Source of the DNA: Lentisphaerota bacterium
GTDB taxonomy: Bacteria; Verrucomicrobiota; Lentisphaeria; Victivallales; Victivallaceae
Assembly (NCBI GenBank): GCA_015061685.1
Contig: SUWD01000015.1
Location: forward strand, 1-64,000
Length of the DNA: 64,000 bases
Direction of reading: 5' to 3'
In this document: one piece after another, positions 1 through 64,000 of the stretch
Position numbering within the stretch: position 1 is the first letter of the stretch
Layout: every line of letters starts with the position of its first letter
Position numbers and translations under genes: made by a program
Notes under the pieces: model-generated
What the model was told of the DNA's origin: nothing
Databases searched by the model: none
What the model saw: only the letters and a program-made list of their open reading frames with translations

Positions 1-108
1 TTTCTTACACACCGATGGAAATGTTGTAAAAGCCTTTGAGTCAACGAGTTTTACAAAATAATAACGAGGATGATTTTTTCAGGTAGATTAAAAGGGGGAT
101 AAAAAAAA

Positions 109-196
109 TGGCGGAGAGAGAGGGATTCGAACCCTCGGTACCTTGCAGTACACCACATTTCCAATGTGGCGCCTTCGACCACTCGACCATCTCTCC
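109..196 (-). tRNA. tRNA-Ser (anticodon GGA)
   Basis: The minus strand reads as a class II serine tRNA. A 7-bp acceptor stem GGAGAGA/TCTCTCC is followed by discriminator G and an encoded CCA. The anticodon loop TTGGAAA sits in a CACAT/ATGTG stem, so the anticodon is GGA and reads UCC/UCU. There is a long variable arm, and the T-loop is GGTTCGAATCC. The length (88 nt with CCA) is normal for tRNA-Ser. No integrase or direct repeat of the 3' end was seen beside it. Confidence 0.96.
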
Positions 197-274
197 GCTT
201 AAAGCAGTTGAAACATAATATAGCCTGCTATCAGAAAAAATACAAGTGCAACTTGAAAAAAAAGTCCGTAAAAA

Positions 275-312
275 GCAGAAAACTGCTGCAAAACATCAAT
301 TTTTGCAGCAGC
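275..312 (-). terminator. Intrinsic terminator behind the GH4 gene
   Basis: Arms CTGCTGCAAAA (283-293) and TTTTGCAGCAG (301-311) are perfect complements. On the minus strand the stem is followed by a T-rich tract. It lies 25 bp past the stop of the alpha-galactosidase gene. Confidence 0.75.
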
Positions 313-336
313 TCCAATTCCAAATAAGGAAATTTA

Positions 337-1686
337 TCAGCGGTATTTGGGCAGCATTTTGCCGTGAGCAGCGATCAAATCATCGCAGAGTTTGACGATA
401 TCATCAATGCTCAACTCTGCCGCAGTGTGCGGATCAAGCATTGCCGCCTGATAAATACGTTCCTTTTTCAAGGTCAATGCCGCTTCGATCGTAAGCAGCT
501 GGACATTGATATTGGTCATATTCATTGCGGCACACTGGGTGGGCAGATTGCCGACGTAAGTTCCCTGAATACCATTGCGGTCAACCAGACACGGCACTTC
601 AACCACGGCATCGGCCGGCAGGTTGGGGATCAAACCGTTATTCATCACGTTACCGCCGATCTGATACGGGGTATCGGTGACGATGGCATTGATGATTCCG
701 GAACCGTATTCACGGGAGAGTTTATGCGACAGCTGAGGGTCATCACGCAACTTATTGTACTGCTCTTTCCAGTTGTCGATCTGGATAATACATCTTCTGG
801 GGTACTCATCCAGCGGGATATTCCACTCGTCGATCAGACCGGGATAATTGTTTTTGATCCAGAAGGGGGCATATTCGGCGTTATGTTCGCTGGATTCGGT
901 GACGTAATAACCGAAACGTTTCATCATTTCCAAACGGATCATATTGCCGGACTTTTTATCTTTGGGAGCCTTACGCCATGCTTTGACCTTTTTATCGGCG
1001 ATCTTTTTGATTTCCGGGTAGAGGTCTTTGCCGTTTTCGGACAATTCCAGCAGCCACGCCATGTGGTTGATACCGGCGGTTTTCCATTTGATATTGGCGA
1101 TCCTCTCCGGGGAAGCGTCCAATTCAAGGGTCTGCAGGAGGGATTGTACGCAGACCTGTACACTGTGGCAGAGGCCGACGGTTTTGACATCGGTACCTTT
1201 GAGCATGGCACCGGTGAGCATTGCCATCGGGTTGGTGTAGTTCAAAAGCCACGCTTCCGGAGCGACCTTTTCCATATCTCTGGCGAAGTCGAACATGACC
1301 GGGATCGTACGCAATGCCCGGAAAATACCGCCGATACCCAGAGTATCGGCAATCGTCTGTTTCAAGCCGTATTTTTTGGGGATCTCAAAGTCGATCACTG
1401 TGGACGGCTCATAACCTCCCACCTGAATGGCATTGACCACGAAATCAGCTTTATCCAGGGCGGCTTTACGCTGATCGGGACCGAGGAATGTGGAAATTTT
1501 GGCTCTGCTGTCATTGATATTTTTATTCAATGCACCAATGACATATTCCGACTCTTTCAACCGCTCGGCATCGATATCATAAAGAGCGATATCGGCATCT
1601 TTGAGAGCTTCTCTGCAAAGGCAGTCTCCAAGCACATTCTTGGCGAAAACGGTACTGCCGGCACCCATAAAAGTAATTTTAGGCAT
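337..1686 (-). CDS. melA: Alpha-galactosidase, glycoside hydrolase family 4 (MelA-like)
   Basis: A 449-residue cytoplasmic enzyme. GH4 enzymes use NAD+ and a divalent metal (Mn2+) to cleave alpha-glycosides by an oxidation-elimination route. The N-terminal Rossmann motif is MGAGS (residues 7-11). NYTNPM lies at 149-154, and the metal-binding signature CHSVQ has Cys173-His174. CHSV is the subgroup motif of alpha-galactosidases. The early part lines up almost residue for residue with E. coli MelA as I remember it (REALK, GGYEP, QTIADTLG, GGI-RALRTIP). The chosen ATG is preceded by GAGG at good spacing; an in-frame codon 13 residues upstream has no ribosome site. It is divergent from an AraC regulator, which is its likely activator. 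The substrate is probably melibiose or a raffinose-type sugar, taken up by a transporter not seen nearby. Confidence 0.9.
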   Translation of the reverse strand: MPKITFMGAGSTVFAKNVLGDCLCREALKDADIALYDIDAERLKESEYVIGALNKNINDSRAKISTFLGPDQRKAALDKADFVVNAIQVGGYEPSTVIDFEIPKKYGLKQTIADTLGIGGIFRALRTIPVMFDFARDMEKVAPEAWLLNYTNPMAMLTGAMLKGTDVKTVGLCHSVQVCVQSLLQTLELDASPERIANIKWKTAGINHMAWLLELSENGKDLYPEIKKIADKKVKAWRKAPKDKKSGNMIRLEMMKRFGYYVTESSEHNAEYAPFWIKNNYPGLIDEWNIPLDEYPRRCIIQIDNWKEQYNKLRDDPQLSHKLSREYGSGIINAIVTDTPYQIGGNVMNNGLIPNLPADAVVEVPCLVDRNGIQGTYVGNLPTQCAAMNMTNINVQLLTIEAALTLKKERIYQAAMLDPHTAAELSIDDIVKLCDDLIAAHGKMLPKYR

Positions 1687-1733
1687 AATGACCTCATTTT
1701 TTTGTTTGTTTACGGTTTGTGTCACCGGGAAAT

Positions 1734-1762
1734 AAAATACACCGCTTCCGGGGCATTGTAAA
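1734..1762 (-). promoter_or_regulatory. Sigma-70 promoter for the GH4 gene
   Basis: On the minus strand TTTACA (1757-1762), a 17-bp spacer, then TATTTT (1734-1739). It is about 45 bp upstream of the start codon. Confidence 0.5.
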
Positions 1763-1799
1763 GTGGAATTTTGTATTATTAATGGTAAAATCGTCTCAT

Positions 1800-1828
1800 T
1801 TGATTTTTTTTACATTCTGTATTATATT
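1800..1828 (+). promoter_or_regulatory. Sigma-70 promoter for the AraC gene
   Basis: TTGATT (1800-1805), a 17-bp spacer, then TATATT (1823-1828). The start codon follows at 1868. The 180-bp divergent region holds both this promoter and the GH4 promoter, so a regulator bound between them could act on both genes. Confidence 0.5.
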
Positions 1829-1867
1829 AAGGTGCGATACAGAAATATTATCTCATGGAGAAAAAAA

Positions 1868-2710
1868 GTGGACTTGAACGAATTTGATTACCACAACTCT
1901 TTTGTGCCGCCGGAATCGGATATCGGGCTTAATATGATGCTGCGTTGGGCCGGCCATCAGCGTACGGAGAACAAAGATTATTCATTCAACGGCATGAGAC
2001 GCGGAAGTCAGGAATTTGTTTTGTGGCAATACACCATTTCCGGGTGCGGTCAGATAGAGAGTGACGAGGGAAGTTTCCTGATTCCTCCGGGCTGTGCCTT
2101 TCTGCTGACGATCCCGGACAAGCACCGTTATTTTCTTCCCTCGGGTCACTGGGAATTTCTCTATCTGGGTTTCAACGGCAGTGAAGCATTGCGGATCGCC
2201 CGGGAATTACGGGCGAAATATTCTCCGGTGTCATCGGCATTTGCTTCCCCCCAGGCGATCGCAGCGGCAAAAATGTTTCTCCGCCGGGGGATGGAGAATG
2301 ATTTGAGTGATCCGGTGGAAACCAGTGAATTGAGTTACCGTTTTTTCATGGATATGATCCGCACCTGCCGTCCGGATGCCGGGGATGCCGGGAAAGACCC
2401 GGTGATGCTTTTTCATCAATTCTGTGTCCAGCATCTTGCCGAACCGCTGCAGGTGGAGGATATGGCGGAATTTGCCGGGTACAGCCGGAGCCACTTCTGC
2501 CGGATATTCCGCGGCCGCACCGGGAAATCACCGCACAAATATTTTCTGGAACTGCGTATGCGGATGGCGTTACGGATGCTGCAAAGCGGAAATCTTTCAG
2601 TAAAGGAGACGGCAGCGGCATGCGGTTTCCCGGACAACAGCTATTTCTGCAAGGTATTTTACCGCTTTTATCACACCAATCCGTCGGCATTCCTGTCCCG
2701 GAAAAAGTGA
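1868..2710 (+). CDS. AraC-family transcriptional regulator
   Basis: A protein of 280 residues. An N-terminal sugar-sensing cupin-like part (for example VLWQYTISGCGQI and IPPGCAFLL) is followed by a C-terminal double helix-turn-helix, with FAGYSRSHFCRIFRGRTG as the first and CGFPDNSYFCKVFYRFYH as the second. The start chosen is GTG at 1868, seven bases after GGAG. An ATG 105 bp upstream has no ribosome site and would place hydrophobic, low-complexity residues before the domain. The gene is divergent from the GH4 alpha-galactosidase and probably responds to its substrate. The second HTH and the C-terminal arginine/lysine-rich tail are complete. Confidence 0.88.
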   Translation: MDLNEFDYHNSFVPPESDIGLNMMLRWAGHQRTENKDYSFNGMRRGSQEFVLWQYTISGCGQIESDEGSFLIPPGCAFLLTIPDKHRYFLPSGHWEFLYLGFNGSEALRIARELRAKYSPVSSAFASPQAIAAAKMFLRRGMENDLSDPVETSELSYRFFMDMIRTCRPDAGDAGKDPVMLFHQFCVQHLAEPLQVEDMAEFAGYSRSHFCRIFRGRTGKSPHKYFLELRMRMALRMLQSGNLSVKETAAACGFPDNSYFCKVFYRFYHTNPSAFLSRKK

Positions 2711-2711
2711 T

Positions 2712-2954
2712 TTACAGATCGGAAACGCCAGCTCTGTACCTTTCATCATCCCAAGACCTGCTGTTACTGACACAATCACAGCAGGTATGTTTTTTTATAT
2801 TCCGGGAAGGTCTTTTGGGGTTGTTTTTCCCGAATATCATAACGCAAGCTGCCATTATCGCCACTGAAAACAATACCAGGAATATGGTGTAAAGAATATC
2901 TGAATTCCGTTTATCTGATCTATTTTTCTGTTCCCTTTTCATAGCTGTTTCCAT
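2712..2954 (-). CDS. Small single-pass membrane protein, unknown
   Basis: 80 residues. A charged N-terminus (MKREQKNRSDKR) is followed by one clear membrane helix at about residues 20-41 (DILYTIFLVLFSVAIMAACV). The tail is basic and has a CCDC pair. I do not recognise the family. The reason to believe it is real is its start: the ATG overlaps the stop codon of the upstream ADP-ribosylglycohydrolase gene as ATGA, the usual sign of translational coupling. It ends 1 bp from the end of the convergent AraC gene. It could be a membrane partner of the hydrolase, but that is inference only. Confidence 0.5.
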   Translation of the reverse strand: METAMKREQKNRSDKRNSDILYTIFLVLFSVAIMAACVMIFGKNNPKRPSRNIKKHTCCDCVSNSRSWDDERYRAGVSDL

Positions 2955-3802
2955 CAGATTTGCAATTTCATTTTGTTTATGACGGCCGTCATAAAATCAT
3001 CTATCAGTTTATCCAGTTTTTCCCGGTCTTTAATGGCGGCAAGCCAACGCTCCGGAATCGCCGAATAACCGTAATATGCTCCGGCAATTTGTCCGCAAAC
3101 TGCCCCGATCGTATCGGCATCACCGCCGAGATTGACCGCTTCAACAAGAGCATCTTCAAAATTTTCTGTCCCATGAAACGCCCACAATGCCGCCTGAAGT
3201 GTGGAAACTGCCCATCCGGAATTATTCACATCTTCCCGGTTGGAATACTCTGATTGAAAAGTTGTTTTCTTTCCGGATAAGTGCGTCCGGCAGATTTCCG
3301 CCATCAAGTCGATCGTTTCCCGGACTTTGCAGCTGTCGTGAGTAAGATTGCTTACTTCGTGGATTATCCGGTTATCGCCGTTGTCAAACAGCAAACTTGG
3401 GGCAAAACGCATAAGAGAACCGTTGCCTTGAGAATTTTCAAAACCGTTGCACAATTCTCCGCGTTTCAGTCCGTGAATACCCATTACGGTCGCCGTACCC
3501 ACGTCAAACGCATGATCCAGACTCGAAAAGGATCCTTCATCGTACCAGCGGATAAAATTATTGGCGATATCTTCAAGATCGTATCCCTGACAACGGACGA
3601 AACTTTCCATAATACACAACGCCATTGCTCCGTCATCGGTCCAATACCCTGCCGGAGTGTTGAAGTGATCGCAGGGAAGCATTTCAGTGACTTTGGGAAA
3701 GGAGTCCATCTCCATAAACTGAACCGGCGAACCGAGACAATCTCCAACGATCAACCCCCATAACATCCCCCGGAGGCGGTCATTTTTTTCTGATTCACAC
3801 AT
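2954..3802 (-). CDS. ADP-ribosylglycohydrolase family protein (DraG-like)
   Basis: 282 residues, the usual length. This family removes ADP-ribose from proteins or small molecules using two Mg2+/Mn2+ ions. Metal-binding signatures are present: WTDDGAMA at 54-61, QGNGSLMR at 125-132 and GGDADTIG at 226-233, in the order expected for the family, as is the early GLIVGDCLGSPVQF. All acidic ligands seem intact, so it should be active. No ADP-ribosyltransferase (DraT or toxin) was found nearby, so its target is unknown. A small membrane protein gene follows with an ATGA overlap. The SseB-domain gene lies 32 bp upstream on the same strand, so the three may be one transcript. Confidence 0.88.
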   Translation of the reverse strand: MCESEKNDRLRGMLWGLIVGDCLGSPVQFMEMDSFPKVTEMLPCDHFNTPAGYWTDDGAMALCIMESFVRCQGYDLEDIANNFIRWYDEGSFSSLDHAFDVGTATVMGIHGLKRGELCNGFENSQGNGSLMRFAPSLLFDNGDNRIIHEVSNLTHDSCKVRETIDLMAEICRTHLSGKKTTFQSEYSNREDVNNSGWAVSTLQAALWAFHGTENFEDALVEAVNLGGDADTIGAVCGQIAGAYYGYSAIPERWLAAIKDREKLDKLIDDFMTAVINKMKLQI

Positions 3803-3834
3803 AAATAATATTCCTTTTTATTAAAACTTCTCAC

Positions 3835-4317
3835 TTAATCCAATTTCAAAAGAGATGGCAAATCACCGATAAAATCAAAATCACCTTTCCAAATTACACA
3901 AGGAGATGTAAATGGATCAAGAACGATTCCGCTCACATCTTCCTGTCCCAAAGCTAAACGCATGGCATCAAAGAAATGACGCTGGATTTTACTTAAAGAA
4001 CTGCCGTATTTCTCCGCAACTTCCATATTTGAAAAAACAGGGAGAAAAAATTCCCCGTCCTTCTTCAGCAGTCCCGGCACAAATTTCATATCATGCTGGG
4101 GAGAAAAACTGTCTCCCGCCTTTTTCCGGGAAAGCGATTCGACATCAGCCGGACTGATCTGAATTTCACCTGGTATCCAGACAAAACTGTCCCGCAAACA
4201 CCGGAGGACTGCAACATAATGTTTTTCGCAGGGGAAATTTTCCAATTGTTCAACGAGCATCTGCAAAACTCTGCCGCTTTCCAGAGTTTCAGGATCGACC
4301 CTGTCTTTTTCTTTCAT
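3835..4317 (-). CDS. SseB N-terminal-domain protein
   Basis: 160 residues. The centre matches the SseB N-terminal fold (PF07179), which occurs in many bacteria outside type III secretion. The recognisable core is DGEFFLPVFSNMEVAEKYG, preceded by a motif of the form MKFVPGLLKKDG. The exact function is not known. The start is set by a strong AGGAGG seven bases before the ATG at 4317; the longer open frame reaching 4476 runs into an intergenic repeat and lacks a ribosome site. Just upstream is a perfect 11-bp palindrome (4360-4388) that overlaps the promoter. A related site lies at the promoter of the WYL regulator near 53.75 kb, so that protein is the best candidate for its repressor. Confidence 0.7.
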   Translation of the reverse strand: MKEKDRVDPETLESGRVLQMLVEQLENFPCEKHYVAVLRCLRDSFVWIPGEIQISPADVESLSRKKAGDSFSPQHDMKFVPGLLKKDGEFFLPVFSNMEVAEKYGSSLSKIQRHFFDAMRLALGQEDVSGIVLDPFTSPCVIWKGDFDFIGDLPSLLKLD

Positions 4318-4359
4318 AAAAACCTCCTGCCGGTGTTTGATTTGCTGTAATATAGCATC

Positions 4360-4388
4360 TTCAAGTGGACATTTTACGTCCACTTGAA
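4360..4388. promoter_or_regulatory. Palindromic operator before the SseB-domain gene
   Basis: Perfect arms TTCAAGTGGAC (4360-4370) and GTCCACTTGAA (4378-4388) around a 7-bp centre. The minus-strand -10 box TATATT (4349-4354) lies beside it, so the palindrome covers the -35 region. It has no T-tract, which argues against a terminator. A related copy sits at 53753-53775. Confidence 0.6.
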
Positions 4389-4422
4389 AAACAGAATGAA
4401 AAAAATATGCGTTTTTTTTGCA

Positions 4423-4631
4423 GCTCGCTACGCTCGATAAACTGGAGTACGGACTTTTACGGACATGTACGGACACTTACGGACAGCTGGGGATAGCCCG
4501 TGGTCTGCGTGGCTTTGGGTTGTACTGCCTGACCGCCTGCGGCGGATGTTTCGCCGTCTTGTCCCGTCGGAGCCTTGGCGAAGACGGATGGATCATGTCC
4601 GGGTACGACCCGATGCGGGATTTTTTTTATT
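4423..4631. repeat. Dispersed intergenic repeat, copy 1
   Basis: Shares ordered blocks with 14453-14690: CTCGCTACGCTCGA, then tandem 10-bp units starting TACGGAC (here four, at 4448, 4458, 4468 and 4478), AGCTG-GGATAG, a block around GTCTGCG-TGGCT, CTGCGGCGGATGTTTCGCCG, and a T-rich end. It touches the 3' end of the chrA gene (stop at 4632). On the plus strand CCCGATGCGGG plus T8 near its end looks like an intrinsic terminator. No coding potential is convincing. Confidence 0.7.
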
Positions 4632-5201
4632 TTACCCGATCAAAGGAATCAGCAACGCTCCGATAACTCCGGAAAGCAGTATCACCCAGGTCGTCTGCCA
4701 TTTAAAACGCTTGATAAGCACCATAGACATCAGCATTATCAGCAAACCGCCAAATGAAATATCCGGCAATTTGTCAAATCCCGTCCACGGACTTTTCAGC
4801 AAAGATAACTGCATGAATATCAGCACCGCATAAACCACCAGTGCCGCCGCCCCGAGTCTCGCTCCGTAAAGAATACCTTGCATCAAACGGTGTTCCCGGT
4901 ATCTGATGATGAATTTCATCGCCAGACCTGCCAGAAACAGCGTCGGGAAAACCAACCCCAGAGTCGCCGTCAATGCCCCCCAGAAATTACCGGAAAGATA
5001 ACCGACAAAGGTCGCCGTATTTATCCCCACCGGCCCCGGAGTAAGCTGCGAAACCGAAATCAGATTGCCGAATCTTTCCGGAGTAAGCAGTTTGCCGTCC
5101 CCGACAAATTCAGCAGTCAGCAGCGGCACAAGCATATAACCGCCGCCGAAGCACAAAAGACCGAATTTACAGAAATTTATAAAAAGCAGCAGCAGATTCA
5201 T
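4632..5201 (-). CDS. Chromate transporter subunit, C-terminal-half type (ChrA short form)
   Basis: 189 residues with about six membrane segments. CHR-family proteins export chromate, or in many genomes an unknown anion. The signature FGGGYMLVPLLTAE followed by SQLTPGPVGINTATFVGY is typical. Many bacteria split ChrA into two short halves made as a pair, and this gene and the next one upstream fit that form. The start ATG at 5201 overlaps the stop of the partner gene (ATGA). An in-frame start 16 codons upstream would lie inside the partner and lacks a better ribosome site. It is the last gene of the nusA operon and ends at a repeat element. Confidence 0.85.
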   Translation of the reverse strand: MNLLLLFINFCKFGLLCFGGGYMLVPLLTAEFVGDGKLLTPERFGNLISVSQLTPGPVGINTATFVGYLSGNFWGALTATLGLVFPTLFLAGLAMKFIIRYREHRLMQGILYGARLGAAALVVYAVLIFMQLSLLKSPWTGFDKLPDISFGGLLIMLMSMVLIKRFKWQTTWVILLSGVIGALLIPLIG

Positions 5202-5767
5202 CCTTTCTCCGCCTCCGCTTTTTCGACCCTTTTCGCACAGATCCGGCAATAAATTACTCCGCAGACGATCGCCGCAATAATGACATATCCCGGATTTATT
5301 CCGTAAACCGCCGCCGCCAGCAGAATTATTGCTGTAATAACTTCAAATTTGCCTTTCAGTGTGTTTTTTCCAAGTTTCCAGGCGGTAACTGCGATCATGC
5401 CGGTAACTCCGGCTCTGATCCCGGCAAATGCCCCCAGCCAGTAACGGTTATCCGGAGACAGTTGCGGAAACAGTATCGCTATTACCAATATTATCACAAA
5501 AGAGGGGAATATCGCCCCTGCCAATGCCGCCAATGCTCCGGCAAAACCGGCAACTTTCATCCCGATCGAAACTGCTGCATTGGCAGCAATGATCCCGGGA
5601 ACCGTCTGGGTCAACGCCACAACATCCAGCAATTCTTCACTGGTAAGAAGTTTCTTTTTACGGACAAACGTTTCCTCGATCACCGGCAGCATCGCCAGAC
5701 CGCCGCCCAGAACCAATGCTGCGATTTTAGCAAATGTGAAAAAAAGCAGCCACAACTTTTTCAGCAT
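5198..5767 (-). CDS. Chromate transporter subunit, N-terminal-half type (ChrA short form)
   Basis: 189 residues, all-hydrophobic segments separated by short loops. Motifs are GGGLAMLPVIEETFV and TQTVPGIIAANAAVSIG, the counterparts of the GGG and SQLTPGP motifs in the other half. The start is 3 bp after the threonine synthase stop, and the gene overlaps its partner by 4 bp. The pair probably forms an antiparallel heterodimer in the inner membrane. Its place at the end of a transcription-translation operon is unusual. The true substrate cannot be read from sequence. Confidence 0.85.
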   Translation of the reverse strand: MLKKLWLLFFTFAKIAALVLGGGLAMLPVIEETFVRKKKLLTSEELLDVVALTQTVPGIIAANAAVSIGMKVAGFAGALAALAGAIFPSFVIILVIAILFPQLSPDNRYWLGAFAGIRAGVTGMIAVTAWKLGKNTLKGKFEVITAIILLAAAVYGINPGYVIIAAIVCGVIYCRICAKRVEKAEAEKG

Positions 5768-5770
5768 TTT

Positions 5771-7255
5771 TCACCCCAGATGACGACGGATGAAGTCAGC
5801 CATATTTTCCTTTTCCACGCACTCTCTGTGCAGAATTTCATCGCCCTTGAGATTGGCAAGCGGAGCAGGAACAGTTGTCCCGGTAAGTTTGGAAAGCATC
5901 GTCAGTTTTTCAAAGTCATCCGCCGGCATCTCCTCATCGGTAAGTGCCTGTATCACTGCCGGAGCAAATTTGTAAGCACTTGCCGTGGAAGCGATCAGCT
6001 GCAAAGTATCATCTCCGGTCTCTTTCCGGTAATTTTCCCCCGCCGCCAATGCCACTGCCGTATGAGTATCGCAAAGATAATTGCGTTCTTCAAAAATCTC
6101 TTTGATCGCCTTTCTGCCGGTCTCATCATCGCAGAAACTGCCGTAAAATTCGGATTGCAGTTTGGCGAGCATATCCGCATCGATCTCATATCTGCCGTTA
6201 TTTTTCAATTCTGCCATGTATGCGGCAACCTTGCTGCTGTCGCCACCGGCAAGCAGATGGAGCATCCGCTCCAGATTGGAGGAAATAAGAATATCCATCG
6301 ACGGGCTTTCCGTAGTGAAAAATTTACGGTTGCGATCGTAAACACCGGTACGGATGAAGTCGGTCAAAACATTATTCTTATTGGAGGCACAGATGAATTT
6401 TTTCACCGGCACTCCCATCTGTTTGGCATAGACCGCCGCCAGAATATTTCCGAAGTTACCGGTCGGCACGACGACGTTGAATTGCTCTCCGGGTTTGAGG
6501 GTGCCATCTTTCAAAAGATCGCAATAAGCTGAAACATAGTAAACTATCTGCGGAACAAGTCTGCCGAAGTTGATGGAGTTGGCACTGGAAAATTCCATAT
6601 TGCTGCGGTTGAGAAATTCTTTCATCTCACCGTCGGTGAAAATCGCTTTCACCCCGTTCTGGGCATCATCGAAATTTCCGGCGATCGCACACACCGAAAC
6701 ATTTTTGCCTTTCTGGGTGGTCATCTGCAATTTCTGCATATCACTAACCCCGTCTCTGGGATAGAAAACCACAATCCGGGTATCTTTCACGTCGGCAAAA
6801 CCTGCCAGAGCAGCTTTGCCGGTATCGCCGCTGGTCGCCACCAGAATGACCGCTTCTTTGCCGGTACCGAGCTTTTTGAGTGCCGTGGTGAGCAAATAGG
6901 GCAGCAATTGGAGTGCCAAGTCTTTGAATGCACAAGTCGGCCCGTGCCACAATTCCAGCATCCGGCGATTTTTACCGATATCGGCCAGAGGAGCGGGTTG
7001 ATCGTTGTCAAAACTGCCTTTGTATGCTCCTTCAACACAATATTTTATCTCATCGGCGGTGTAATCGGTCAGATATTTGCTCAACACCAGTGCCGCACGC
7101 TGACAATAGTCCATATCGGTCATTTCTGCAAATTCATCAGCGGAAAATGCCGGGAAATCCTGCGGTACAAAAAGACCGCCGTCAGCTGCCAGCCCGGAAG
7201 CAATGGCAAAAGCCGACTGCACATTATAATTACTGCGGGTTCCAGTGAAAAACAT
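5771..7255 (-). CDS. thrC: Threonine synthase
   Basis: 494 residues. It converts O-phosphohomoserine to threonine with pyridoxal phosphate, the last step of threonine synthesis. It opens with FTGTRSNYNVQSAFAIASGLAADGGLFVP, the usual ThrC head. The cofactor lysine sits in PTCAFKDLALQLLP. The phosphate loop appears as VPTGNFGNILAAVYAK. Length fits the longer bacterial and fungal type. AGGAGG lies eight bases before the ATG at 7255; an upstream in-frame codon would extend into the nfo gene without support. It lies between nfo (19 bp away) and chrA (3 bp), clearly in the same transcript. Confidence 0.95.
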   Translation of the reverse strand: MFFTGTRSNYNVQSAFAIASGLAADGGLFVPQDFPAFSADEFAEMTDMDYCQRAALVLSKYLTDYTADEIKYCVEGAYKGSFDNDQPAPLADIGKNRRMLELWHGPTCAFKDLALQLLPYLLTTALKKLGTGKEAVILVATSGDTGKAALAGFADVKDTRIVVFYPRDGVSDMQKLQMTTQKGKNVSVCAIAGNFDDAQNGVKAIFTDGEMKEFLNRSNMEFSSANSINFGRLVPQIVYYVSAYCDLLKDGTLKPGEQFNVVVPTGNFGNILAAVYAKQMGVPVKKFICASNKNNVLTDFIRTGVYDRNRKFFTTESPSMDILISSNLERMLHLLAGGDSSKVAAYMAELKNNGRYEIDADMLAKLQSEFYGSFCDDETGRKAIKEIFEERNYLCDTHTAVALAAGENYRKETGDDTLQLIASTASAYKFAPAVIQALTDEEMPADDFEKLTMLSKLTGTTVPAPLANLKGDEILHRECVEKENMADFIRRHLG

Positions 7256-7274
7256 AACTATACCTCCTGAAAAA

Positions 7275-8120
7275 TTATATTGTCTGTAACGAAAGCAGGG
7301 TTTTGATCTCGGTTGCCCAGAGCGATTCATCCGGGGTCTCCAAAATCAGAGGGATGCCGTCAAAGCGTTGGTCAGCGGCAATTTTGAGGAAAACTCCCAT
7401 ACCGAGAGTTCCGGCTCCCAGCGGAGCGTGGCGGTCAAGATGACCGGCAAGCACCCCTTTGGAGTCATTCAAGTGCATACCACGCAGAAACTTCATCCCG
7501 ATAAGCCGGTCAAATTCAGCAAAGCACGCATCAAATGTTTCCGGAGTCGATAAATCATAACCGGCAGCAAAAGCATGGCAGGTGTCAATACATACCCCGG
7601 TACGTTCCGGCATATCGACCTTTTCCAGCATGTCGGCAAGCTGTTCAAAAGAGTAGCCCAGATTGCTTCCCTGACCGGCGGTATTTTCAAAAACAGCACA
7701 CACATCCGGTACTTCATTGAGGGCGATTTTTACTGATTCAGCAATAAGTTCGCACCCTTCGGCTTCGGAAACCATTTTCAAATGACTGCCGGGGTGAAAA
7801 TTGAGCATGGTCAAACCGAGAGTACGGCAACGCTCCAATTCGTCAATAAACGCTTTTTGAGCCGCCGCCCGTTTTACCGGATCAGGCTGCCCCAGATTGA
7901 TAAGATAGCTGTCATGCGGCAAAATCGCTTCCGGAGCATAGCCGCATTTGCGGCAATTTTCTTTGAATGCCGCCGCTGAAGCTTCAGAGATCGGCGGGGC
8001 ACTCCACTGACGCTGATTCTTGGTGAACATGGCAAAACCGGTCGCCCCCAGTTTTGCAGCATTGAGCGGAGCATTTTCCACTCCGCCGGCGATCGAAACG
8101 TGAGGACCGATGAATTTCAT
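7275..8120 (-). CDS. nfo: Deoxyribonuclease IV (endonuclease IV)
   Basis: 281 residues, the standard length. It cuts DNA 5' of abasic sites during base excision repair and uses three zinc ions in a TIM barrel. The N-terminus [14 protein letters not shown], the metal residues of LNFHPGSH, and later [15 protein letters not shown] and [19 protein letters not shown] all match the family. The start codon overlaps the stop of nrnA as ATGA, so the two are translationally coupled. Confidence 0.96.
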
Positions 8121-9109
8121 GCTCCCTCCGTAAGGATCCGGTCAAATATGGCGGTCATCTCTCTTTCGATTTCCGCAAAATCCGCCACGTCTATGGTGCA
8201 TCCGGCGGCAAGTGCATGACCGCCGCCACCGAATTGCCGGGCAACATCGACCACCGGATAACGGGAATCCTTGCTCCGCAGAGAGACCCGCCAGCCATCC
8301 TGCCGGTGGTGTACCAGCATGGCGATCACCACGTTTTCCAATCCCCGGAGAATGTCGATCAAACCCTCATCCTCCCGGAGATCAAAATCATATTTTGCCA
8401 GCAATTCATCGGTGATGCAGGCGTAAGCAAATTTGCCGCCGCATACCACCCGGAGCTGTTTTTCCACCAATTCGGATTCAAATTTGAGCTGACTTAAAGG
8501 CTTGTTGAAAAACACCTGATTGGAGATCAGCTCCAGATCAGCTCCCCGATCCAGTGCCAATGCCGCAGAACGCAGAGTATCCCCTTTGGTATTGGAGAAA
8601 CAGAAACACCCGGTATCTGTCATCATACCGGTAAGCAGAAAAGTCGCCCCTGCCGCAGTAAAAGGCAGCCGCAGAGCATCAATAAATTCCATCACCATCT
8701 GGCAGGTTGAGGCGTGTCCAGGCGAGATCCATGCTGCCGGAGCATTGAGCGAATTGCCGCCGTGATGGTCGATACAGACAAAATTTCTCGTCAGCAGATC
8801 ATCCAAAGTGAAATCACTGCCGCACCCCAATCTGGCTCCATTGGCACAGTCAAGGGCGATAAAAAGATCATATTCATCCAGCTTTTCTGCGGCAAGATCA
8901 GGCAATGCTCCGATAAAAAGCCGCTGATAACGCCGGGGCAAAGCTCCGGGCATAAGCACATCGGCAGCAATATTCTGCTTGCGGAGGAATTCCGCCATGC
9001 CGAAAGTACTTCCCAAAGCATCTCCGTCCGGTCGCAGATGGGTCAGGATCAGAGCCTTCTTTGCCGCCATAACTTTGGCAGCAACCGCAGAAAACGGGAA
9101 TTCACTCAT
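8117..9109 (-). CDS. nrnA: DHH/DHHA1 phosphoesterase, NrnA type (oligoribonuclease / pAp phosphatase)
   Basis: 330 residues. NrnA degrades very short RNA and, in many species, 3'-phosphoadenosine 5'-phosphate. DHH-domain motifs are [10 protein letters not shown] near residue 25, LDCANG, and the DHH itself in CIDHHGGN. The C-terminal DHHA1 domain contains the RSKD and [12 protein letters not shown] signatures. The start at 9109 is preceded by GGAG and overlaps the end of rbfA by 8 bp. nrnA after rbfA is a common order in bacteria, where truB usually follows; here nfo follows instead. Confidence 0.93.
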
Positions 9110-9467
9110 CGCTTTTCTCCGGAGCTTCATTGAGCATGGCAAGCACCCGGTCGCCCAATTCCAGACGCCGGTCGGGTTTGAAGGCAAGAACCGGGGTGTG
9201 TTTGAATGCCAGTGTCCGGGCAAGGACTCTCTGCATATCCATCCGTTTCTTATTCAACTCCCGGAAAACTTCATTACGTTCACCGGCAGTACCGCCGAAA
9301 ATACTGATCGACACCGTGGCATTACGCAGATCGACACTGGTATTGACATCGGTCACAGAAACGAGCATATTTGCCCCGGATGCGGGCGGGAACTTCTCCA
9401 TAAAGTTGGCAAGTTCCCGTTTGATCAACTCATTGACCCGGGTCAGACGATCTACTTTTTCAGCCAT
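9102..9467 (-). CDS. rbfA: Ribosome-binding factor A
   Basis: 121 residues, normal length. RbfA is a KH-fold protein that helps mature the 5' end of 16S rRNA in the small subunit. Recognised by RLTRVNELIKRELANFM at the start, VSVTDVNTSVDLRNATVSISIFG in the middle and HTPVLAFKPDRRLELGDRVLAMLNE at the end. Its start overlaps the infB stop by one base (TGATG). Confidence 0.94.
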   Translation of the reverse strand: MAEKVDRLTRVNELIKRELANFMEKFPPASGANMLVSVTDVNTSVDLRNATVSISIFGGTAGERNEVFRELNKKRMDMQRVLARTLAFKHTPVLAFKPDRRLELGDRVLAMLNEAPEKSDE

Positions 9468-11515
9468 CAGAGAGTTGCCTTCCTGTATTCGATTTCGTAA
9501 ATTTCGATCTCGTCACCCTCGATGAAATCTGCGAAGTTGTCCAGACGGATACCGCATTCCAGACCGGCTTTGACCTCACGCACATCATCTTTGAAGCGTT
9601 TAAGACTGATAACTTCGCCGTTGTAGATAAGTTCACGGTTACGCCAGACGCGTGCTTTGGCACCGACTTTGACCAGACCGCTGTCCACCCGGCAGCCGCA
9701 GATTTTGGGGCCTTTGCTCAATTCAAAGATCTGGAGGATTCTTGCTTCACCGGTGATCTTCTCTTTGCGTTCCGGCTCAAGTTTACCGGCGAGAGCATCG
9801 GTGATATCCTCAAGTAATTCATAGATAATGCTGTAAAGACGGATCTCAACGCCCCGTTTTTTGGCGTAATCATTCACACCGGGATTGACCCGGACGTGGA
9901 AGCCGACCACCAGTGAACCGGTTGCCGCAGCAAGGTCGATATCGCTTTCGCTGATGGGACCGACGCCATTGGCGACCACTGAAGCCTTGATTTTTTCGCT
10001 GGGCAATTGTTCCAGAGATTGGGCGATAGCCTCACCGGAACCGCGGACGTCAGCTTTAATGATGATATTAAGGGAGTTGACCTCCTCTTTATTCAGCTTG
10101 CTGAAAAGGTCTTCTGCTGAATTTATCGCACTGCTGGCGAGGGTTTCCTGCCGTTTGGCGGCGACTCTTTCAGCGGCGATCTGCCGGGCTTCCTTATCCG
10201 AAGAACAGATCTCCAAACGGTCTCCGGCTTCAGGAATACCGGAAAGACCCACGATTTTCACCGGGAAACCCGGAGGAACTGATTTGACTTTTTCGCCCTT
10301 GTCATTGATAAGGGTACGGACTCTGCCGTGATGTTCGCCGCAGAGAGCGAAGTCTCCGACTTTAAGCGTACCATCCTGCACCAGAATATGTGCCGTAGGA
10401 CCGAAGCCCTGCTCCAGCTGGGCTTCCAGAACTACACCGTCGGCAGGAGCTTTGGGATTGGCTTTCAACTCCAGCATCTGGGCTTCCAGCAAAATACGTT
10501 CCAAAAGATCGGGAATACCGGCTCCGGTTTTGGCGGAAACCCGTACCGTACCGATATCACCGCCCCAGTCTTCACTGGTAAGACCGTTTTGCTGCATGTG
10601 CAGCAGCACTCTGTCCGGATCGGCTTCCGGCAGGTCGATCTTGTTGATCGCCACAATGATCGGTACTTTGGCTCCCAGGGCGTGATTCATCGCTTCGATG
10701 GTCTGGGGTTTGAAGCCTTCAGCGGCGGATACCACCAATACCACGATATCGGTGCAGTCAGCTCCGCGGGCACGCATTTTAGAAAACGCCGCGTGTCCCG
10801 GAGTGTCAATGAAAGTGATATCTTTCTCGTTGAAACGCACCGTTGATGCTCCGATGTGCTGGGTAATGGCACCGGCTTCACCGGCAGTCACGTTGGTGTG
10901 CCGCACTTTGTCCTGCAAAGAAGTTTTGCCGTGGTCAACGTGCCCCATGAAAGTAACTACCGGCGGACGCTCTTTGAGCATGGCGGGATCGACCACCGGA
11001 GCTTTGCGTACCGGAGCGGCAGGGGCGGCGGCTTTGGGAGCGGCGCCGAAAGTAAGTTCCACCCCCATTGCGGCACAGATTTTTTTGGCATTGGCATCGC
11101 TGATGGCCTGATTGATACCGGCAAGTTCGCCGAGTTTGATCAATTCGGTAATGATCTCATTTGGGCGTTTACCCAGAGCTTCAGCGAGATCCTTGACGAT
11201 CACCGGGGAAGGCAGAGTAACTGCATCCGGAGTACTGCCTGAACTTTCTTTTGCCCGGCTCTCATTGCGGGGCATATTCTTTTCCTGACCGCGACGCTGA
11301 TTTTTGTTGTTTCCGCCGCGTTTATTTTTGGGTGCGGCGATCTCCTCGGTATCGTAGAGGTCGTTGAAGTAGGATTCCACAAGTTCTATGGAATCCTCCG
11401 GAATGATATCATTCACATCTGCGATATCATCGAAACCCTGATCGTTGAGTTCCCGGACGATATCTCTTGCAGAAACGCCATACTTTTTAGCCAGACTTTT
11501 TACTGTTACATCCAT
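9467..11515 (-). CDS. infB: Translation initiation factor IF-2
   Basis: 682 residues. IF-2 is the GTPase that brings initiator tRNA to the small ribosomal subunit. An N-terminal IF2-N domain (1-55) is followed by a short basic linker (about 60-95), a second IF2-N segment (about 100-155) and an Ala/Pro-rich hinge. The G domain has GHVDHGKT at 191-198, DTPGH at 237-241 and NKID at 291-294, followed by domains II-IV. The N-terminal region is much shorter than in E. coli, which is common outside the enterics. It is 25 bp downstream of nusA. Confidence 0.97.
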
Positions 11516-11540
11516 GATCCAAGCCCTTTCAATTTAACCA

Positions 11541-12776
11541 TCAGAGATTCTCCAGAGCGGCACGGAGTGCGTCCAGATCGATATTTTCCACCGCTTCCAG
11601 AGCGGCACTGTCGGCGGCTTTGAGACCTTCGACGGTGACGAAGCCGTTGGCAACCAGTTTAGCGGCATCGGCATCGGAAATACCGAGAGTTTCAACGAGT
11701 TTACCGGCGGCGATTTTCATCTGTTCCTCGATGGAGGGCGCCCGCTCTTTGCTGGTTTCGTCGCAAAGTTTGATCGTCCAGCCGACCAGTTTACCGGCGA
11801 GACGCACATTCTGAGCCTTGCGGCCGAATGCCACTTTGGACTGATCCTCATTGACGATGACCAGAAGTGCATGGTGTTCCTCATCGATTTTCACACTCTG
11901 CACCTGTGCCGGAAGCAAAGCATTGGAAACGTAAGTGGCAATGTCTTCGCTGTAAGGGACGATATCCACTCTTTCGGCACCAAGTTCATCGGTGATGCGT
12001 TTGACTCTGGTACCGCGGACGCCGACGCAGGCACCGACCGGATCGACCCGGGGATCGCTGGAAGCGACGGCGATCTTGCTGCGTTTTCCGGGTTCACGGG
12101 CGATTCCTTTGACGGAAACCACGCCGTCATGGATCTCGCTGACCTCTCTTTCAAAAAGCCGGGTGACGAATTCCGGGGCGGTACGGGAAACGATCAGGCT
12201 CGGCCCGGAAGTATTGATATCGATTTTAAGCAGCAGAGCATTGATGCGGTCGCCGTTGGAATATTTTTCATCCCGGATCTGTTCGCGTGCCGGCATGATG
12301 CCCTCGGCTTTTTCAAAGTCGATAAGGATGTTGCCGGCCTCAACTTTTTTCACGGTGCCGTAGATGATCTGTCCGACTCTGGAAGCGAATTCCTCCTGAA
12401 CATTCTCTTTTTCCGCCCGCCGCAGCTGCTGGGAAAGATTCTGCCGGGCTGCCTGTGCGGCGATACGGCCGAAGTTGCTCGGGGTGACTTCCCACTCGAT
12501 GCGGTCACCGACTTTGGCGTCGGGATAACGCTCAAGTACTCTGTCGATAACGATCTGGTCGCTGTTTTTCGGGACCTGATCGACCACTTCCAGCACTGCC
12601 CATGCCTGGATCCTGCCGGTCGGCGGATCGATTTTGATTTTCAATTCACTGGCGGGGTGAATACTCTTTTTGGAAGCGGAAAGGATCGCATTTTCCAAAG
12701 CTTTGATAATACTTTCCCGGCTGATGCTCCGGTTCTGACTGAGATATTCAATAACTGTCAACAATTCGTTACTCAT
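11541..12776 (-). CDS. nusA: Transcription termination/antitermination protein NusA
   Basis: 411 residues. NusA binds RNA polymerase and nascent RNA, and promotes pausing and intrinsic termination. The N-terminal domain (about 1-130) contains the family's early ISRESIIKALENAILSA. The S1 domain is around 135-200 (GQIIYGTVKKVE). Two KH domains include DPVGACVGVRGTRVKRITDELGAERVDIVPYSED, and a single short helix-hairpin-helix tail closes the protein. E. coli NusA has two acidic C-terminal repeats and is longer. No rimP gene precedes it. The leader carries an intrinsic terminator 44 bp before the start codon, which suggests control by NusA of its own operon. Confidence 0.96.
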   Translation of the reverse strand: MSNELLTVIEYLSQNRSISRESIIKALENAILSASKKSIHPASELKIKIDPPTGRIQAWAVLEVVDQVPKNSDQIVIDRVLERYPDAKVGDRIEWEVTPSNFGRIAAQAARQNLSQQLRRAEKENVQEEFASRVGQIIYGTVKKVEAGNILIDFEKAEGIMPAREQIRDEKYSNGDRINALLLKIDINTSGPSLIVSRTAPEFVTRLFEREVSEIHDGVVSVKGIAREPGKRSKIAVASSDPRVDPVGACVGVRGTRVKRITDELGAERVDIVPYSEDIATYVSNALLPAQVQSVKIDEEHHALLVIVNEDQSKVAFGRKAQNVRLAGKLVGWTIKLCDETSKERAPSIEEQMKIAAGKLVETLGISDADAAKLVANGFVTVEGLKAADSAALEAVENIDLDALRAALENL

Positions 12777-12819
12777 TTTCCTTTAAACTCCTTCGATTCA
12801 TCATTTCAAGGGACTAAAA

Positions 12820-12841
12820 AAGCGGGCAGACCGTCCCGCTT
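12820..12841 (-). terminator. Intrinsic terminator inside the nusA leader
   Basis: On the minus strand AAGCGGG, an 8-base loop, CCCGCTT, then T5. Arms are 12820-12826 and 12835-12841. It lies between the promoter at 12888-12916 and the nusA start at 12776. No minus-strand gene lies upstream of it, so it cannot be the end of another transcript. It looks like an attenuator. Confidence 0.7.
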
Positions 12842-12887
12842 GGCATCCAAAAACAATTTTTGTCCGGTCTGAAACCTTCACAACTAT

Positions 12888-12916
12888 AATATATATGCCA
12901 AACATGCCATTGTCAA
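12888..12916 (-). promoter_or_regulatory. Sigma-70 promoter of the nusA operon
   Basis: TTGACA (12911-12916) with a 17-bp spacer to TATATT (12888-12893) on the minus strand. The expected start point is near 12881, giving a leader of about 105 nt. Confidence 0.75.
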
Positions 12917-13000
12917 GTGCAGGAACGAAATCTATGCACCCGAAAAAGCTCTCACAGTACCATACTGCGGTAAACAGTGTGATTTTTTTGCAACTTACGC

Positions 13001-13029
13001 TTGAAAAATAGGTGTTTTTATGGTATTTT
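13001..13029 (+). promoter_or_regulatory. Sigma-70 promoter of guaA
   Basis: TTGAAA (13001-13006), a 17-bp spacer, TATTTT (13024-13029). The guaA start codon follows 46 bp later. No purine riboswitch-like fold was recognised in the short leader. Confidence 0.55.
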
Positions 13030-13075
13030 ATCTTTCAGATAATCATTAAAAACCTTTATATGGGATGGAATTGTT

Positions 13076-14335
13076 ATGAAACAAACCCCCGAAACCGTGA
13101 TCCTTATCGATTGCGGATGTGACGGAATCCAGAAACTTGCCCGTGCCGTCCGGGATAAACAGATCTACACCATGGTTATCCCCTGCACCGCTCCGGTCGA
13201 GCGGGTCATGGCGGAAAATCCGGTCGGTCTGGTATTCGTTTCCGGAGGCAATGAAGCCCGTCTTGCCGACGCTCAGGCGAAATTCGCCGCAGTTGGACTG
13301 CCGAAATTCACCGCAGCCGGTCTGGACGATGCCTGCAAAGTTACTGAATTCTGCATCAATGAGTGCAAGTGCAGCGGTAACTGGAAAATGGAAACCTTTA
13401 TCGAAGAAGCTGTCGCCGATATCCGGGCACAGGTCGGTGATCAGACCGTGGTGCTGGGGCTCTCCGGCGGTGTGGATTCAAGCGTCGCCGCTGCCCTTAT
13501 CCACCGGGCGATCGGAGACCGCTTGAGCTGTGTTTTCGTCAACCACGGACTGCTCCGCAAGAATGAAGCTGAAATGGTTCAGGAGATCTTCGCCAGAAAC
13601 TTCAATATGAATCTGGTCTATGTCGATGCTTCCGACCGCTTCCTTGACAAACTTGCCGGAGTCACCGATCCCGAGCAGAAACGCAAGATCATCGGTAAAG
13701 AATTTATCGACGTTTTCGCTGAAGCCGCCGAAAAAACCAAAGCTCCTTTCCTCGGACAGGGAACGATCTACCCCGATATCATCGAGAGTATCCCCTTTGA
13801 CGGCGACCCCAAAAGCGTTATCAAAAGTCACCACAACGTCGGCGGACTGCCGGAAAATCTCAAATTCAAACTGGTCGAACCTCTGGAAAGACTTTTCAAA
13901 GATGAAGTCCGTAAAGTCGGTAAACTTCTCGGTCTGCCCTCTGAATTGCTCGACCGTCATCCTTTCCCCGGTCCCTCCCTCGGCGTCCGTAATGTCGGTC
14001 CCATCTCCCGGGAAACTCTGAAAATTCTCCGTGAAGCCGATGCTATCGTCACCGAAGAATTGATCAAAGCCGACTGGTATCACAAAACCTGGCAGACTTT
14101 CGCTGTTTTCGTCCCCGTCCGCAGCGTGGGTATGAAAAATCATAAGCGTACTTACGATTATGTTATCGCCATCCGCTCCATCAATACCGTGGATGCCGTT
14201 ACCGCCGAAGTCGTCCAGCTGCCCTGGGAACTGCTTTTCAAGATGTCCGAACGCATCATCGCTGAAGTCGATGGCGTCAACCGTGTCGTTTACGACATCA
14301 CCCAGAAACCCCCGGGCACCATCGAATGGGAATGA
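13076..14335 (+). CDS. guaA: GMP synthase with a shortened, catalytically empty glutaminase domain
   Basis: 419 residues; normal bacterial GuaA has about 510-525. The enzyme aminates XMP to GMP using ATP. The ATP pyrophosphatase domain is complete: SGGVDSS at 130-136, [11 protein letters not shown], the dimerisation domain with [12 protein letters not shown], and the correct C-terminus GTIEWE. The glutaminase part keeps only the first strands ([24 protein letters not shown]), then jumps after about 90 residues to the linker [22 protein letters not shown]. The catalytic Cys of GxCYGMQ and the later His and Glu are absent. It should therefore use free ammonia or a separate glutaminase subunit as in archaea. 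No frameshift is visible; the reading frame is clean. Confidence 0.93.
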
Positions 14336-14371
14336 TTTGCTTTTCGTTTTGCAAAAAAGAAAAGCAGGTAA

Positions 14372-14412
14372 AAAACCTCCGGAAAATTGCTTTCCCGGAG
14401 GTTTTATTTTTT
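14372..14412 (+). terminator. Intrinsic terminator behind guaA
   Basis: Arms AAAACCTCCGG (14372-14382) and CCGGAGGTTTT (14395-14405) are perfect complements and are followed by ATTTTTT. The A-rich 5' flank suggests that it could also work on the other strand. Confidence 0.9.
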
Positions 14413-14452
14413 CCGCAGTCTGCGGTGGTTTTGTTCCATGCGGAGTTTGTAA

Positions 14453-14690
14453 CTCGCTACGCTCGACAAGCGGTGGTACGGACATGTACAGACATGTACG
14501 GACAGCTGTGGATAGTCAGCAGTCTGCGGTGGCTCTTGGTTATGCTGCCTCACGTTCACCCGTCATGCAATTTTTGCATGACATCGCTTACGGCAGGTGG
14601 TGTCGCCTTGCGGCGACTTAACCACCTGCGGCGGATGTTTCGCCGCTTGACCACGTCTCTGTACGATGGAGAGCGAAATTTTTTTATTTT
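14453..14690. repeat. Dispersed intergenic repeat, copy 2
   Basis: The same ordered blocks as copy 1 at 4423-4631. There are three 10-bp units here (14477, 14487, 14497; the middle one is TACAGAC). A segment of about 80 bp absent from copy 1 carries two hairpins: GTCATGCAA/TTGCATGAC at 14562-14582 and a longer stem from 14593 to 14629. A T-rich end abuts the antiporter stop codon at 14691, just as copy 1 abuts chrA. The role is unknown; it might be a REP- or MITE-like element or a transcript-end structure. Confidence 0.7.
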
Positions 14691-16085
14691 TTATTCTGTC
14701 TGGTTCTTCTGACTGCATTTGTAGAGCCACAGCGGAATACAGACAAATATCACCGTACCGATCAGCAGGAACGCAATGTACCCCAGTACATACCACGCTC
14801 CCTTTTCCCGGACTCCCGGAGTCGGAATAAATCCCGTGATAATGGCAAAAAGCGACGTAAGAAAGGCGATTCCGGAAACCACCCACATACCGAATTTACC
14901 ACCGGGTACTTTGTACGCCCGGGGAATATCCGGCTTGCTGTAACGCAGTTTGATCGCCGCCGCAAACATCAGCAGATACATTACCATATACAATTGTGCC
15001 GTCAGTGCCGACATCAGCCAGAATGCCCCGCTGATCGTCGGCATGAAAAGCACCACCAACGCCAGAAGCGAGGAGATCACCGCCTGAATAATCAGAATCA
15101 CCGTCGGCATACCGGCACTGTTGCGGTGCTGCCAGCATTTGGGCAGATAACCCTCTTTGGCAACTTCAAGAACCCCTTTCGACGGTCCCAGAACCCAGGT
15201 CACAACCATGGTCAATGCCCCGTAAGAAAGCAAAAAGCACATGACCGGAGTCATCCACGGAATATGGAATATCTTGAACATCGCCGCAAACGCCTGATCC
15301 GCTCCCGCCGCCAGACTGATCTCATTCGGCGGAATCACCAGCGCAATCGCCAATGCTCCGAGCACACTCAATAATATCACCAGAAAACATGCCATGAATA
15401 TCGCTTTGGGAAATTCCCGTACCGGATTTTTCATCTCCGTAACGTGGATCGCCGACATCTCCATACCGGCAAGAGCAACCATCATACCGGATAACAGCAT
15501 AAGCTGATTCCAGTTGCCCAGATCCGGGATGAGAGCTTCGGTGCTGAATGTGATCTGCGGCGTTTTCCCGGCGATAATGTAGCCGATCGCCATCAGAATT
15601 ATCGCCGCCCCGGGAATCAGCGTGCCTGCCAATGCCCCCGAACTGCTCAACCACGCCGACAAACGCATCCCCCGGAAGTTGAGAAAGGTCGCCAGCCACA
15701 GCATTACCCAGATGGTTATCAGCACAAACCAGCGGTTCTGTGCCCATGCCGGATTGAAAACATAGGCGATCGACGAGGCGACAAAGGTCAGCACCGCCGG
15801 AAACCACGGCAAGTTTTCCACCCATTGCATGAATACTGCCACAAAACCCCATTTCGGCCCGAATGCCTCTTTCACCCAGAGGTAAACACCGCCGTCTTCG
15901 GGCCAGGAGGATGCCAATTCAGCAGAAACCAGTGCCGAGGGGACAAAAAAGCATACCGACGCCATGACCAGATAAAATATCACACTGTAACCGTATTCCG
16001 CTTCCGATGGCAGGTTCCGCAGCGATAATACCGCCGCCACTGTCAGAAGCGACATCGTACTGACACTCATAAATGTTTTTTTCAT
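14691..16085 (-). CDS. APC-family amino acid antiporter (AdiC/GadC type)
   Basis: 464 residues with about twelve membrane helices. It belongs to the amino acid-polyamine-organocation family, glutamate/GABA antiporter branch. The first helix has the broken MSLLTVAAVLSLRNLPSEAEYG region, and ELASSWPEDGGVYLWVKEAFGPKWGF follows as in GadC and related exchangers. The gene lies 16 bp behind an AdiA-like decarboxylase. The pair very likely imports the amino acid and exports the decarboxylated amine, which uses up internal protons in acid. The substrate (arginine/agmatine suggested by the partner) is inferred from the neighbour, not from this sequence. Confidence 0.87.
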   Translation of the reverse strand: MKKTFMSVSTMSLLTVAAVLSLRNLPSEAEYGYSVIFYLVMASVCFFVPSALVSAELASSWPEDGGVYLWVKEAFGPKWGFVAVFMQWVENLPWFPAVLTFVASSIAYVFNPAWAQNRWFVLITIWVMLWLATFLNFRGMRLSAWLSSSGALAGTLIPGAAIILMAIGYIIAGKTPQITFSTEALIPDLGNWNQLMLLSGMMVALAGMEMSAIHVTEMKNPVREFPKAIFMACFLVILLSVLGALAIALVIPPNEISLAAGADQAFAAMFKIFHIPWMTPVMCFLLSYGALTMVVTWVLGPSKGVLEVAKEGYLPKCWQHRNSAGMPTVILIIQAVISSLLALVVLFMPTISGAFWLMSALTAQLYMVMYLLMFAAAIKLRYSKPDIPRAYKVPGGKFGMWVVSGIAFLTSLFAIITGFIPTPGVREKGAWYVLGYIAFLLIGTVIFVCIPLWLYKCSQKNQTE

Positions 16086-16101
16086 CTTTTACCTCCTGCA
16101 C

Positions 16102-18399
16102 TTATTTTTTGATGCACAGTGTGCGGAAAACCGTCCGGCTGCCGCGTTCTTCTCTGGTGATGCCGTGGATATCACCCTCATAACCGGGAAAAACGTTTTC
16201 AAATTCCTCTCTGGCAAGCAGATAGTCCGCAATCGCTTTCGCCTCTCCGGAAACGGTTTCTCCGCCCATCATCACCGGAATGCCCGGCGGATAGGGAACC
16301 AGCATCACCGCCACCGTCCGGTTATCCAGTTCAGCAATATCCACCATCTCCACATCGCCGCGGACAACATGGGCAGCGGCTTCCACCGGAAGCATGGACG
16401 GCATCGGGATCACCTCAAATGCACGGTGCATCAATTCCAGAATTTTGTTTTCCCGCAGATAATCGTGCATGGCAATGCAATGGGATTTCAAGGTCTCATT
16501 TTTGTAGCGTTCCGGATAGTTCTTTACCAATTCCGGGAAAACTGCCGCCAGCGGAGTATCGTTGTCGTAGAGCTTCTTGAATTCAAACAACGCCGCCAGC
16601 AGCGATCCCTGCTTGGCACGATTAGTCCCCAGAGAATTCAACAGCAGAAATGAATAGTAATCCGTCTTTTCACATACAATGTTGTGCCGGATAAGAAAAT
16701 TGCTGACGATCGACGCCGGAATACCGCCATTCAAAAGTAAATTGCCCTTGTCATCGATCCCCGGAGTGGTGATCGTAAGTTTGATGGGGTCAAGCATCAC
16801 ATAATCATTTTCAATATCCTCAAAGCCGTGCCAGTTGTTTTTTGCATCAAGCACCCAGGGAGCCTGATTTTCCGCCAGATAATCCGTCGGACAATCTGCG
16901 AAGTCCACCATTTCGCCATGGTATTTCACTTTGTGCGGCTGCCACATACCGAAAAACCAGTCCCCGGAACGGCACGCTTCCCGTTCCAATTCCGCCATTT
17001 TACGCCGCAATTGGATCGCTTCACAGATGATGTCGTGCATGATCGTTTCACCATTGTCATCCATCATCTGTGTCGCCACATCCAGCGAAGCGATCATGCT
17101 GTATTGCGGAGAAGTCGAACCGTGCATCATATATGATTCATTGAATAATACCGGGTCTATTCTGCGGTCAGAACCGTTGCGGATGTGAAGCATTGATGCC
17201 TGTGAAAAAGCTGTCAGCAGTTTGTGCGTTGATTGTGAGCAGAATACCGGACGACGGCAATCTTTCACCGCCATACCGTAATGCCCGCGGTAAACCGGAT
17301 GGAAGTGAGCATAAGCATACCACGCTTCGTCAAAGTGGTAATTGCCGATCAGCCCGGCATTGGCAGATTCAGTTAAGATCGCCCCGGTATTGTAGCATAC
17401 GCCATCATAAGTCGAATTGGTCAGGGCACTCATTTTGATGCGGGAATTTTTTTCTCCGATCAGAGGGTGAGCTGCGATCCGCTTTTTTATCGAATCAGCG
17501 GAAAATTCCGAGAGCCGCACCGGGCCAATGATCCCTCTGGCATTGCGTCTGGGGATCATGTAAACCGGAGTCGCCCCGGTAATGACCATCGCATAATTGA
17601 GCGATTTATGGCAGTTGCGGTCAACCAATGCGACATCTCCTGCCAAAACCTGACTGCGCCAGATGATCTGATTGACGGTACTGGTGCCGTTGAGGACATA
17701 GTAGGTTTGATCGGCTCCGAAAACCCGGGCGGAATTGCGTTCAGCATCTCCGGCGGCACCCTCATGATCCAGCAGTGAACCCAATTCCGGTACGGAAATG
17801 GAGAGGTCACTGCGGAAGGTATTCTCACCGAAAAATTTGAACATCGCCACGCCGGCAGGTGCCCGGAGAAATCCCTGACCGCCCAAGTGTCCCGGAGTGT
17901 GCCAGGCATATTTGTAACGTTCGGAATATTCCACGAGTTTTCCGAAAAATTCCGGCAGGATGTCCTCGGAATAACTTTTGACCCAGTTGGCGATCCTCCC
18001 GGCGATAAATTCGATGGTATCGGCGGTTTTCCACAGACAGTCATTGATCTGTTTGAGGACATAACCGGGGAGATTTTCTGTTTCCAGATGATCGGTGAGC
18101 AGAATTACCGGGATTTTGGCATTCCGGCACCGGATCCGGTCAAGCAGTATCTCCGGGGGCATTTTTTCGCAGTCTTCTTCAAATTCCAGATCCCAGTCGA
18201 TGACGGCACATCCGATATCGGCACGGCTGGTGAATATTTCCAGTGCGTCTTCGTAGGTTGCCGCAGTAATGACAGTGCAGTCATTGGTCTTTTTTTTCAG
18301 TTCCTGCAGCAATTCCCGCAGGCGATGCCCCTCGTTATTGCCGGCGGAAAACTCTCCGGAAACGATCAGCACCGGCCAGTCAGCGAGTGTCATTTTCAT
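16102..18399 (-). CDS. adiA: Inducible amino acid decarboxylase, arginine type (AdiA-like)
   Basis: 765 residues. An N-terminal receiver-like wing domain (about 1-130) is followed by a PLP fold-type I core and the C-terminal Orn/Lys/Arg decarboxylase domain. PLP-binding Lys393 lies in QSTHKLL. Other landmarks are WHTPGHLGG, NSTYDGVCYNTG, FDEAWYAYAHFHPVY and the closing PYPPGIPVMMGGE. The best remembered match is E. coli AdiA (755 aa) rather than CadA, based on the TNxTYDGVCYN and HFDEAWY blocks and on DNDTPLAAVFPELVKNYPERY. AGGAGG precedes the ATG at 18399. Together with the antiporter it forms an acid-resistance pair. Arginine specificity is likely but not proven. Confidence 0.88.
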   Translation of the reverse strand: MKMTLADWPVLIVSGEFSAGNNEGHRLRELLQELKKKTNDCTVITAATYEDALEIFTSRADIGCAVIDWDLEFEEDCEKMPPEILLDRIRCRNAKIPVILLTDHLETENLPGYVLKQINDCLWKTADTIEFIAGRIANWVKSYSEDILPEFFGKLVEYSERYKYAWHTPGHLGGQGFLRAPAGVAMFKFFGENTFRSDLSISVPELGSLLDHEGAAGDAERNSARVFGADQTYYVLNGTSTVNQIIWRSQVLAGDVALVDRNCHKSLNYAMVITGATPVYMIPRRNARGIIGPVRLSEFSADSIKKRIAAHPLIGEKNSRIKMSALTNSTYDGVCYNTGAILTESANAGLIGNYHFDEAWYAYAHFHPVYRGHYGMAVKDCRRPVFCSQSTHKLLTAFSQASMLHIRNGSDRRIDPVLFNESYMMHGSTSPQYSMIASLDVATQMMDDNGETIMHDIICEAIQLRRKMAELEREACRSGDWFFGMWQPHKVKYHGEMVDFADCPTDYLAENQAPWVLDAKNNWHGFEDIENDYVMLDPIKLTITTPGIDDKGNLLLNGGIPASIVSNFLIRHNIVCEKTDYYSFLLLNSLGTNRAKQGSLLAALFEFKKLYDNDTPLAAVFPELVKNYPERYKNETLKSHCIAMHDYLRENKILELMHRAFEVIPMPSMLPVEAAAHVVRGDVEMVDIAELDNRTVAVMLVPYPPGIPVMMGGETVSGEAKAIADYLLAREEFENVFPGYEGDIHGITREERGSRTVFRTLCIKK

Positions 18400-18719
18400 A
18401 GTAAATCCTCCTCTGTGCAATAGATCTTCCATGCCGTTTTCTGCCGGAGCAATCCATCATTCATGCTCAACGTACAGCAGAAAAAATTCCGGTCTGGAAA
18501 CCGGATCCATGCTCCTCTCCTGCCTTCCAATATAATGTGTTGGAGCAAAATTCCAATTAAACAAGCAGAAGTATGGTGAAAAAAACAGAGATGCAGCCGG
18601 GCATTTTTGCTGCCGGTAAGACCAAAGCGGGTAAAAAATTTTTATAACCGATCCCCGGCGAACCGGAAGATTCTGCCGGTATTTTCTCAATCTTTTCTTT
18701 GACCTTTTTAAGTCCACTT
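18400..18719. other. Intergenic region upstream of adiA
   Basis: 320 bp between adiA and the 3' end of the SGNH hydrolase gene. A minus-strand promoter is possible: TTGGAA (18551-18556), a 16-bp spacer, TATATT (18529-18534), leaving a leader of about 120 nt. No further gene or clear terminator is seen. Confidence 0.4.
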
Positions 18720-19643
18720 TCAAAGGATGATTTTCACCCTGACCTTTCTGCCGCCGGTAGAGGGCAGTTTCACGGTCAAATTGCACAGATAGTCATCCCA
18801 TTTGCCTTGAGGAATCGGGAAATCGTCTTCACCTTGGAATTTTGCCGGTTCAAGATAGTACCGGAAAGGCGATTCAAACGTTACCGGCCCGTAAGATGAA
18901 TAGGTAAATCCATCTCTGCTGATCCCGTAAAAACAGCTGATCCCGGCTTTGGCTGTTGCTTCTGAAATGCTTATCACATAAGACATGATCCGGTGATGAC
19001 CGGCACGACGCATGATGAAATCAAATTTTTCCGGTGATTGCGGCCGGTTTTCCCGGATCGTTGCGGCAACGGTTTCCGCCATGATCAAGTGTCCGGCGGG
19101 ATTGGGATGCACTCCGTCCGGGAAAAGGTCGATTTTCTGATCCAGAGCCAGATTTATCTGTGCCAGCAAAAGGCCTTCTCTGGCGGCGATTTCCTGGATA
19201 ATGGTATTGGTTATGTCGTGGAAAAGAGCCAATTCGCCGCGGCGGTTGGTGGGGGTGATGGTCAAAACGACAAAAGTTGTATCCGGCAGAGCGGCTTTGG
19301 CTTCCCGGATGAATTGCCGGTAACTCCAGCCGAAATCTCCGATTGACGAATGTGCAGTCTGGTCATTCACTCCATGCTGGATGACTGCAATATCCGGTTT
19401 TGCTTTGACAAGCTCCTGCAATTTATCCGGGTAGGCAGACACATTATCTTCGGGCCATTTGGAATCGCACAGATTTGAACCGGAAACTGCAATATTTTTC
19501 TCGACATAAAGAATACCGTCACTGTTTTCATTGAGCAGTTTTACGGTTTGAGTGGAGAAGCGGTTTTCGGGGGATTTCGCTCCGACTCCGCATGAGATGC
19601 TGTCCCCGGCAAAAAGAATGGTTTTGATGTTTTTTTCTTTCAT
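18720..19643 (-). CDS. SGNH/GDSL-family esterase
   Basis: 307 residues with no signal peptide. The SGNH hydrolase fold is shown by FAGDSIS (Ser15), the GVND block at 91-94, and PDGVHPNPAGH with Asp176 and His179. Enzymes of this kind remove acetyl or other ester groups, often from polysaccharides. About 100 residues past the catalytic core form a C-terminal extension of unknown role. It is the last gene of a three-gene minus-strand unit AraC - amidohydrolase - esterase (13 bp from the amidohydrolase). The unit is divergent from a large sugar-utilisation operon, so deacetylation of the same glycan is a reasonable guess. Confidence 0.82.
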   Translation of the reverse strand: MKEKNIKTILFAGDSISCGVGAKSPENRFSTQTVKLLNENSDGILYVEKNIAVSGSNLCDSKWPEDNVSAYPDKLQELVKAKPDIAVIQHGVNDQTAHSSIGDFGWSYRQFIREAKAALPDTTFVVLTITPTNRRGELALFHDITNTIIQEIAAREGLLLAQINLALDQKIDLFPDGVHPNPAGHLIMAETVAATIRENRPQSPEKFDFIMRRAGHHRIMSYVISISEATAKAGISCFYGISRDGFTYSSYGPVTFESPFRYYLEPAKFQGEDDFPIPQGKWDDYLCNLTVKLPSTGGRKVRVKIIL

Positions 19644-19656
19644 GGTGGTGAACTCC

Positions 19657-20448
19657 TCAACTTATTTTATATCCGGTCAGGTTAAGAAAATTATCCCTGA
19701 AAACAGCTCTGCATTCATCTCCGGAAAGTTTTTCAAACATGACACCGGCGACATTCATTGCCGGATTGCAAATCGGATAATCTGTCCCGAAAAGGATCCG
19801 CCCTTTTCCAAGCATGTCGATCCCTTTACGCAGCATTCCCATGCGGAACAAGCCCGATCCGGAAAGATCAAGATACATATTAGGATGTTTTACTGCCAGC
19901 TCATAAGTTGGCATCACTCCCCATGAACTTTCCGGATGGGCAATAACAAAATTAACTTTGGGGAATCTGCCTATCAATTTATCCATATCCTCCAAAGATG
20001 AAGGATGGAGGTTTATTACCATACCCAAATTTTCTGCCAGATCGCAAATCAAATCCATACCGGGCAGAGAATACTTCTCGTATCCCATTACATACCAAGC
20101 GATTTCACCGACCCAATTAAAACCGGCACGGTGAAATTTCTCCATTTCCGAACAAGATTCTTCGGGGAGCAGAGGTGATATGTTTACTCCCGGATAAAAG
20201 CTGTCCGGATATTCCCGGTGAACAGTTAATACCCTTTCATTGCATTTGTATAATTTTTCCGCTTCGAGACCGGCTCCTCTTTCATTGAATGAACCGCAGG
20301 AAAGTTTTATTCCGGCAGCGGCCTGTACCGAAAAAAATTCACTGTAAGATTCCGGAACTTGAAAATCGAACTTCCGGTCACTGCACAAATAAGGGTGCAT
20401 GTGACAGTCTATTACCGGATATTCCGGAATGAAATTGAGATTATCCAT
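19657..20448 (-). CDS. Amidohydrolase-superfamily protein (PF04909 type)
   Basis: 263 residues, a TIM-barrel metal hydrolase. The metal-binding pair His16-x-His18 is in VIDCHMHPY. A further His (VINLHPSS), a fourth in FVIAHPES and the final Asp in ILFGTDYPICNP complete the site, so it looks active. This subfamily includes decarboxylases and lactone or amide hydrolases acting on small acids; the substrate here is unknown. Start chosen at 20448 behind AAAGGAGAG; a longer frame would run into the AraC gene. Two related proteins are encoded at 31.1-32.7 kb in the divergent operon. Confidence 0.8.
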   Translation of the reverse strand: MDNLNFIPEYPVIDCHMHPYLCSDRKFDFQVPESYSEFFSVQAAAGIKLSCGSFNERGAGLEAEKLYKCNERVLTVHREYPDSFYPGVNISPLLPEESCSEMEKFHRAGFNWVGEIAWYVMGYEKYSLPGMDLICDLAENLGMVINLHPSSLEDMDKLIGRFPKVNFVIAHPESSWGVMPTYELAVKHPNMYLDLSGSGLFRMGMLRKGIDMLGKGRILFGTDYPICNPAMNVAGVMFEKLSGDECRAVFRDNFLNLTGYKIS

Positions 20449-20509
20449 TTGCCACTCTCTCCTTTTTATAAAAAATACACTGTTTTCTGTTATTATTCCG
20501 GAGATCCTG

Positions 20510-21391
20510 TTACAAAACGGTAAGCTCATCGACCGCCGGATGACTTAACATTTTCTCATCGGATGGCGGATTACCGAAGCGGCGATGATATTCACGGGAA
20601 AAAAATTTCACATCCCGGTATCCGCATAATTCAGCGACCTGTGTCACTGGTAAATGTTTGAACTGCAACAGTTTTTGAGCATAATTCAACCGCAGGGTAA
20701 TTAAATACTGCATCGGAGTGCAAGAAAATTGACTGCGGAATTTCCTGATCAAAGTCGGCTTGGATAGCCCATATTTCAATGCGATATCATTCAACGTGAG
20801 CGGTGAATTGAAGCTGCTTTGCATATATTCACATATTTTCTGCAGAGAATTTGTTGTTTCGGAATGTTCCTTCTGTGGCATTTGCAACATAAGCCGATAG
20901 CTTTCCACAGAAAGTTCATTTACGGAAACGCTTTCTGACTTCACCATTTCTCCGATTTTCTGCAACTGTCTGCTGAATAAACCATCTTTCGGCATTTTGA
21001 TTACTTCCCCGATCCCCAATGCCGAATTATGCAGCAGCAATTGAAGCAATACGCTGTCTGGAAAACCTACTACAATTTTTTTCAATTCGTATCGGGGAGA
21101 AACGTTGATCCGGTTTTGCGATCTCGGCAGCAGGGCATACAATGCTCCGGGAAAGAGTGGAAAACGGCTGCTGTCGGAAGTCGTCAGCACACCTTGACCA
21201 TGCGTAATAAATTCAAAGCAATAACAATTTATTATCCCCGGATGTGAAAATTCACAACCATCAAAAATCTCACTTTCTCCGTAAAAAGCAGGAATCAACT
21301 GCCGGTCATTCTTAACTGCGGAAGTGGAAAACCAGAAATTCTCCTTCCAGACTTTTCCGTGACTTTTAGTTTTGTGGAAAACAATATTCAT
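20510..21391 (-). CDS. AraC-family transcriptional regulator
   Basis: 293 residues. The sensing half is a cupin (HGQGVLTTSDSSRFPLFPGALYALLP). The C-terminal DNA-binding half has both helix-turn-helix units, LNDIALKYGLSKPTLIRKFRSQF and VAELCGYRDVKFFSREYHRRFG. It heads the short minus-strand unit and faces the 21785-34964 operon across a 393-bp gap. It is the obvious candidate regulator for both. Confidence 0.88.
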   Translation of the reverse strand: MNIVFHKTKSHGKVWKENFWFSTSAVKNDRQLIPAFYGESEIFDGCEFSHPGIINCYCFEFITHGQGVLTTSDSSRFPLFPGALYALLPRSQNRINVSPRYELKKIVVGFPDSVLLQLLLHNSALGIGEVIKMPKDGLFSRQLQKIGEMVKSESVSVNELSVESYRLMLQMPQKEHSETTNSLQKICEYMQSSFNSPLTLNDIALKYGLSKPTLIRKFRSQFSCTPMQYLITLRLNYAQKLLQFKHLPVTQVAELCGYRDVKFFSREYHRRFGNPPSDEKMLSHPAVDELTVL

Positions 21392-21784
21392 AATTTACAA
21401 GAACTTTTCATGCCATGAAATCGTACTGTTTCAGATAATATAATTCACCTTTAGAGAAATGCAATCGTCCATTGTCGCATATATTCAAAATTTTTTCCCG
21501 TTGGAAAAATCCGGAAGATTTTTTTGATCAACTGATACTTCGGGAGAATTATTTGGGAAATCAGGCTTGAATTTTCTGCATTTTCACCGGATGTTTGTCC
21601 GGTAGGCGTCTTGTACATATAAAAACATGGTATTATTGTCCACTATAATGATAATATAATCCACCTTGTTTTTGTTGCATTTTTTCAGTTTTGCATGTAT
21701 AATTAAAACGGTAACCGGAATTTCCTGCCGTAAAATTGACAGCAGCAGGAAGATCACTTTATCTGTCAAAGGAAAAATTTTCTA
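21392..21784. promoter_or_regulatory. Divergent control region with a plus-strand promoter
   Basis: 393 bp, AT-rich and without a gene. A plus-strand promoter reads TTGCAT (21675-21680), a 17-bp spacer, TATAAT (21698-21703). The start would be near 21710, leaving a leader of about 75 nt before the pseudopilin gene. A second TATAAT-like cluster lies near 21645-21660. No clear inverted repeat for AraC binding was recognised. Confidence 0.55.
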
Positions 21785-22633
21785 ATGGTGAAAGGGAAAA
21801 AAATGAAAAATCAAACTTGCTTCAGAAGTAATCTTTTCTGGCAGGGATCTGCCAGAAAGCCCATGGGCTTTACTCTTATCGAGCTGCTTGTTGTGATTGC
21901 GATCATCGCCATTCTTGCGGCAATATTGCTCCCGGCACTTAATTCCGCCCGTGAACGCGGCCGTCAGGCAACCTGCCTTAATAACTTCAAACAGTTTCTC
22001 TCTGCTGCCAATATGTACAGCAGTGATTCTGATGATTGGGCATGTCCCGTATTTGACACTGATTACCATGGCACGGCGACAGCTTCCTGGTATGGAACCG
22101 CAGAATCCGCAACCCCCGGAAGTTCAGCAAAAAAAGGGTTGCTGCGTGAATATATGGGGGTTGCCTATGGTGCTCCCACGATCGGAGGATGGGAGAGTCC
22201 ATTTACCTGTCCTTCCCGGAATATCGTTAAAGGAAATTATGTGATTGCAATGAATAACAAATGCAACGTTTATAATAGCAACGGCAGAGATATGATAGGA
22301 AAAATCAGCGGATTGGCTTCAGCTTCCAGAAGCTGTTATTTCTTTGAAGGAAAAGGTACGCTGCAACAAGCATCTGGCGGTTATACAGATATCGTTTTTC
22401 CGCATGGGGCTCAAGGCTTCAGTGAAACGACTGTCCATGATGCCGTAACTGCCACACTCCCGGGAGCTTCCAGCATCGGATTTTTTGACGGTCATGCGGC
22501 AATGCATCAGAAAAATTCATTGCCTGTCGAATATATCTGGACAAATGTGAATGCTGTAATTCCGTCAAGCTTCTGGAATCCGTGGAAAAATAACGTAAAT
22601 ACGAACTACTACCGCTGGAGCGATAATTGGTAA
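21785..22633 (+). CDS. Prepilin-like (pseudopilin) protein with H-X9-DG style C-terminus
   Basis: 282 residues. A short basic leader ending in KPMG is followed by the methylated-pilin helix [31 protein letters not shown], so a prepilin peptidase should cut between Gly and Phe. The soluble domain ends with [13 protein letters not shown], a variant of the H-X9-DG motif with a longer gap after the His. The ATG could be 21785 or 21803; both have weak ribosome sites. The leader-coding DNA contains a perfect 10-bp hairpin (21835-21858) followed by a 16-bp palindrome (21856-21871). It is the first gene of the big plus-strand operon and is followed after 40 bp by a 987-residue secreted protein. The role could be secretion, surface display or glycan capture; this is not known. 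Confidence 0.88.
21835..21871 (+). repeat. Hairpin and palindrome in pseudopilin leader-coding sequence
   Basis: TTTCTGGCAG (21835-21844), loop GGAT, CTGCCAGAAA (21849-21858) form a perfect 10-bp stem. It is followed by the overlapping perfect palindrome AAAGCCCATGGGCTTT (21856-21871). The sequence differs from the hairpins in the other two pseudopilin genes. Confidence 0.8.
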
Positions 22634-22673
22634 TTCCGGTTGAAACGACTGCTTATACAAGGAAAATTGCGTA

Positions 22674-25637
22674 ATGAAATATCTGTCCCGTCTTATGATC
22701 CTGCCGGTTGCGGCACTGTTTTTGCAGGCGGCAGCAGAAGATGTTTCTGCTGTGCTGAAAAAGACCAGAACCATCTATTCTGTCGCCAATCCCGGTTCAA
22801 GAGCTGCCAAAGCCGGAGGTTTTATCCAGAATGACTCTTTGTGGGTTCCCTGCCCGCAAAATACCACCGTCGCGGTCAGTCACGACGATAAAAACCTCTA
22901 TATCTGCTTTGATATGAAAGAAGATCCGGCAAATATGCAGTTCCTTCACGGCAGAGAAAAAGTAAAAATCACCTACTGGGCAAACAACTGCGTGGAAGTC
23001 ATGCTGCAGCCCCCCGAGGGAAAACAGAAAAATTTCTGGTATCATCTTGCCGTTGACTGTGCCGGTCATGTTTTCTTTGCCAGAGAAAATGATGTTTCTG
23101 AAATGCCAGGTGTCGTGAATATCAAAGAGGTCAGTTCCTCCAATATCCGCACCAAGGTCAAATTACTGAAAAACGGTTGGACTGTCTCCGCCGTCATCCC
23201 TCTGAAAGAACTCAACGGAACCTCTTTCAGCGGCGAATGGCGGGCTAATTTCGGCAGAACCCGGATCGTGAATGATAAAACCGCTTATTACGTTTGGAAC
23301 CGTACCAAAGGTTATCAGCAAAGCGGTAATTTCGGGGTTCTCAAATTCGGTGCACCTGCCGATATTCAGCAGCAGGAGAATAAGTACATCAATGCTCTCA
23401 CTGAATATCAGAAAAGCAAAGCTGCAATCGTTGCCAAACTCAAAGCCCGCAGTTATGAGTGGAAATATGCTTTCGGCAAAGGGGAGATGTATCAGCCTTT
23501 CGATACCGCTTATTCCGCTGAAAAAGGTTTCGGCTGGCTGGAAAACGGCATAAAAACCGGTTCTTACGATAAAAAGAATACCCGTGTGTGGGACAGTCCC
23601 ATAAATCCGCTGTGCGATAATTATGTATTCAATGATGTGCCGGGCAGCAACGGCAGAGTGGTGAATAATTTCCAAGTCGATCTGCCCAACGGCAAATATA
23701 AGGTCAGTCTGCTTGCCGGATTCATCTATGAGGAGCGTACCCCCGGTGAGAAAGCTCCGCAGCGCCGCCGCTTTTCGCTTGCGATCAACGGTAAAAAAGT
23801 CCGGGATTACGACATCGGTACGATCATGTACACCAAAGACTTTTTCCATGCGGAAGTTACCGATGGCAAGCTGGTGCTGACCTTTGACGGGGATTCCGTT
23901 TTCCCTGACCGTCCGGAAACGGTGGAGTGGGCAGGTGAAGGCTCTCTGGGTAAATATTACCGTCCCGGCTGGATCGTCAATGCTATTTGCATCTATCCGG
24001 CAGCCGACCGCAAAGCCGCTGAAAAGCAGATCGCCACCGATCAGCTCGAATTGTGGTTCCATACTCCCGAAGAGATAGCAAAATTGGAAGAGGTCGTAAT
24101 CAGGGAACCGGATATTCCCATGCCGGAATATGCCCGCAAACAGGGATTCGCTCTCTTCACACGGCCGCTTGGTGAATTGATCTATTCCGGCAGCCGTCCG
24201 AAAAAAGGTGAATTGACAACTTCGCTCTCTGTCGCTGCCGCTCCCGGGGAAACTTTTTATCTGCCCTTTGCCATGCTTCCTCTGAAAGATATGGACAAGG
24301 TGGACATGAGCATGGACAGCAAAGATATTGTTCTGCGGGAAGCTATTTCCATCTCCTGGCTGCTCGGCGGAGGTAAATATGGTGTTGTGCCGTGGTATCT
24401 TGACGATTATCAGTATCTTGACCACGACATGAATCAGGGCGAAACCAAATTTTTCTGGCTCTCCGGCAAGATCCCGATGGATGCCGCCGCCGGTAAGCGT
24501 AATTATACTCTGCGGATTGCGGCAGAGGGGAAAAATATCGAAGTGCCGGTAACTGTGCAAGTCCTGCCGATAAAGCTGGAAAAAACCGATTTTTATTACG
24601 GCGGAGATTTCTGCTCCGGTTACAATTTCCCGCGTTATATTTACGATGACCGTATTCTCGAACTCTGTAAAGAGTTGTCGATCAATACCGCTACATTGAC
24701 ATTGCTCAAACCGGAAAAGCCCGGAGCTTATGAGAATCTGGAACGGCATTTGCGTTTTCTCAAAAAGATGAATTATCCCATGGGATTCATGATCTTCTAC
24801 CCTGTCCCATTTCTTTACGAGGAAGATCATCCGTTGAGACAGCAGAAAATCACCCGGTTTTCGGATAAGTGTTTCAATTATTACATGGAAGCTGCCCAGT
24901 ACGCCCATGATAAGATGCAGCAGGATAAAAGTATGAGATTCATCTACTACTTCATGGATGAAGCTCACTGCAAAAGTGAACCCTACTGGGCAGAACAGAT
25001 CCGCATTGCCAAAGCTGTCCGGGAAAGATATCCTGATATGCCGATCATGGCTTCGGAATCTGAAGACAGTTACTGGCGTTCCAAAGCCTATGTCAATTTC
25101 CCCCGTCTGCATGAGGTGGAGGACTTCAATCATCCGGATTTGCGGGGCAAATTCGTGACTGCTTACCCCAGTCAGCATATACTTCAGGGGATCGACATCA
25201 ATTTTGCCCGTCTGGTCACCGGCTGGATATGTGCCACTACTGAAATCGACTGCATATATTTGTGGCAGCTTTTTGAAGCATTGCAGGTCAACAGCGGTTT
25301 GCGCCGTTCCTGCTGGACGATGCTTGTTCAATCAGCGGTCGGCGGTTACCGGGTAATGCCGCGTCTGGCAACGGTGATGGGACAGGTCGGTGTCTATGAC
25401 CAGTATTATTTGAATACATTGCAGATGAAACTCAAGGAGGCAGAGAATTCTTCCGATGAGAATACAAAAGCAAAAGCCGCCAAAATCAGCCGCAAACTTT
25501 CATTGATTCTGAAAGAGGTCAAACCGAGCTATACCTGGTATTGGCGTAACGGCGGCGTGTGGCAGGGAAATGTTTTCGCTGTCCTCCGCAAATTTATGAT
25601 CGATTCGATTATTGAACTTGACAGTTTGAATAAATAA
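22674..25637 (+). CDS. Large secreted carbohydrate-active protein with family-9-like binding domain
   Basis: 987 residues. A signal peptide covers about residues 1-21 (ends in LFLQAAAED). Residues about 25-230 resemble the carbohydrate-binding/DOMON-like CBM9 fold (VAVSHDDKNLYICFDMKEDP and NNCVEVMLQPPEG). A second beta-rich module at about 260-440 contains LPNGKYKVSLLAGF, typical of malectin/CBM35-type domains. From about 480 onward it resembles DUF4091/GH123-like barrels. MRFIYYFMDEAHCKSEPYW is a likely active-site strand with an Asp-Glu pair, followed by PIMASESEDSYW. A glycosidase role is likely but unproven. It directly follows the pseudopilin gene and probably acts on the imported glycan at the cell surface or periplasm. 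Confidence 0.75.
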   Translation: MKYLSRLMILPVAALFLQAAAEDVSAVLKKTRTIYSVANPGSRAAKAGGFIQNDSLWVPCPQNTTVAVSHDDKNLYICFDMKEDPANMQFLHGREKVKITYWANNCVEVMLQPPEGKQKNFWYHLAVDCAGHVFFARENDVSEMPGVVNIKEVSSSNIRTKVKLLKNGWTVSAVIPLKELNGTSFSGEWRANFGRTRIVNDKTAYYVWNRTKGYQQSGNFGVLKFGAPADIQQQENKYINALTEYQKSKAAIVAKLKARSYEWKYAFGKGEMYQPFDTAYSAEKGFGWLENGIKTGSYDKKNTRVWDSPINPLCDNYVFNDVPGSNGRVVNNFQVDLPNGKYKVSLLAGFIYEERTPGEKAPQRRRFSLAINGKKVRDYDIGTIMYTKDFFHAEVTDGKLVLTFDGDSVFPDRPETVEWAGEGSLGKYYRPGWIVNAICIYPAADRKAAEKQIATDQLELWFHTPEEIAKLEEVVIREPDIPMPEYARKQGFALFTRPLGELIYSGSRPKKGELTTSLSVAAAPGETFYLPFAMLPLKDMDKVDMSMDSKDIVLREAISISWLLGGGKYGVVPWYLDDYQYLDHDMNQGETKFFWLSGKIPMDAAAGKRNYTLRIAAEGKNIEVPVTVQVLPIKLEKTDFYYGGDFCSGYNFPRYIYDDRILELCKELSINTATLTLLKPEKPGAYENLERHLRFLKKMNYPMGFMIFYPVPFLYEEDHPLRQQKITRFSDKCFNYYMEAAQYAHDKMQQDKSMRFIYYFMDEAHCKSEPYWAEQIRIAKAVRERYPDMPIMASESEDSYWRSKAYVNFPRLHEVEDFNHPDLRGKFVTAYPSQHILQGIDINFARLVTGWICATTEIDCIYLWQLFEALQVNSGLRRSCWTMLVQSAVGGYRVMPRLATVMGQVGVYDQYYLNTLQMKLKEAENSSDENTKAKAAKISRKLSLILKEVKPSYTWYWRNGGVWQGNVFAVLRKFMIDSIIELDSLNK

Positions 25638-25653
25638 AAGAAAGAATTTTGAA

Positions 25654-26604
25654 ATGAAAAAAATATATCTTCTGATTGCAGTTTTTGCCGCATTTGCCGC
25701 ATTTGCCGCAACACCGTGGTGGAATAACCAGTGGCGTATGCGGATCCCGGTTACCGTCACTACCGGAATGACTCCTGCCGAAAATGCTCTTGTTTCAGTA
25801 AAAATAGAAGTAAAATGTTCCTTGTCATCCATCCGGGTAACCGACAGTGAAAACAATCTTGTTCCCTGTGCGGTGAGAAAAGATACCGGCGGTAATTTAT
25901 TTGTCGCATGGCGTATTGCCAAACCGGAGATGCTTGAAGAATTGAGCTACTTCATCTATTGCGATGAAAGTGACAAGCCGGCAGTTGCTGAAACTGCCGG
26001 ATTTCCGAAAAATCTGCCCGGTATGAATCTGCTGCCCAATCCGCAGTGGCTTGTTAAAGACGCCAACGGCAATATCGATCAATGGTATTACAGCAGCAAA
26101 GGTTATGGCATGATTGATAAGTGGAATGATGAAACCCGTGCCAAAGTGTCTGTAGTGCAGAAAGACGGCCGTCACGCTTTGAAAATCGACGGAATCACCG
26201 TTATTGCCTTTGTCACCAATCTTGAAGAAGGCCACACCTACCGCATGAATTTTGAGGGATTCAATGAAACTGCCCAGTTAACTACGGTAACGGCGTTATT
26301 CTACGATCATTCAAAGTCCCCTTTCAAAGTTCACCGCAAATACGGCAACTACAAAATTGCTTCCGGAGTTCCTTCTCCTGGAAAATGGCTGAAGAGCAGC
26401 ACCTCATATTTCGGCTACATCGACAACCGGACTCAAGCGGTTCACAATAAGGAAAATAAACTGCTCCCCGGTACCGCCGGTCTCTTTTTTGAAGTGAAAC
26501 CCAGAGGCAAAAAGGTATTTTATCTGGCAAATCCGGTTATTGAGGATATTACTGAAGTATCACTGGATGCTGTCGCCGGAGAAGTGGAAAAAGTGCAGAA
26601 GTGA
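25654..26604 (+). CDS. Secreted DUF2341-like protein
   Basis: 316 residues. The signal peptide has an alanine-rich end (FAAFAAFAATPWW). After it, PWWNNQWRMRIPVTVTTG is the characteristic opening of DUF2341 modules, found in surface proteins near carbohydrate-binding domains. The second half (about 125-300) looks like a jelly-roll carbohydrate-binding module: it begins NLLPNPQWLVKDANGNIDQWYYSS and ends with a beta-strand pair. No catalytic motif is seen. The gene is 16 bp after the 987-residue protein and probably forms part of the same surface apparatus. Confidence 0.65.
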   Translation: MKKIYLLIAVFAAFAAFAATPWWNNQWRMRIPVTVTTGMTPAENALVSVKIEVKCSLSSIRVTDSENNLVPCAVRKDTGGNLFVAWRIAKPEMLEELSYFIYCDESDKPAVAETAGFPKNLPGMNLLPNPQWLVKDANGNIDQWYYSSKGYGMIDKWNDETRAKVSVVQKDGRHALKIDGITVIAFVTNLEEGHTYRMNFEGFNETAQLTTVTALFYDHSKSPFKVHRKYGNYKIASGVPSPGKWLKSSTSYFGYIDNRTQAVHNKENKLLPGTAGLFFEVKPRGKKVFYLANPVIEDITEVSLDAVAGEVEKVQK

Positions 26605-26630
26605 TTATTGATCGTAAAGGATTTTGAGAA

Positions 26631-27869
26631 ATGGTTGAGACACGGGATTTTATTATTTCCGGAATATCGGATTTCAAGGAAAAATATAAACTTGCATGGC
26701 AGGATATCACGATCGTGACCGCCGGAGATATCCTGACCACGCTGATGGAGCATAAAGTGCTTTACAGCGACAATAACTGGGATTACGCAGTATATGTCCC
26801 ATGCAGCGTAGCTGAAGCAGAGAAGATTGCAGATGAATTTGCTCCGCTGGGGGCGAATGTCTGCCATGCAAGAAAATTCAAAGAAAGAGTCTTTCTGGCT
26901 GTTTATTCGCCCAAAACGACCGCTCCGGCAGGACCTTTGCCGGATCTGCTGGCCGATGCACCGTGGAAATCGCCTTTCGGTGAAAGAAAGGTGCTTGATT
27001 CAGCGGCGGCACCCGGAGAGTTATCGCCTTTTACTTTCAAAGGCGAAAATTACCGCCTTGAAAATGTGCTTGCCCACTACACCAACCCCAAACTCAAAGT
27101 TTTGGACCGCTGGCATGAGAATTACTTCTGCATCCGCCGGGAAGCCGATGACAGATTGATCTCCATCCCGCTGATCGACCACTATTTCGCATCTGCTTAC
27201 GTCTGGAATGACCGCTGCTACTGCTATTCCATGAATCAGGGTGCTTCAAACGGACAGAAACTGGAAGTCATCTGGTCGGACGATCTTATCACCTGGAGTG
27301 CCCCGCACTGCATATTTGATTACACGGCAAAAAATGAACACTTCTGCAATACTTCGGTGACAACTGACGGTAAAAAATTCTATCTGCTATTTGAGAGCAA
27401 TGACCATGATTGTCCGGTTTACACCTTTCACTTTGCTGAATCAGAAGATCTTATCCACTGGACACCGATCCCCGGAGCAGTCTATGCCGATGACAAATAT
27501 ACCGGCGGCGGCTCACTTCACTATGTGGCGGAGGACAAACTCTTTTATTTAAGCACGCTGGATCTTTTCATCCATCCGGTCGCACGCAAGGTTTGTTACC
27601 GTTTCATCATCAGCCGTTCACCGGATCTGATCCATTGGGAGGATGCCCCGTATGACCGTCCGCTGCTGCTGCCGGATTGTTCCCACCAGCCCGATCCGGA
27701 AAGACATCCGGAAGTTTTTGAGATCAGTGTCAGTGATATGGAATACCGGGTCGATGGCGACAAAGTCATTGTCTATTTCATCGGCGGCAATCAATGGGGA
27801 GTCTGCGACAACCAGATCACTGAATATCATGGAAAACTTGCCGATCTTTTCCGGAGTTTTTTCAAGTAA
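26631..27869 (+). CDS. Five-blade beta-propeller glycosidase-like protein (GH43/GH32 style)
   Basis: 412 residues, no signal peptide, so cytoplasmic. The C-terminal 280 residues repeat short strand motifs of the kind S-x-D-L-x-x-W (SDDLITWS, SEDLIHWT, SPDLIHWE), which mark blades in GH43/GH32/GH68-type and sialidase-like propellers. Acidic residues that might be catalytic occur in IDHYFASAYVWND and LLFESNDHD, but I cannot place a full triad with confidence. The first 130 residues form a separate domain (SGISDFKEKYKLAWQDITIV) that I do not recognise. Spacing to the neighbours (26 and 44 bp) puts it in the operon, acting after import. Confidence 0.6.
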   Translation: MVETRDFIISGISDFKEKYKLAWQDITIVTAGDILTTLMEHKVLYSDNNWDYAVYVPCSVAEAEKIADEFAPLGANVCHARKFKERVFLAVYSPKTTAPAGPLPDLLADAPWKSPFGERKVLDSAAAPGELSPFTFKGENYRLENVLAHYTNPKLKVLDRWHENYFCIRREADDRLISIPLIDHYFASAYVWNDRCYCYSMNQGASNGQKLEVIWSDDLITWSAPHCIFDYTAKNEHFCNTSVTTDGKKFYLLFESNDHDCPVYTFHFAESEDLIHWTPIPGAVYADDKYTGGGSLHYVAEDKLFYLSTLDLFIHPVARKVCYRFIISRSPDLIHWEDAPYDRPLLLPDCSHQPDPERHPEVFEISVSDMEYRVDGDKVIVYFIGGNQWGVCDNQITEYHGKLADLFRSFFK

Positions 27870-27913
27870 GTCAAAACAGATATTATCCGTAATTTCCCCT
27901 GGAGAATAATTTG

Positions 27914-29725
27914 ATGTATTGCAGCAGTGAAGATTGTAAAATAACAGTTGAGACCGGCAAATACCGGGTAATACTGGCAAAACCGCCATTCAACAGCACT
28001 CTTTTGTGCCGGAAAAGCGGCAGATTATTTGCCTTTGTCGCCGGTGGAGACTGTCTGAAAGAGGATTCAGCAGAAACGATTTCTCTTTCATCGGAATGGG
28101 AGATCGCAGAAAAGAAAGAAGACAGTTTGCTCTGCATCCGGGAGGAAAAATCTTCATCGTGGGAAAGAAAACAGTTTGTCATCCGCTTTGAGGAAAATGC
28201 CATTTCCTGTTATCATCTGCTTACCGGAAGCGGCAATATTGATGAAATACGCTTCTTCCGTGAGTGTATAGACGGCAGAGAGTACGGTTTCGGCGGAAAC
28301 TTTGACGAAGTGTGTACCGCAGCTCCGAATTTCCGTGAACAACGCTGGTTCCACAGCTGTTCTCAAGTGCGGATATCCTACGGTAATGATACATCTTTAT
28401 GCACCGGTATCCACGCTCTGGCATCAGTGCCGCATGTCCTCGGACTGCACGACCGCCGGGATGAAACGCTTTTGGGAGCAGGCTTCTTTGCCTCCCCCGG
28501 AGAATATCTCTGGGATGATATCCTCTGGAATCCTCCGGTCAGATTGTCTCCGACCGGCTATGCCGGAGATGATGCCATGGCAGGAGGTTTCGCAGTAAAT
28601 TATTACGGCAAAAAGACAATAAACGGTTTGTGGCGATCTCCGGAACTGGTATTCACCTTTCCGGAAACATGCGGAGAAATGCTCGGTGAAGCTCTGGAAT
28701 ATGCGTATGATAAGGCACTTTTGCCGCGTCCTGTAAAAAAAGAGCTGCCGTCATGGTGGTATTCACCGATCTATTGCACCTGGGACGATCAGACCAGTAT
28801 GAATTTCAAAGGTGAAGCCGATTATCTGCGTATGATCGGGGAGAATCCGGGGCGTTTCTGCACCGAAGAATTGACCCAGAGGTGGCTGGATATCCTTGCC
28901 GGAAAAGGCATTGAACCGGGAATCGTCATTCTGGATGACAAATGGCAGAAATCCAAAGTTTCCGCCGAACCGGATACCGGTAAATGGCCGGATCTTCGCC
29001 GTTGGATAGATCAGTGCCATCAGCGGGGATTGAAAGTTTTCCTGTGGAATCTTGCATGGCACAATGAGGATATCCCTGCCGCAGAAGCAATCACCAGAAA
29101 CGGCGAAATCGTCGCCGGGGACGTGACCAGTCCGGCTTATGAAAAACGTTTGCGGCAAATGATCCATACATATTTTTCCGCTGAACCGGGTTGTCTCAAT
29201 GCCGACGGCATGAAACTTGACGGTCTGCTGGCTCTGCCGGTCGGCAGAGGATTGCATAACCACGGCAATATCTGGGGACTGGAACTGCAGAAACGCTATT
29301 TGCAGATCATTTGCGATGAAGCAAAAAAAGCCAAAAAGGATGTCTGCATATCCACCTTTGCCGCCAATCCGTATCTGGATGAGTTTACCGATATGGTGCG
29401 TTTGGGAGATATGTTCACCAGCCGTCTGACGACCGAGGATTCTCTGCTCTGGCGGGCAGAAGTTCTGCGGACGACCCACCCCTACAAACCGCTGGACACC
29501 GACAGTCAGCTGATCTACAATACTGATCCTGATTACCTTGATATCATGGATGTGCAGGAGTCCGTCGGTATCCCGACGCTTTACAATGCGGAATATATCC
29601 GCCGCCGCCGTCCGTTTCTTCATCCGGAATACCGCAAGATGAACGATGACGAATACCGGAAAGCTGCCGGAGTTTTTGCCAGATACCGGGCAAAGGGTAA
29701 AGCATCTGCCGGAGTGGAAAAGTAA
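27914..29725 (+). CDS. GH36/GH31-like alpha-glycosidase (melibiase-type barrel)
   Basis: About 603 residues, cytoplasmic. An N-terminal beta-sandwich (about 1-260) is followed by a TIM barrel. GIVILDDKWQKS and GLKVFLWNLAWHNEDIP are typical of clan GH-D and GH31 barrels, and ADGMKLDG at about 431-438 matches the K-x-D nucleophile strand, with Asp436 the likely nucleophile. I did not find the usual GH36 acid/base block, so the exact family is open. GGAG lies nine bases before the ATG at 27914; TTG three bases earlier is possible. The product probably trims alpha-galactosyl-like units in the cytoplasm. It is preceded by the propeller gene and followed by a 195-bp gap with a repeat. Confidence 0.7.
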   Translation: MYCSSEDCKITVETGKYRVILAKPPFNSTLLCRKSGRLFAFVAGGDCLKEDSAETISLSSEWEIAEKKEDSLLCIREEKSSSWERKQFVIRFEENAISCYHLLTGSGNIDEIRFFRECIDGREYGFGGNFDEVCTAAPNFREQRWFHSCSQVRISYGNDTSLCTGIHALASVPHVLGLHDRRDETLLGAGFFASPGEYLWDDILWNPPVRLSPTGYAGDDAMAGGFAVNYYGKKTINGLWRSPELVFTFPETCGEMLGEALEYAYDKALLPRPVKKELPSWWYSPIYCTWDDQTSMNFKGEADYLRMIGENPGRFCTEELTQRWLDILAGKGIEPGIVILDDKWQKSKVSAEPDTGKWPDLRRWIDQCHQRGLKVFLWNLAWHNEDIPAAEAITRNGEIVAGDVTSPAYEKRLRQMIHTYFSAEPGCLNADGMKLDGLLALPVGRGLHNHGNIWGLELQKRYLQIICDEAKKAKKDVCISTFAANPYLDEFTDMVRLGDMFTSRLTTEDSLLWRAEVLRTTHPYKPLDTDSQLIYNTDPDYLDIMDVQESVGIPTLYNAEYIRRRRPFLHPEYRKMNDDEYRKAAGVFARYRAKGKASAGVEK

Positions 29726-29852
29726 GTTGAAAAACTGTCCAAAATTTTTAGCCGGAGTTTGTAAGCTGAAAACGTGCCAGACACCGGTGCTGTCCGCAGA
29801 TTAGCCTCCGCAATGCCCCACCGCCTCGTCGCGGCGTAGAGCAACGGAGACG

Positions 29853-29874
29853 GAAGGAAAGATTTTTCACAAAA
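29853..29874 (+). repeat. Duplicated leader element, copy 1
   Basis: 22 bp identical to 32713-32734 (begins GAAGGAAAGATTTTTCAC). A looser match, ACAATAACAA, continues for another 15-20 bp. This copy precedes the aminotransferase gene by about 45 bp. Confidence 0.7.
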
Positions 29875-29920
29875 AATGTGACAATAACAAATAATAAGAT
29901 ACTGAAAAAAAGGAGAAAAA

Positions 29921-31132
29921 ATGAGCGATTTGGCAATCAATGGCGGGAAACCGGTTTTTGCAACCCCTTTGGAACCGATTCTCTGGCCGCCGGTTTATGA
30001 AGAAACCGCAGAGGAATTGAAGAAACTTTATCTCGGACACAATTGGTCTTTTTATGGCGAACAGGAGGTTAAATTCAATGAAGAATTTGCCGCTTATACC
30101 GGGGCCGAAGAGTGTGTGATGATGGCAAACGGTACCGTCACTCTGGAAGTGGCGTTGAAAGCTCTCGGTGTCGGCAAAGGTGATGAGGTGATCGTCCCTG
30201 CCCACAGCTGGCTGGCAACCGGAGAAGCAGTGGTCTATTGCCAGGCAACCCCGGTGATCGTGGATATTGAACCTGATACACTCTGTCTTGATCCGGAAGC
30301 AATGGAAAAGGCAATAACTCCGAAAACCAAAGCAGTTATACCGGTTCACCTTTTCGGCTCCATGGCAGATATGGACAAGATCTGTGCGATAGCAAAGAAA
30401 TACAATCTTTATGTGATCGAAGACTGTGCCCATTCTCATGGCGGACTTTGGGACGGTAAACATACCGGTACGCTGGGTGATGTCGGCAGTTTCAGTTTTC
30501 AGCAGTCCAAATTGATGGCATCCGGCGAGGGCGGAGCGTGTATCACCAACAACAGTGAATTGGCTGATAAAATGGGGCGTCTCTCTCACATCGGTTATCA
30601 ATTCGGTTCAAAACAGGGGCAGAAAGGTACTCCGCCGCCGAAAGGAATGATCTGTTACAATTACCGTGTAACCGATTTTCAGGCTCTGATCCTCCGCAGT
30701 CAGCTGGCACATCTGGATGAAGATACTGCTTTGCGTGCCGCCGGGGCTGAATTTTTGCGGGAAAACTTGAATACCATCCCCGGTATCCGGGTGCAAAGCC
30801 CGGGAAGAAAAGCCACCCGTCAGAACTATTACACTTTCTGTATCATGGTCGATCCTGCCAAATTGAAACCGGGCATTGACCGTGCCAAAGTCGTGGAAGC
30901 TTTGAATGCCGAGGGTGTTTCCGTTTTTGTCGGTTGGGGACAGCCGATGTACAAACAGAATCTCTGGACAGTTCCGGAAAGTATGTACCGGATCGAAAGC
31001 TGTGCCAATGCAGAAAGAATCGTCCTTAATGAGCTGATGATGCTTGATCTCACATGGCTGATGCGTTCAAAAGAGGTATTGCAGCAAGTTGTTGATGCTT
31101 TCAGGAAAGTTATGGCTGAATACGGTTGCTGA
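29921..31132 (+). CDS. DegT/DnrJ/EryC1/StrS-family PLP aminotransferase
   Basis: 403 residues, fold type I. The opening LAINGGKPVF is the family hallmark. The cofactor Lys197 is in FSFQQSKLMASGEGGACITNN, and Asp168 in VIEDCAHSHGG holds the pyridine nitrogen. The family transfers amino groups to keto-sugars or cyclitols, for example in aminocyclitol and dTDP-sugar pathways. Here it lies in a sugar-catabolic operon with two amidohydrolase-family proteins and a TIM-barrel isomerase, which suggests it handles a keto-sugar or keto-inositol, perhaps in the reverse direction. AGGAG precedes the ATG. The substrate is not readable from sequence. Confidence 0.85.
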   Translation: MSDLAINGGKPVFATPLEPILWPPVYEETAEELKKLYLGHNWSFYGEQEVKFNEEFAAYTGAEECVMMANGTVTLEVALKALGVGKGDEVIVPAHSWLATGEAVVYCQATPVIVDIEPDTLCLDPEAMEKAITPKTKAVIPVHLFGSMADMDKICAIAKKYNLYVIEDCAHSHGGLWDGKHTGTLGDVGSFSFQQSKLMASGEGGACITNNSELADKMGRLSHIGYQFGSKQGQKGTPPPKGMICYNYRVTDFQALILRSQLAHLDEDTALRAAGAEFLRENLNTIPGIRVQSPGRKATRQNYYTFCIMVDPAKLKPGIDRAKVVEALNAEGVSVFVGWGQPMYKQNLWTVPESMYRIESCANAERIVLNELMMLDLTWLMRSKEVLQQVVDAFRKVMAEYGC

Positions 31133-31134
31133 CG

Positions 31135-31893
31135 ATGAAAGATCTCTTCTTCTTTGATGCGGATTGTCAGGTCGGTTCCGTCCCGACAGCAGGCGTACTG
31201 CCGGGAGTACCGGAACTTCTGGCAGATATGGATAAATTCGGCGTGGAAAAAGCTCTGGTTGCTCACGGCAATGCTCCGATGCTTGGGGCGGTACAGTCCA
31301 ATAAGGAGTTGTCAGAGATGCTTAAAGCTGATACCGGCAGCCGTCTGCACGGAGTGTGGTCGATTCTGCCGACTCAATGTCCGGAATTGCCCCCTGCAGA
31401 AAAATTCTTTGAGCTGCTTGAAGAAAACAGGATTTCTGCTTTGACACTCCATCCTTTTGACCACCTTTTCGTTCCACGCCGCAGAGTGATCGGCAAGCTG
31501 ATGGATATGGCGGCGGAGAAGAATATTCCGGTCATGCTCAAAGCTTTCTCCAATCGCTGGGAAGATTTGTACGACTTTGTTGAAGAATTTCCCGACAACC
31601 GGATGATCCTCTGTGAAAAATTCGGGAAATGGGGGCATGACCGTCAGATCCGTCCGTTATTGGAGAATTTTCCCGGATTTTATTTCGGTTTGACCGGTTA
31701 CTGGGTTCCGGAGGGTATCCGTGACCTTGTCGAATTTTGCGGTGCTGAACGTCTGCTTTTTGCCAGCGGATTCCCCGGTTATTCGCAGGGGTCTCTCATG
31801 CTGCAGCTGAAACACAGCGGTTTGTCTGACGGTGATTTGCGGCTTATTGCCGGGGAGAATATGGTACGTCTCTTAAGCGAGGTAAAAAAATGA
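31135..31893 (+). CDS. Degenerate amidohydrolase-family protein (metal ligands lost)
   Basis: 252 residues. The fold matches PF04909 barrels and the gene beside it (LPGVPELLADMDKFGVEKALV, ending RLIAGENMVRLLSE). Every metal ligand present in the neighbour is replaced. The HxH at strand 1 (MHGHMG next door) is ADCQVG here, with Asp10 and Gln12. The later His of LFHTWG is MLKAFS, the His of LMGHSIFG is CEKFG, and the final FGTDMPW is FASGFPG. It should not bind the usual Zn/Mn centre. It could be a regulatory or structural partner of the intact enzyme at 31890. The ATG at 31135 follows the aminotransferase stop by 2 bp. Confidence 0.75.
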   Translation: MKDLFFFDADCQVGSVPTAGVLPGVPELLADMDKFGVEKALVAHGNAPMLGAVQSNKELSEMLKADTGSRLHGVWSILPTQCPELPPAEKFFELLEENRISALTLHPFDHLFVPRRRVIGKLMDMAAEKNIPVMLKAFSNRWEDLYDFVEEFPDNRMILCEKFGKWGHDRQIRPLLENFPGFYFGLTGYWVPEGIRDLVEFCGAERLLFASGFPGYSQGSLMLQLKHSGLSDGDLRLIAGENMVRLLSEVKK

Positions 31894-32708
31894 GTATTGC
31901 GATTTGGGAGCGTCCCGGTTCATTGGCTGAAAAATTCTGGAATTGCGGCAAAGCAGATTTTCCGATCTACGATATGCATGGTCACATGGGTTCGCATAAT
32001 GCGATATATTTCCGGCGTTGTGAACCGGAAGATATGGCAGCACACTTGCGGCGAATCGGCGTGAAACATCTGGTGTTTTCGCATCATCATGCCCTGTGGG
32101 GAGCAATGAGAAATGCTGAAGTCGTGGAGATCTGCCGCCGTTTTCCCGACCTTTACCGGATGTATGTCGGGATCGTGCCGCATTATCAGGATAATATCCG
32201 GGAAGATCTGAAACTTTTTGACTCATGGCGGCCGTATGCATTCGGCTTGAAGTGCCTTGCGGATTATCATCAGATCTCTTTGCTGGACAAGGCGTATGAA
32301 TATACATTCAAATTTGCTGACGAGAGATCGCTGCCGGTGCTTTTCCACACATGGGGAGGTTCTCAATTTGACGGCGGCAAGGTCATGCTGGAATTGACCC
32401 GCCGCTATCCGAATATCCGTTTCCTTATGGGACACAGTATTTTCGGTGAGTGGGATTATGCTGAAAAAACGGTCAAAGAGAGCAATGGCAATGTTTTTCT
32501 GGATTTGACCGCCATCCCCGGAGAACGCGGATTGATCGAAATGCTGACCGGGCGTGTCGGCAGTGAAAATCTTCTTTTCGGTACGGATATGCCGTGGTTT
32601 GATGAATATCAGGCGGTCGGAGGGGTGCTTTCGGCAGATATATCCGAAAATGATATGCGTAATATACTTTACCGTAATGCGGAGAGAATTTTCGGAACAG
32701 AGTGGTAA
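31890..32708 (+). CDS. Amidohydrolase-superfamily protein (intact metal site)
   Basis: 272 residues. His30-x-His32 lies in IYDMHGHMGSH. Further ligands are His in VLFHTWGG and LMGHSIFG, and Asp in NLLFGTDMPWFDEY. The set is complete, so it should be a working metal hydrolase or decarboxylase of the PF04909 group. It starts with an ATGA overlap on the previous gene, which encodes a related protein without ligands; such tight pairing suggests a complex. GAGG sits seven bases before the ATG. Confidence 0.82.
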   Translation: MSIAIWERPGSLAEKFWNCGKADFPIYDMHGHMGSHNAIYFRRCEPEDMAAHLRRIGVKHLVFSHHHALWGAMRNAEVVEICRRFPDLYRMYVGIVPHYQDNIREDLKLFDSWRPYAFGLKCLADYHQISLLDKAYEYTFKFADERSLPVLFHTWGGSQFDGGKVMLELTRRYPNIRFLMGHSIFGEWDYAEKTVKESNGNVFLDLTAIPGERGLIEMLTGRVGSENLLFGTDMPWFDEYQAVGGVLSADISENDMRNILYRNAERIFGTEW

Positions 32709-32712
32709 ATAT

Positions 32713-32734
32713 GAAGGAAAGATTTTTCACAAAA
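32713..32734 (+). repeat. Duplicated leader element, copy 2
   Basis: Identical to 29853-29874 and followed by the same ACAATAACAA run. It lies between the amidohydrolase stop and the transporter start at 32781, about 45 bp before the start codon, the same distance as copy 1. Confidence 0.7.
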
Positions 32735-32780
32735 GAAATGAGACAATAACAATAATTTCAGAAAATAAAGGACGAGGGGA

Positions 32781-34145
32781 ATGATATTCAAATCCAAAAT
32801 CTATCAGTTGGGAAATTTACAGTACACTCTGCCGCGATTGTTTGCGGTCAGCGGTTTTTTGATATTGACCAATATTTCAGTCAACTTCCTTGCATATAAG
32901 ATCGTGCCTAATACTTTGCCGCTGCTGCTTGACAGTCATAAAGTTTCGGCGAAAACCATGGCAATGATCCTCAGTACCATACCATCGGTACTTTCATTTT
33001 TCCTCTGTCCGATAATCAGCACATGGAGTGACCGTACCCGCACCCGTTGGGGACGGCGGCGGCCGTTTCTCTTTTTCTCCACTCCGCTGGTGGTTATGAT
33101 GATGATCCTGATCGGTTTTGAACCGCAGATATCCGGCTTTATCCACCGGAATTTCTTTCCCGGATTTCAATTCAACAGCGTCGGAACAGCGGTTCTTGCC
33201 GGATTGATAATTCTCTATCAGATCGTTTTTTTAGTTCCCGGGTCGGTTTATTACTATGTTTCTGCGGATGTGATACCGAAAGATTGTCTGGCGACTTTCA
33301 TGGCAGTAAGCGGTGTTTTCAGCTCCGCTTCAACTTTCTTTTTCAATTATTTTCTGCTGGGACCGTCTGTAAAAAATCCGCAGCTGTGGTTTCCATTAAT
33401 CGGCGGACTGTATCTGGTTGCATTCATGCTTCTTTGCTTTTTTGTCAAAGAAAGAGAGTATCCGCCGGTGGAGGATAAGATTGATTCGGGCAAACCTTTT
33501 TACATTGTGGCAGCAGAATATGTAAGACTTTACTTCAAAGAGTGTTACAGCCACAAGATATATGTGATGCTCTTTTTGACGATGGGAATTACGCAGGCGT
33601 CGAATATTTGCCGGGAGATGTTCAATTTGCTGTTTGCCACCAAATCTCTGGGCATGACACCGGGAGAATATGGCAAAGTTCTGGCAATGGGGGCTCTTTC
33701 CAGTACGATCTGCTCATTGGGATTTGGTAAATTGATGGACAAAACCCATCCGCTCTGGATGTATTTGGGCAGCAGTATCATTATTATTTTCATGAATTTA
33801 TTCGGTTATTTTTTCGTGCAGGACGGCAAAAGTTTCATGGCAGTAGGTATATGTATGACTCTGGTTTACGGGGTGCAGTCACTTGCGGGGATCCCGCTTT
33901 TGGTAAATATCGTGCCGAATGAAAAATTCGGACAGTTTGCCAGTGCCAATTCCGTCATGAACTGCATAATTATGATCTTTGCTTCGCTTATGGGCGGATA
34001 TGTCACTGACCGTTTCGGGTACCGGGTGATGTTTATCTGGGATTTCGTATTGACTGTTGTCGCAACGGTAACACTTGTGCTGGTGATAAAATGGTGGCGG
34101 CAGCTCGGCGGCAAAAAAGGTTATGTTGCTCCTAAAACATGGTAA
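32781..34145 (+). CDS. MFS sugar transporter (GPH/SLC45-like)
   Basis: 454 residues with about 12 membrane helices. The loop between helices 2 and 3 has the major-facilitator signature as SDRTRTRWGRRRPFLF, which is the form seen in glycoside-pentoside-hexuronide and sucrose-type symporters. The large central loop ends in FVKEREYPPVEDK. It should import a mono- or disaccharide with H+ or Na+. Its place between hydrolases and an isomerase suggests that it takes up the sugar released by the secreted proteins of this locus. GAGGGGA precedes the ATG. Confidence 0.85.
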   Translation: MIFKSKIYQLGNLQYTLPRLFAVSGFLILTNISVNFLAYKIVPNTLPLLLDSHKVSAKTMAMILSTIPSVLSFFLCPIISTWSDRTRTRWGRRRPFLFFSTPLVVMMMILIGFEPQISGFIHRNFFPGFQFNSVGTAVLAGLIILYQIVFLVPGSVYYYVSADVIPKDCLATFMAVSGVFSSASTFFFNYFLLGPSVKNPQLWFPLIGGLYLVAFMLLCFFVKEREYPPVEDKIDSGKPFYIVAAEYVRLYFKECYSHKIYVMLFLTMGITQASNICREMFNLLFATKSLGMTPGEYGKVLAMGALSSTICSLGFGKLMDKTHPLWMYLGSSIIIIFMNLFGYFFVQDGKSFMAVGICMTLVYGVQSLAGIPLLVNIVPNEKFGQFASANSVMNCIIMIFASLMGGYVTDRFGYRVMFIWDFVLTVVATVTLVLVIKWWRQLGGKKGYVAPKTW

Positions 34146-34160
34146 AAATGGTCTGATATT

Positions 34161-34964
34161 ATGGAGAATATAAATGCTGTTTCGTTGAGTACATGTGTAT
34201 TCAATAAAATCGAACACAATGAAATTGAGCGGAGCATGGAGATGATCGCTGAAGCAGGTTATCAATATGTGGAAGTGGCACGTTCATTTTACGCCGGATT
34301 GGTTGATGAAGTTTCTGCTGTAAAAAAAGCCGGTCTCAAGGTTTGGGCAGTACATGGGATCCTCGGAGAGGGGGCAATTTCTCCGGATAAAAATGTGCGG
34401 CGTGACACGGTGGAAAAAGCTTTCAATCAAGCTGCAGCGTGTGCGGAATTTGCACCGTGTCCGTTGGTTGAACACTATCTCTGCCGGGATTTCGATCCGG
34501 AAACAGGCAAGTATTTCCGGGACAGTATTACCATGTTTCTGGAAAAAGTTGCTCCGCTCGGTTATACATTGTGCATTGAAACAGCCCCCTACAAGCCGGA
34601 ATTTGATCCACGTTACCCGGACAGCGTGGAGATAGCCGGTTTTGTCCGCTCTTTCAATCATGAAAATTTACAGATGATCGTGGATTTCAACCATTCCAAT
34701 TTAAATGAAGATCTGTTTGAAGTCGCCCAAAACAGTGCCGGTCTGGTCAAAAATATCCATGTTTCCCAAAATCTTGGAGAAAGAGAAAATCATTTGCCGC
34801 CGGATCATTCCTGCGGTGTGATCGATCTTAAAGCGGCATTTGATGCTTTCCGCAAAGCAGGTTATACCGGACCATGCAATTTGGAATTCAATCTGCCGGA
34901 ACCCCCAACAGTTGATAGATTGAGAGAGATCCGGCTGTATATGGAAAATTTACTCTGGCGTTGA
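34161..34964 (+). CDS. Sugar phosphate isomerase/epimerase (xylose isomerase-like TIM barrel)
   Basis: 267 residues, PF01261 family. Recognised by MIAEAGYQYVEVARSFYAG, the metal ligand Glu in YTLCIETAPYKPEF, Asp and His in MIVDFNHSNLNED, and the final Glu in CNLEFNLPEP. The family includes isomerases and epimerases of free and phosphorylated sugars and inositol-ketone dehydratases (IolE). It is the last gene of the plus-strand operon, 15 bp after the transporter. It may act on the same keto-sugar as the DegT enzyme. Confidence 0.8.
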   Translation: MENINAVSLSTCVFNKIEHNEIERSMEMIAEAGYQYVEVARSFYAGLVDEVSAVKKAGLKVWAVHGILGEGAISPDKNVRRDTVEKAFNQAAACAEFAPCPLVEHYLCRDFDPETGKYFRDSITMFLEKVAPLGYTLCIETAPYKPEFDPRYPDSVEIAGFVRSFNHENLQMIVDFNHSNLNEDLFEVAQNSAGLVKNIHVSQNLGERENHLPPDHSCGVIDLKAAFDAFRKAGYTGPCNLEFNLPEPPTVDRLREIRLYMENLLWR

Positions 34965-34994
34965 TACCGGCAAGATCCGGCGGGACAGACTTGC

Positions 34995-35750
34995 TTACCG
35001 GGCAAAGGTATTCTCGATGATGAAACGGACTATCCTGCCCGGATCATCAAGTCCGTGCGGATTATGTCCCCAGGAGGCTCTGGTAATAACTTCAGCCTTG
35101 CCGCCGGCTTCACGCCAGCGGTCAGCCAAAAGCAGACCATTCTTTTGGGGTGCTACCACCGTGTCTGCCAAACCGAGGATCATCAGCAGCGGAATATTAT
35201 TTGCGACCATATTTTTGTAATTATTCACCGGGGAGAGCGGATGATTTTCCAGTGCGGCAGTATTATTGCCCAAGCCGTATGCTTCGCTGACTTCGACAGC
35301 ATCCGGGCGGTTATTGTCGCACCGCCACATCAAATCGCATACCGGAGCATCAGCATAGATGCAGTTGGCTGTTTCAGGATGAGTTTCCACGAAACGGAAA
35401 GTATATAATCCTCCCATACTCATACCGATAAATGCTCCTTTTTCAGCAAATCCGAGAGAGGTCAGGTATTTGTAAAAAGAGTACATCGCTGCGACAGCTG
35501 TTTCATTGGCAAATTTGCCGAAAACATTGATGTGAACCATGTAAAATCCGAGCCGGATCAATTCTTTGACGCCATTGCGTTCCGGGAAAGCAGTGGGCCA
35601 TTCAGGGAGCCAGAACCACTTTTTTTCTGCGGTTGGGAATACCGGTTCGACGACCCATGCGGTATATCCTTCAAAAATAATTTTATGGCGGATGCCGCCC
35701 ATCCACGGTTCACTGGAAATTTCTCCGGGCAGATAAAGGTTGTTTGCCAT
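34995..35750 (-). CDS. Alpha/beta hydrolase
   Basis: 251 residues. The nucleophile elbow is GMSMGG with Ser111. The acid and His are probably in MILGLADTVVAPQ and TRASWGHNPHGLDDPG. No signal peptide. AAGGAG lies nine bases before the ATG at 35750; a second ATG eight codons upstream is not favoured because it overlaps that ribosome site. The gene converges on the isomerase gene. It could remove esters from the imported sugar, but no substrate can be named. Confidence 0.78.
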   Translation of the reverse strand: MANNLYLPGEISSEPWMGGIRHKIIFEGYTAWVVEPVFPTAEKKWFWLPEWPTAFPERNGVKELIRLGFYMVHINVFGKFANETAVAAMYSFYKYLTSLGFAEKGAFIGMSMGGLYTFRFVETHPETANCIYADAPVCDLMWRCDNNRPDAVEVSEAYGLGNNTAALENHPLSPVNNYKNMVANNIPLLMILGLADTVVAPQKNGLLLADRWREAGGKAEVITRASWGHNPHGLDDPGRIVRFIIENTFAR

Positions 35751-36152
35751 GCTGTTTTGCTCCTTATATTGCATATCAACTTATCATCAGAAAATATAGC
35801 ACAGAAAGTATCTTTTACAAGTGCGGATTGAGTAAAATAAAAAACACAGCGGTAACAGGAGCTTTTGGCTGAAAACCGCAACTGCTTAATCTTCTCACTG
35901 CTGTCCGGTAAAAATTTCAGAGTAATAACGGACTGAAAAGCTCCTCTACTACAGACAAATTCCAGTTGGGTGGTAATATATATCACATATTTTCCTCGGT
36001 GTTTTTATTTTGGGACTTTTGTGCTATAACATGGTAATATTGTTCTTTGCAACAGCCTGTGATTATGCTACATTATAAGCGAAACAAAGATTGCGTCTGC
36101 TGCTATTTGCTGTCAGATGGATGAAGAAATATAAAAAAACCGGAGCGTTGAT
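35751..36152. other. Divergent intergenic region
   Basis: 402 bp without a gene. A minus-strand promoter for the hydrolase is visible: TTGTAA (35815-35820), 16 bp, TATATT (35793-35798). The plus-strand side holds the motif at 36007-36025 shared with the GH78-like gene, and an AATATATATC run at 35975-35984 that also recurs there. Confidence 0.5.
36007..36025 (+). promoter_or_regulatory. Shared 19-bp upstream motif, copy 1
   Basis: ATTTTGGGACTTTTGTGCT. It agrees at 17 of 19 positions with 43080-43098 upstream of the GH78-like gene. It is the best candidate for the site of the AraC protein encoded at 42057-43013. Confidence 0.5.
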
Positions 36153-37493
36153 ATGAAATGTTTTTCTTCGCAAAATAAAACGTTAATGGAACCAGCACGT
36201 ACCATTCCCGTTGCAGGAGAATATGATGTTATCGTTTGCGGCGGAGGACCGGCCGGTGCAGCGGCAGCAATCGCAGCCGGACGCAATGGAGCCAAAACAC
36301 TCGTACTGGAAAGCCAGGGATGTTTGGGCGGAATCATGACAACGGGGATGATGCCAAAAATTATCAACGGCATCGGAAAAAGCGGATTTATCCGGGAACT
36401 TTTGGAAAGACTCCAAAGTATTGATGCTGAAATCGTTCATGACGTATGCGATCCGGAAAGTGTAAAATATCTGCTGGAACGTCTGTGTGATGAAAACCAT
36501 GTCAGTATCCGATATCACACACGAATTTGTCAGGTCATATTAGACCAAAATTCTGGCAAGTCGCAGATTCAAGCAGTCATCACGGAATCAAAATCCGGCA
36601 GGGAAGCCTGGATCGGAAAACTTTTTATCGACTGTACCGGAGATGGGGATATCGGCAAATTTTCAGGTTGTTCGATCGAAATGGGACATCCGGAAAACGG
36701 TCGGCTGCAACCTTTGAGCTTATGTGCCATGGTCGGTGGAGTTTCGTATGACCGGATCGCCGGATTTGTTCATCAGGGAGACGGAGAGGAAGATGAAAGA
36801 TTGAAACTTTTTGACCTGTTTGAAAAATTGGGAAAACCGTCTTCCTACTCCTTGCCAAGTTTATTTTTACTGGAAAAAAACGGGCGTTATATCTATATGT
36901 CCAATCATCAATACGGGGTTTCTCCATATGATGCCAGAGCACTTACGCAGGCAACACTCGACGCAAGAAAAGAAATTTATGAACAGATCCAGGCATTGAA
37001 TCATTCCTCCGAAAAGGTCTGGAAATCATTGAGACTCTATGCCACAGGAAGCCATATCGGGATTCGAGAAGGAGGCAGGATCAAAGGACTGTATACCGTG
37101 ACCGTTAATGACATCCGGGAAGGGAAACACCATCCGGATGCGATTTGTTCCATTTCCGCCGGTGTCGATATCCATGCAATGCAACCAAATGAAGATTCGA
37201 AAGCAGCTTTCAGCGATGGAGGTATCAAAATCGCAATGTACGACATCCCCCTTAGGGCACTGATTGCAGAAGAATGTTCCAATCTGCTGATGGCGGGACG
37301 CTGTATATCCGGCGATTTTTATGCACATGCCAGCTACCGGGTACTTGGCGGAGCGATTCCGATGGGAGAAGGAGCAGGTAAATTTGCCGCATGGCTGATC
37401 CGCAACAACCTTGTTCCAAACGCAGAAACAGCATTAAATTTTGTTGAAAACAATAAAATCCAAGAGAGAAAACAGGAGGTTTTTTATGTTTAA
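36153..37493 (+). CDS. FAD-dependent oxidoreductase (PF12831-like)
   Basis: 446 residues. The FAD dinucleotide motif is [30 protein letters not shown], with GGGPAG at 30-35. The next block [15 protein letters not shown] is typical of the FAD_oxidored family found beside sugar-degrading genes. [15 protein letters not shown] and the C-terminal [30 protein letters not shown] complete the fold. The likely reaction is oxidation or isomerisation of a sugar or uronic acid; substrate unknown. It overlaps the start of the pseudopilin gene by 8 bp. Confidence 0.82.
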
Positions 37494-38325
37494 TTTTTAC
37501 CCATCCAGTCACAATACAAAATGTTCATTTCCGGAACATACCAACTCAACATTCTTCCACCCTGCTTTTTTTGAAAGCAAAGAAGAGCACGAGGAAAAAG
37601 AAAACTTGTTTTCCCGTGAAAAAGAGTTGTCTTTTTCCCTCGTATCCCGCACTTTTACTCTCATTGAACTGCTGGTGGTGATTGCGATCATTGCAATTCT
37701 GGCATCTATACTGTTGCCTGCACTGCAGAAAGCACGAGAGAGATCCAACCAGATGACCTGTTTGAACAATCTCAAAAGTATCGGTTCTTGCATGAGCATG
37801 TATGCCAATGACTTTGCAGGATGGGCTCCGCCGGTTACCCCGTATCAGGGTGATCCGCTCAACTTGAGAAATTATGCATGGACTCTGATTAAAAGTCAAT
37901 ACATTGCTGATCCGACTCAGTCAACACAAGCTAGTATCTTCAAATGTCCGTTTCACTACAAAAAACTCTGTGCGGACAGTATGCTGCGCAGTTATGGATT
38001 TAATCCCGGCGTTCTTACTCCCCGCAGCAGGGAATCTGCGAGACCGGAAAAGATGAAACAACCCTCAAAGACCGTCGCAATTTACGATTTGTTTGACAAC
38101 GTAAATCCGGATAACTATTTGCTCGATCAGCCAACGAATACGGGTTCTCTCGGATTAAACGGATACTTTTTTAAATCACACAGCGATATGTCTCTCAACT
38201 TTTTGTTCTTTGATACACATGCGGAAATCGTTGATATGCTGCCGTTCTGGGATGCGGCAAAAAATTGTGCAAAAGTTACATCGTTTTACAATTCATCACT
38301 CTATGAAACCGAGTGGTATGAATGA
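37486..38325 (+). CDS. Prepilin-like (pseudopilin) protein with long leader
   Basis: 279 residues. A 56-residue hydrophilic leader precedes [31 protein letters not shown]. The residue before Phe is Thr, not the usual Gly. The leader from FFE to the Phe has the same length as in the protein at 60667-61521. The C-terminus has [16 protein letters not shown], a degraded H-X9-DG. The ATG at 37486 has GGAGG six bases upstream. The leader-coding DNA forms a 23-bp imperfect hairpin with loop CCGT (37591-37641). A 1224-residue secreted protein gene follows after 50 bp. Confidence 0.87.
37591..37641 (+). repeat. Long hairpin in pseudopilin leader-coding sequence
   Basis: Left arm 37591-37613, loop CCGT 37614-37617, right arm 37618-37641. 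21 of 23 positions pair, counting one G-U, with two mismatches and one bulged C. It lies 12 bases before the Phe codon of FTLIELL. Confidence 0.75.
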
Positions 38326-38375
38326 TGTTCAATCGTAAAAGAAAATTCAGTAAGTAATTTTATGAGGTACTGATG

Positions 38376-41300
38376 ATGTCAGGTCATAAATTGTTCGTAT
38401 TGTGTTTACTGCTTTGGGGCATATTGGCCCATGCGACAACCGTTGAAGTTAGCAAATGGAATGCCGTGAAAAATAATAATTGGCATGTGAAATTTGACAG
38501 CACTGCGTCAATCGCAAACAATATCGTTACGGTGAAAGGTGAGCCGGGCAATCTCAACAGCGTGGCATCTGATTGGATCATGGTGGATACGGATCGTCCG
38601 ATCACGGTATCCGGCTGGATCAAGCGCGACTCCAAACAATCGTTGAAGAAAACACTCGTTGCTCTTGACTTACTGGTCAAATACGCCGACGGCAAGTTTG
38701 AATTTCTGGTGCTGAAACCCATTACGGAAAAAGAAGCCGGTTTATGGTGCAAATCTACTTGGACATTTCATCCCCATAAGAAGATCAAAAACATTCGGGT
38801 TTTGTGCTTGAATTATGATGCACCAGCGGATGCATCATTCAAAGAAATAGAGGTCAGTTTTCAAGATGATATTTCTGTACCGGAGAGCAATAAAGTCATC
38901 AAACTTGAAAACCGGGTTTCTTCAGCAGTATTTTCTGAACGAAATGGACAACTTTTTCTGGTCTCATTCTTTGACAAAACAACAGGCCGGGAACAAATCA
39001 ATAAATCATTTGTCCCTCGCAACCTGTGGAATATTTTTCTGACTGGAAACAAAGCCGATGTTTCTCTGGAAGCCGATTCCGGTGATATGTCGTTTGAAAA
39101 AAAAGCAAATACACTCTCTGTTATTTGGAAAAATGTAAAAGTCGCAAATAAGCCGATCGACTTTACTGTAACGGCAGCAATTTCATTAAATCCGGACAAA
39201 CCGGAATTATCATTTCGGATCAACACGCATTTAGAAGATGGTCGCTACAAATTAAAAACAATCGTGTTTCCGGTGATCAACGGGATAAAAGCTCCGGCAC
39301 CGGCAAACGAAACATTCTTATTTTATCCTCAGGATATCGGGAGGGAAATGCAGAATCCCTCCCGGAATCTTTCTGGCAGTCTGAATCTGCGTTACGGAAC
39401 CTGGTTTCTTGCCATGCAATACATTGCCTTGTATGGGAACGGCACTGGCATCTATTTTGATGCAAAAGATGGCAACGGCTGGTTCAAAGATTTTGTTTTT
39501 TCAAAGTTGGAAAATCCAGCCGGAACTTTCCGGTTTGAAGTACAGACACCGGTTCCTGCCGATGTGAATAATTTTGCCGTACCATTTCCCGTTAATATTG
39601 CATTGTTCAAAGGGGATTGGTTTGATGCGGCAATGATTTACCGTCAATGGGCTATCAGGCAGAAATGGTGTGCTGCAGGTCCCCTTTCCAAAAGGAAAAA
39701 TTATCCTCATGAACGCTTGAAAATCGGAACCAGTGTTTACGGTTACGGAACGTTGATGCCGCAGCCCAAAGAAATAACGGATGCACTCAAATCATTGAAA
39801 CGTTCGGATTATTCCGCAATTCCGGATGAATTACTTTATAAAAAATATGCAAGACAAGTAAACTCCAAACGTCTGTGTGATGATGTTAAGAAGCTGATGA
39901 CTTACTTTGAAACACCAATAGAAGTCTATTCGCATCCTTATATGGAGCCTTTCGGTTCCGGTTCTCCGCGTTTTCTTCTTATCCCTGGTATCCCCGAAAG
40001 TGCTGGATCCCTTTTGAAGCATAAGTGTTTTTTTGCTCCCTGGACCACTATCCACCGTTATGATGTGAATATTCCGAAGTATAAAAAAGAAAATGCCCGG
40101 CAGGCTGTTGTCATAACTGAAAACGGTACGCCCTCCATCGAGGTCGCGGATGCTGTAATGAAAGCCAATATGTGTTCCGCAACGGATTACTGGCAAAACG
40201 GCGTAATGGAATATACAGAAAAACTGCTCAAGGGAAACATGAACGGCATTTATTATGATGAATTGTCTTCATCCGGACCGGAGATGTGTTACAGCCGCAA
40301 TCACAAGCATCATCCCGGTGGCGGCAATTACGGTTTAGAGTCCAGACGAAACATCATGAAACAGTTGCATGAAAAATTCCTTCCCCGGTATCCATTTTTC
40401 TATACCTCTGGCGAAGAAGCTTGTGAATATTACATTGACGTGAACGATATTAATTCCATGAGCGGCAGTTTTTTTAATGACAGTGTTCCTGCGTTTCAAG
40501 CGGTTTATCACGATTACACATTTAGCACAGCATTTGCAGCCGGTAAATTTTACGATAACTATAGCAGTTCCCGTTATTCTGATAAAAGCGGCTATACAAA
40601 CTTAAATGAATTTGCCGTACATGCCAGCCAGTTTTGGACTTGGGGAATCAATGCCAATCGGGTACGTTTTGATCTGCCGAAATTCTCTCCGGATGCAGCA
40701 AAATTTACCAAAGAAATGAGCCAAATGTTGCTTGCCAATGCGAAGTTTCTGATTTACGGCCGCATGCTGCGTCCTCCGCGAATAACCACCGGGAATGCCG
40801 GTGTCACCACGGAATATATCTGGCGGAATTTCGGCAAGAAAATGTTTGCAGCCGTTTGGGCATCGGCATGGACGGCTCCCGACGGCTCGACGGCGATTGC
40901 TTTGGCAAACGCTTCACATTCGGAACTGGCTCCGGAAATATCCTGTGATCTCTCTGCTTCGGTACAGGGCTGTTGTATGATACGTGATCCGAAAACTCAG
41001 CAAATTTTATATAAGGGGATAAGTGAAGCGATCCGCTTCCGGGTTATCATGCCCGGATATCACGTGAAAGTTCTGGAAGTTCTGCCGCTGCCGGACAATG
41101 GTGAACATGTTGTTGTAAATAATTCGATCCCGCCGGTCATTGTAGCTGCGGATCACGATCTGGATGAAGCAATACCAGGCGAGGAACGCACGATCCACAT
41201 AAGTATTGAAAATACCAGAGATACCCCGATTTCAGGAAATATTACGCTAATCGCACCGGATGATTTCTGGATCATTCAACCGGATAAAAACTTAAAGTTC

Positions 41301-42047
41301 ACGTTAGCGGGAATGGAAAAACGGGATTACCTCTTTTTCGTCAAGATCCCTCTGAAGAACCTCAATATTGCAAAGATTATCTACCAAATTGATGTTTACG
41401 GAACCGGAAATCCTCTGAAATTTGAGTATCCAATCCGTTTCGGTGTACAGCCGTTGAGTGCATCCAAACGGATCGAAAAACCGAAATATCAGGTTTCTTA
41501 CCAAAAATCTTCGGGGACATCATTTCCCGGAATTACGCCAGATATCAACCGTCTGACACCCCATATTTCAAAAGGCAACCCCATTCCGGAGGCGGCAGTC
41601 GGTGCTGTGTGGAACGAACGGGGATTATTCCTGACGTTTTCCGTCGAGGATCAGAAACATGTCTCTCCGGAACGCAGTGGCAATGTCTGGCGGGGAGACT
41701 GTATCCAGCTTGTATTCGGCAAGTATATGCCAGATCAGGATTATCATCTGTTCCGGAATTTCTTTTTCGCATTGATCGATCAAAAACCGTATGTTTCATC
41801 GCCGGAAGATCCGCAAGCCGCAAAATCAATCATTCTGGATATAGAGAAGAATAACAATCAGGTGCTTTACAAGATTTTTATTCCGACGAATGTGATCGGT
41901 TCTCTGCATCCCGGCATGAAAATTCCATTGAGTTTTACGGTCAATGAAAACAACGGTAGTGGATTTACCGGTTGGCTGGAATGGACGCCAGGAATATGTA
42001 ACGGTTTCAACCCCAAAGCGTTTGGAGAATTTATCCTGAAAAAGTGA
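38376..42047 (+). CDS. 1223-residue secreted glycoside hydrolase-like protein
   Basis: A signal peptide ends near ILAHATT (residue about 21). After an N-terminal beta-sandwich (about 25-160) comes a large region resembling the DUF6259/GH-like barrels. It includes an internal galactose mutarotase-like part (about 170-400) and a barrel around 430-830 with MNGIYYDELSSSGPEMCY and PFFYTSGEEACEYYIDVNDI, which hold acidic residues of a likely active site. The C-terminal 130 residues (from ISKGNPIPEAAVGAVWNERGLFLTFSVEDQ) match the CBM9/DOMON-like domain also present in the 987-residue protein. Two ATGs overlap (38373 and 38376); the second has the better spacing to GAGG. The catalytic family is uncertain. 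Confidence 0.7.
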   Translation: MSGHKLFVLCLLLWGILAHATTVEVSKWNAVKNNNWHVKFDSTASIANNIVTVKGEPGNLNSVASDWIMVDTDRPITVSGWIKRDSKQSLKKTLVALDLLVKYADGKFEFLVLKPITEKEAGLWCKSTWTFHPHKKIKNIRVLCLNYDAPADASFKEIEVSFQDDISVPESNKVIKLENRVSSAVFSERNGQLFLVSFFDKTTGREQINKSFVPRNLWNIFLTGNKADVSLEADSGDMSFEKKANTLSVIWKNVKVANKPIDFTVTAAISLNPDKPELSFRINTHLEDGRYKLKTIVFPVINGIKAPAPANETFLFYPQDIGREMQNPSRNLSGSLNLRYGTWFLAMQYIALYGNGTGIYFDAKDGNGWFKDFVFSKLENPAGTFRFEVQTPVPADVNNFAVPFPVNIALFKGDWFDAAMIYRQWAIRQKWCAAGPLSKRKNYPHERLKIGTSVYGYGTLMPQPKEITDALKSLKRSDYSAIPDELLYKKYARQVNSKRLCDDVKKLMTYFETPIEVYSHPYMEPFGSGSPRFLLIPGIPESAGSLLKHKCFFAPWTTIHRYDVNIPKYKKENARQAVVITENGTPSIEVADAVMKANMCSATDYWQNGVMEYTEKLLKGNMNGIYYDELSSSGPEMCYSRNHKHHPGGGNYGLESRRNIMKQLHEKFLPRYPFFYTSGEEACEYYIDVNDINSMSGSFFNDSVPAFQAVYHDYTFSTAFAAGKFYDNYSSSRYSDKSGYTNLNEFAVHASQFWTWGINANRVRFDLPKFSPDAAKFTKEMSQMLLANAKFLIYGRMLRPPRITTGNAGVTTEYIWRNFGKKMFAAVWASAWTAPDGSTAIALANASHSELAPEISCDLSASVQGCCMIRDPKTQQILYKGISEAIRFRVIMPGYHVKVLEVLPLPDNGEHVVVNNSIPPVIVAADHDLDEAIPGEERTIHISIENTRDTPISGNITLIAPDDFWIIQPDKNLKFTLAGMEKRDYLFFVKIPLKNLNIAKIIYQIDVYGTGNPLKFEYPIRFGVQPLSASKRIEKPKYQVSYQKSSGTSFPGITPDINRLTPHISKGNPIPEAAVGAVWNERGLFLTFSVEDQKHVSPERSGNVWRGDCIQLVFGKYMPDQDYHLFRNFFFALIDQKPYVSSPEDPQAAKSIILDIEKNNNQVLYKIFIPTNVIGSLHPGMKIPLSFTVNENNGSGFTGWLEWTPGICNGFNPKAFGEFILKK

Positions 42048-42056
42048 AAAAGATGG

Positions 42057-43013
42057 TTACGCAAGCGGTTGTCTGTTGATTCCAAGCGAATTTCCGACAG
42101 AACCGGAGTTATTCGCGTGAGAGTAAGCAGCGTATTGTCCACGGTATTTTTTGCGATAAAGCACAGGAGAAAGTCCGAGGATGCGTTTGAATTGCCGTCC
42201 ACAATAATTAATATCGCTGAAACCGACTGTCGCGGCAATTTCGCAAAGGGACTTTTCGGTTGAACACAGCAGCAATGCTGCTTCGTTCAACCGGAGCCGC
42301 AACAGATATTGAAGTGGTGAAATCCCGGTCGCGTTCTTAAAGTTCCGCATCAGTGATGATTTGGACATACTGCCAAGTTTGCACAAGCTTGCAATGGAAA
42401 TATTGTTGTGGTAATTTTTGTTAATATAGGCAATGATCTTGGAGATCGGATCATAATTAAAAGTGGAAGAATGTTGTTCTAATGAATACAGACGGGAAAG
42501 TTTTCCGATAAGTGTCATAAAAATACCGAGGGAAATAAAACTGGTTCCCGGCAGATATTCGTCATGTTCCCGGACAAGTGAAAGCGTAAGTATTTCCAAA
42601 AACTGGAATTCATCTTCTGCAACATGAAACGCGAGGTGACTTGCTTTTTTATCTGCCGGACGTCCGAACAACATCGGTTTGAAACTGGGAATCTGAACGG
42701 CATCCAGCTCCGAAATGGGAAGTTTTTCCGGATTGAACAAAATATTAATCAGTGAAAAATCATCTGACACCTGCTGGTAACGATGACGGATTCCGCGGGG
42801 AATGACGCAGATGTCGCCCCGTTGATGAGTAACATTGTTTTTTCCGATGCAGTGAACTCCGGTTCCGGAAAGGATCAATATCAATTCCACAAAATCATGT
42901 TGATGAAAAAGAGTTTCGTTCTGCGGCAGTGCATAATAGACACTGATAGGGAAATTATTATTATCATGGAGAAAAAAAGAAAGTTCCATAATATTGGAAT
43001 GGGAATCAAACAT
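42057..43013 (-). CDS. AraC-family transcriptional regulator
   Basis: 318 residues. The cupin half contains NETLFHQHDFVELILILSGTGVHCIG and GDICVIPRGIRHRY. The DNA-binding half has IASLCKLGSMSKSSLMRNFKNATG and IAATVGFSDINYCGRQFKRILG. The tail is about 30 residues longer than usual. AGGAGG precedes the ATG. It converges on the 1223-residue protein gene (9 bp apart) and is divergent from the GH78-like gene. Upstream of the latter, and of the FAD gene, is the shared 19-bp motif. Confidence 0.9.
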   Translation of the reverse strand: MFDSHSNIMELSFFLHDNNNFPISVYYALPQNETLFHQHDFVELILILSGTGVHCIGKNNVTHQRGDICVIPRGIRHRYQQVSDDFSLINILFNPEKLPISELDAVQIPSFKPMLFGRPADKKASHLAFHVAEDEFQFLEILTLSLVREHDEYLPGTSFISLGIFMTLIGKLSRLYSLEQHSSTFNYDPISKIIAYINKNYHNNISIASLCKLGSMSKSSLMRNFKNATGISPLQYLLRLRLNEAALLLCSTEKSLCEIAATVGFSDINYCGRQFKRILGLSPVLYRKKYRGQYAAYSHANNSGSVGNSLGINRQPLA

Positions 43014-43079
43014 GGCATCCTCCTGAAGTTATGATGAAATATATATCTTTTTTGAGGAATTTGCAAGATTGATCTTTTA

Positions 43080-43098
43080 ATTTTGGTGCTTTTGTGCT
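43080..43098 (+). promoter_or_regulatory. Shared 19-bp upstream motif, copy 2
   Basis: ATTTTGGTGCTTTTGTGCT, 17 of 19 identical to 36007-36025. It lies in the gap between the AraC gene and the GH78-like gene, 40 bp before the latter's start. Confidence 0.5.
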
Positions 43099-43137
43099 TA
43101 TTTTTACAATGTTTTTATATTTTTACAGGAGATTTTT

Positions 43138-44709
43138 ATGTATTTTCATCCAAATGCTATTTCTGACCGGCGCACACGATTTTATATTTCCTGCCAGCGG
43201 ATTTTGTACAACAGTGGAGTAACCGGTGCAGAGCGGCTGATTGGCAATCAAATGATTCAGCCCGTGATCCATTATTTACCAGAATCAATCGATATTGCAC
43301 CGGGGGCGGAGCTTCTACTGGACTTCGGTTATGCATTCCACGGAGGATTCCGCATCCTCTTCTGTACTGAAAATTCGCAGTTGGATGTTTGTTTCGGTGA
43401 ATCCGTTGCGGAGTCATTGGGCGAGCCGGATCCGGATTCTTCCCGGCGGCATACCGTTCTGGATCTCCCGAATTATGGAATGCTGGAGTACGGCAATACC
43501 GTTTTCCGTTTTCTTCGTATTCGAAATGTCGGAGAAAAAACAATTCATTGTCAAAATATCATTGGCGTGGCTCTGGAATGTGATCTGGAACTGACTGGAA
43601 GTTTTGAATCTTCGGATGAAAAATTGAATCATATCTGGAAAACGGCGATCCGGACCGTTCATCTCTGCATGCAGGATTATATTTACGACGGTGCTAAACG
43701 GGACCGGATAGTCTGGATGGGCGATCTGCACCCGGAAATCAAAGGTATCCTTTGCGGTTTTTCGGATTATTCGATCATACGGGATTCCTTTGAATTTCTG
43801 ATTGATCAGGCTCCGGCAGACCGTCCCATGAATGGTTTTTACACTTATTCCTGCTGGTTCATCATTGCACTCTGGGACTATTGCTGTGCCTCCAATGACC
43901 GACGGTTTTTATTGAAGCATATTGATTACGCAGAAAAAATGCTCTCCTGTTTTTCAAAATTTGTCGATACAAACGGTTCGGAAAAAATTCCAGAAATTCG
44001 CTTTTTAGACTGGCCTAATGAAAACTATCCTCAGGCAAAACATGCCGGGATCCATGCACTGCTGGTCTGGATGATGAGTGCCGGAGCCAATCTGCTGCGA
44101 GCTGCCGGAAGAAAAACTGATATATGCGAAAATACACTGAAACAGCTTTTTCGCTATATTCCAGATCCTGCCGGAAGAAAAGCCCCGGCAGCATTGCTGA
44201 CCCTGACGGGACTTTCGGATCAGACTGCGATTTTGGGAAAGGATCCTTTCCGTGATGTCAGTACGTTTTACGGATACTATATACTTTGTGCAAAGCAAAC
44301 AGTTCCGGCACTGCAGCTGATCCGCCGGTATTGGGGTGCTATGCTGGATTTCGGTGCAACCAGTTTCTGGGAAGATTTTGATCTTGACTGGATCCGGAAT
44401 GCTGGAAGAATTGATGAATTGCCGGTTCCGGGAAAACAAGATCTTCATACGGATTTCGGGAATTACTGCTATCGCGGATTGAGGCACAGTCTCAGTCACG
44501 GTTGGAGTTGCGGACCGGCTCCATTTTTAAGCGAACGGGTACTGGGTGTCCGTTTCCCGGAACCGGGAAAAGTCATCATCCAGCCGGATCTCGGTGATTT
44601 GGAATGGGTCCGAGGTCAAGTTCCGGCTCCCGGAGGAGTTATCACGGTCAATGCGGATAAAAAAAGAATTAACGTTGAATTACCTCCTGGTTTAATTCGG
44701 ATCTACTGA
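43138..44709 (+). CDS. GH78-like alpha-L-rhamnosidase-type enzyme
   Basis: 523 residues, shorter than most GH78 enzymes, without a signal peptide. The catalytic strand reads YDGAKRDRIVWMGDLHPE at 183-200, the counterpart of the Asp-rich motif of GH78 (CPQREERxGWxGD), with Arg-Asp in place of the usual double Glu. Then follow the six-hairpin barrel and the C-terminal sandwich, which has the typical SLSHGWSCGPAPFLSERVLGVRFPEPG. AGGAGA lies six bases before the ATG. It is probably cytoplasmic and works on an imported rhamnoside or related sugar. It could instead be an amylo-glucosidase-like relative. Confidence 0.72.
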   Translation: MYFHPNAISDRRTRFYISCQRILYNSGVTGAERLIGNQMIQPVIHYLPESIDIAPGAELLLDFGYAFHGGFRILFCTENSQLDVCFGESVAESLGEPDPDSSRRHTVLDLPNYGMLEYGNTVFRFLRIRNVGEKTIHCQNIIGVALECDLELTGSFESSDEKLNHIWKTAIRTVHLCMQDYIYDGAKRDRIVWMGDLHPEIKGILCGFSDYSIIRDSFEFLIDQAPADRPMNGFYTYSCWFIIALWDYCCASNDRRFLLKHIDYAEKMLSCFSKFVDTNGSEKIPEIRFLDWPNENYPQAKHAGIHALLVWMMSAGANLLRAAGRKTDICENTLKQLFRYIPDPAGRKAPAALLTLTGLSDQTAILGKDPFRDVSTFYGYYILCAKQTVPALQLIRRYWGAMLDFGATSFWEDFDLDWIRNAGRIDELPVPGKQDLHTDFGNYCYRGLRHSLSHGWSCGPAPFLSERVLGVRFPEPGKVIIQPDLGDLEWVRGQVPAPGGVITVNADKKRINVELPPGLIRIY

Positions 44710-44802
44710 TTAATTAACTGTCCCGGGGCGGACAAAACTTACTGGACTTCAGAGGACGATTTTCTGCAGCTGTGCAAACGAAATTCTTCTGCAGTAAATC
44801 GT

Positions 44803-45054
44803 TTAAGTCATCATTGTCTGTTTGGTAGCGTTTCCCAGTAATTCCATGCGGCAGGTTATTTCTCTGTCACTGAGGGCAATGATTCCTTTCCCGTTGAATG
44901 AAACAGTGTTTACACCGGATAGGACATGTGGAAGTGTTTTATCATTTTTTGAAACACCTTTTTCAATGTTTTTCGCTTCGTCAGTTATTGTCTCAGAGTG
45001 CAGAGTTCTGGGGGAAACACAGAAAAGCAGTAACTTTTCAGGGTAAAATGGACT
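44803..45054 (-). pseudogene. Possible C-terminal gene fragment
   Basis: An 83-codon open stretch without a start codon near its beginning. The translation is protein-like: it includes ETITDEAKNIEKGVSK and TVSFNGKGIIALSDREITC, and ends MELLGNATKQTMMT. It is bounded upstream by a TGA in frame. It resembles the beta-rich end of a larger enzyme, but I cannot name the family. Confidence 0.35.
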
Positions 45055-45293
45055 TCAGAAAAACTCCTCGTGAAGATGCCATTTTTTTGTTCAAATTTCT
45101 GAATCTTCCCCATTTCCCCATTTTCGTTGCTTTTGGGATATTTCAATGCTATATTGTACCATAATCTGCCAAAACAGGTTATGAGATGAAAAAATAACAG
45201 AAACACTTTTTGTCGATGAACCTGAAAACACCCTCCACGTTTTACCGGGAATCAGTTTTGTGCAGATTCAACATCCTGCGGTAGGAAGAAATT

Positions 45294-45551
45294 TCAGTAA
45301 GTGCGGAATTTACAGACATTTACTTTGAGGTTAAAGCCGTTCTCTGTTTTTATTTTTATGCTTTCGGAGATGTTTTCCGAAGAAACGGCATAGTTCAGCA
45401 AAATCGCATTGCCAGCAACCGTTTTGAGCTTGAGAGAACTATTACGAAGAATTAAAACACCCTCCAGGATTTCTACACTTTCTTTAGAATATTTTACTCT
45501 TGTTTGTTGAAATCCACGGACTTTCTGTGTATAGTATAGGTTGACTGGCAT
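45294..45551 (-). CDS. Hypothetical 85-residue protein or fragment
   Basis: Begins with an ATG behind GGGGG, and contains beta-strand-like sequence (ESVEILEGVLILRNSSLKLK and ENGFNLKVNVCKF). No motif, signal peptide or membrane helix. It may be a remnant of the same decayed locus as 44803-45054. Confidence 0.3.
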   Translation of the reverse strand: MPVNLYYTQKVRGFQQTRVKYSKESVEILEGVLILRNSSLKLKTVAGNAILLNYAVSSENISESIKIKTENGFNLKVNVCKFRTY

Positions 45552-45703
45552 TGCTTACCCCCTATCGTTTCGATCCGATAAAACAATAGGTGCAATTCCA
45601 GTCTTTTTCAATTCCGTATTTCTGTTTTTTGTATTTTTCTGCGTATTTCTGTCACAAACCGTCGAAGAACCATTTTTTGTTTTTATTTTTCCGGCGGTAT
45701 CCC

Positions 45704-47185
45704 TTATTTCCCGGAGGTAACAGTAAGCGGCAGATCGCGGAGCTGAAACAGCCGGAGTCCGGCGGCAGCGGCAAGCTGGGCGGCTGCCTTGCTGAATTCA
45801 ACTTTGGAAATTATCAGCCTGCTTTGAGCTTCCGTCAGTGTCGCCTGAACTTCATTGAGCCGGGTTATCGTCTCTCTGCCATTGCAGTATTCACTGAAAA
45901 CAAGATTCCGCTGTTCCAGCACCCATTGTGCCATATCCTGAAAAATTTCCACCTGATAACGGGCATTTTCGCAATGGGCATGAGCATCTCTGACCTCTGC
46001 GGCAACTTCCAGAAACTTCGCATTGAGTCCCCACAAGGCGACCTTTTCCAGAGCCTCCTGCTTCCGTACATTATTCAACGTGTCAAAGCCTTGGAAAATA
46101 TTCCATTTGCCCTCGACTCCGTAGGTGAAACCTCCCTGATTGCTGTGTGATCTTGAAACACGGTAACCGCCGTAACGGGCGTGCCGGGTGTCCAAAGTGA
46201 ATTCCGAAAAAAGACGGATCTCCGGAAAGAAACCGGCGTAAGCTTTTTGTTTTTCCCGCCATGCGATATGCAAAGCGATCTTTTCCACTTCCAGATCGGG
46301 CCGGTTGCTGACGGCAAGTTCAAGATAATAATTTTCATCATAAATATACGGCAGATGCTCCATGGATATCTCCTGAAGTTCGATCTCCTCCGGCAACTCC
46401 CGGTTGGCATAGCCCAGCAGAGCTGATAACGCATGGAATGCCACCTGACGGCGGTAACGGGCATTGCGGATATCGCTCCGGGCCCGGGCGGCAAGGATCT
46501 GGAAATTCAATACCGGGGCCTTGGAAACATGACCGTTGCGGAATCTCTCTTTTGCCTGCTGCAATGCCATATTCTGAAATGCCAGATCTTCCTGGCAAAT
46601 GATGATTTCTTCACCGGCAAGATACATGTCATAATAGGCATAAGCCACAGCACGCTCCAGCAGACGTCTGACATTTTTTTCAATATTGGTGCTTTTGTTG
46701 AATTCCTGTCTGGCGATGATGGTTTCCAATTCACGGGCAAAACCGTCAAAGAGGAGCAGACTTGCCTGTATGGTTCCGGCGGTGTTGAAGTGATCATTTC
46801 TTTTCATGACTCCTTCGGGGGGATTTTTCAAATCCCATCCTCTTGAAAGAGTGTGTCCGAGAGAATAAGCGGCATTCAATTCCGGGGCATAAGCTGAAAG
46901 AGCCCGGAGATATCCGTATCTTGCGGCATAAACTGATTGTGCCGCGGCGAGATTGGTCGGATTGTTGTGCAAGGCTATTTCCACGGCTTTTTGCAAGGTA
47001 AGAGCTTGACCGTCGGGTATTTCCATCAGGTTTTCCGGTACCGGGAATCCCCGGCGGAAATCACTTGCCGTTTCAAACGGTCCATGAGGGAAAACACAGC
47101 CGGACAGAAGCGTGCCGGTGATAATCAGCATACCATGGAGAATTTTAAGGAAAATCTCACTGTATTTTGCCCGGAAACATCTCAT
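45704..47185 (-). CDS. TolC-like outer membrane efflux lipoprotein
   Basis: 493 residues. Signal peptide with a lipobox ITGTLLSGC (Cys30). The OEP/TolC repeat structure follows: two coiled-coil hairpins, each with LQKAVEIALHNNPTNLAAAQSVYAARYGYLRALSAYAPEL-type amphipathic helices. The start at 47185 overlaps the stop of the HlyD gene (TAATG). It forms the outer membrane channel of a three-part exporter. Confidence 0.9.
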   Translation of the reverse strand: MRCFRAKYSEIFLKILHGMLIITGTLLSGCVFPHGPFETASDFRRGFPVPENLMEIPDGQALTLQKAVEIALHNNPTNLAAAQSVYAARYGYLRALSAYAPELNAAYSLGHTLSRGWDLKNPPEGVMKRNDHFNTAGTIQASLLLFDGFARELETIIARQEFNKSTNIEKNVRRLLERAVAYAYYDMYLAGEEIIICQEDLAFQNMALQQAKERFRNGHVSKAPVLNFQILAARARSDIRNARYRRQVAFHALSALLGYANRELPEEIELQEISMEHLPYIYDENYYLELAVSNRPDLEVEKIALHIAWREKQKAYAGFFPEIRLFSEFTLDTRHARYGGYRVSRSHSNQGGFTYGVEGKWNIFQGFDTLNNVRKQEALEKVALWGLNAKFLEVAAEVRDAHAHCENARYQVEIFQDMAQWVLEQRNLVFSEYCNGRETITRLNEVQATLTEAQSRLIISKVEFSKAAAQLAAAAGLRLFQLRDLPLTVTSGK

Positions 47186-48210
47186 TACCACAGAAACAAC
47201 TCCCAGAAAAGTTGCCGGAAAGGACGTGCCGCAATGTCCAATTCCACATAGGCACTTCCGCCGAAATGCAAGTATAAATTTTTATCCGGATCAAGTATCC
47301 TGATCTGGACAGGATATCTTTGGGGCAGCATGAACCATTCATTTTCCTTTTTTACCTCTGCCACGCCCGTGTGCGGAGCGGTCAACCGCCTTTCAGCTCC
47401 CCAGCCGACGGCACTTACTTCGCCGCGATATTCCCGTCCGGGATATTGCCGGAGCCATATTCTGGCACGGGTACCGGGGACGATCCCGGAGAGTTCACTT
47501 TCTTTGAAATTCGCCTGCACATACCATTCGGACGAGTCGATGAAAGCGAAAAGGACATCCCCCGGCCGGTAATATCCGCCCGGTGAGAGGGTCATATTGA
47601 CCACATAGCCATCGCTCAAAGCTGTCACCGTGGTCTGTTGGCACCATATTTTCTGGAGTTCCAATGCGGCTTCTGTCTTTTTTATTTGAGCCTGCAGGAC
47701 GGTACAGTCGTGTTTCAGAGCTTCGGCATTGTGTTCTGCTGCGGCCTTGCGGGCAAGAGCGACGTCGAGGTTTCTTTTCTGCTCTACGACATAATCTTCT
47801 GACACAGCGGCGGCTTTGAACATTTCTTCGCTGCTGGAATAAAGAAAACGGAATTTCTCAATATCAGCACTGAAAATTTTTATTTCATCATTGGCACGTT
47901 CCAAATTTGCTTCACAACTTTTCAATCTGGCACAAAGGGCATCTCTTTCGTGTTTCAGCTCCTCTGCTTTCAGCAGATACGGCGGAGCGAATATCGAGAA
48001 CAGGGGAGTACCTTTGGGGACAAAATGGTTGTTTTTTACAAAAATCCCGGTAATATAACCCGCTGTCCACGGCGAAACCGGACGGGTATTGGCAAAAACA
48101 AAGGCATTGTCGGTAAAAGGTTTGGTATGCCAGTAAAGCCAATAACCTGCCCAGAAAAGTAAAATGAGAAAAAATATTGTCAGTGACAGATATTTCCGGA
48201 TGAATTTCAT
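47185..48210 (-). CDS. HlyD/EmrA-family membrane fusion protein
   Basis: 341 residues. One membrane anchor near residues 8-27 (LSLTIFFLILLFWAGYWLYW). The lipoyl half-motif is NTRPVSPWTAGYITGIFVKNNHFVPKGTPLF, followed by a coiled coil (about 80-165) and the second lipoyl/beta-barrel part with GGYYRPGDVLFAFIDSSEWYVQANFKESE. It links the inner membrane FUSC protein with the TolC-like channel. Its start overlaps the FUSC stop by 4 bp (ATGA). Confidence 0.9.
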   Translation of the reverse strand: MKFIRKYLSLTIFFLILLFWAGYWLYWHTKPFTDNAFVFANTRPVSPWTAGYITGIFVKNNHFVPKGTPLFSIFAPPYLLKAEELKHERDALCARLKSCEANLERANDEIKIFSADIEKFRFLYSSSEEMFKAAAVSEDYVVEQKRNLDVALARKAAAEHNAEALKHDCTVLQAQIKKTEAALELQKIWCQQTTVTALSDGYVVNMTLSPGGYYRPGDVLFAFIDSSEWYVQANFKESELSGIVPGTRARIWLRQYPGREYRGEVSAVGWGAERRLTAPHTGVAEVKKENEWFMLPQRYPVQIRILDPDKNLYLHFGGSAYVELDIAARPFRQLFWELFLW

Positions 48211-49169
48211 TGCAATACCTCTCCTTTTTCATATTTCCGGGAATAACCGGCAAGCAATTCGATCACCGCTCCGATCCAAGTGGCCGCTGTCCGGGCAAAA
48301 AAGTTATTCCAGAAATTGAATCTATTCCCGTCCCCCGTCAGCCAATCCGCAAAAAAAGTAAGCGTTATCATGAAAATAATGGAAAAAAGAAAAAAATTGC
48401 CGCTGTTGTAAAGAATAAAAAAACCGGTCGCCCCGATAAAAGGAAGCAGCCAGATAAAGCGGTAATCGATTTGATAAAACGTGCCAAGCAAAAAGCCGCC
48501 GATGACGATCCCCGCCGGAACAGCCCAAATGCGTTGCCAGGCAAGTTTTTCCCCCGGTGAATCAGAGGTTTTGCTCATGTTTATAAAAAGTATCGTCAGC
48601 ATGATCCATGTACCTTGCTGCAGCTGCAATATTTTCGATACGGCAGAAGCGATCCCGATTTCCGCCGACAGCACCAGTGCCTGATACGGGGGACAAAGAG
48701 CCGGAGAAGGATGATTTTCTTCTTTGATCCCGGCAGCACCCGGAGTTGTAACTGCCATTACGACAATGACTCCGGTAAGAATATCAATACTTCTGGAAAC
48801 CGCCGGCAGAAAGCCCGGAGCAGCAGAACTCCCGAGAAACCCGGTCAGCAGTACGACACATCCTGCCCGGCTGTCCGGCAATGTGGAAAAAACAAAATAA
48901 GCAAATGCCGTAAAAATAATTACCTGAAAAAAAGGTACTTCCCCGGAAACCGCAAAAAGAAATTGAGCCGCAGCACTGTAACACGCCAAAACTGCCGCTT
49001 TTTTCAATCTGACCCTGAATGATTTGACATCTGCCAGCAGAGCAGAAACAAGACCGGTGAAAACGATCGGCACTAAACCGGCTCCCGGCATACGCCCGAT
49101 CCCCCATGCTATTGCCATCAACAAAATAGCCGAAAGCAAAATCGCAGTACGCTTGAGTGCGGAAAACAT
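48207..49169 (-). CDS. FUSC-family inner membrane exporter (AaeB/YccS-like, short)
   Basis: 320 residues. Two blocks of about five membrane helices (1-135 and 165-305) are separated by a small polar segment. The second block contains LQLQQGTWIMLTILFINMSK, close to the FUSC signature that occurs after the first helix pair. AaeB is about twice as long, so this is a compact form without the large cytoplasmic domain. With HlyD and TolC-like proteins it resembles AaeAB-type aromatic acid exporters. The substrate is unknown. Confidence 0.78.
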   Translation of the reverse strand: MFSALKRTAILLSAILLMAIAWGIGRMPGAGLVPIVFTGLVSALLADVKSFRVRLKKAAVLACYSAAAQFLFAVSGEVPFFQVIIFTAFAYFVFSTLPDSRAGCVVLLTGFLGSSAAPGFLPAVSRSIDILTGVIVVMAVTTPGAAGIKEENHPSPALCPPYQALVLSAEIGIASAVSKILQLQQGTWIMLTILFINMSKTSDSPGEKLAWQRIWAVPAGIVIGGFLLGTFYQIDYRFIWLLPFIGATGFFILYNSGNFFLFSIIFMITLTFFADWLTGDGNRFNFWNNFFARTAATWIGAVIELLAGYSRKYEKGEVLQ

Positions 49170-49314
49170 GAAAAAAATCTCCTCTCTATTTTACATTAAT
49201 AGAATGGTTTTGATTTTTTTCAATAAATTCTTTGAATTTTTCCGGAGCGATCCTGACCGGAGACCGCAGCTTTTCCGCAATAAGCGAAACTTTTTTACCT
49301 ATCGCAAGTAGAAA

Positions 49315-50931
49315 TCAAAAAAGTCCAACCGTTTCACCGTTGACAAGTTTGATCGCTTCAGCATTGGGAGTTGCAGGCAATCCGGGCATGGTGATGATGT
49401 CTCCGAGATAAGCAACGATAAATCCACTGCCGCTTTTGACCTCGATATCACGTACATTGATAGTGAAATTCACCGGGACATTGAGTAATTTCGGATTATC
49501 GGAAAAAGAGTATTGCGTTTTGGCGATACAGACCGGAAAAGCGGCATATTCAGGAGCAAGAGCAGCAAGTTTTTTACCTGCTGCGGCTGAAAAAACCGCT
49601 CCGTCGGCACCGTAACACCTGCGGGCGATCTTGTTGATTTTTTCTTCGATGGAGTCGGTCAATTCATAGAGATACGCCGGACTGCACTTTTTCTCCGCTT
49701 CCTGAATGACTTTTTCTGCCAGTTCGATACATCCGTTTCCGCCGTCAACAAATCCGGTCGATACCGCACAGGGCATATTGTTTTCGGCACAGAGCCGACG
49801 GAAAAGAGCTGCTTCCTCCTCCGTGTCACTGCCGAAACGGTTGAGATCGACCACCACATTGAGACCGAATTCATTGCGGAGGTTGCCGTAATGTTTTTTC
49901 ACATTGGCAAAACCGCTTGTCATATCGCCGCTGCCGTGGAGCTTCATTGCCTTGATCGTGGCGACAAGAACCGCACAATCTGGCATGATCCCGGCTTTGC
50001 GGCACTTGATATCGAGGAACTTCTCCGCTCCGAGATCGCTGCCGAAACCGGCTTCAGTAACGACATAATCTCCCAAACGCAGTGCCGTATCCGTGGCACG
50101 CACTGAATTGCAGCCGTGGGCGATATTGGCAAAAGGTCCGCCGTGAATGATCGCCGGAGTCCCTTCCAGAGTCTGCACCAGATTGGGGCGGAATGCCTCT
50201 TTGAGCAGTACGGTCATTGCTCCATTGGCTTTCAGCTCCCGAGCCTTGACCTCGCGTTTATCGTAAGTTTGGGCGACGGTAATATTGCCGAGAGCTTCTT
50301 CAAGTTCCTCAAGGGTCGTTGCCAGACAGAATACCGCCATTACTTCCGAAGCAACAGTTATGCAGAATTGATCTTCCCTGACCACGCCATTGCTTTTGCC
50401 TCCCATGCCGATGACCACATGACGCAGAGAACGGTCATTCATATCCAGACAGCGTTTGAAATTGACCGTTCTGGGGTCGATGCCCAGCGTGTTGCCCTGC
50501 TGCAAATGGTTGTCGATCATGGCACAAAGCAGGTTATTCGCACTGGTGATGGCGTGGAAGTCCCCGGTAAAATGCAAATTGATATCCTCCATGGGAACAA
50601 CCTGCGAATATCCGCCTCCGGTAGCACCGCCTTTCATGCCGAAAACCGGCCCGAGAGAGGGTTCACGGAGGGCGAGGATGGATTTTCTGCCGATTTTCCG
50701 CAGTCCGTCAGCCAGTCCGATGGAGATGGTGGTTTTACCGTCGCCCTGTTTGGTCGGGGTCATGGCGGTAACCAGAATAAGTTTTCCTTTGCGTGGGGTG
50801 TCAACGGAGGAAATTTTAGCTTTATATTTGCCGTAAAGTTCGTAATTATCCTCATTCAGACCGAGTCCGGAAGCAATTTCGCTGATATTGCGGATCACGG
50901 TATTTCTGGCGATTTCAATGTCACTGAGCAT
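49315..50931 (-). CDS. fhs: Formate-tetrahydrofolate ligase
   Basis: 538 residues, close to the usual 555. It makes 10-formyl-THF from formate, THF and ATP in one-carbon metabolism, and in acetogens it is part of the Wood-Ljungdahl route. Landmarks: VTAMTPTKQGDGKTTISIGL (P-loop around 59-68), REPSLGPVFGMKGGATGGGYSQVVPMEDINLHFTGD and the closing GDIITMPGLPATPNAEAI. It stands alone, with a promoter at 50972-50999. No other Wood-Ljungdahl gene is present here. Confidence 0.96.
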   Translation of the reverse strand: MLSDIEIARNTVIRNISEIASGLGLNEDNYELYGKYKAKISSVDTPRKGKLILVTAMTPTKQGDGKTTISIGLADGLRKIGRKSILALREPSLGPVFGMKGGATGGGYSQVVPMEDINLHFTGDFHAITSANNLLCAMIDNHLQQGNTLGIDPRTVNFKRCLDMNDRSLRHVVIGMGGKSNGVVREDQFCITVASEVMAVFCLATTLEELEEALGNITVAQTYDKREVKARELKANGAMTVLLKEAFRPNLVQTLEGTPAIIHGGPFANIAHGCNSVRATDTALRLGDYVVTEAGFGSDLGAEKFLDIKCRKAGIMPDCAVLVATIKAMKLHGSGDMTSGFANVKKHYGNLRNEFGLNVVVDLNRFGSDTEEEAALFRRLCAENNMPCAVSTGFVDGGNGCIELAEKVIQEAEKKCSPAYLYELTDSIEEKINKIARRCYGADGAVFSAAAGKKLAALAPEYAAFPVCIAKTQYSFSDNPKLLNVPVNFTINVRDIEVKSGSGFIVAYLGDIITMPGLPATPNAEAIKLVNGETVGLF

Positions 50932-50971
50932 TTTTGCACCCCTTATAACGGTATGGTATTGTCATCTTTAT

Positions 50972-50999
50972 AATATAATTTAAAACCCCGGTGTTACAA
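50972..50999 (-). promoter_or_regulatory. Probable promoter of fhs
   Basis: On the minus strand TTGTAA (50994-50999), a 16-bp spacer, TATATT (50972-50977). The start codon follows about 40 bp later. Confidence 0.5.
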
Positions 51000-51072
51000 G
51001 CAATCTGGGACATAATTGCGTATTCTTTGCTGATTAATGAGATGAAATTCTGAATAAATGATCAGGATTTAC

Positions 51073-51101
51073 TTGACTTTGCCGTGGATTATGCGTATAT
51101 T
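51073..51101 (+). promoter_or_regulatory. Promoter of the pseudouridine synthase gene
   Basis: TTGACT (51073-51078), 17 bp, TATATT (51096-51101). Confidence 0.6.
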
Positions 51102-51147
51102 TTGAGGATGACCGGAAAATAAATAAATGCACAGGGAGTACAGCAGA

Positions 51148-51852
51148 ATGATCCGGCTGGATAAATATATTTCAGATGCCGCCGCATACAGCCGCCGGGA
51201 GGTGCGGCTTCTGGTGAAAAAAGGTGCGGTTTCCGTCAATGGGATCACCGCCAAAAGTGCGGATATGAAAATTGATGAAGCAAAAGATTCCGTGTGCGTC
51301 AACGGGGAAAAACTCCGCTACCGGAAATACATCTACCTCATGCTGAATAAACCGCAGGGATATTTGAGTGCCACTGAGGATGATCACGATCCGGTCGTGG
51401 TCGATCTGGTGCCGGATGAGCTGAAACACTTCAACGTTTTCCCGGTCGGCAGACTGGATAAAGATACTGAAGGGCTGCTGCTTCTGACCAATGACGGACA
51501 CTTTGATCACGAATTGATGTCGCCGAGGAAGAATCTTTACAAGCGTTACTATGCGGAATTGGATCTGCCGGCGAATGAGGAAGATATTACTTTGTTTGCC
51601 TCCGGGATGCAGTTCAGGGAATTCACCGCCAAGCCTGCCCGTCTGGAAATCGATCCGGCAGATCCCTGCAAAGTTTATGTGGAGATAGCCGAGGGGAAGT
51701 ATCATCAGGTAAAAAGGATGTGGGAAAAAGCAGGTAAAAAAGTTCTTTTCCTCAAGCGGGTGGCGATCGGGGATCTGGAACTTGATGCTTCTCTGCCGTG
51801 CGGCAAAGTCCGGGAATTGACGGCTGAAGAATTGGCTGTATTCGGCTGGTAG
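51148..51852 (+). CDS. Pseudouridine synthase, RsuA/RluB family
   Basis: 234 residues. An S4 RNA-binding domain (MIRLDKYISDAAAYSRREVRLLVKKGAVSVNG) is followed by the catalytic domain. The active-site Asp104 lies in PVGRLDKDTEGLLLLTNDG. EGKYHQVKRMWEKAGKKVLFLKRVAIG matches the C-terminal family block. RsuA modifies 16S position 516; RluB, RluE and RluF modify 23S rRNA. Length and layout are closest to RsuA. GGGAG is nine bases before the ATG at 51148. Confidence 0.92.
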   Translation: MIRLDKYISDAAAYSRREVRLLVKKGAVSVNGITAKSADMKIDEAKDSVCVNGEKLRYRKYIYLMLNKPQGYLSATEDDHDPVVVDLVPDELKHFNVFPVGRLDKDTEGLLLLTNDGHFDHELMSPRKNLYKRYYAELDLPANEEDITLFASGMQFREFTAKPARLEIDPADPCKVYVEIAEGKYHQVKRMWEKAGKKVLFLKRVAIGDLELDASLPCGKVRELTAEELAVFGW

Positions 51853-51889
51853 CTGCCTGAAATATTTCCTCTTTTTACAGTTTCTGCCG

Positions 51890-51918
51890 TTGAAAAACAA
51901 GATTTCCAATAGTATAGT
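51890..51918 (+). promoter_or_regulatory. Promoter of the M20 amidohydrolase gene
   Basis: TTGAAA (51890-51895), 17 bp, TATAGT (51913-51918). Confidence 0.5.
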
Positions 51919-51955
51919 ATGCAAAAATAACAATACAGCAGAGGATCGTGTAATT

Positions 51956-53122
51956 ATGGACTTTTTGGAAAAATCAGCGGCATGTATAGCAAAGATCAAA
52001 GAGGATCTGCACCAGCTCTCTGATGCGATCTGGAACAAACCGGAATTGGCATACAAAGAGTTTTTTGCTGTCGAAAAAGCTGTGGAATTCCTCAAAGGAG
52101 AGAATTTTGCTCCGGAGACCAATTACTGCGGACTGGAGACTGCTTTCAAGGCCGAATACGGCAGCGGCAAACCGGTCTTTGCCATTTTTGCTGAATTTGA
52201 TGCTCTGCCGGATGTGGGTCACGGCTGCGGTCATAATCTGATTTGTGCAGCAGCATTGGCGGCATTTTGTGCAACGGCGAAAATCATTGCGGAAAACTCC
52301 CTTCCCGGCAAAGTGGTACTGCTTGGTTCCCCCGCTGAAGAATCCGGCGGCGGCAAGGTAAAAATGATTGAAAAGGGCTGTCTTGACGGTGTTGATGCTG
52401 CGATGATGGTTCATCCGAGTTTCCGCACTGTTCCGGACACCGGTTCAAGTGCGATCACCCGTTTCGATGTGATATTCCACGGCAAAGCCGCCCATGCAGC
52501 CGGGGCCCCGGAATTGGGGATCAATGCACTTTCCGCAGTCCATCTGCTTTTTGCCGGGGTCAATGCCTACCGGGAACATCTCCCTGAAAGTGCCAGAATA
52601 CATGGTATAATCACCGGAGGCGGCGAAGCTCCCAATATCATTCCTGCCCGGGCATCGTGCCGTTTTTTTCTCCGTTCCACGGAGCAGGAGTGGATCGGAA
52701 AAATCGAAAAGCGTTTCCGGGACATGGTTAATGGAGCGGAACTTATGACTGGGGCAAAAGCTGAAATTATTCCATTCAATGTTCCCTATATGGCAAGGAA
52801 TCCCAATGCTGAACTCAACAAATTCTTTCTTGAAAGTATTTCAAGACTTGGAATGGATTATACAATACCCTCCCGGGGAGGACGGGGATCGTCTGACTTT
52901 GGCAATGTATCGCAGCAGATTCCGGGGATCCACCCTTATTTTGCGATAGCAGACAAGGAGATCGCCTGCCATTCGGACGCGTTCAAGGTTGCCAGCGGCA
53001 CAGATTTTGCCTTTGAGAATGCGATGACAGCGGCGGCGGGCATGGCGAATACAGCCTTGCACTATCTTACGGACAGTGATTTCAGGAACAAGGTTGCTGC
53101 GGAGTTCCGGAAGAGCCGTTAA
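51956..53122 (+). CDS. M20-family amidohydrolase (AbgB/PxxA-type)
   Basis: 388 residues. Metal-ligand blocks are AEFDALPDVGHGCGHN (Cys91, His93), GSPAEESGGGKVKMIEKG with Glu128-Glu129, and AAMMVHPS. The second domain carries FHGKAAHAAGAPELGINAL. It resembles p-aminobenzoyl-glutamate hydrolase subunits and peptidase M20D. It should cleave an amide bond of a small N-acyl amino acid; the substrate is unknown. No signal peptide. A clear terminator follows at 53253. Confidence 0.88.
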   Translation: MDFLEKSAACIAKIKEDLHQLSDAIWNKPELAYKEFFAVEKAVEFLKGENFAPETNYCGLETAFKAEYGSGKPVFAIFAEFDALPDVGHGCGHNLICAAALAAFCATAKIIAENSLPGKVVLLGSPAEESGGGKVKMIEKGCLDGVDAAMMVHPSFRTVPDTGSSAITRFDVIFHGKAAHAAGAPELGINALSAVHLLFAGVNAYREHLPESARIHGIITGGGEAPNIIPARASCRFFLRSTEQEWIGKIEKRFRDMVNGAELMTGAKAEIIPFNVPYMARNPNAELNKFFLESISRLGMDYTIPSRGGRGSSDFGNVSQQIPGIHPYFAIADKEIACHSDAFKVASGTDFAFENAMTAAAGMANTALHYLTDSDFRNKVAAEFRKSR

Positions 53123-53252
53123 TTGACGCCGGGATGCAGGGATCAGCGAAAAACTCCTGCCTCCCGCTGTTGCGTTACTTTGTTTGAGACCCCTATAAAA
53201 CTGCACTACGAGTTCAAATAAAAATTTATTCAAATCATTGGCTCTTGCCAAA

Positions 53253-53276
53253 CGCACCGGTGGTGCGATTTTTTTT
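53253..53276 (+). terminator. Intrinsic terminator behind the M20 gene
   Basis: CGCACC (53253-53258), loop GGT, GGTGCG (53262-53267), then A and eight T. Confidence 0.85.
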
Positions 53277-53399
53277 ATCCTTTTGCTGGTTAATATATCT
53301 CATTATTTCCATTATTACAAGCAGGTTAATGTCTCTTGACAATATTTTCAATTGAGAGATAAAATCACCAAATGAAATTTTAGCGTTGACGTTTTCCCG

Positions 53400-53585
53400 C
53401 TACTGCCGGGGCATGGTATCATCTTTCAAACTCGCGAGCACAGAATATAGCCATACGGCAAGACAGCCGGGCAACGCAATAATCGGAATTAAAAGCGATA
53501 AGAAAAAACCAAGTATCATCAAGGCAAAACTTATAACAATTACTGCAATAAATATTTCCAGCATTTTTCCCACGCTCCATTTCAA
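53400..53585 (-). CDS. Small membrane protein of 54-61 residues
   Basis: Two closely spaced hydrophobic stretches (MLEIFIAVIVISFALMILGF and LSLLIPIIALPGCLAVWLY) form a helical hairpin. The TTG at 53585 overlaps the stop of the tiny ORF upstream as TTGA; an ATG at 53564 is the other possible start, about ten bases after GGAG. No family recognised. Confidence 0.5.
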   Translation of the reverse strand: MKWSVGKMLEIFIAVIVISFALMILGFFLSLLIPIIALPGCLAVWLYSVLASLKDDTMPRQ

Positions 53586-53689
53586 TCAAAGGGCAAATGC
53601 AGCTGGATGTTGAGCGGTTTTGCCGCCGCAACTTCCCTATCTTTCACAAACAACGGACGGTTGAACCAGGCAATTATTCTTTTCCACAT
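53582..53689 (-). CDS. Tiny ORF, 35 residues
   Basis: Encodes MWKRIIAWFNRPLFVKDREV followed by AAAKPLNIQLHLPFD. AAAGGGA precedes the ATG by about eight bases. Its stop overlaps the start of the small membrane protein, so the two form a possible operon, divergent from the WYL regulator. A gene this short is hard to prove; the regular spacing and charged-aromatic N-terminus argue for it. Confidence 0.4.
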   Translation of the reverse strand: MWKRIIAWFNRPLFVKDREVAAAKPLNIQLHLPFD

Positions 53690-53717
53690 ATTTTTTTCCC
53701 TTTCCACAAAAAACAAC

Positions 53718-53775
53718 TTGCTTTTTTGTTACAGGAATAATATATTACAACCAAGTGGACATCTTGTGTCCCTTT
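53718..53775 (+). promoter_or_regulatory. WYL gene promoter with start-site operator
   Basis: TTGCTT (53718-53723), 17 bp, TATATT (53741-53746). The predicted start is about 53753. There begins AAGTGGAC (53753-53760), a 7-bp centre, GTCCCTTT (53768-53775). This half-matching palindrome follows the same TAATATA-N7-C arrangement as 4360-4388. It would block its own gene if a repressor binds. Confidence 0.55.
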
Positions 53776-53821
53776 GATTCACCGGAATAATTTTTTTCAC
53801 TTTTTTTAAGGAATTTCAGCC

Positions 53822-54796
53822 ATGCCAATGCAGAAATCACAGCTTCACCGCCTGATGCGGATCGCCGCATTGCTCAAAGAAAACCGGTACCCCAATTCAA
53901 AAACCCTCATCAAGGAATTCCGCCGGATCGCCGTCGAAGAAGAATTGGAGATCGAATGCGGCAAAAAAACCATCCTCCGGGATATGAAAATCCTTGAAAA
54001 TGAGTTCAAATGCCCCCTCGCTTTCGACCGGGCAAGAAACGGTTATTACCTCAAGCATCACGGATGGGACTTCATCGCCCCGGCTCTCCTCGATGAAAAC
54101 GAAATGCTCGCCGCTGTCATCGGAGCAAGAATTTCCGAAGAAATTTTCCCCGCCCCACTGAAAAATAAGATCCGCAACGCCGTGGATTACCTCCTGCAGA
54201 ACAATAATCCCGACTTCCTCGATACCGCCAATATGGACGGTTTGAATATCCTCTCCGGGCTGTATGCCAATATCGACCCGGAAATATTCCAAACCATCTT
54301 TCAAGGATGGCAGACCAATCACCGCGTGAAAATCGCTTACGCCGACTGGCAGGGGGAACTTACCGGAAGAATCATCGAACCGCACACTCTGGTTTTCTTC
54401 AATAATTCATGGTACACCAAAGCCTTTTGCCACCTGAAAAAGCAGCCCCGCACTTTCGCACTGCGGAGGATCCGGCAAGCTGAATTGCTCACCAGCGATT
54501 TTGAACCGGATAAAGAGATAATCTCCTCGGTCAATCCGGATGACTTCCTCGGCTTTGAAAAGATCACCAATGTCAAACTGCAGGTGAAAAATTACACGCT
54601 CGACCGCCTGAAATCCTCCCCTTTGCACAGTAAACAGATCATTCACTCCGACGGCACCGTGGAGATACCGGCAATTTCCAAAGAGGTGCTTTTCCCTTTC
54701 CTGCTTTCCCAGGAGGGCAATGCTGTCCTGATTGAACCGGCTTACTTGCGGGAGGAATTCAAAAAACAACTCCGGGAAATGCTCGCAGCTTACTGA
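53822..54796 (+). CDS. WYL-domain transcriptional regulator
   Basis: 324 residues. An N-terminal winged HTH (LHRLMRIAALLKENRYPNSKTLIKEF and KTILRDMKILENEF) is followed by the WYL domain at about 165-235 (HRVKIAYADWQGELTGRIIEPHTLVFFNNSWYTKAFC, RTFALRRI) and the C-terminal WCX part. WYL domains sense small ligands or nucleic acid ends. It sits right behind its own candidate operator and is divergent from the two small ORFs. AAGGAA lies nine bases before the first ATG; the third codon is also ATG. Confidence 0.88.
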   Translation: MPMQKSQLHRLMRIAALLKENRYPNSKTLIKEFRRIAVEEELEIECGKKTILRDMKILENEFKCPLAFDRARNGYYLKHHGWDFIAPALLDENEMLAAVIGARISEEIFPAPLKNKIRNAVDYLLQNNNPDFLDTANMDGLNILSGLYANIDPEIFQTIFQGWQTNHRVKIAYADWQGELTGRIIEPHTLVFFNNSWYTKAFCHLKKQPRTFALRRIRQAELLTSDFEPDKEIISSVNPDDFLGFEKITNVKLQVKNYTLDRLKSSPLHSKQIIHSDGTVEIPAISKEVLFPFLLSQEGNAVLIEPAYLREEFKKQLREMLAAY

Positions 54797-54826
54797 TTTG
54801 CAGCAAGCTGCTCTGCCGGAGGGAAT

Positions 54827-55405
54827 TTATTTGGCGACAGCGACCTGCGGAGCGGTGATTTCTCCACTGCCGAATATGGCGAAGCCGATTTTGGCAGAAC
54901 TGTAACTCTTTTTGGGGATATTCCACCGGCGGATATTAAAATCCTGCCATTCGCCGTTAAGTTCAAAACGCTGCAGCACAAAGAGGGTTTTAACTCCATC
55001 TGTTTCCACATTGGCAAGGATCAACAGCGTGCCGCTGCCTTTGGCACGCACTGTGACGGCAAGACGTTTGCCGCTGATCTCGGCGTAGGAGAACTCCCGC
55101 TGACAAATCAGCTGTACACTGCCCCATTTGTTTCCCGGAGTGTCGAAGTAAAAACTTTTTCCGGTGCAGTCAGCATCTCTCAAGCCGGCTTTTCCGGCAG
55201 TGAAATCCACCTTGCCGGCAGCGGTGATCGTCCAATCTTCCGGCAGAATTTGCGGTTCAAGCTGCAAACTTTTGCCCTGAAAATATTTATTTCTGGCAGC
55301 CGGGACAGCAACACTTTTTTCAAATCCGGCATTGGGCAAAAAATTATCTGCCGCCATCAATGTCCCGCAAAACAGAGCAATCAGAAACAACCGTACTTTT
55401 GTCAT
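54827..55405 (-). CDS. Small secreted carbohydrate-binding-like protein
   Basis: 192 residues. Signal peptide ending near FCGTLMAADN. The rest is a beta-sandwich of CBM4/CBM6-like character: NFLPNAGFEKSVAVP opens it, ending with WQDFNIRRWNIPKKSYSSAKIGFAIFGSG. No catalytic residues are seen. It is the last gene of the minus-strand operon starting at 62601. GTG at 55414 is a poorer start than ATG 55405, which has AAAGG eight bases before it. Confidence 0.65.
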   Translation of the reverse strand: MTKVRLFLIALFCGTLMAADNFLPNAGFEKSVAVPAARNKYFQGKSLQLEPQILPEDWTITAAGKVDFTAGKAGLRDADCTGKSFYFDTPGNKWGSVQLICQREFSYAEISGKRLAVTVRAKGSGTLLILANVETDGVKTLFVLQRFELNGEWQDFNIRRWNIPKKSYSSAKIGFAIFGSGEITAPQVAVAK

Positions 55406-55419
55406 TTTTTTCACCTTTC

Positions 55420-56586
55420 TTATTTTGTCTGCATCATATAAACTGCCGCTGCCTGGATATAAAACACCGTTCCCAAATCCCGGATGTAATAAGGATTGCG
55501 TCCGGTACCGTCCGGCGGCATAACTTTTTCGATAATAACTCCGGTCAATGCCGGGTCAGCAGGAGCAGTCAACTGCATCCCGGCACAGAATTTGAGGCAC
55601 TTTTCCGCCAACGCCATAAAATGATCTGCTTCACCGAATTTCGCCCGTTCCATAAAGCACAATGCGGCACAGGCACTGCCGCTGGCGGCGTGTCCGAATG
55701 AATCAGTTTTGAAATCCGGATAAGTACCCCGGAATAATCCGCCATCCCGGCACAGAGCATTTTCATACCACTTCACCGATCGGAAAAATATTTCCCGGTA
55801 ACGCCCGTCGCCGGTGTGGTGGAATAATTCTGCCATCGGCTTGCCCCACCAGAAAGCATGCCGCGGATGGATACTGCCGGTAGCTTTGATACAGGGGTGA
55901 TATTTGATCCAGTTACCCTCCGGAGCTTCATCCCGGAGCAATGTTTCTGCCGTTGCCAGGGCGACATCCCGGTAAACAGTATTGCCGGTACGCAAATAAC
56001 AGCGGTAAAAAATGCAGTCATCCAGCAGCGGCCTGCTGGCATTGGGCAAATCGGCAAGAACTTTGAAACTCCGGCTTTTTATGTCGTAAGTATCCTGAAA
56101 TTTTCCTTCGGATGGCAGCCACGCTTTGCGTACCACCCATGCTGCCGCATTCAGAGCGGCACGCTCATAAGATGGATCGCCAAGCATGTCGGAAAGCATG
56201 AATAAGCCGTCAAGAGATTCCAGAATGGCAGAGGTATTCACCATTTGCGGGTCATCTTCAAACGCCAGTAAAAGTCCTTCATCCTCCTCCCCCTGCTGCA
56301 GTTGATTGGCAAGCAGAAAGGCTGCACACTCTTTGCCATATTCGAGCAGTTTGCGGTCATTCAAAGCCTGAGAGGCAAGGCACAACGCTTTTATTGCCTG
56401 TCCGGTGTGCCAGATCGGGCAAAACGTATCCCATTGTCCCTTTGCCAGAGCGAATTCACCACGCAAAGCTCCATTCCAGTGTTTGTATCCGAATTCTTTA
56501 CTGTGTTCACCGGGAGGAGTATTATCCCGGATTATTGCACTTTCCGTCAAAAAACGCAAAGCGGCCGTCAATGATTTTTGCAACAT
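55420..56586 (-). CDS. (alpha/alpha)6-barrel glycosidase-like protein
   Basis: 388 residues without signal peptide. Repeating helical hairpins with WHTGQAIKALCLASQAL, TSAILESLDGLFMLSDML and AASGSACAALCFMERAK have the look of six-hairpin enzymes such as GH88/GH105 unsaturated uronyl hydrolases or AGE-type epimerases. I do not see the usual active-site Asp set clearly, so the activity is left open. It lies 8 bp after the 1352-residue protein gene. Confidence 0.6.
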   Translation of the reverse strand: MLQKSLTAALRFLTESAIIRDNTPPGEHSKEFGYKHWNGALRGEFALAKGQWDTFCPIWHTGQAIKALCLASQALNDRKLLEYGKECAAFLLANQLQQGEEDEGLLLAFEDDPQMVNTSAILESLDGLFMLSDMLGDPSYERAALNAAAWVVRKAWLPSEGKFQDTYDIKSRSFKVLADLPNASRPLLDDCIFYRCYLRTGNTVYRDVALATAETLLRDEAPEGNWIKYHPCIKATGSIHPRHAFWWGKPMAELFHHTGDGRYREIFFRSVKWYENALCRDGGLFRGTYPDFKTDSFGHAASGSACAALCFMERAKFGEADHFMALAEKCLKFCAGMQLTAPADPALTGVIIEKVMPPDGTGRNPYYIRDLGTVFYIQAAAVYMMQTK

Positions 56587-56594
56587 GCCTCACC

Positions 56595-59500
56595 TCAAAA
56601 CTTCTTATATGGATCAATATTATTTTTTCTGCAATACTCAAAAAATTCTCCGGCGGCGATCTCTGTGGAAGCGGTTTTGCCGACAATGCCGCTGCGCCGG
56701 TAAAATGTCCTCTGCATTCCCGTAACTCCGAAATCCAGCGGCTTGGTCGGATGCTGCCAACCGAATACCCCGTAATGAGGATAGTTGCGTTCCAGAACTT
56801 TCAGAAAAACATCGGTAATACCTGCCAGATCCTGCCGTCTGCCCCGGATGTAAACTTTGCCATCCTCGATTTTTATGGAATTGTTTTCCGCTTCCTCGAT
56901 CACAACAGAACCGGTATCGCCGGAAATCACTGCCGGTTCACCGCCCCGGTGCACCCGGTAATAGAAGCGGAAAAATTCTACGATCTTCCGGCTTTGCTCT
57001 CCGGCAAATTCCCCATTGGCACCGATACGCAAAAAGCCATCCCGGACAAAATCAAATGCAGCGACAGTGTCAGCATCACTTTGCCAGAGCGGATCATGCT
57101 GTTCAAAGATCAATTCAGTGCCATCGGCAACTTTTTCCGGCAGAACCGGGAGATTTTTCAATTTCCATTTACCGGATATTTGCAAACCGGAAATATCATG
57201 ATCGCCGGAAAAACGGATTTTCCAGACCGTGCGGTCATAATCACGCAGCAATTCAGAAGTGTACTCAATATCCCGGCTGTTTCCGGGCAGAAACGCCGGC
57301 ATATCAACGGCAAGGAATGAGAGCGGCGGCAATTCCGGCAATTCCACTTTCCCGGCTTTGACTGTTATGCGTTTTTTATTTACCGCCAACAGTACAGTGC
57401 CGCCGAAATAGTCGCTGTCCAGTGTCAGAACTCCCTTTTGAGCAACGGGATGGAAATTCACTACTGCGACAGCACCATTACCGGCTTCACCGTAACGGGC
57501 AAGCTGCAATGATGTATCGCACACCCCTGCCACTGCCTGCCGGTAACCCATAGCTTGCAGCCGTGCCAATTCATCCAGACTTTGAACCGACTCTTTCACC
57601 CCGAAAATTTCTCCATTCTGCCGGATGTTGAAAAGCACTCCCAGCAAAATCCGGCAATGGTGTAAATAGACCGATGAATAACGCAGTAATTCAGGTGCTT
57701 CATCACCGAAACAATTACCGTCTGTCGGCGGCATGAAATAGAATGTGGTCGGTTTTTCCCCGTGCAGACGGGTCTGCTGGCGAAGTTTATTCCAATCAGA
57801 AACCGTCTGATAAAATTGCTGTTCATGGACCGTATTGGACAATCTGGCACTGCTTTGAGTCCCGGCACGGGAAGTATCGGTATTACCTGCCGCAGCCGGG
57901 CGGTAACCGGTGCCGCCGGACAATTTACCCAGATGATCCAGAAATGCCGCCAGAGCTGTAACATGCGGCAGATATGCCCCTTTTTCATCAAAAGCGTTGA
58001 GCCATCCGGCATTGTTCTTTTTGCGGGAAGTGTAAAAATATCCTGCCAGATCGTAGCTGAAACAGCTTACTGTCCGGTGGGTATTAAGCAAATCCTGTGC
58101 CTGCTGTATAAGCCACTTTTGATAACTGCTGAAATATGGCATCATAACCTGATCCGTTACTCCGCGTTTCCAGTAATTCGGCCAGTAAACGATCCCGTTA
58201 TAAGATTCATCGGCGGTTATGACTGAATCGGGAAACAATCTGGTATGCCGGACATCATTCCAGCTGGAAATATAAAGGCCCGGTGCCACATTTGCCGCCA
58301 GATATTTATTGATCGACTTTGTTCTGCCGGCAATAAAATGACGGTGATTGACCGCATCCCCGCCGTAAGGGATATTGGTTTTGGCAAATTCGGACATCAA
58401 ATCCGGATTTGCCGACCAGTTGCCGACATTGCTGCCGCTCTCATAAAACCACGCCCACGCAGAACGTGCCCGGCGGGAAATTTCCTGATAGGAAAATTCA
58501 TTACGCCGTTGCAGATAACTTGCATTGTTCCACGGCAGCGGCATGGCAATATTGCCGTATATTCCCGGATCGACCCGGGGATCGAAACGGTAGAATTCTT
58601 TGTGAGCGGCGTGAAAACGATCCACCCCGTCTGCTTCAGCATAGCGGGGATCAAAAGGAATCACTTCAAAGGTAAAGCTTCCTTTGCCGGTATCACTCAT
58701 AGCAGTACGCACTTTCAATGATATGGCATCCGGTTTGTCCATGCCCCGGCGTAATTCGCCGCACAAAGATTCAGGAGTCAAAGCCAGCAGCATACCGCTG
58801 TTCCGGTTGAATCCCATAACCAGCGGCATGGCGGTCAATACTCCATTGAAACTGAAAGGTGAAAACGGCTGTACGATCCGGCGGCTGCTCAATCCGTCAA
58901 AACAATGGCTCCATTTTTCTGAACCGGTTTTGTACAAATCCAGCTTTATTTCCAGAAAAGCCGGCAGCACCGCTTCTTTTCTCTCCAGCGATAAGGCACA
59001 CTGCAGACGGCCGCCAACCAGAGAGAAATCCATCCGGAATCCGGTTCCGTATTTCGGAAATGAACCGGAAGCAAAATCTTTGCCGCTTTGAGGAGCTGTA
59101 ACCGTCAGCAGCGGCAAAGTTTCCAATTTGTAAGGCACCCGGATGCCGGTCAGTGAACTGCCCGGATCCATTACGACCGGCAATCCGTTGCCAAAAGAAA
59201 GTTCCAGAATGTAATCTTCTCCTCCGCAGCGTAAAGATTGACGGTAGATCCGGCGGTCTTCCGACCAGCTGCCGGATAAAAGTGTCAGATCATCATGCCG
59301 GATCTTTCGCTTTTCCGGTTCATTTACCGGAGTGAAAAGCGGCCTGACTGCCGTACCGGGAACAAAATTCCGGTGATATCTGACGCCGGAATAGATTTGC
59401 AATTCATCCAGATCGGCAGACATTACTGCCGGATGACCGTAACTGCCATTGGAAAACTGCAATTGAGTTATCCGGCTGGTCACGGCAGGGGACTTCAGGG

Positions 59501-60653
59501 CATTCATTGAGATAATTTCTTTACCGTCCAGATAAACTTTCCGTCCACTTTGGTCATAACAGAATGCCAGATGATGCCACTTGCCGACAAAATCCTCCGC
59601 ATTACGGATTTCATATTTCTGCTTGGCAGATTGTACCGGCAAAGGATTACCCTGCGGCCACTGCAAATGACGGACATGCTCGGCAAGTTCCATGACCAGT
59701 TTGCCGCCGGCACCGGATAACCTCAAATCGAAGTCACTGCAATCAGCGTACTGCCACGACGAATCCCCTATAATAAACAGCGGAAATCCCTGCCACACTT
59801 GATTTTGCAGCATCTCCGGCAGCGGGCGGAAGAAAAACTCCACCGTTCCGCTTTCCCGGTCAATGATATCATTCATAAATTCATAACCGAAGCCCAGCGG
59901 ATAACGCAGACCGCCATCTTTTCGCAGATAACGGTCTCTGCCCAGTCGGATGGCATTCCCGGATTTGCCGGGGACAACCTGCCAGGACGTTGTCCCGAAT
60001 GGCAAAACATTGCCGCTGCTGAATAATGCCTTGCCGGAATCATCATCCATCGGAGCATAAAATTTTAATATTGCAGAATTATCAACCACCGGCAGCGGAG
60101 CAGACTGCATATATGCCAATTCGATTTTTCCGTAAACATCAAAGCTCAAATGAAAAGTTTCCGGCAGCGGTAAAATATTCCGGCAGCGGTAATAACGCCA
60201 TTGATCAGATACCAGAAATGATCCGGCACTGCGTGAATTTTTCCGGTCACTGCTTTCAAGACGCAAATGCACCGTGCCTTCCCCTTTCGCCCAGAAACCA
60301 AACTGCATGGGCCACTTGTCAGAGTCGTATTCGGCAGCTGAAAGAAAACGGATGGAATGGTCAACATTTTCCGGAGTATCGACCAGCATCGCCCAATTTC
60401 CCGGAGATAATTCCCGGAATCCCACTTTACCTGCGGAACTTCCGGTGACCAGCTGCCAATTACTGCCGGTTTTGCCGCCGGACAATTCTATTCCGGCTTT
60501 TTTCGCCCTGCCGGAAAATTCCGCAGCAGCTTTCACCGGGACAAAGAATAACTCCCTGCTCCCGTTGTCAGCTATCGGAACCGGTTCGACGCCGCTTACC
60601 GGAAAAGCGGAAAACAACAGTAAAAAAATTACCGGCAATATGATTTTTTTCAT
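56595..60653 (-). CDS. 1352-residue secreted LamG-domain protein
   Basis: A signal peptide ends about residue 21 (LLFSAFPVSGVEP). Residues about 25-190 look like a jelly-roll binding module. Residues about 195-430 are a LamG/concanavalin domain (DRESGTVEFFFRPLPEM, KWHHLAFCYDQSGRKVYLDGKEI, ADLDELQIYSGVRYHRNF). The remaining 900 residues form a beta-rich part and a probable barrel (YGGDAVNHRHFIAGRT, TVSCFSYDLAGYFYTSRKKNNAGW), then a beta-sandwich end. The catalytic family is not recognised; a polysaccharide-degrading or -binding role is likely. It lies 13 bp after the pseudopilin gene. Confidence 0.7.
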   Translation of the reverse strand: MKKIILPVIFLLLFSAFPVSGVEPVPIADNGSRELFFVPVKAAAEFSGRAKKAGIELSGGKTGSNWQLVTGSSAGKVGFRELSPGNWAMLVDTPENVDHSIRFLSAAEYDSDKWPMQFGFWAKGEGTVHLRLESSDRKNSRSAGSFLVSDQWRYYRCRNILPLPETFHLSFDVYGKIELAYMQSAPLPVVDNSAILKFYAPMDDDSGKALFSSGNVLPFGTTSWQVVPGKSGNAIRLGRDRYLRKDGGLRYPLGFGYEFMNDIIDRESGTVEFFFRPLPEMLQNQVWQGFPLFIIGDSSWQYADCSDFDLRLSGAGGKLVMELAEHVRHLQWPQGNPLPVQSAKQKYEIRNAEDFVGKWHHLAFCYDQSGRKVYLDGKEIISMNALKSPAVTSRITQLQFSNGSYGHPAVMSADLDELQIYSGVRYHRNFVPGTAVRPLFTPVNEPEKRKIRHDDLTLLSGSWSEDRRIYRQSLRCGGEDYILELSFGNGLPVVMDPGSSLTGIRVPYKLETLPLLTVTAPQSGKDFASGSFPKYGTGFRMDFSLVGGRLQCALSLERKEAVLPAFLEIKLDLYKTGSEKWSHCFDGLSSRRIVQPFSPFSFNGVLTAMPLVMGFNRNSGMLLALTPESLCGELRRGMDKPDAISLKVRTAMSDTGKGSFTFEVIPFDPRYAEADGVDRFHAAHKEFYRFDPRVDPGIYGNIAMPLPWNNASYLQRRNEFSYQEISRRARSAWAWFYESGSNVGNWSANPDLMSEFAKTNIPYGGDAVNHRHFIAGRTKSINKYLAANVAPGLYISSWNDVRHTRLFPDSVITADESYNGIVYWPNYWKRGVTDQVMMPYFSSYQKWLIQQAQDLLNTHRTVSCFSYDLAGYFYTSRKKNNAGWLNAFDEKGAYLPHVTALAAFLDHLGKLSGGTGYRPAAAGNTDTSRAGTQSSARLSNTVHEQQFYQTVSDWNKLRQQTRLHGEKPTTFYFMPPTDGNCFGDEAPELLRYSSVYLHHCRILLGVLFNIRQNGEIFGVKESVQSLDELARLQAMGYRQAVAGVCDTSLQLARYGEAGNGAVAVVNFHPVAQKGVLTLDSDYFGGTVLLAVNKKRITVKAGKVELPELPPLSFLAVDMPAFLPGNSRDIEYTSELLRDYDRTVWKIRFSGDHDISGLQISGKWKLKNLPVLPEKVADGTELIFEQHDPLWQSDADTVAAFDFVRDGFLRIGANGEFAGEQSRKIVEFFRFYYRVHRGGEPAVISGDTGSVVIEEAENNSIKIEDGKVYIRGRRQDLAGITDVFLKVLERNYPHYGVFGWQHPTKPLDFGVTGMQRTFYRRSGIVGKTASTEIAAGEFFEYCRKNNIDPYKKF

Positions 60654-60666
60654 CGGTCAAACCTCA

Positions 60667-61521
60667 TTATTTCCACTGATAGTAATGGTTCTGATAGCCG
60701 GATGGAGCATAATCAAATTTCAATACAACTTTAGTATTCTGCAAATAACTTACATGACCGTCTGCCCACAAAACATTTGCACCGTTGTTGTGCAGATCAT
60801 GTTTATCTTTGCTGCCATTGCCGATCAGATAAGATCCGGTGAGCATGTCTTCAGTTTTAGTTTCAGAAAGGATCAAACAGGTGGAGGTCATTTTCATTTG
60901 CGAAGTTTTGACCGGCTGAATACTGGCACTTCCGCCGGAAATGTAGTGTACTCCGGTGGATGTTTTCAGTGATGCGGCGATTTCGCCTACCGTAACTCTG
61001 TTGTAACCGTAAGCTACATAGGTGAAGTTTACCGGATAAGTCCCGGAGGTGGTGCTTAAATCTTTCAAAAAGTTGTCTCCGGTCAAAATCGATGCGGCTG
61101 TCGGACAACGCCAGAAAGCCGGAGTGCCCGGCACATAATTGGAGGTATAAAATTCGTACGCCCAGTTCCATTCCTTGCTTTTCCGGCAACTTTCTGATGA
61201 CGGCGGGAAGAAGCCATCACTGGCATCGCAATAATTCATAAAAGCGGTTCCGAATTGCTTGAGATTGCTCAAACAATTGGCCTGTCTTCCCCGTTCCCGG
61301 GCTGAATTAAGTGCCGGCAGCAGTATCGCCGCCAATATCGCAATGATCGCTATCACCACCAGCAATTCTATTAAAGTGAATGTGTATGTGGGTGACAGGG
61401 AAAACTTTCTTTTCACGGGAAAAGAAGGTTTTCCCTTTCCCCCACACCCCCTTTCTCTTTCAAAGAAAAGCGGGGTACTTTGTTGTTTTGTTTGTTGTCC
61501 GGCCATGCTGAAATTTTTCAT
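60667..61521 (-). CDS. Prepilin-like (pseudopilin) protein with long leader
   Basis: 284 residues. A 47-residue leader rich in Lys, Arg and Gly precedes [31 protein letters not shown]; the residue before Phe is Thr. The C-terminus carries [17 protein letters not shown], a perfect H-X9-DG motif. AAGGAG lies eight bases before the ATG. The stretch from FFE to FTLIELL has the same length as in the 37486 protein although the residues differ. A 17-bp hairpin with loop CCGT is encoded in this stretch (61398-61435). Confidence 0.9.
61388..61445 (-). repeat. Long hairpin in pseudopilin leader-coding sequence
   Basis: Inner arms 61398-61414 and 61419-61435 pair at 16 of 17 positions around loop ACGG on the plus strand (CCGT in the mRNA). 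A symmetric 5-by-5 internal loop then leads to a further 5-bp stem, GTGGG (61388-61392) with CCCAC (61441-61445). Confidence 0.85.
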
Positions 61522-61551
61522 AATATTTTCTCCTTTTTTGTGTTGAGCAAA

Positions 61552-62601
61552 TCAAATGGTTAATTCAATATATCCGCTTTTGCACGGAGCATCCGGAGAA
61601 ATCAGCACTTTTCCGGTTTCCGGCAGAGCTATCATCGACCAGAATGTTGAACTGCTTTTGCCACTGCCGTGGCGGCATGGAGCAAATTCACCGTGCGTGT
61701 GCATCAATGACTTCAAATCTTCAAGAGTCTGCGGTTTTTGGTGTTTTTCCAGAAATTCTCTCCGGCAGGAATTCAATTTTTTTGCCTCCGGAGTACGGGC
61801 ATCGCTCCCGGCAAGTTCCGGAGAACAGTACAAATTAGTGGAAAAAGCAAAATCAGCATCTTTTTCCCGGATAATCACCTGCGGCACTGCCGCTTCAACG
61901 ATTGCATTATTTTTCTTGCGGTCGGCCGCCGCAATGGAGAATCCTTTGCCGGTCAATGGTACTTCGGTCAATCTCCGGCAGAATTCCGGTACGGAACGGC
62001 ACTCTTTCATCAGCTTGTAACATTGCAGACGGATATCCAGACGGTTGCCGTTACGGGACAGAATCGACCCGACCGAACCGTGAGTATTTGCCAGACCCTC
62101 GCTGTTCATCATATCCAATCCGCTCAACCACCCGGCGTAAGTCACCTGTATAAAAGGTATTCCCTTGTCCGGATGGACTTCCCGGAGTACAAAAGGGGCG
62201 GTTTCCCGCTCATATTCCGGACCGTCATTGTTTTTGGCGGTGATCATCCCGTATTCCCTGTCATGAAGCAGAAAGGTCGTACAGCGGTCAGGCATCTCCT
62301 TAAAAGCCACACTTTCCCAGACATTCATAGTCAGCAGCACTTCCAGCGGCACTCCGCTGCCGGCGGCGATACCCTCTAATTCATCAAATACTTCCGGAGC
62401 GTAATCCCGGATGGAACGACCGGCAAATCCGGCAAAATTTTTCATTCCCTCTGTAACTTTGCCGTGATAGCCGAAAAGGTCTGCTTCCTGTAAAATCAAC
62501 TGCCTTGCCGCTTCGCCGTATTGTCTGCCGCACTCTGCAACTTTGCCGCGGCAAACGATATGACAGCGGATATTGCAGTCTGAAAGGGAAATTTTTTCCA
62601 T
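61552..62601 (-). CDS. C45-family Ntn-hydrolase (acyltransferase/amidase-like)
   Basis: 349 residues. Matches the isopenicillin-N acyltransferase (AAT) family: after a helical pro-part, RCTTFLLHDREYGMITAKNNDGPE places the probable nucleophile at Cys107, which becomes N-terminal after self-cleavage. GLANTHGSVGSILSRNG and the closing SSSTFWSMIALPETG also fit. The substrate is unknown; related proteins hydrolyse N-acyl amides. It is the first gene of the minus-strand operon, a promoter for which is seen at 62645-62673. A role in deacylating an N-acylated sugar is only a guess. Confidence 0.82.
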   Translation of the reverse strand: MEKISLSDCNIRCHIVCRGKVAECGRQYGEAARQLILQEADLFGYHGKVTEGMKNFAGFAGRSIRDYAPEVFDELEGIAAGSGVPLEVLLTMNVWESVAFKEMPDRCTTFLLHDREYGMITAKNNDGPEYERETAPFVLREVHPDKGIPFIQVTYAGWLSGLDMMNSEGLANTHGSVGSILSRNGNRLDIRLQCYKLMKECRSVPEFCRRLTEVPLTGKGFSIAAADRKKNNAIVEAAVPQVIIREKDADFAFSTNLYCSPELAGSDARTPEAKKLNSCRREFLEKHQKPQTLEDLKSLMHTHGEFAPCRHGSGKSSSTFWSMIALPETGKVLISPDAPCKSGYIELTI

Positions 62602-62644
62602 TGCAAATTAATCTCCAGTTGCATATTTTTTATGACAGTGATAT

Positions 62645-62673
62645 ATTATACTCAAGGTATTTGAAAATAACAA
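62645..62673 (-). promoter_or_regulatory. Promoter of the 62601-54827 operon
   Basis: On the minus strand TTGTTA (62668-62673), 17 bp, TATAAT (62645-62650). Confidence 0.6.
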
Positions 62674-62709
62674 TTATAATTTTGCAGTCTTTTTTTACAT
62701 TATTGACAA

Positions 62710-63537
62710 ATGCGTGAATTCAACGACAGCAATTTTTCTTTTTACACCGGAGATTTGAAGTTTTTTGTCCGCAGTATCGGCTGCTGTCACCAGTCGGCTC
62801 CCCATCGTCAGCGGATCAAAACGGTTGATTTTGCAGAAATTTTCTGGCCGTTGAGCGGCAGCGGATGTTTCGTGGATGAGCAGGGACGTGTAACGATAGT
62901 AAAACCAGGTTCAGTATGGTATTATCCTCCGGGGGCGGAACATAATTATTTCCCGTGTGCCAAGGGGTTCCACTACCGCTGGCTTGCCATCGGCGGAGAA
63001 GATGCTGCCAAACTCTTTTCGGCACTGCATATTTTGCCCGGATTATCGGCGGCAGGAGCTTGTCCGGAAGAACTTTTCTGCCGTATTACCGGCAATATAT
63101 GTTATCCGGACAAACAGTTGCAGCTGCTTCTGGATGCCTTTGCCATACTGGTAAAAATCGCTGAAGGAAGCACCATGGCAGGCGATATTTCTCAAGTCCC
63201 CGGAGAACAGATCAAAAAGATCATCGATGAAAATTTCCACAATCCCGATCTCAATGTAAATTTCATTGCCGAACAGCTTCACCGCCACCGGGTGACCGTA
63301 TCCAAGCAATTCAAAGACCGTTTCCGGATAAATATTTCCGATTATCTGAGTTCTTTACGCTGTCAGGAGGGGTTGCGTCTGCTGTGCCAAAGCGATCTGC
63401 CCATCGTACAGATCCCGCAACGCTGCGGTTTTGCATCGCTGGAATATTTCTACCTGACTATCCGGAAAGCCACCGGCGATACTCCGGCATCCATCCGGAA
63501 AAATGCCAAACACCGCACCGCCTTAAAAACCCGATAA
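62710..63537 (+). CDS. AraC-family transcriptional regulator
   Basis: 275 residues. Cupin half with TVKPGSVWYYPPGAEHNYFPCAKGFHYRWLAIGG. DNA-binding half with VNFIAEQLHRHRVTVSKQFKDRFR and IPQRCGFASLEYFYLTIRKATGD. It is divergent from the C45-pseudopilin operon with 108 bp between starts, and is the likely regulator. It overlaps the tail of the last (partial) pseudopilin gene by 15 bp on the opposite strand. Confidence 0.88.
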   Translation: MREFNDSNFSFYTGDLKFFVRSIGCCHQSAPHRQRIKTVDFAEIFWPLSGSGCFVDEQGRVTIVKPGSVWYYPPGAEHNYFPCAKGFHYRWLAIGGEDAAKLFSALHILPGLSAAGACPEELFCRITGNICYPDKQLQLLLDAFAILVKIAEGSTMAGDISQVPGEQIKKIIDENFHNPDLNVNFIAEQLHRHRVTVSKQFKDRFRINISDYLSSLRCQEGLRLLCQSDLPIVQIPQRCGFASLEYFYLTIRKATGDTPASIRKNAKHRTALKTR

Positions 63538-64000
63538 TGTATCTTTACTTTTATCGACTTTCCCCATGTTGAACCACGTATTTTTCAACACCTCTTTTTC
63601 AATATCCGGATAACCCTCTTTGGACGGGATCTGCTCTTTGCTTCTGCTCTCAACATGACCGTCAATAAAAACTACCGCCGCATTGCCGTTGTGCCGGAAA
63701 TACGGCGCCCGGTTAGGTCCGATATTACCGGTAACATGCGTCCCGGCATTATTCAGAGCATCGACCGCGTAGCACAAATGCCCGTAATTTTCCACCAGCA
63801 TCGCCGTTTTGCTTGAATTATTGAAAGATGATATTTTCAACGCGTTGCCGTTCTCCGTCGCAATAAGATAATTCAAACCGTAATTGGTCGTGATATCTTC
63901 ATTTGCTTCTTCCTGCGGACAACGCAGAAGTTCCACCGGTTCTTTGGAAGCATCCTGCTGATTCAAATAAAATAAAACTACCCCGTCCAACCAGTTTTTC
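63523..64000 (-). CDS. Pseudopilin C-terminal part, cut by the window edge
   Basis: 159 codons, open to the right edge, so the N-terminal FTLIELL part is outside. The end has RHNGNAAVVFIDGHVE, a perfect H-X9-DG motif as in the 60667 protein. A frame-internal TTG at 63990 is unlikely to be the start because codons KNW continue upstream. Convergent with the AraC gene. It may begin a fourth pseudopilin module. Confidence 0.8.
   Translation of the reverse strand, partial: KNWLDGVVLFYLNQQDASKEPVELLRCPQEEANEDITTNYGLNYLIATENGNALKISSFNNSSKTAMLVENYGHLCYAVDALNNAGTHVTGNIGPNRAPYFRHNGNAAVVFIDGHVESRSKEQIPSKEGYPDIEKEVLKNTWFNMGKVDKSKDTLSGF

Follow-up and report, generated by a model that had tools for sequence, protein, structure and literature searches.

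Well-known pairs of a pseudoenzyme with an active enzyme have mostly been the subject of single-case studies. That a dead paralogue supports a live one is an established principle, exemplified by the prozymes and by pseudo-dihydroorotase. The trypanosome AdoMetDC prozyme and a dead paralogue of deoxyhypusine synthase are catalytically inactive proteins paired with active sisters (PMC5201418, PMC3663545). In the class A2 aspartate transcarbamoylase of Pseudomonas, pseudo-dihydroorotase is an inactive barrel of the amidohydrolase superfamily that is required for the activity of its partner (PMC7053772). Among the enzymes of the PF04909 family, ACMSD works as a dimer whose active site cannot do without Arg239 of the neighbouring subunit (PMC11650718). 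A literature search, carried out mostly outside subscription journals and therefore weak as negative evidence, found no described pseudoenzyme pair of PF04909 type.

Here we describe such a candidate pair in the window (the whole analysed stretch of 64,000 nucleotides of a Lentisphaeria bacterium). Gene A (31135..31893, forward strand) starts with ATG at 31135 and encodes 252 amino acids, its stop codon ending at 31893; gene B, on the same strand (31890..32708), starts with ATG at 31890 and encodes 272 amino acids, with the stop ending at 32708. The stop of A and the start of B share the motif ATGA (31890..31893, forward strand). Both products score above the PF04909 cut-off of 26.4 bits in Pfam (43.5 for A and 51.7 for B), so that the initial, sequence-only reading of the two as adjoining PF04909-like genes with an ATGA overlap was borne out. 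They are about 20% identical to each other in the window, and all 28 of the near members of the A family match PF04909 at E ≤ 0.01. Curated NCBIfam contained no model for either A or B. From Pfam and the ligand columns B is predicted to be an intact metal-dependent enzyme of the amidohydrolase type, and Pfam, AlphaFold, Foldseek and the ligand columns characterize A as a pseudo-amidohydrolase that has the PF04909 fold and has lost the metal ligands. The host genome carries a second pair, A′/B′, on another contig (C2), again with an ATGA overlap; A′ is 48% identical to A and B′ is 65% identical to B.

Compared with the systems above, B shares the fold and the full ligand set of the PF04909 decarboxylases and hydrolases (ACMSD, gamma-resorcylate decarboxylase and the uncharacterised 3cjp, 3irs and 3ij6). 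It is only distantly related to solved PF04909 structures (best PDB E-value 5e-9), and ACMSD is among the nearest solved folds. ACMSD is built of like chains with metal in both, whereas in A-B the site is lost in one partner. Pseudo-dihydroorotase is associated with an unrelated transcarbamoylase, while the partner of A is a homologous amidohydrolase. In Pfam A matches PF04909 alone and no dihydroorotase model; the identity of A as a class A2 pseudo-dihydroorotase was rejected because its partner belongs to PF04909 and its neighbours are DegT, MFS and xylose-isomerase-like genes. The prozymes have other folds, are eukaryotic and their activating effect has been measured, whereas the A-B pair is prokaryotic, phylum-wide, repeatedly fused and known from sequence and models.

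The metal ligands of B (H30, H32, K121, H153, H182 and D233) are conserved family-wide. At the place of the HxH motif (H30/H32) A has D10-C11-Q12 (31162..31170); K136 (31540..31542) is aligned with the strand-5 histidine H153, E161 (31615..31617; K162 in the joint alignment) with the strand-6 histidine H182, and G212 (31768..31770) with the strand-8 aspartate D233, all on the forward strand. The sequence-only reading held that all the metal ligands of B are replaced in A; this stands and extends further, since the strand-4 lysine (K121 in B), which it had not mentioned, is also lost, with Leu or Thr there depending on the alignment, and A of the window keeps none of the six. The corresponding places in A′ are occupied by NxR, the retained strand-5 histidine, Asn or Ala, and Asn, leaving one ligand. 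As A′ is likewise degenerate, the loss of ligands in A of the window is not a matter of chance. The same was seen in 57 non-redundant pairs, where 48 A proteins have 0/6 ligands and nine exactly 1/6, while B has 6/6 in 55 cases and 5/6 in two; in a larger set HxH and the lysine are present in 82/82 B proteins. No homologue with intact ligands, which would have spoken against a pseudoenzyme, was found among 85 A sequences. As to a metal site restored by other ligands, the A family as a whole has no conserved His, Cys or Glu; D8, H110 and D169 are well conserved in the near subfamily, where an alternative site seems unlikely.

The loss of the metal site left the fold in place. AlphaFold predicted A of the window as a barrel with a mean pLDDT of 92.2 and a pTM of 0.91, and the best Foldseek matches of this model were amidohydrolases and decarboxylases such as 3s4t and 2dvt (TMq 0.69-0.76), so that both the predicted model and its matches to amidohydrolase chains place A among the TIM barrels. 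The residues most commonly kept in the A family, G14, N56, P79, P107, P153, G203, R206 and N242, are read as fold markers; those common to the 85 sequences are mostly Gly, Pro, Asn, Arg and hydrophobic residues of this kind. The membership of A in PF04909 is a matter of ancestry and fold, not of metal-dependent catalysis.

The A set comprised 84 distinct relatives across the phylum, or 85 sequences with A of the window. At the E limits used, the A profile matched 44/137 genomes of the order and 50/388 sampled genomes of the phylum; the scan of named genomes used a 9-row A alignment, as the 28-row alignment was too diverse. The named relatives are Lentisphaeria from the rumen, gut and other sources, among them one isolate, Oligosphaera ethanolica DSM 24202. 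At 62 of the 84 loci B lies directly downstream of A on the same strand, at 19 the two are fused, and three loci lie at a contig edge; a lone A was found at none of the 84. The fusions, mostly reading frames of 530-620 amino acids, include one cut by a contig end and two nearly identical to each other. In a table of 38 split pairs, 34 show an overlap of exactly four bases. In the reverse direction, 53 strong hits to B were obtained in the order, and all were accompanied by A, the exceptions being two hits that lie at contig ends and one whose A is truncated; for two fusions in this search the length of the open frame was the sole criterion. The sequence-only reading had proposed conservation of the pair among relatives as a check; this conservation proved very strong and includes natural fusions, and linkage this universal in both search directions rules out chance adjacency. 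The truncated A (L172, G007:C62) has only about 165 amino acids, corresponding to the first half of the barrel, and its gene is still followed by an intact B.

On a joint tree all A proteins form one clade (SH-aLRT 99) and all B proteins another (87), the root not being firm. Given that A is a single clade, the simplest account is one loss of the ligands, an old event that preceded the spread of the family. Pairwise identities among A proteins follow those among B proteins (r = 0.95 over 80 pairs), a correlation to which shared genome history contributes. On the tree built from concatenated pairs there are four changes between the split and the fused state, at least three of them forced by supported branches, so fusion or fission of A and B happened about four times. 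Among near relatives the dN/dS values of A are 0.05-0.24 and those of B 0.02-0.14. Purifying selection on A is thus strong, and A is a working protein: an enzyme homologue whose catalytic residues are lost and which selection has kept.

A natural fusion (L045), whose A half is 53% and B half 60% identical to the window pair, was predicted over 527 residues as two barrels with a pLDDT of 90.4 and a pTM of 0.90. The alignment for this prediction was limited to fused and A rows, as MAFFT had placed A rows on the B half when B rows were included. For two domains such a pTM suggests a well-defined mutual arrangement, read from the score of a fusion alone, and the A and B barrels of the natural fusion would accordingly be held in a fixed position relative to each other. 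What was found of a prozyme-type heterodimer is the existence of natural fusions and this pTM, a score of one chain and not of separate chains.

These observations are best explained by A and B forming an obligate pseudoenzyme-enzyme heterodimer of homologous TIM barrels with metal in B only, a reading to which we assign a probability of about 0.7. The heterodimer would replace the PF04909 homodimer: B alone would carry the metal site and do the chemistry, and A would be a non-catalytic barrel in place of the second subunit, holding B in its active form. A may also place residues beside the active site of B; a dead subunit could retain a contribution in trans, as known for Arg239 of ACMSD, while its own site was lost. 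The candidate for a donated residue is R170 in the D169-R170 motif at the start of helix 6 (31639..31644, forward strand), which is kept in 65/85 A proteins and is not a conserved residue at the corresponding place in B. As R170 is not universal, we rejected it as a proven mechanism and offer it as a suggestion. The 1:1 contact of separate chains, the inactivity of A and the need of B for A are inferred. That A is a pseudoenzyme scaffolding or regulating its partner, as proposed from the sequence, is supported by the ligand loss, the universal pairing and the fusions; scaffold, activator and sensor are roles that sequence does not separate.

Two other accounts would give the former active site of A a function of its own. 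A could be an enzyme whose active site is of another kind, whether metal-free or rebuilt, with the pair catalysing two linked reactions in the same pathway, an arrangement that overlapping or fused genes would suit; it could also be a ligand-sensing regulatory subunit in which a metabolite occupies the former active site and B is thereby tuned allosterically, dead paralogues able to activate their partners being known from the trypanosome prozymes (PMC5201418, PMC3663545). Both draw on the near subfamily, where the polar and aromatic residues D8, W75, H110, D169, R170 and W190 are conserved together with G167 at the C-terminal ends of strands and in the loops that follow, on the pocket side. 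Against a new active site are the lack of any conserved His, Cys or Glu in 85 A sequences and the distribution of conservation: in A no class of elements is less conserved than the beta-alpha loops (2.66 bits vs 2.96 in helices), whereas in B the order is reversed (3.14 bits in these loops vs 3.00 in helices). Against the sensor, pairing is constant between subfamilies although the pocket residues vary. We consider the new enzyme unlikely and the sensor marginally more so; for the near subfamily either is possible.

Linkage and fusion could also reflect co-expression in one pathway, which counts against the heterodimer. Carried to its end, this argument makes A and B mere co-expressed neighbours without contact, in keeping with an operon common to A, B, DegT and other genes; but the linkage of A with B is universal and that with DegT and the other neighbours is not, and repeated fusion and the pTM of the fusion model favour contact, so we regard this as very improbable. 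The loss of every ligand might in itself recall a pseudogene copy of B in decay. Such decay is ruled out by the dN/dS values and the full-length open frames, and also disagrees with the old, phylum-wide A clade that has conserved residues of its own.

Pairs of this kind are also present outside the phylum, as seen in a search of plasmid records assessed by motif and profile score only. The haloarchaeon Halomontanus rarus carries an A-B fusion in the usual order, Subdoligranulum (Bacillota) and Nonomuraea (Actinomycetota) carry split pairs, and Halomontanus and Natronosalvus have reversed fusions, with the intact barrel preceding the degenerate one. The reversed haloarchaeal fusions (L174:5619-7307 and L176:4004-5698) have VDANAYVG in the degenerate barrel, and the first of them is adjoined by an A-B fusion of the usual order. 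It seems to us an even question whether all of these belong to a class of obligate split-function amidohydrolases that is ancient and spans domains. A dimer would then have lost catalysis in one half before the family radiated, one active site would have come to depend on a dead sister, and the halves would since have been fused several times, in haloarchaea also in reverse order.

Related arrangements were noted elsewhere. An adjacent amidohydrolase pair on a Paracoccus plasmid (L178:2812-4675), near ubiD/ubiX-type genes, has S-C-Y for HxH in the first protein, which keeps the later His, His and Asp, and an intact second protein; it looks like a separate, younger case. Two proteins of about 445 and 471 amino acids encoded in the genome of the window (L002 and L005, contigs C36 and C39) consist of an N-terminal stretch of about 180 residues, containing a region weakly similar to the C-terminal half of A, followed by an intact PF04909 barrel, and look like a related but separate arrangement.

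In the window, A is preceded by a gene for a DegT/DnrJ/EryC1 aminotransferase (29921..31132, forward strand; Pfam 3.2e-98) that ends two bases before it. Upstream of this gene, between 25654 and 29725, lie three genes without a Pfam match, two of which resemble glycosidases by eye. Downstream of B are, on the forward strand, an MFS sugar-type transporter (MFS_1/MFS_2; 32781..34145), which is likely in the same transcription unit as B, and a xylose-isomerase-like TIM barrel (AP_endonuc_2; 34161..34964; Pfam 6.6e-21). Further on, a protein with a prepilin-type signal (37441-38325) belongs to a family similar to one found near several pair loci (cluster 4). Neighbours were clustered for the window and 32 named loci, 33 pair loci in all. 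The DegT aminotransferase family was present at 18 of these and the AP_endonuc_2 cluster at nine, such xylose-isomerase-like genes often lying 3′ of B; a PfkB kinase, an alpha-L-fucosidase and AraC-type regulators stand beside some pairs. This setting suggests a place for the pairs in the metabolism of sugars or amino sugars.

On the strength of PF04909 annotation by itself the A genes would be called amidohydrolases, very probably in error. Dozens of diverged lineages carry the pair, some in split and some in fused form, so that comparison can test what the dead subunit must keep to support its live sister. The evidence from many bacteria of the gut and the environment, and from some archaea, points to A and B as inseparable partners of long standing, the active one being supported by the inactive one.
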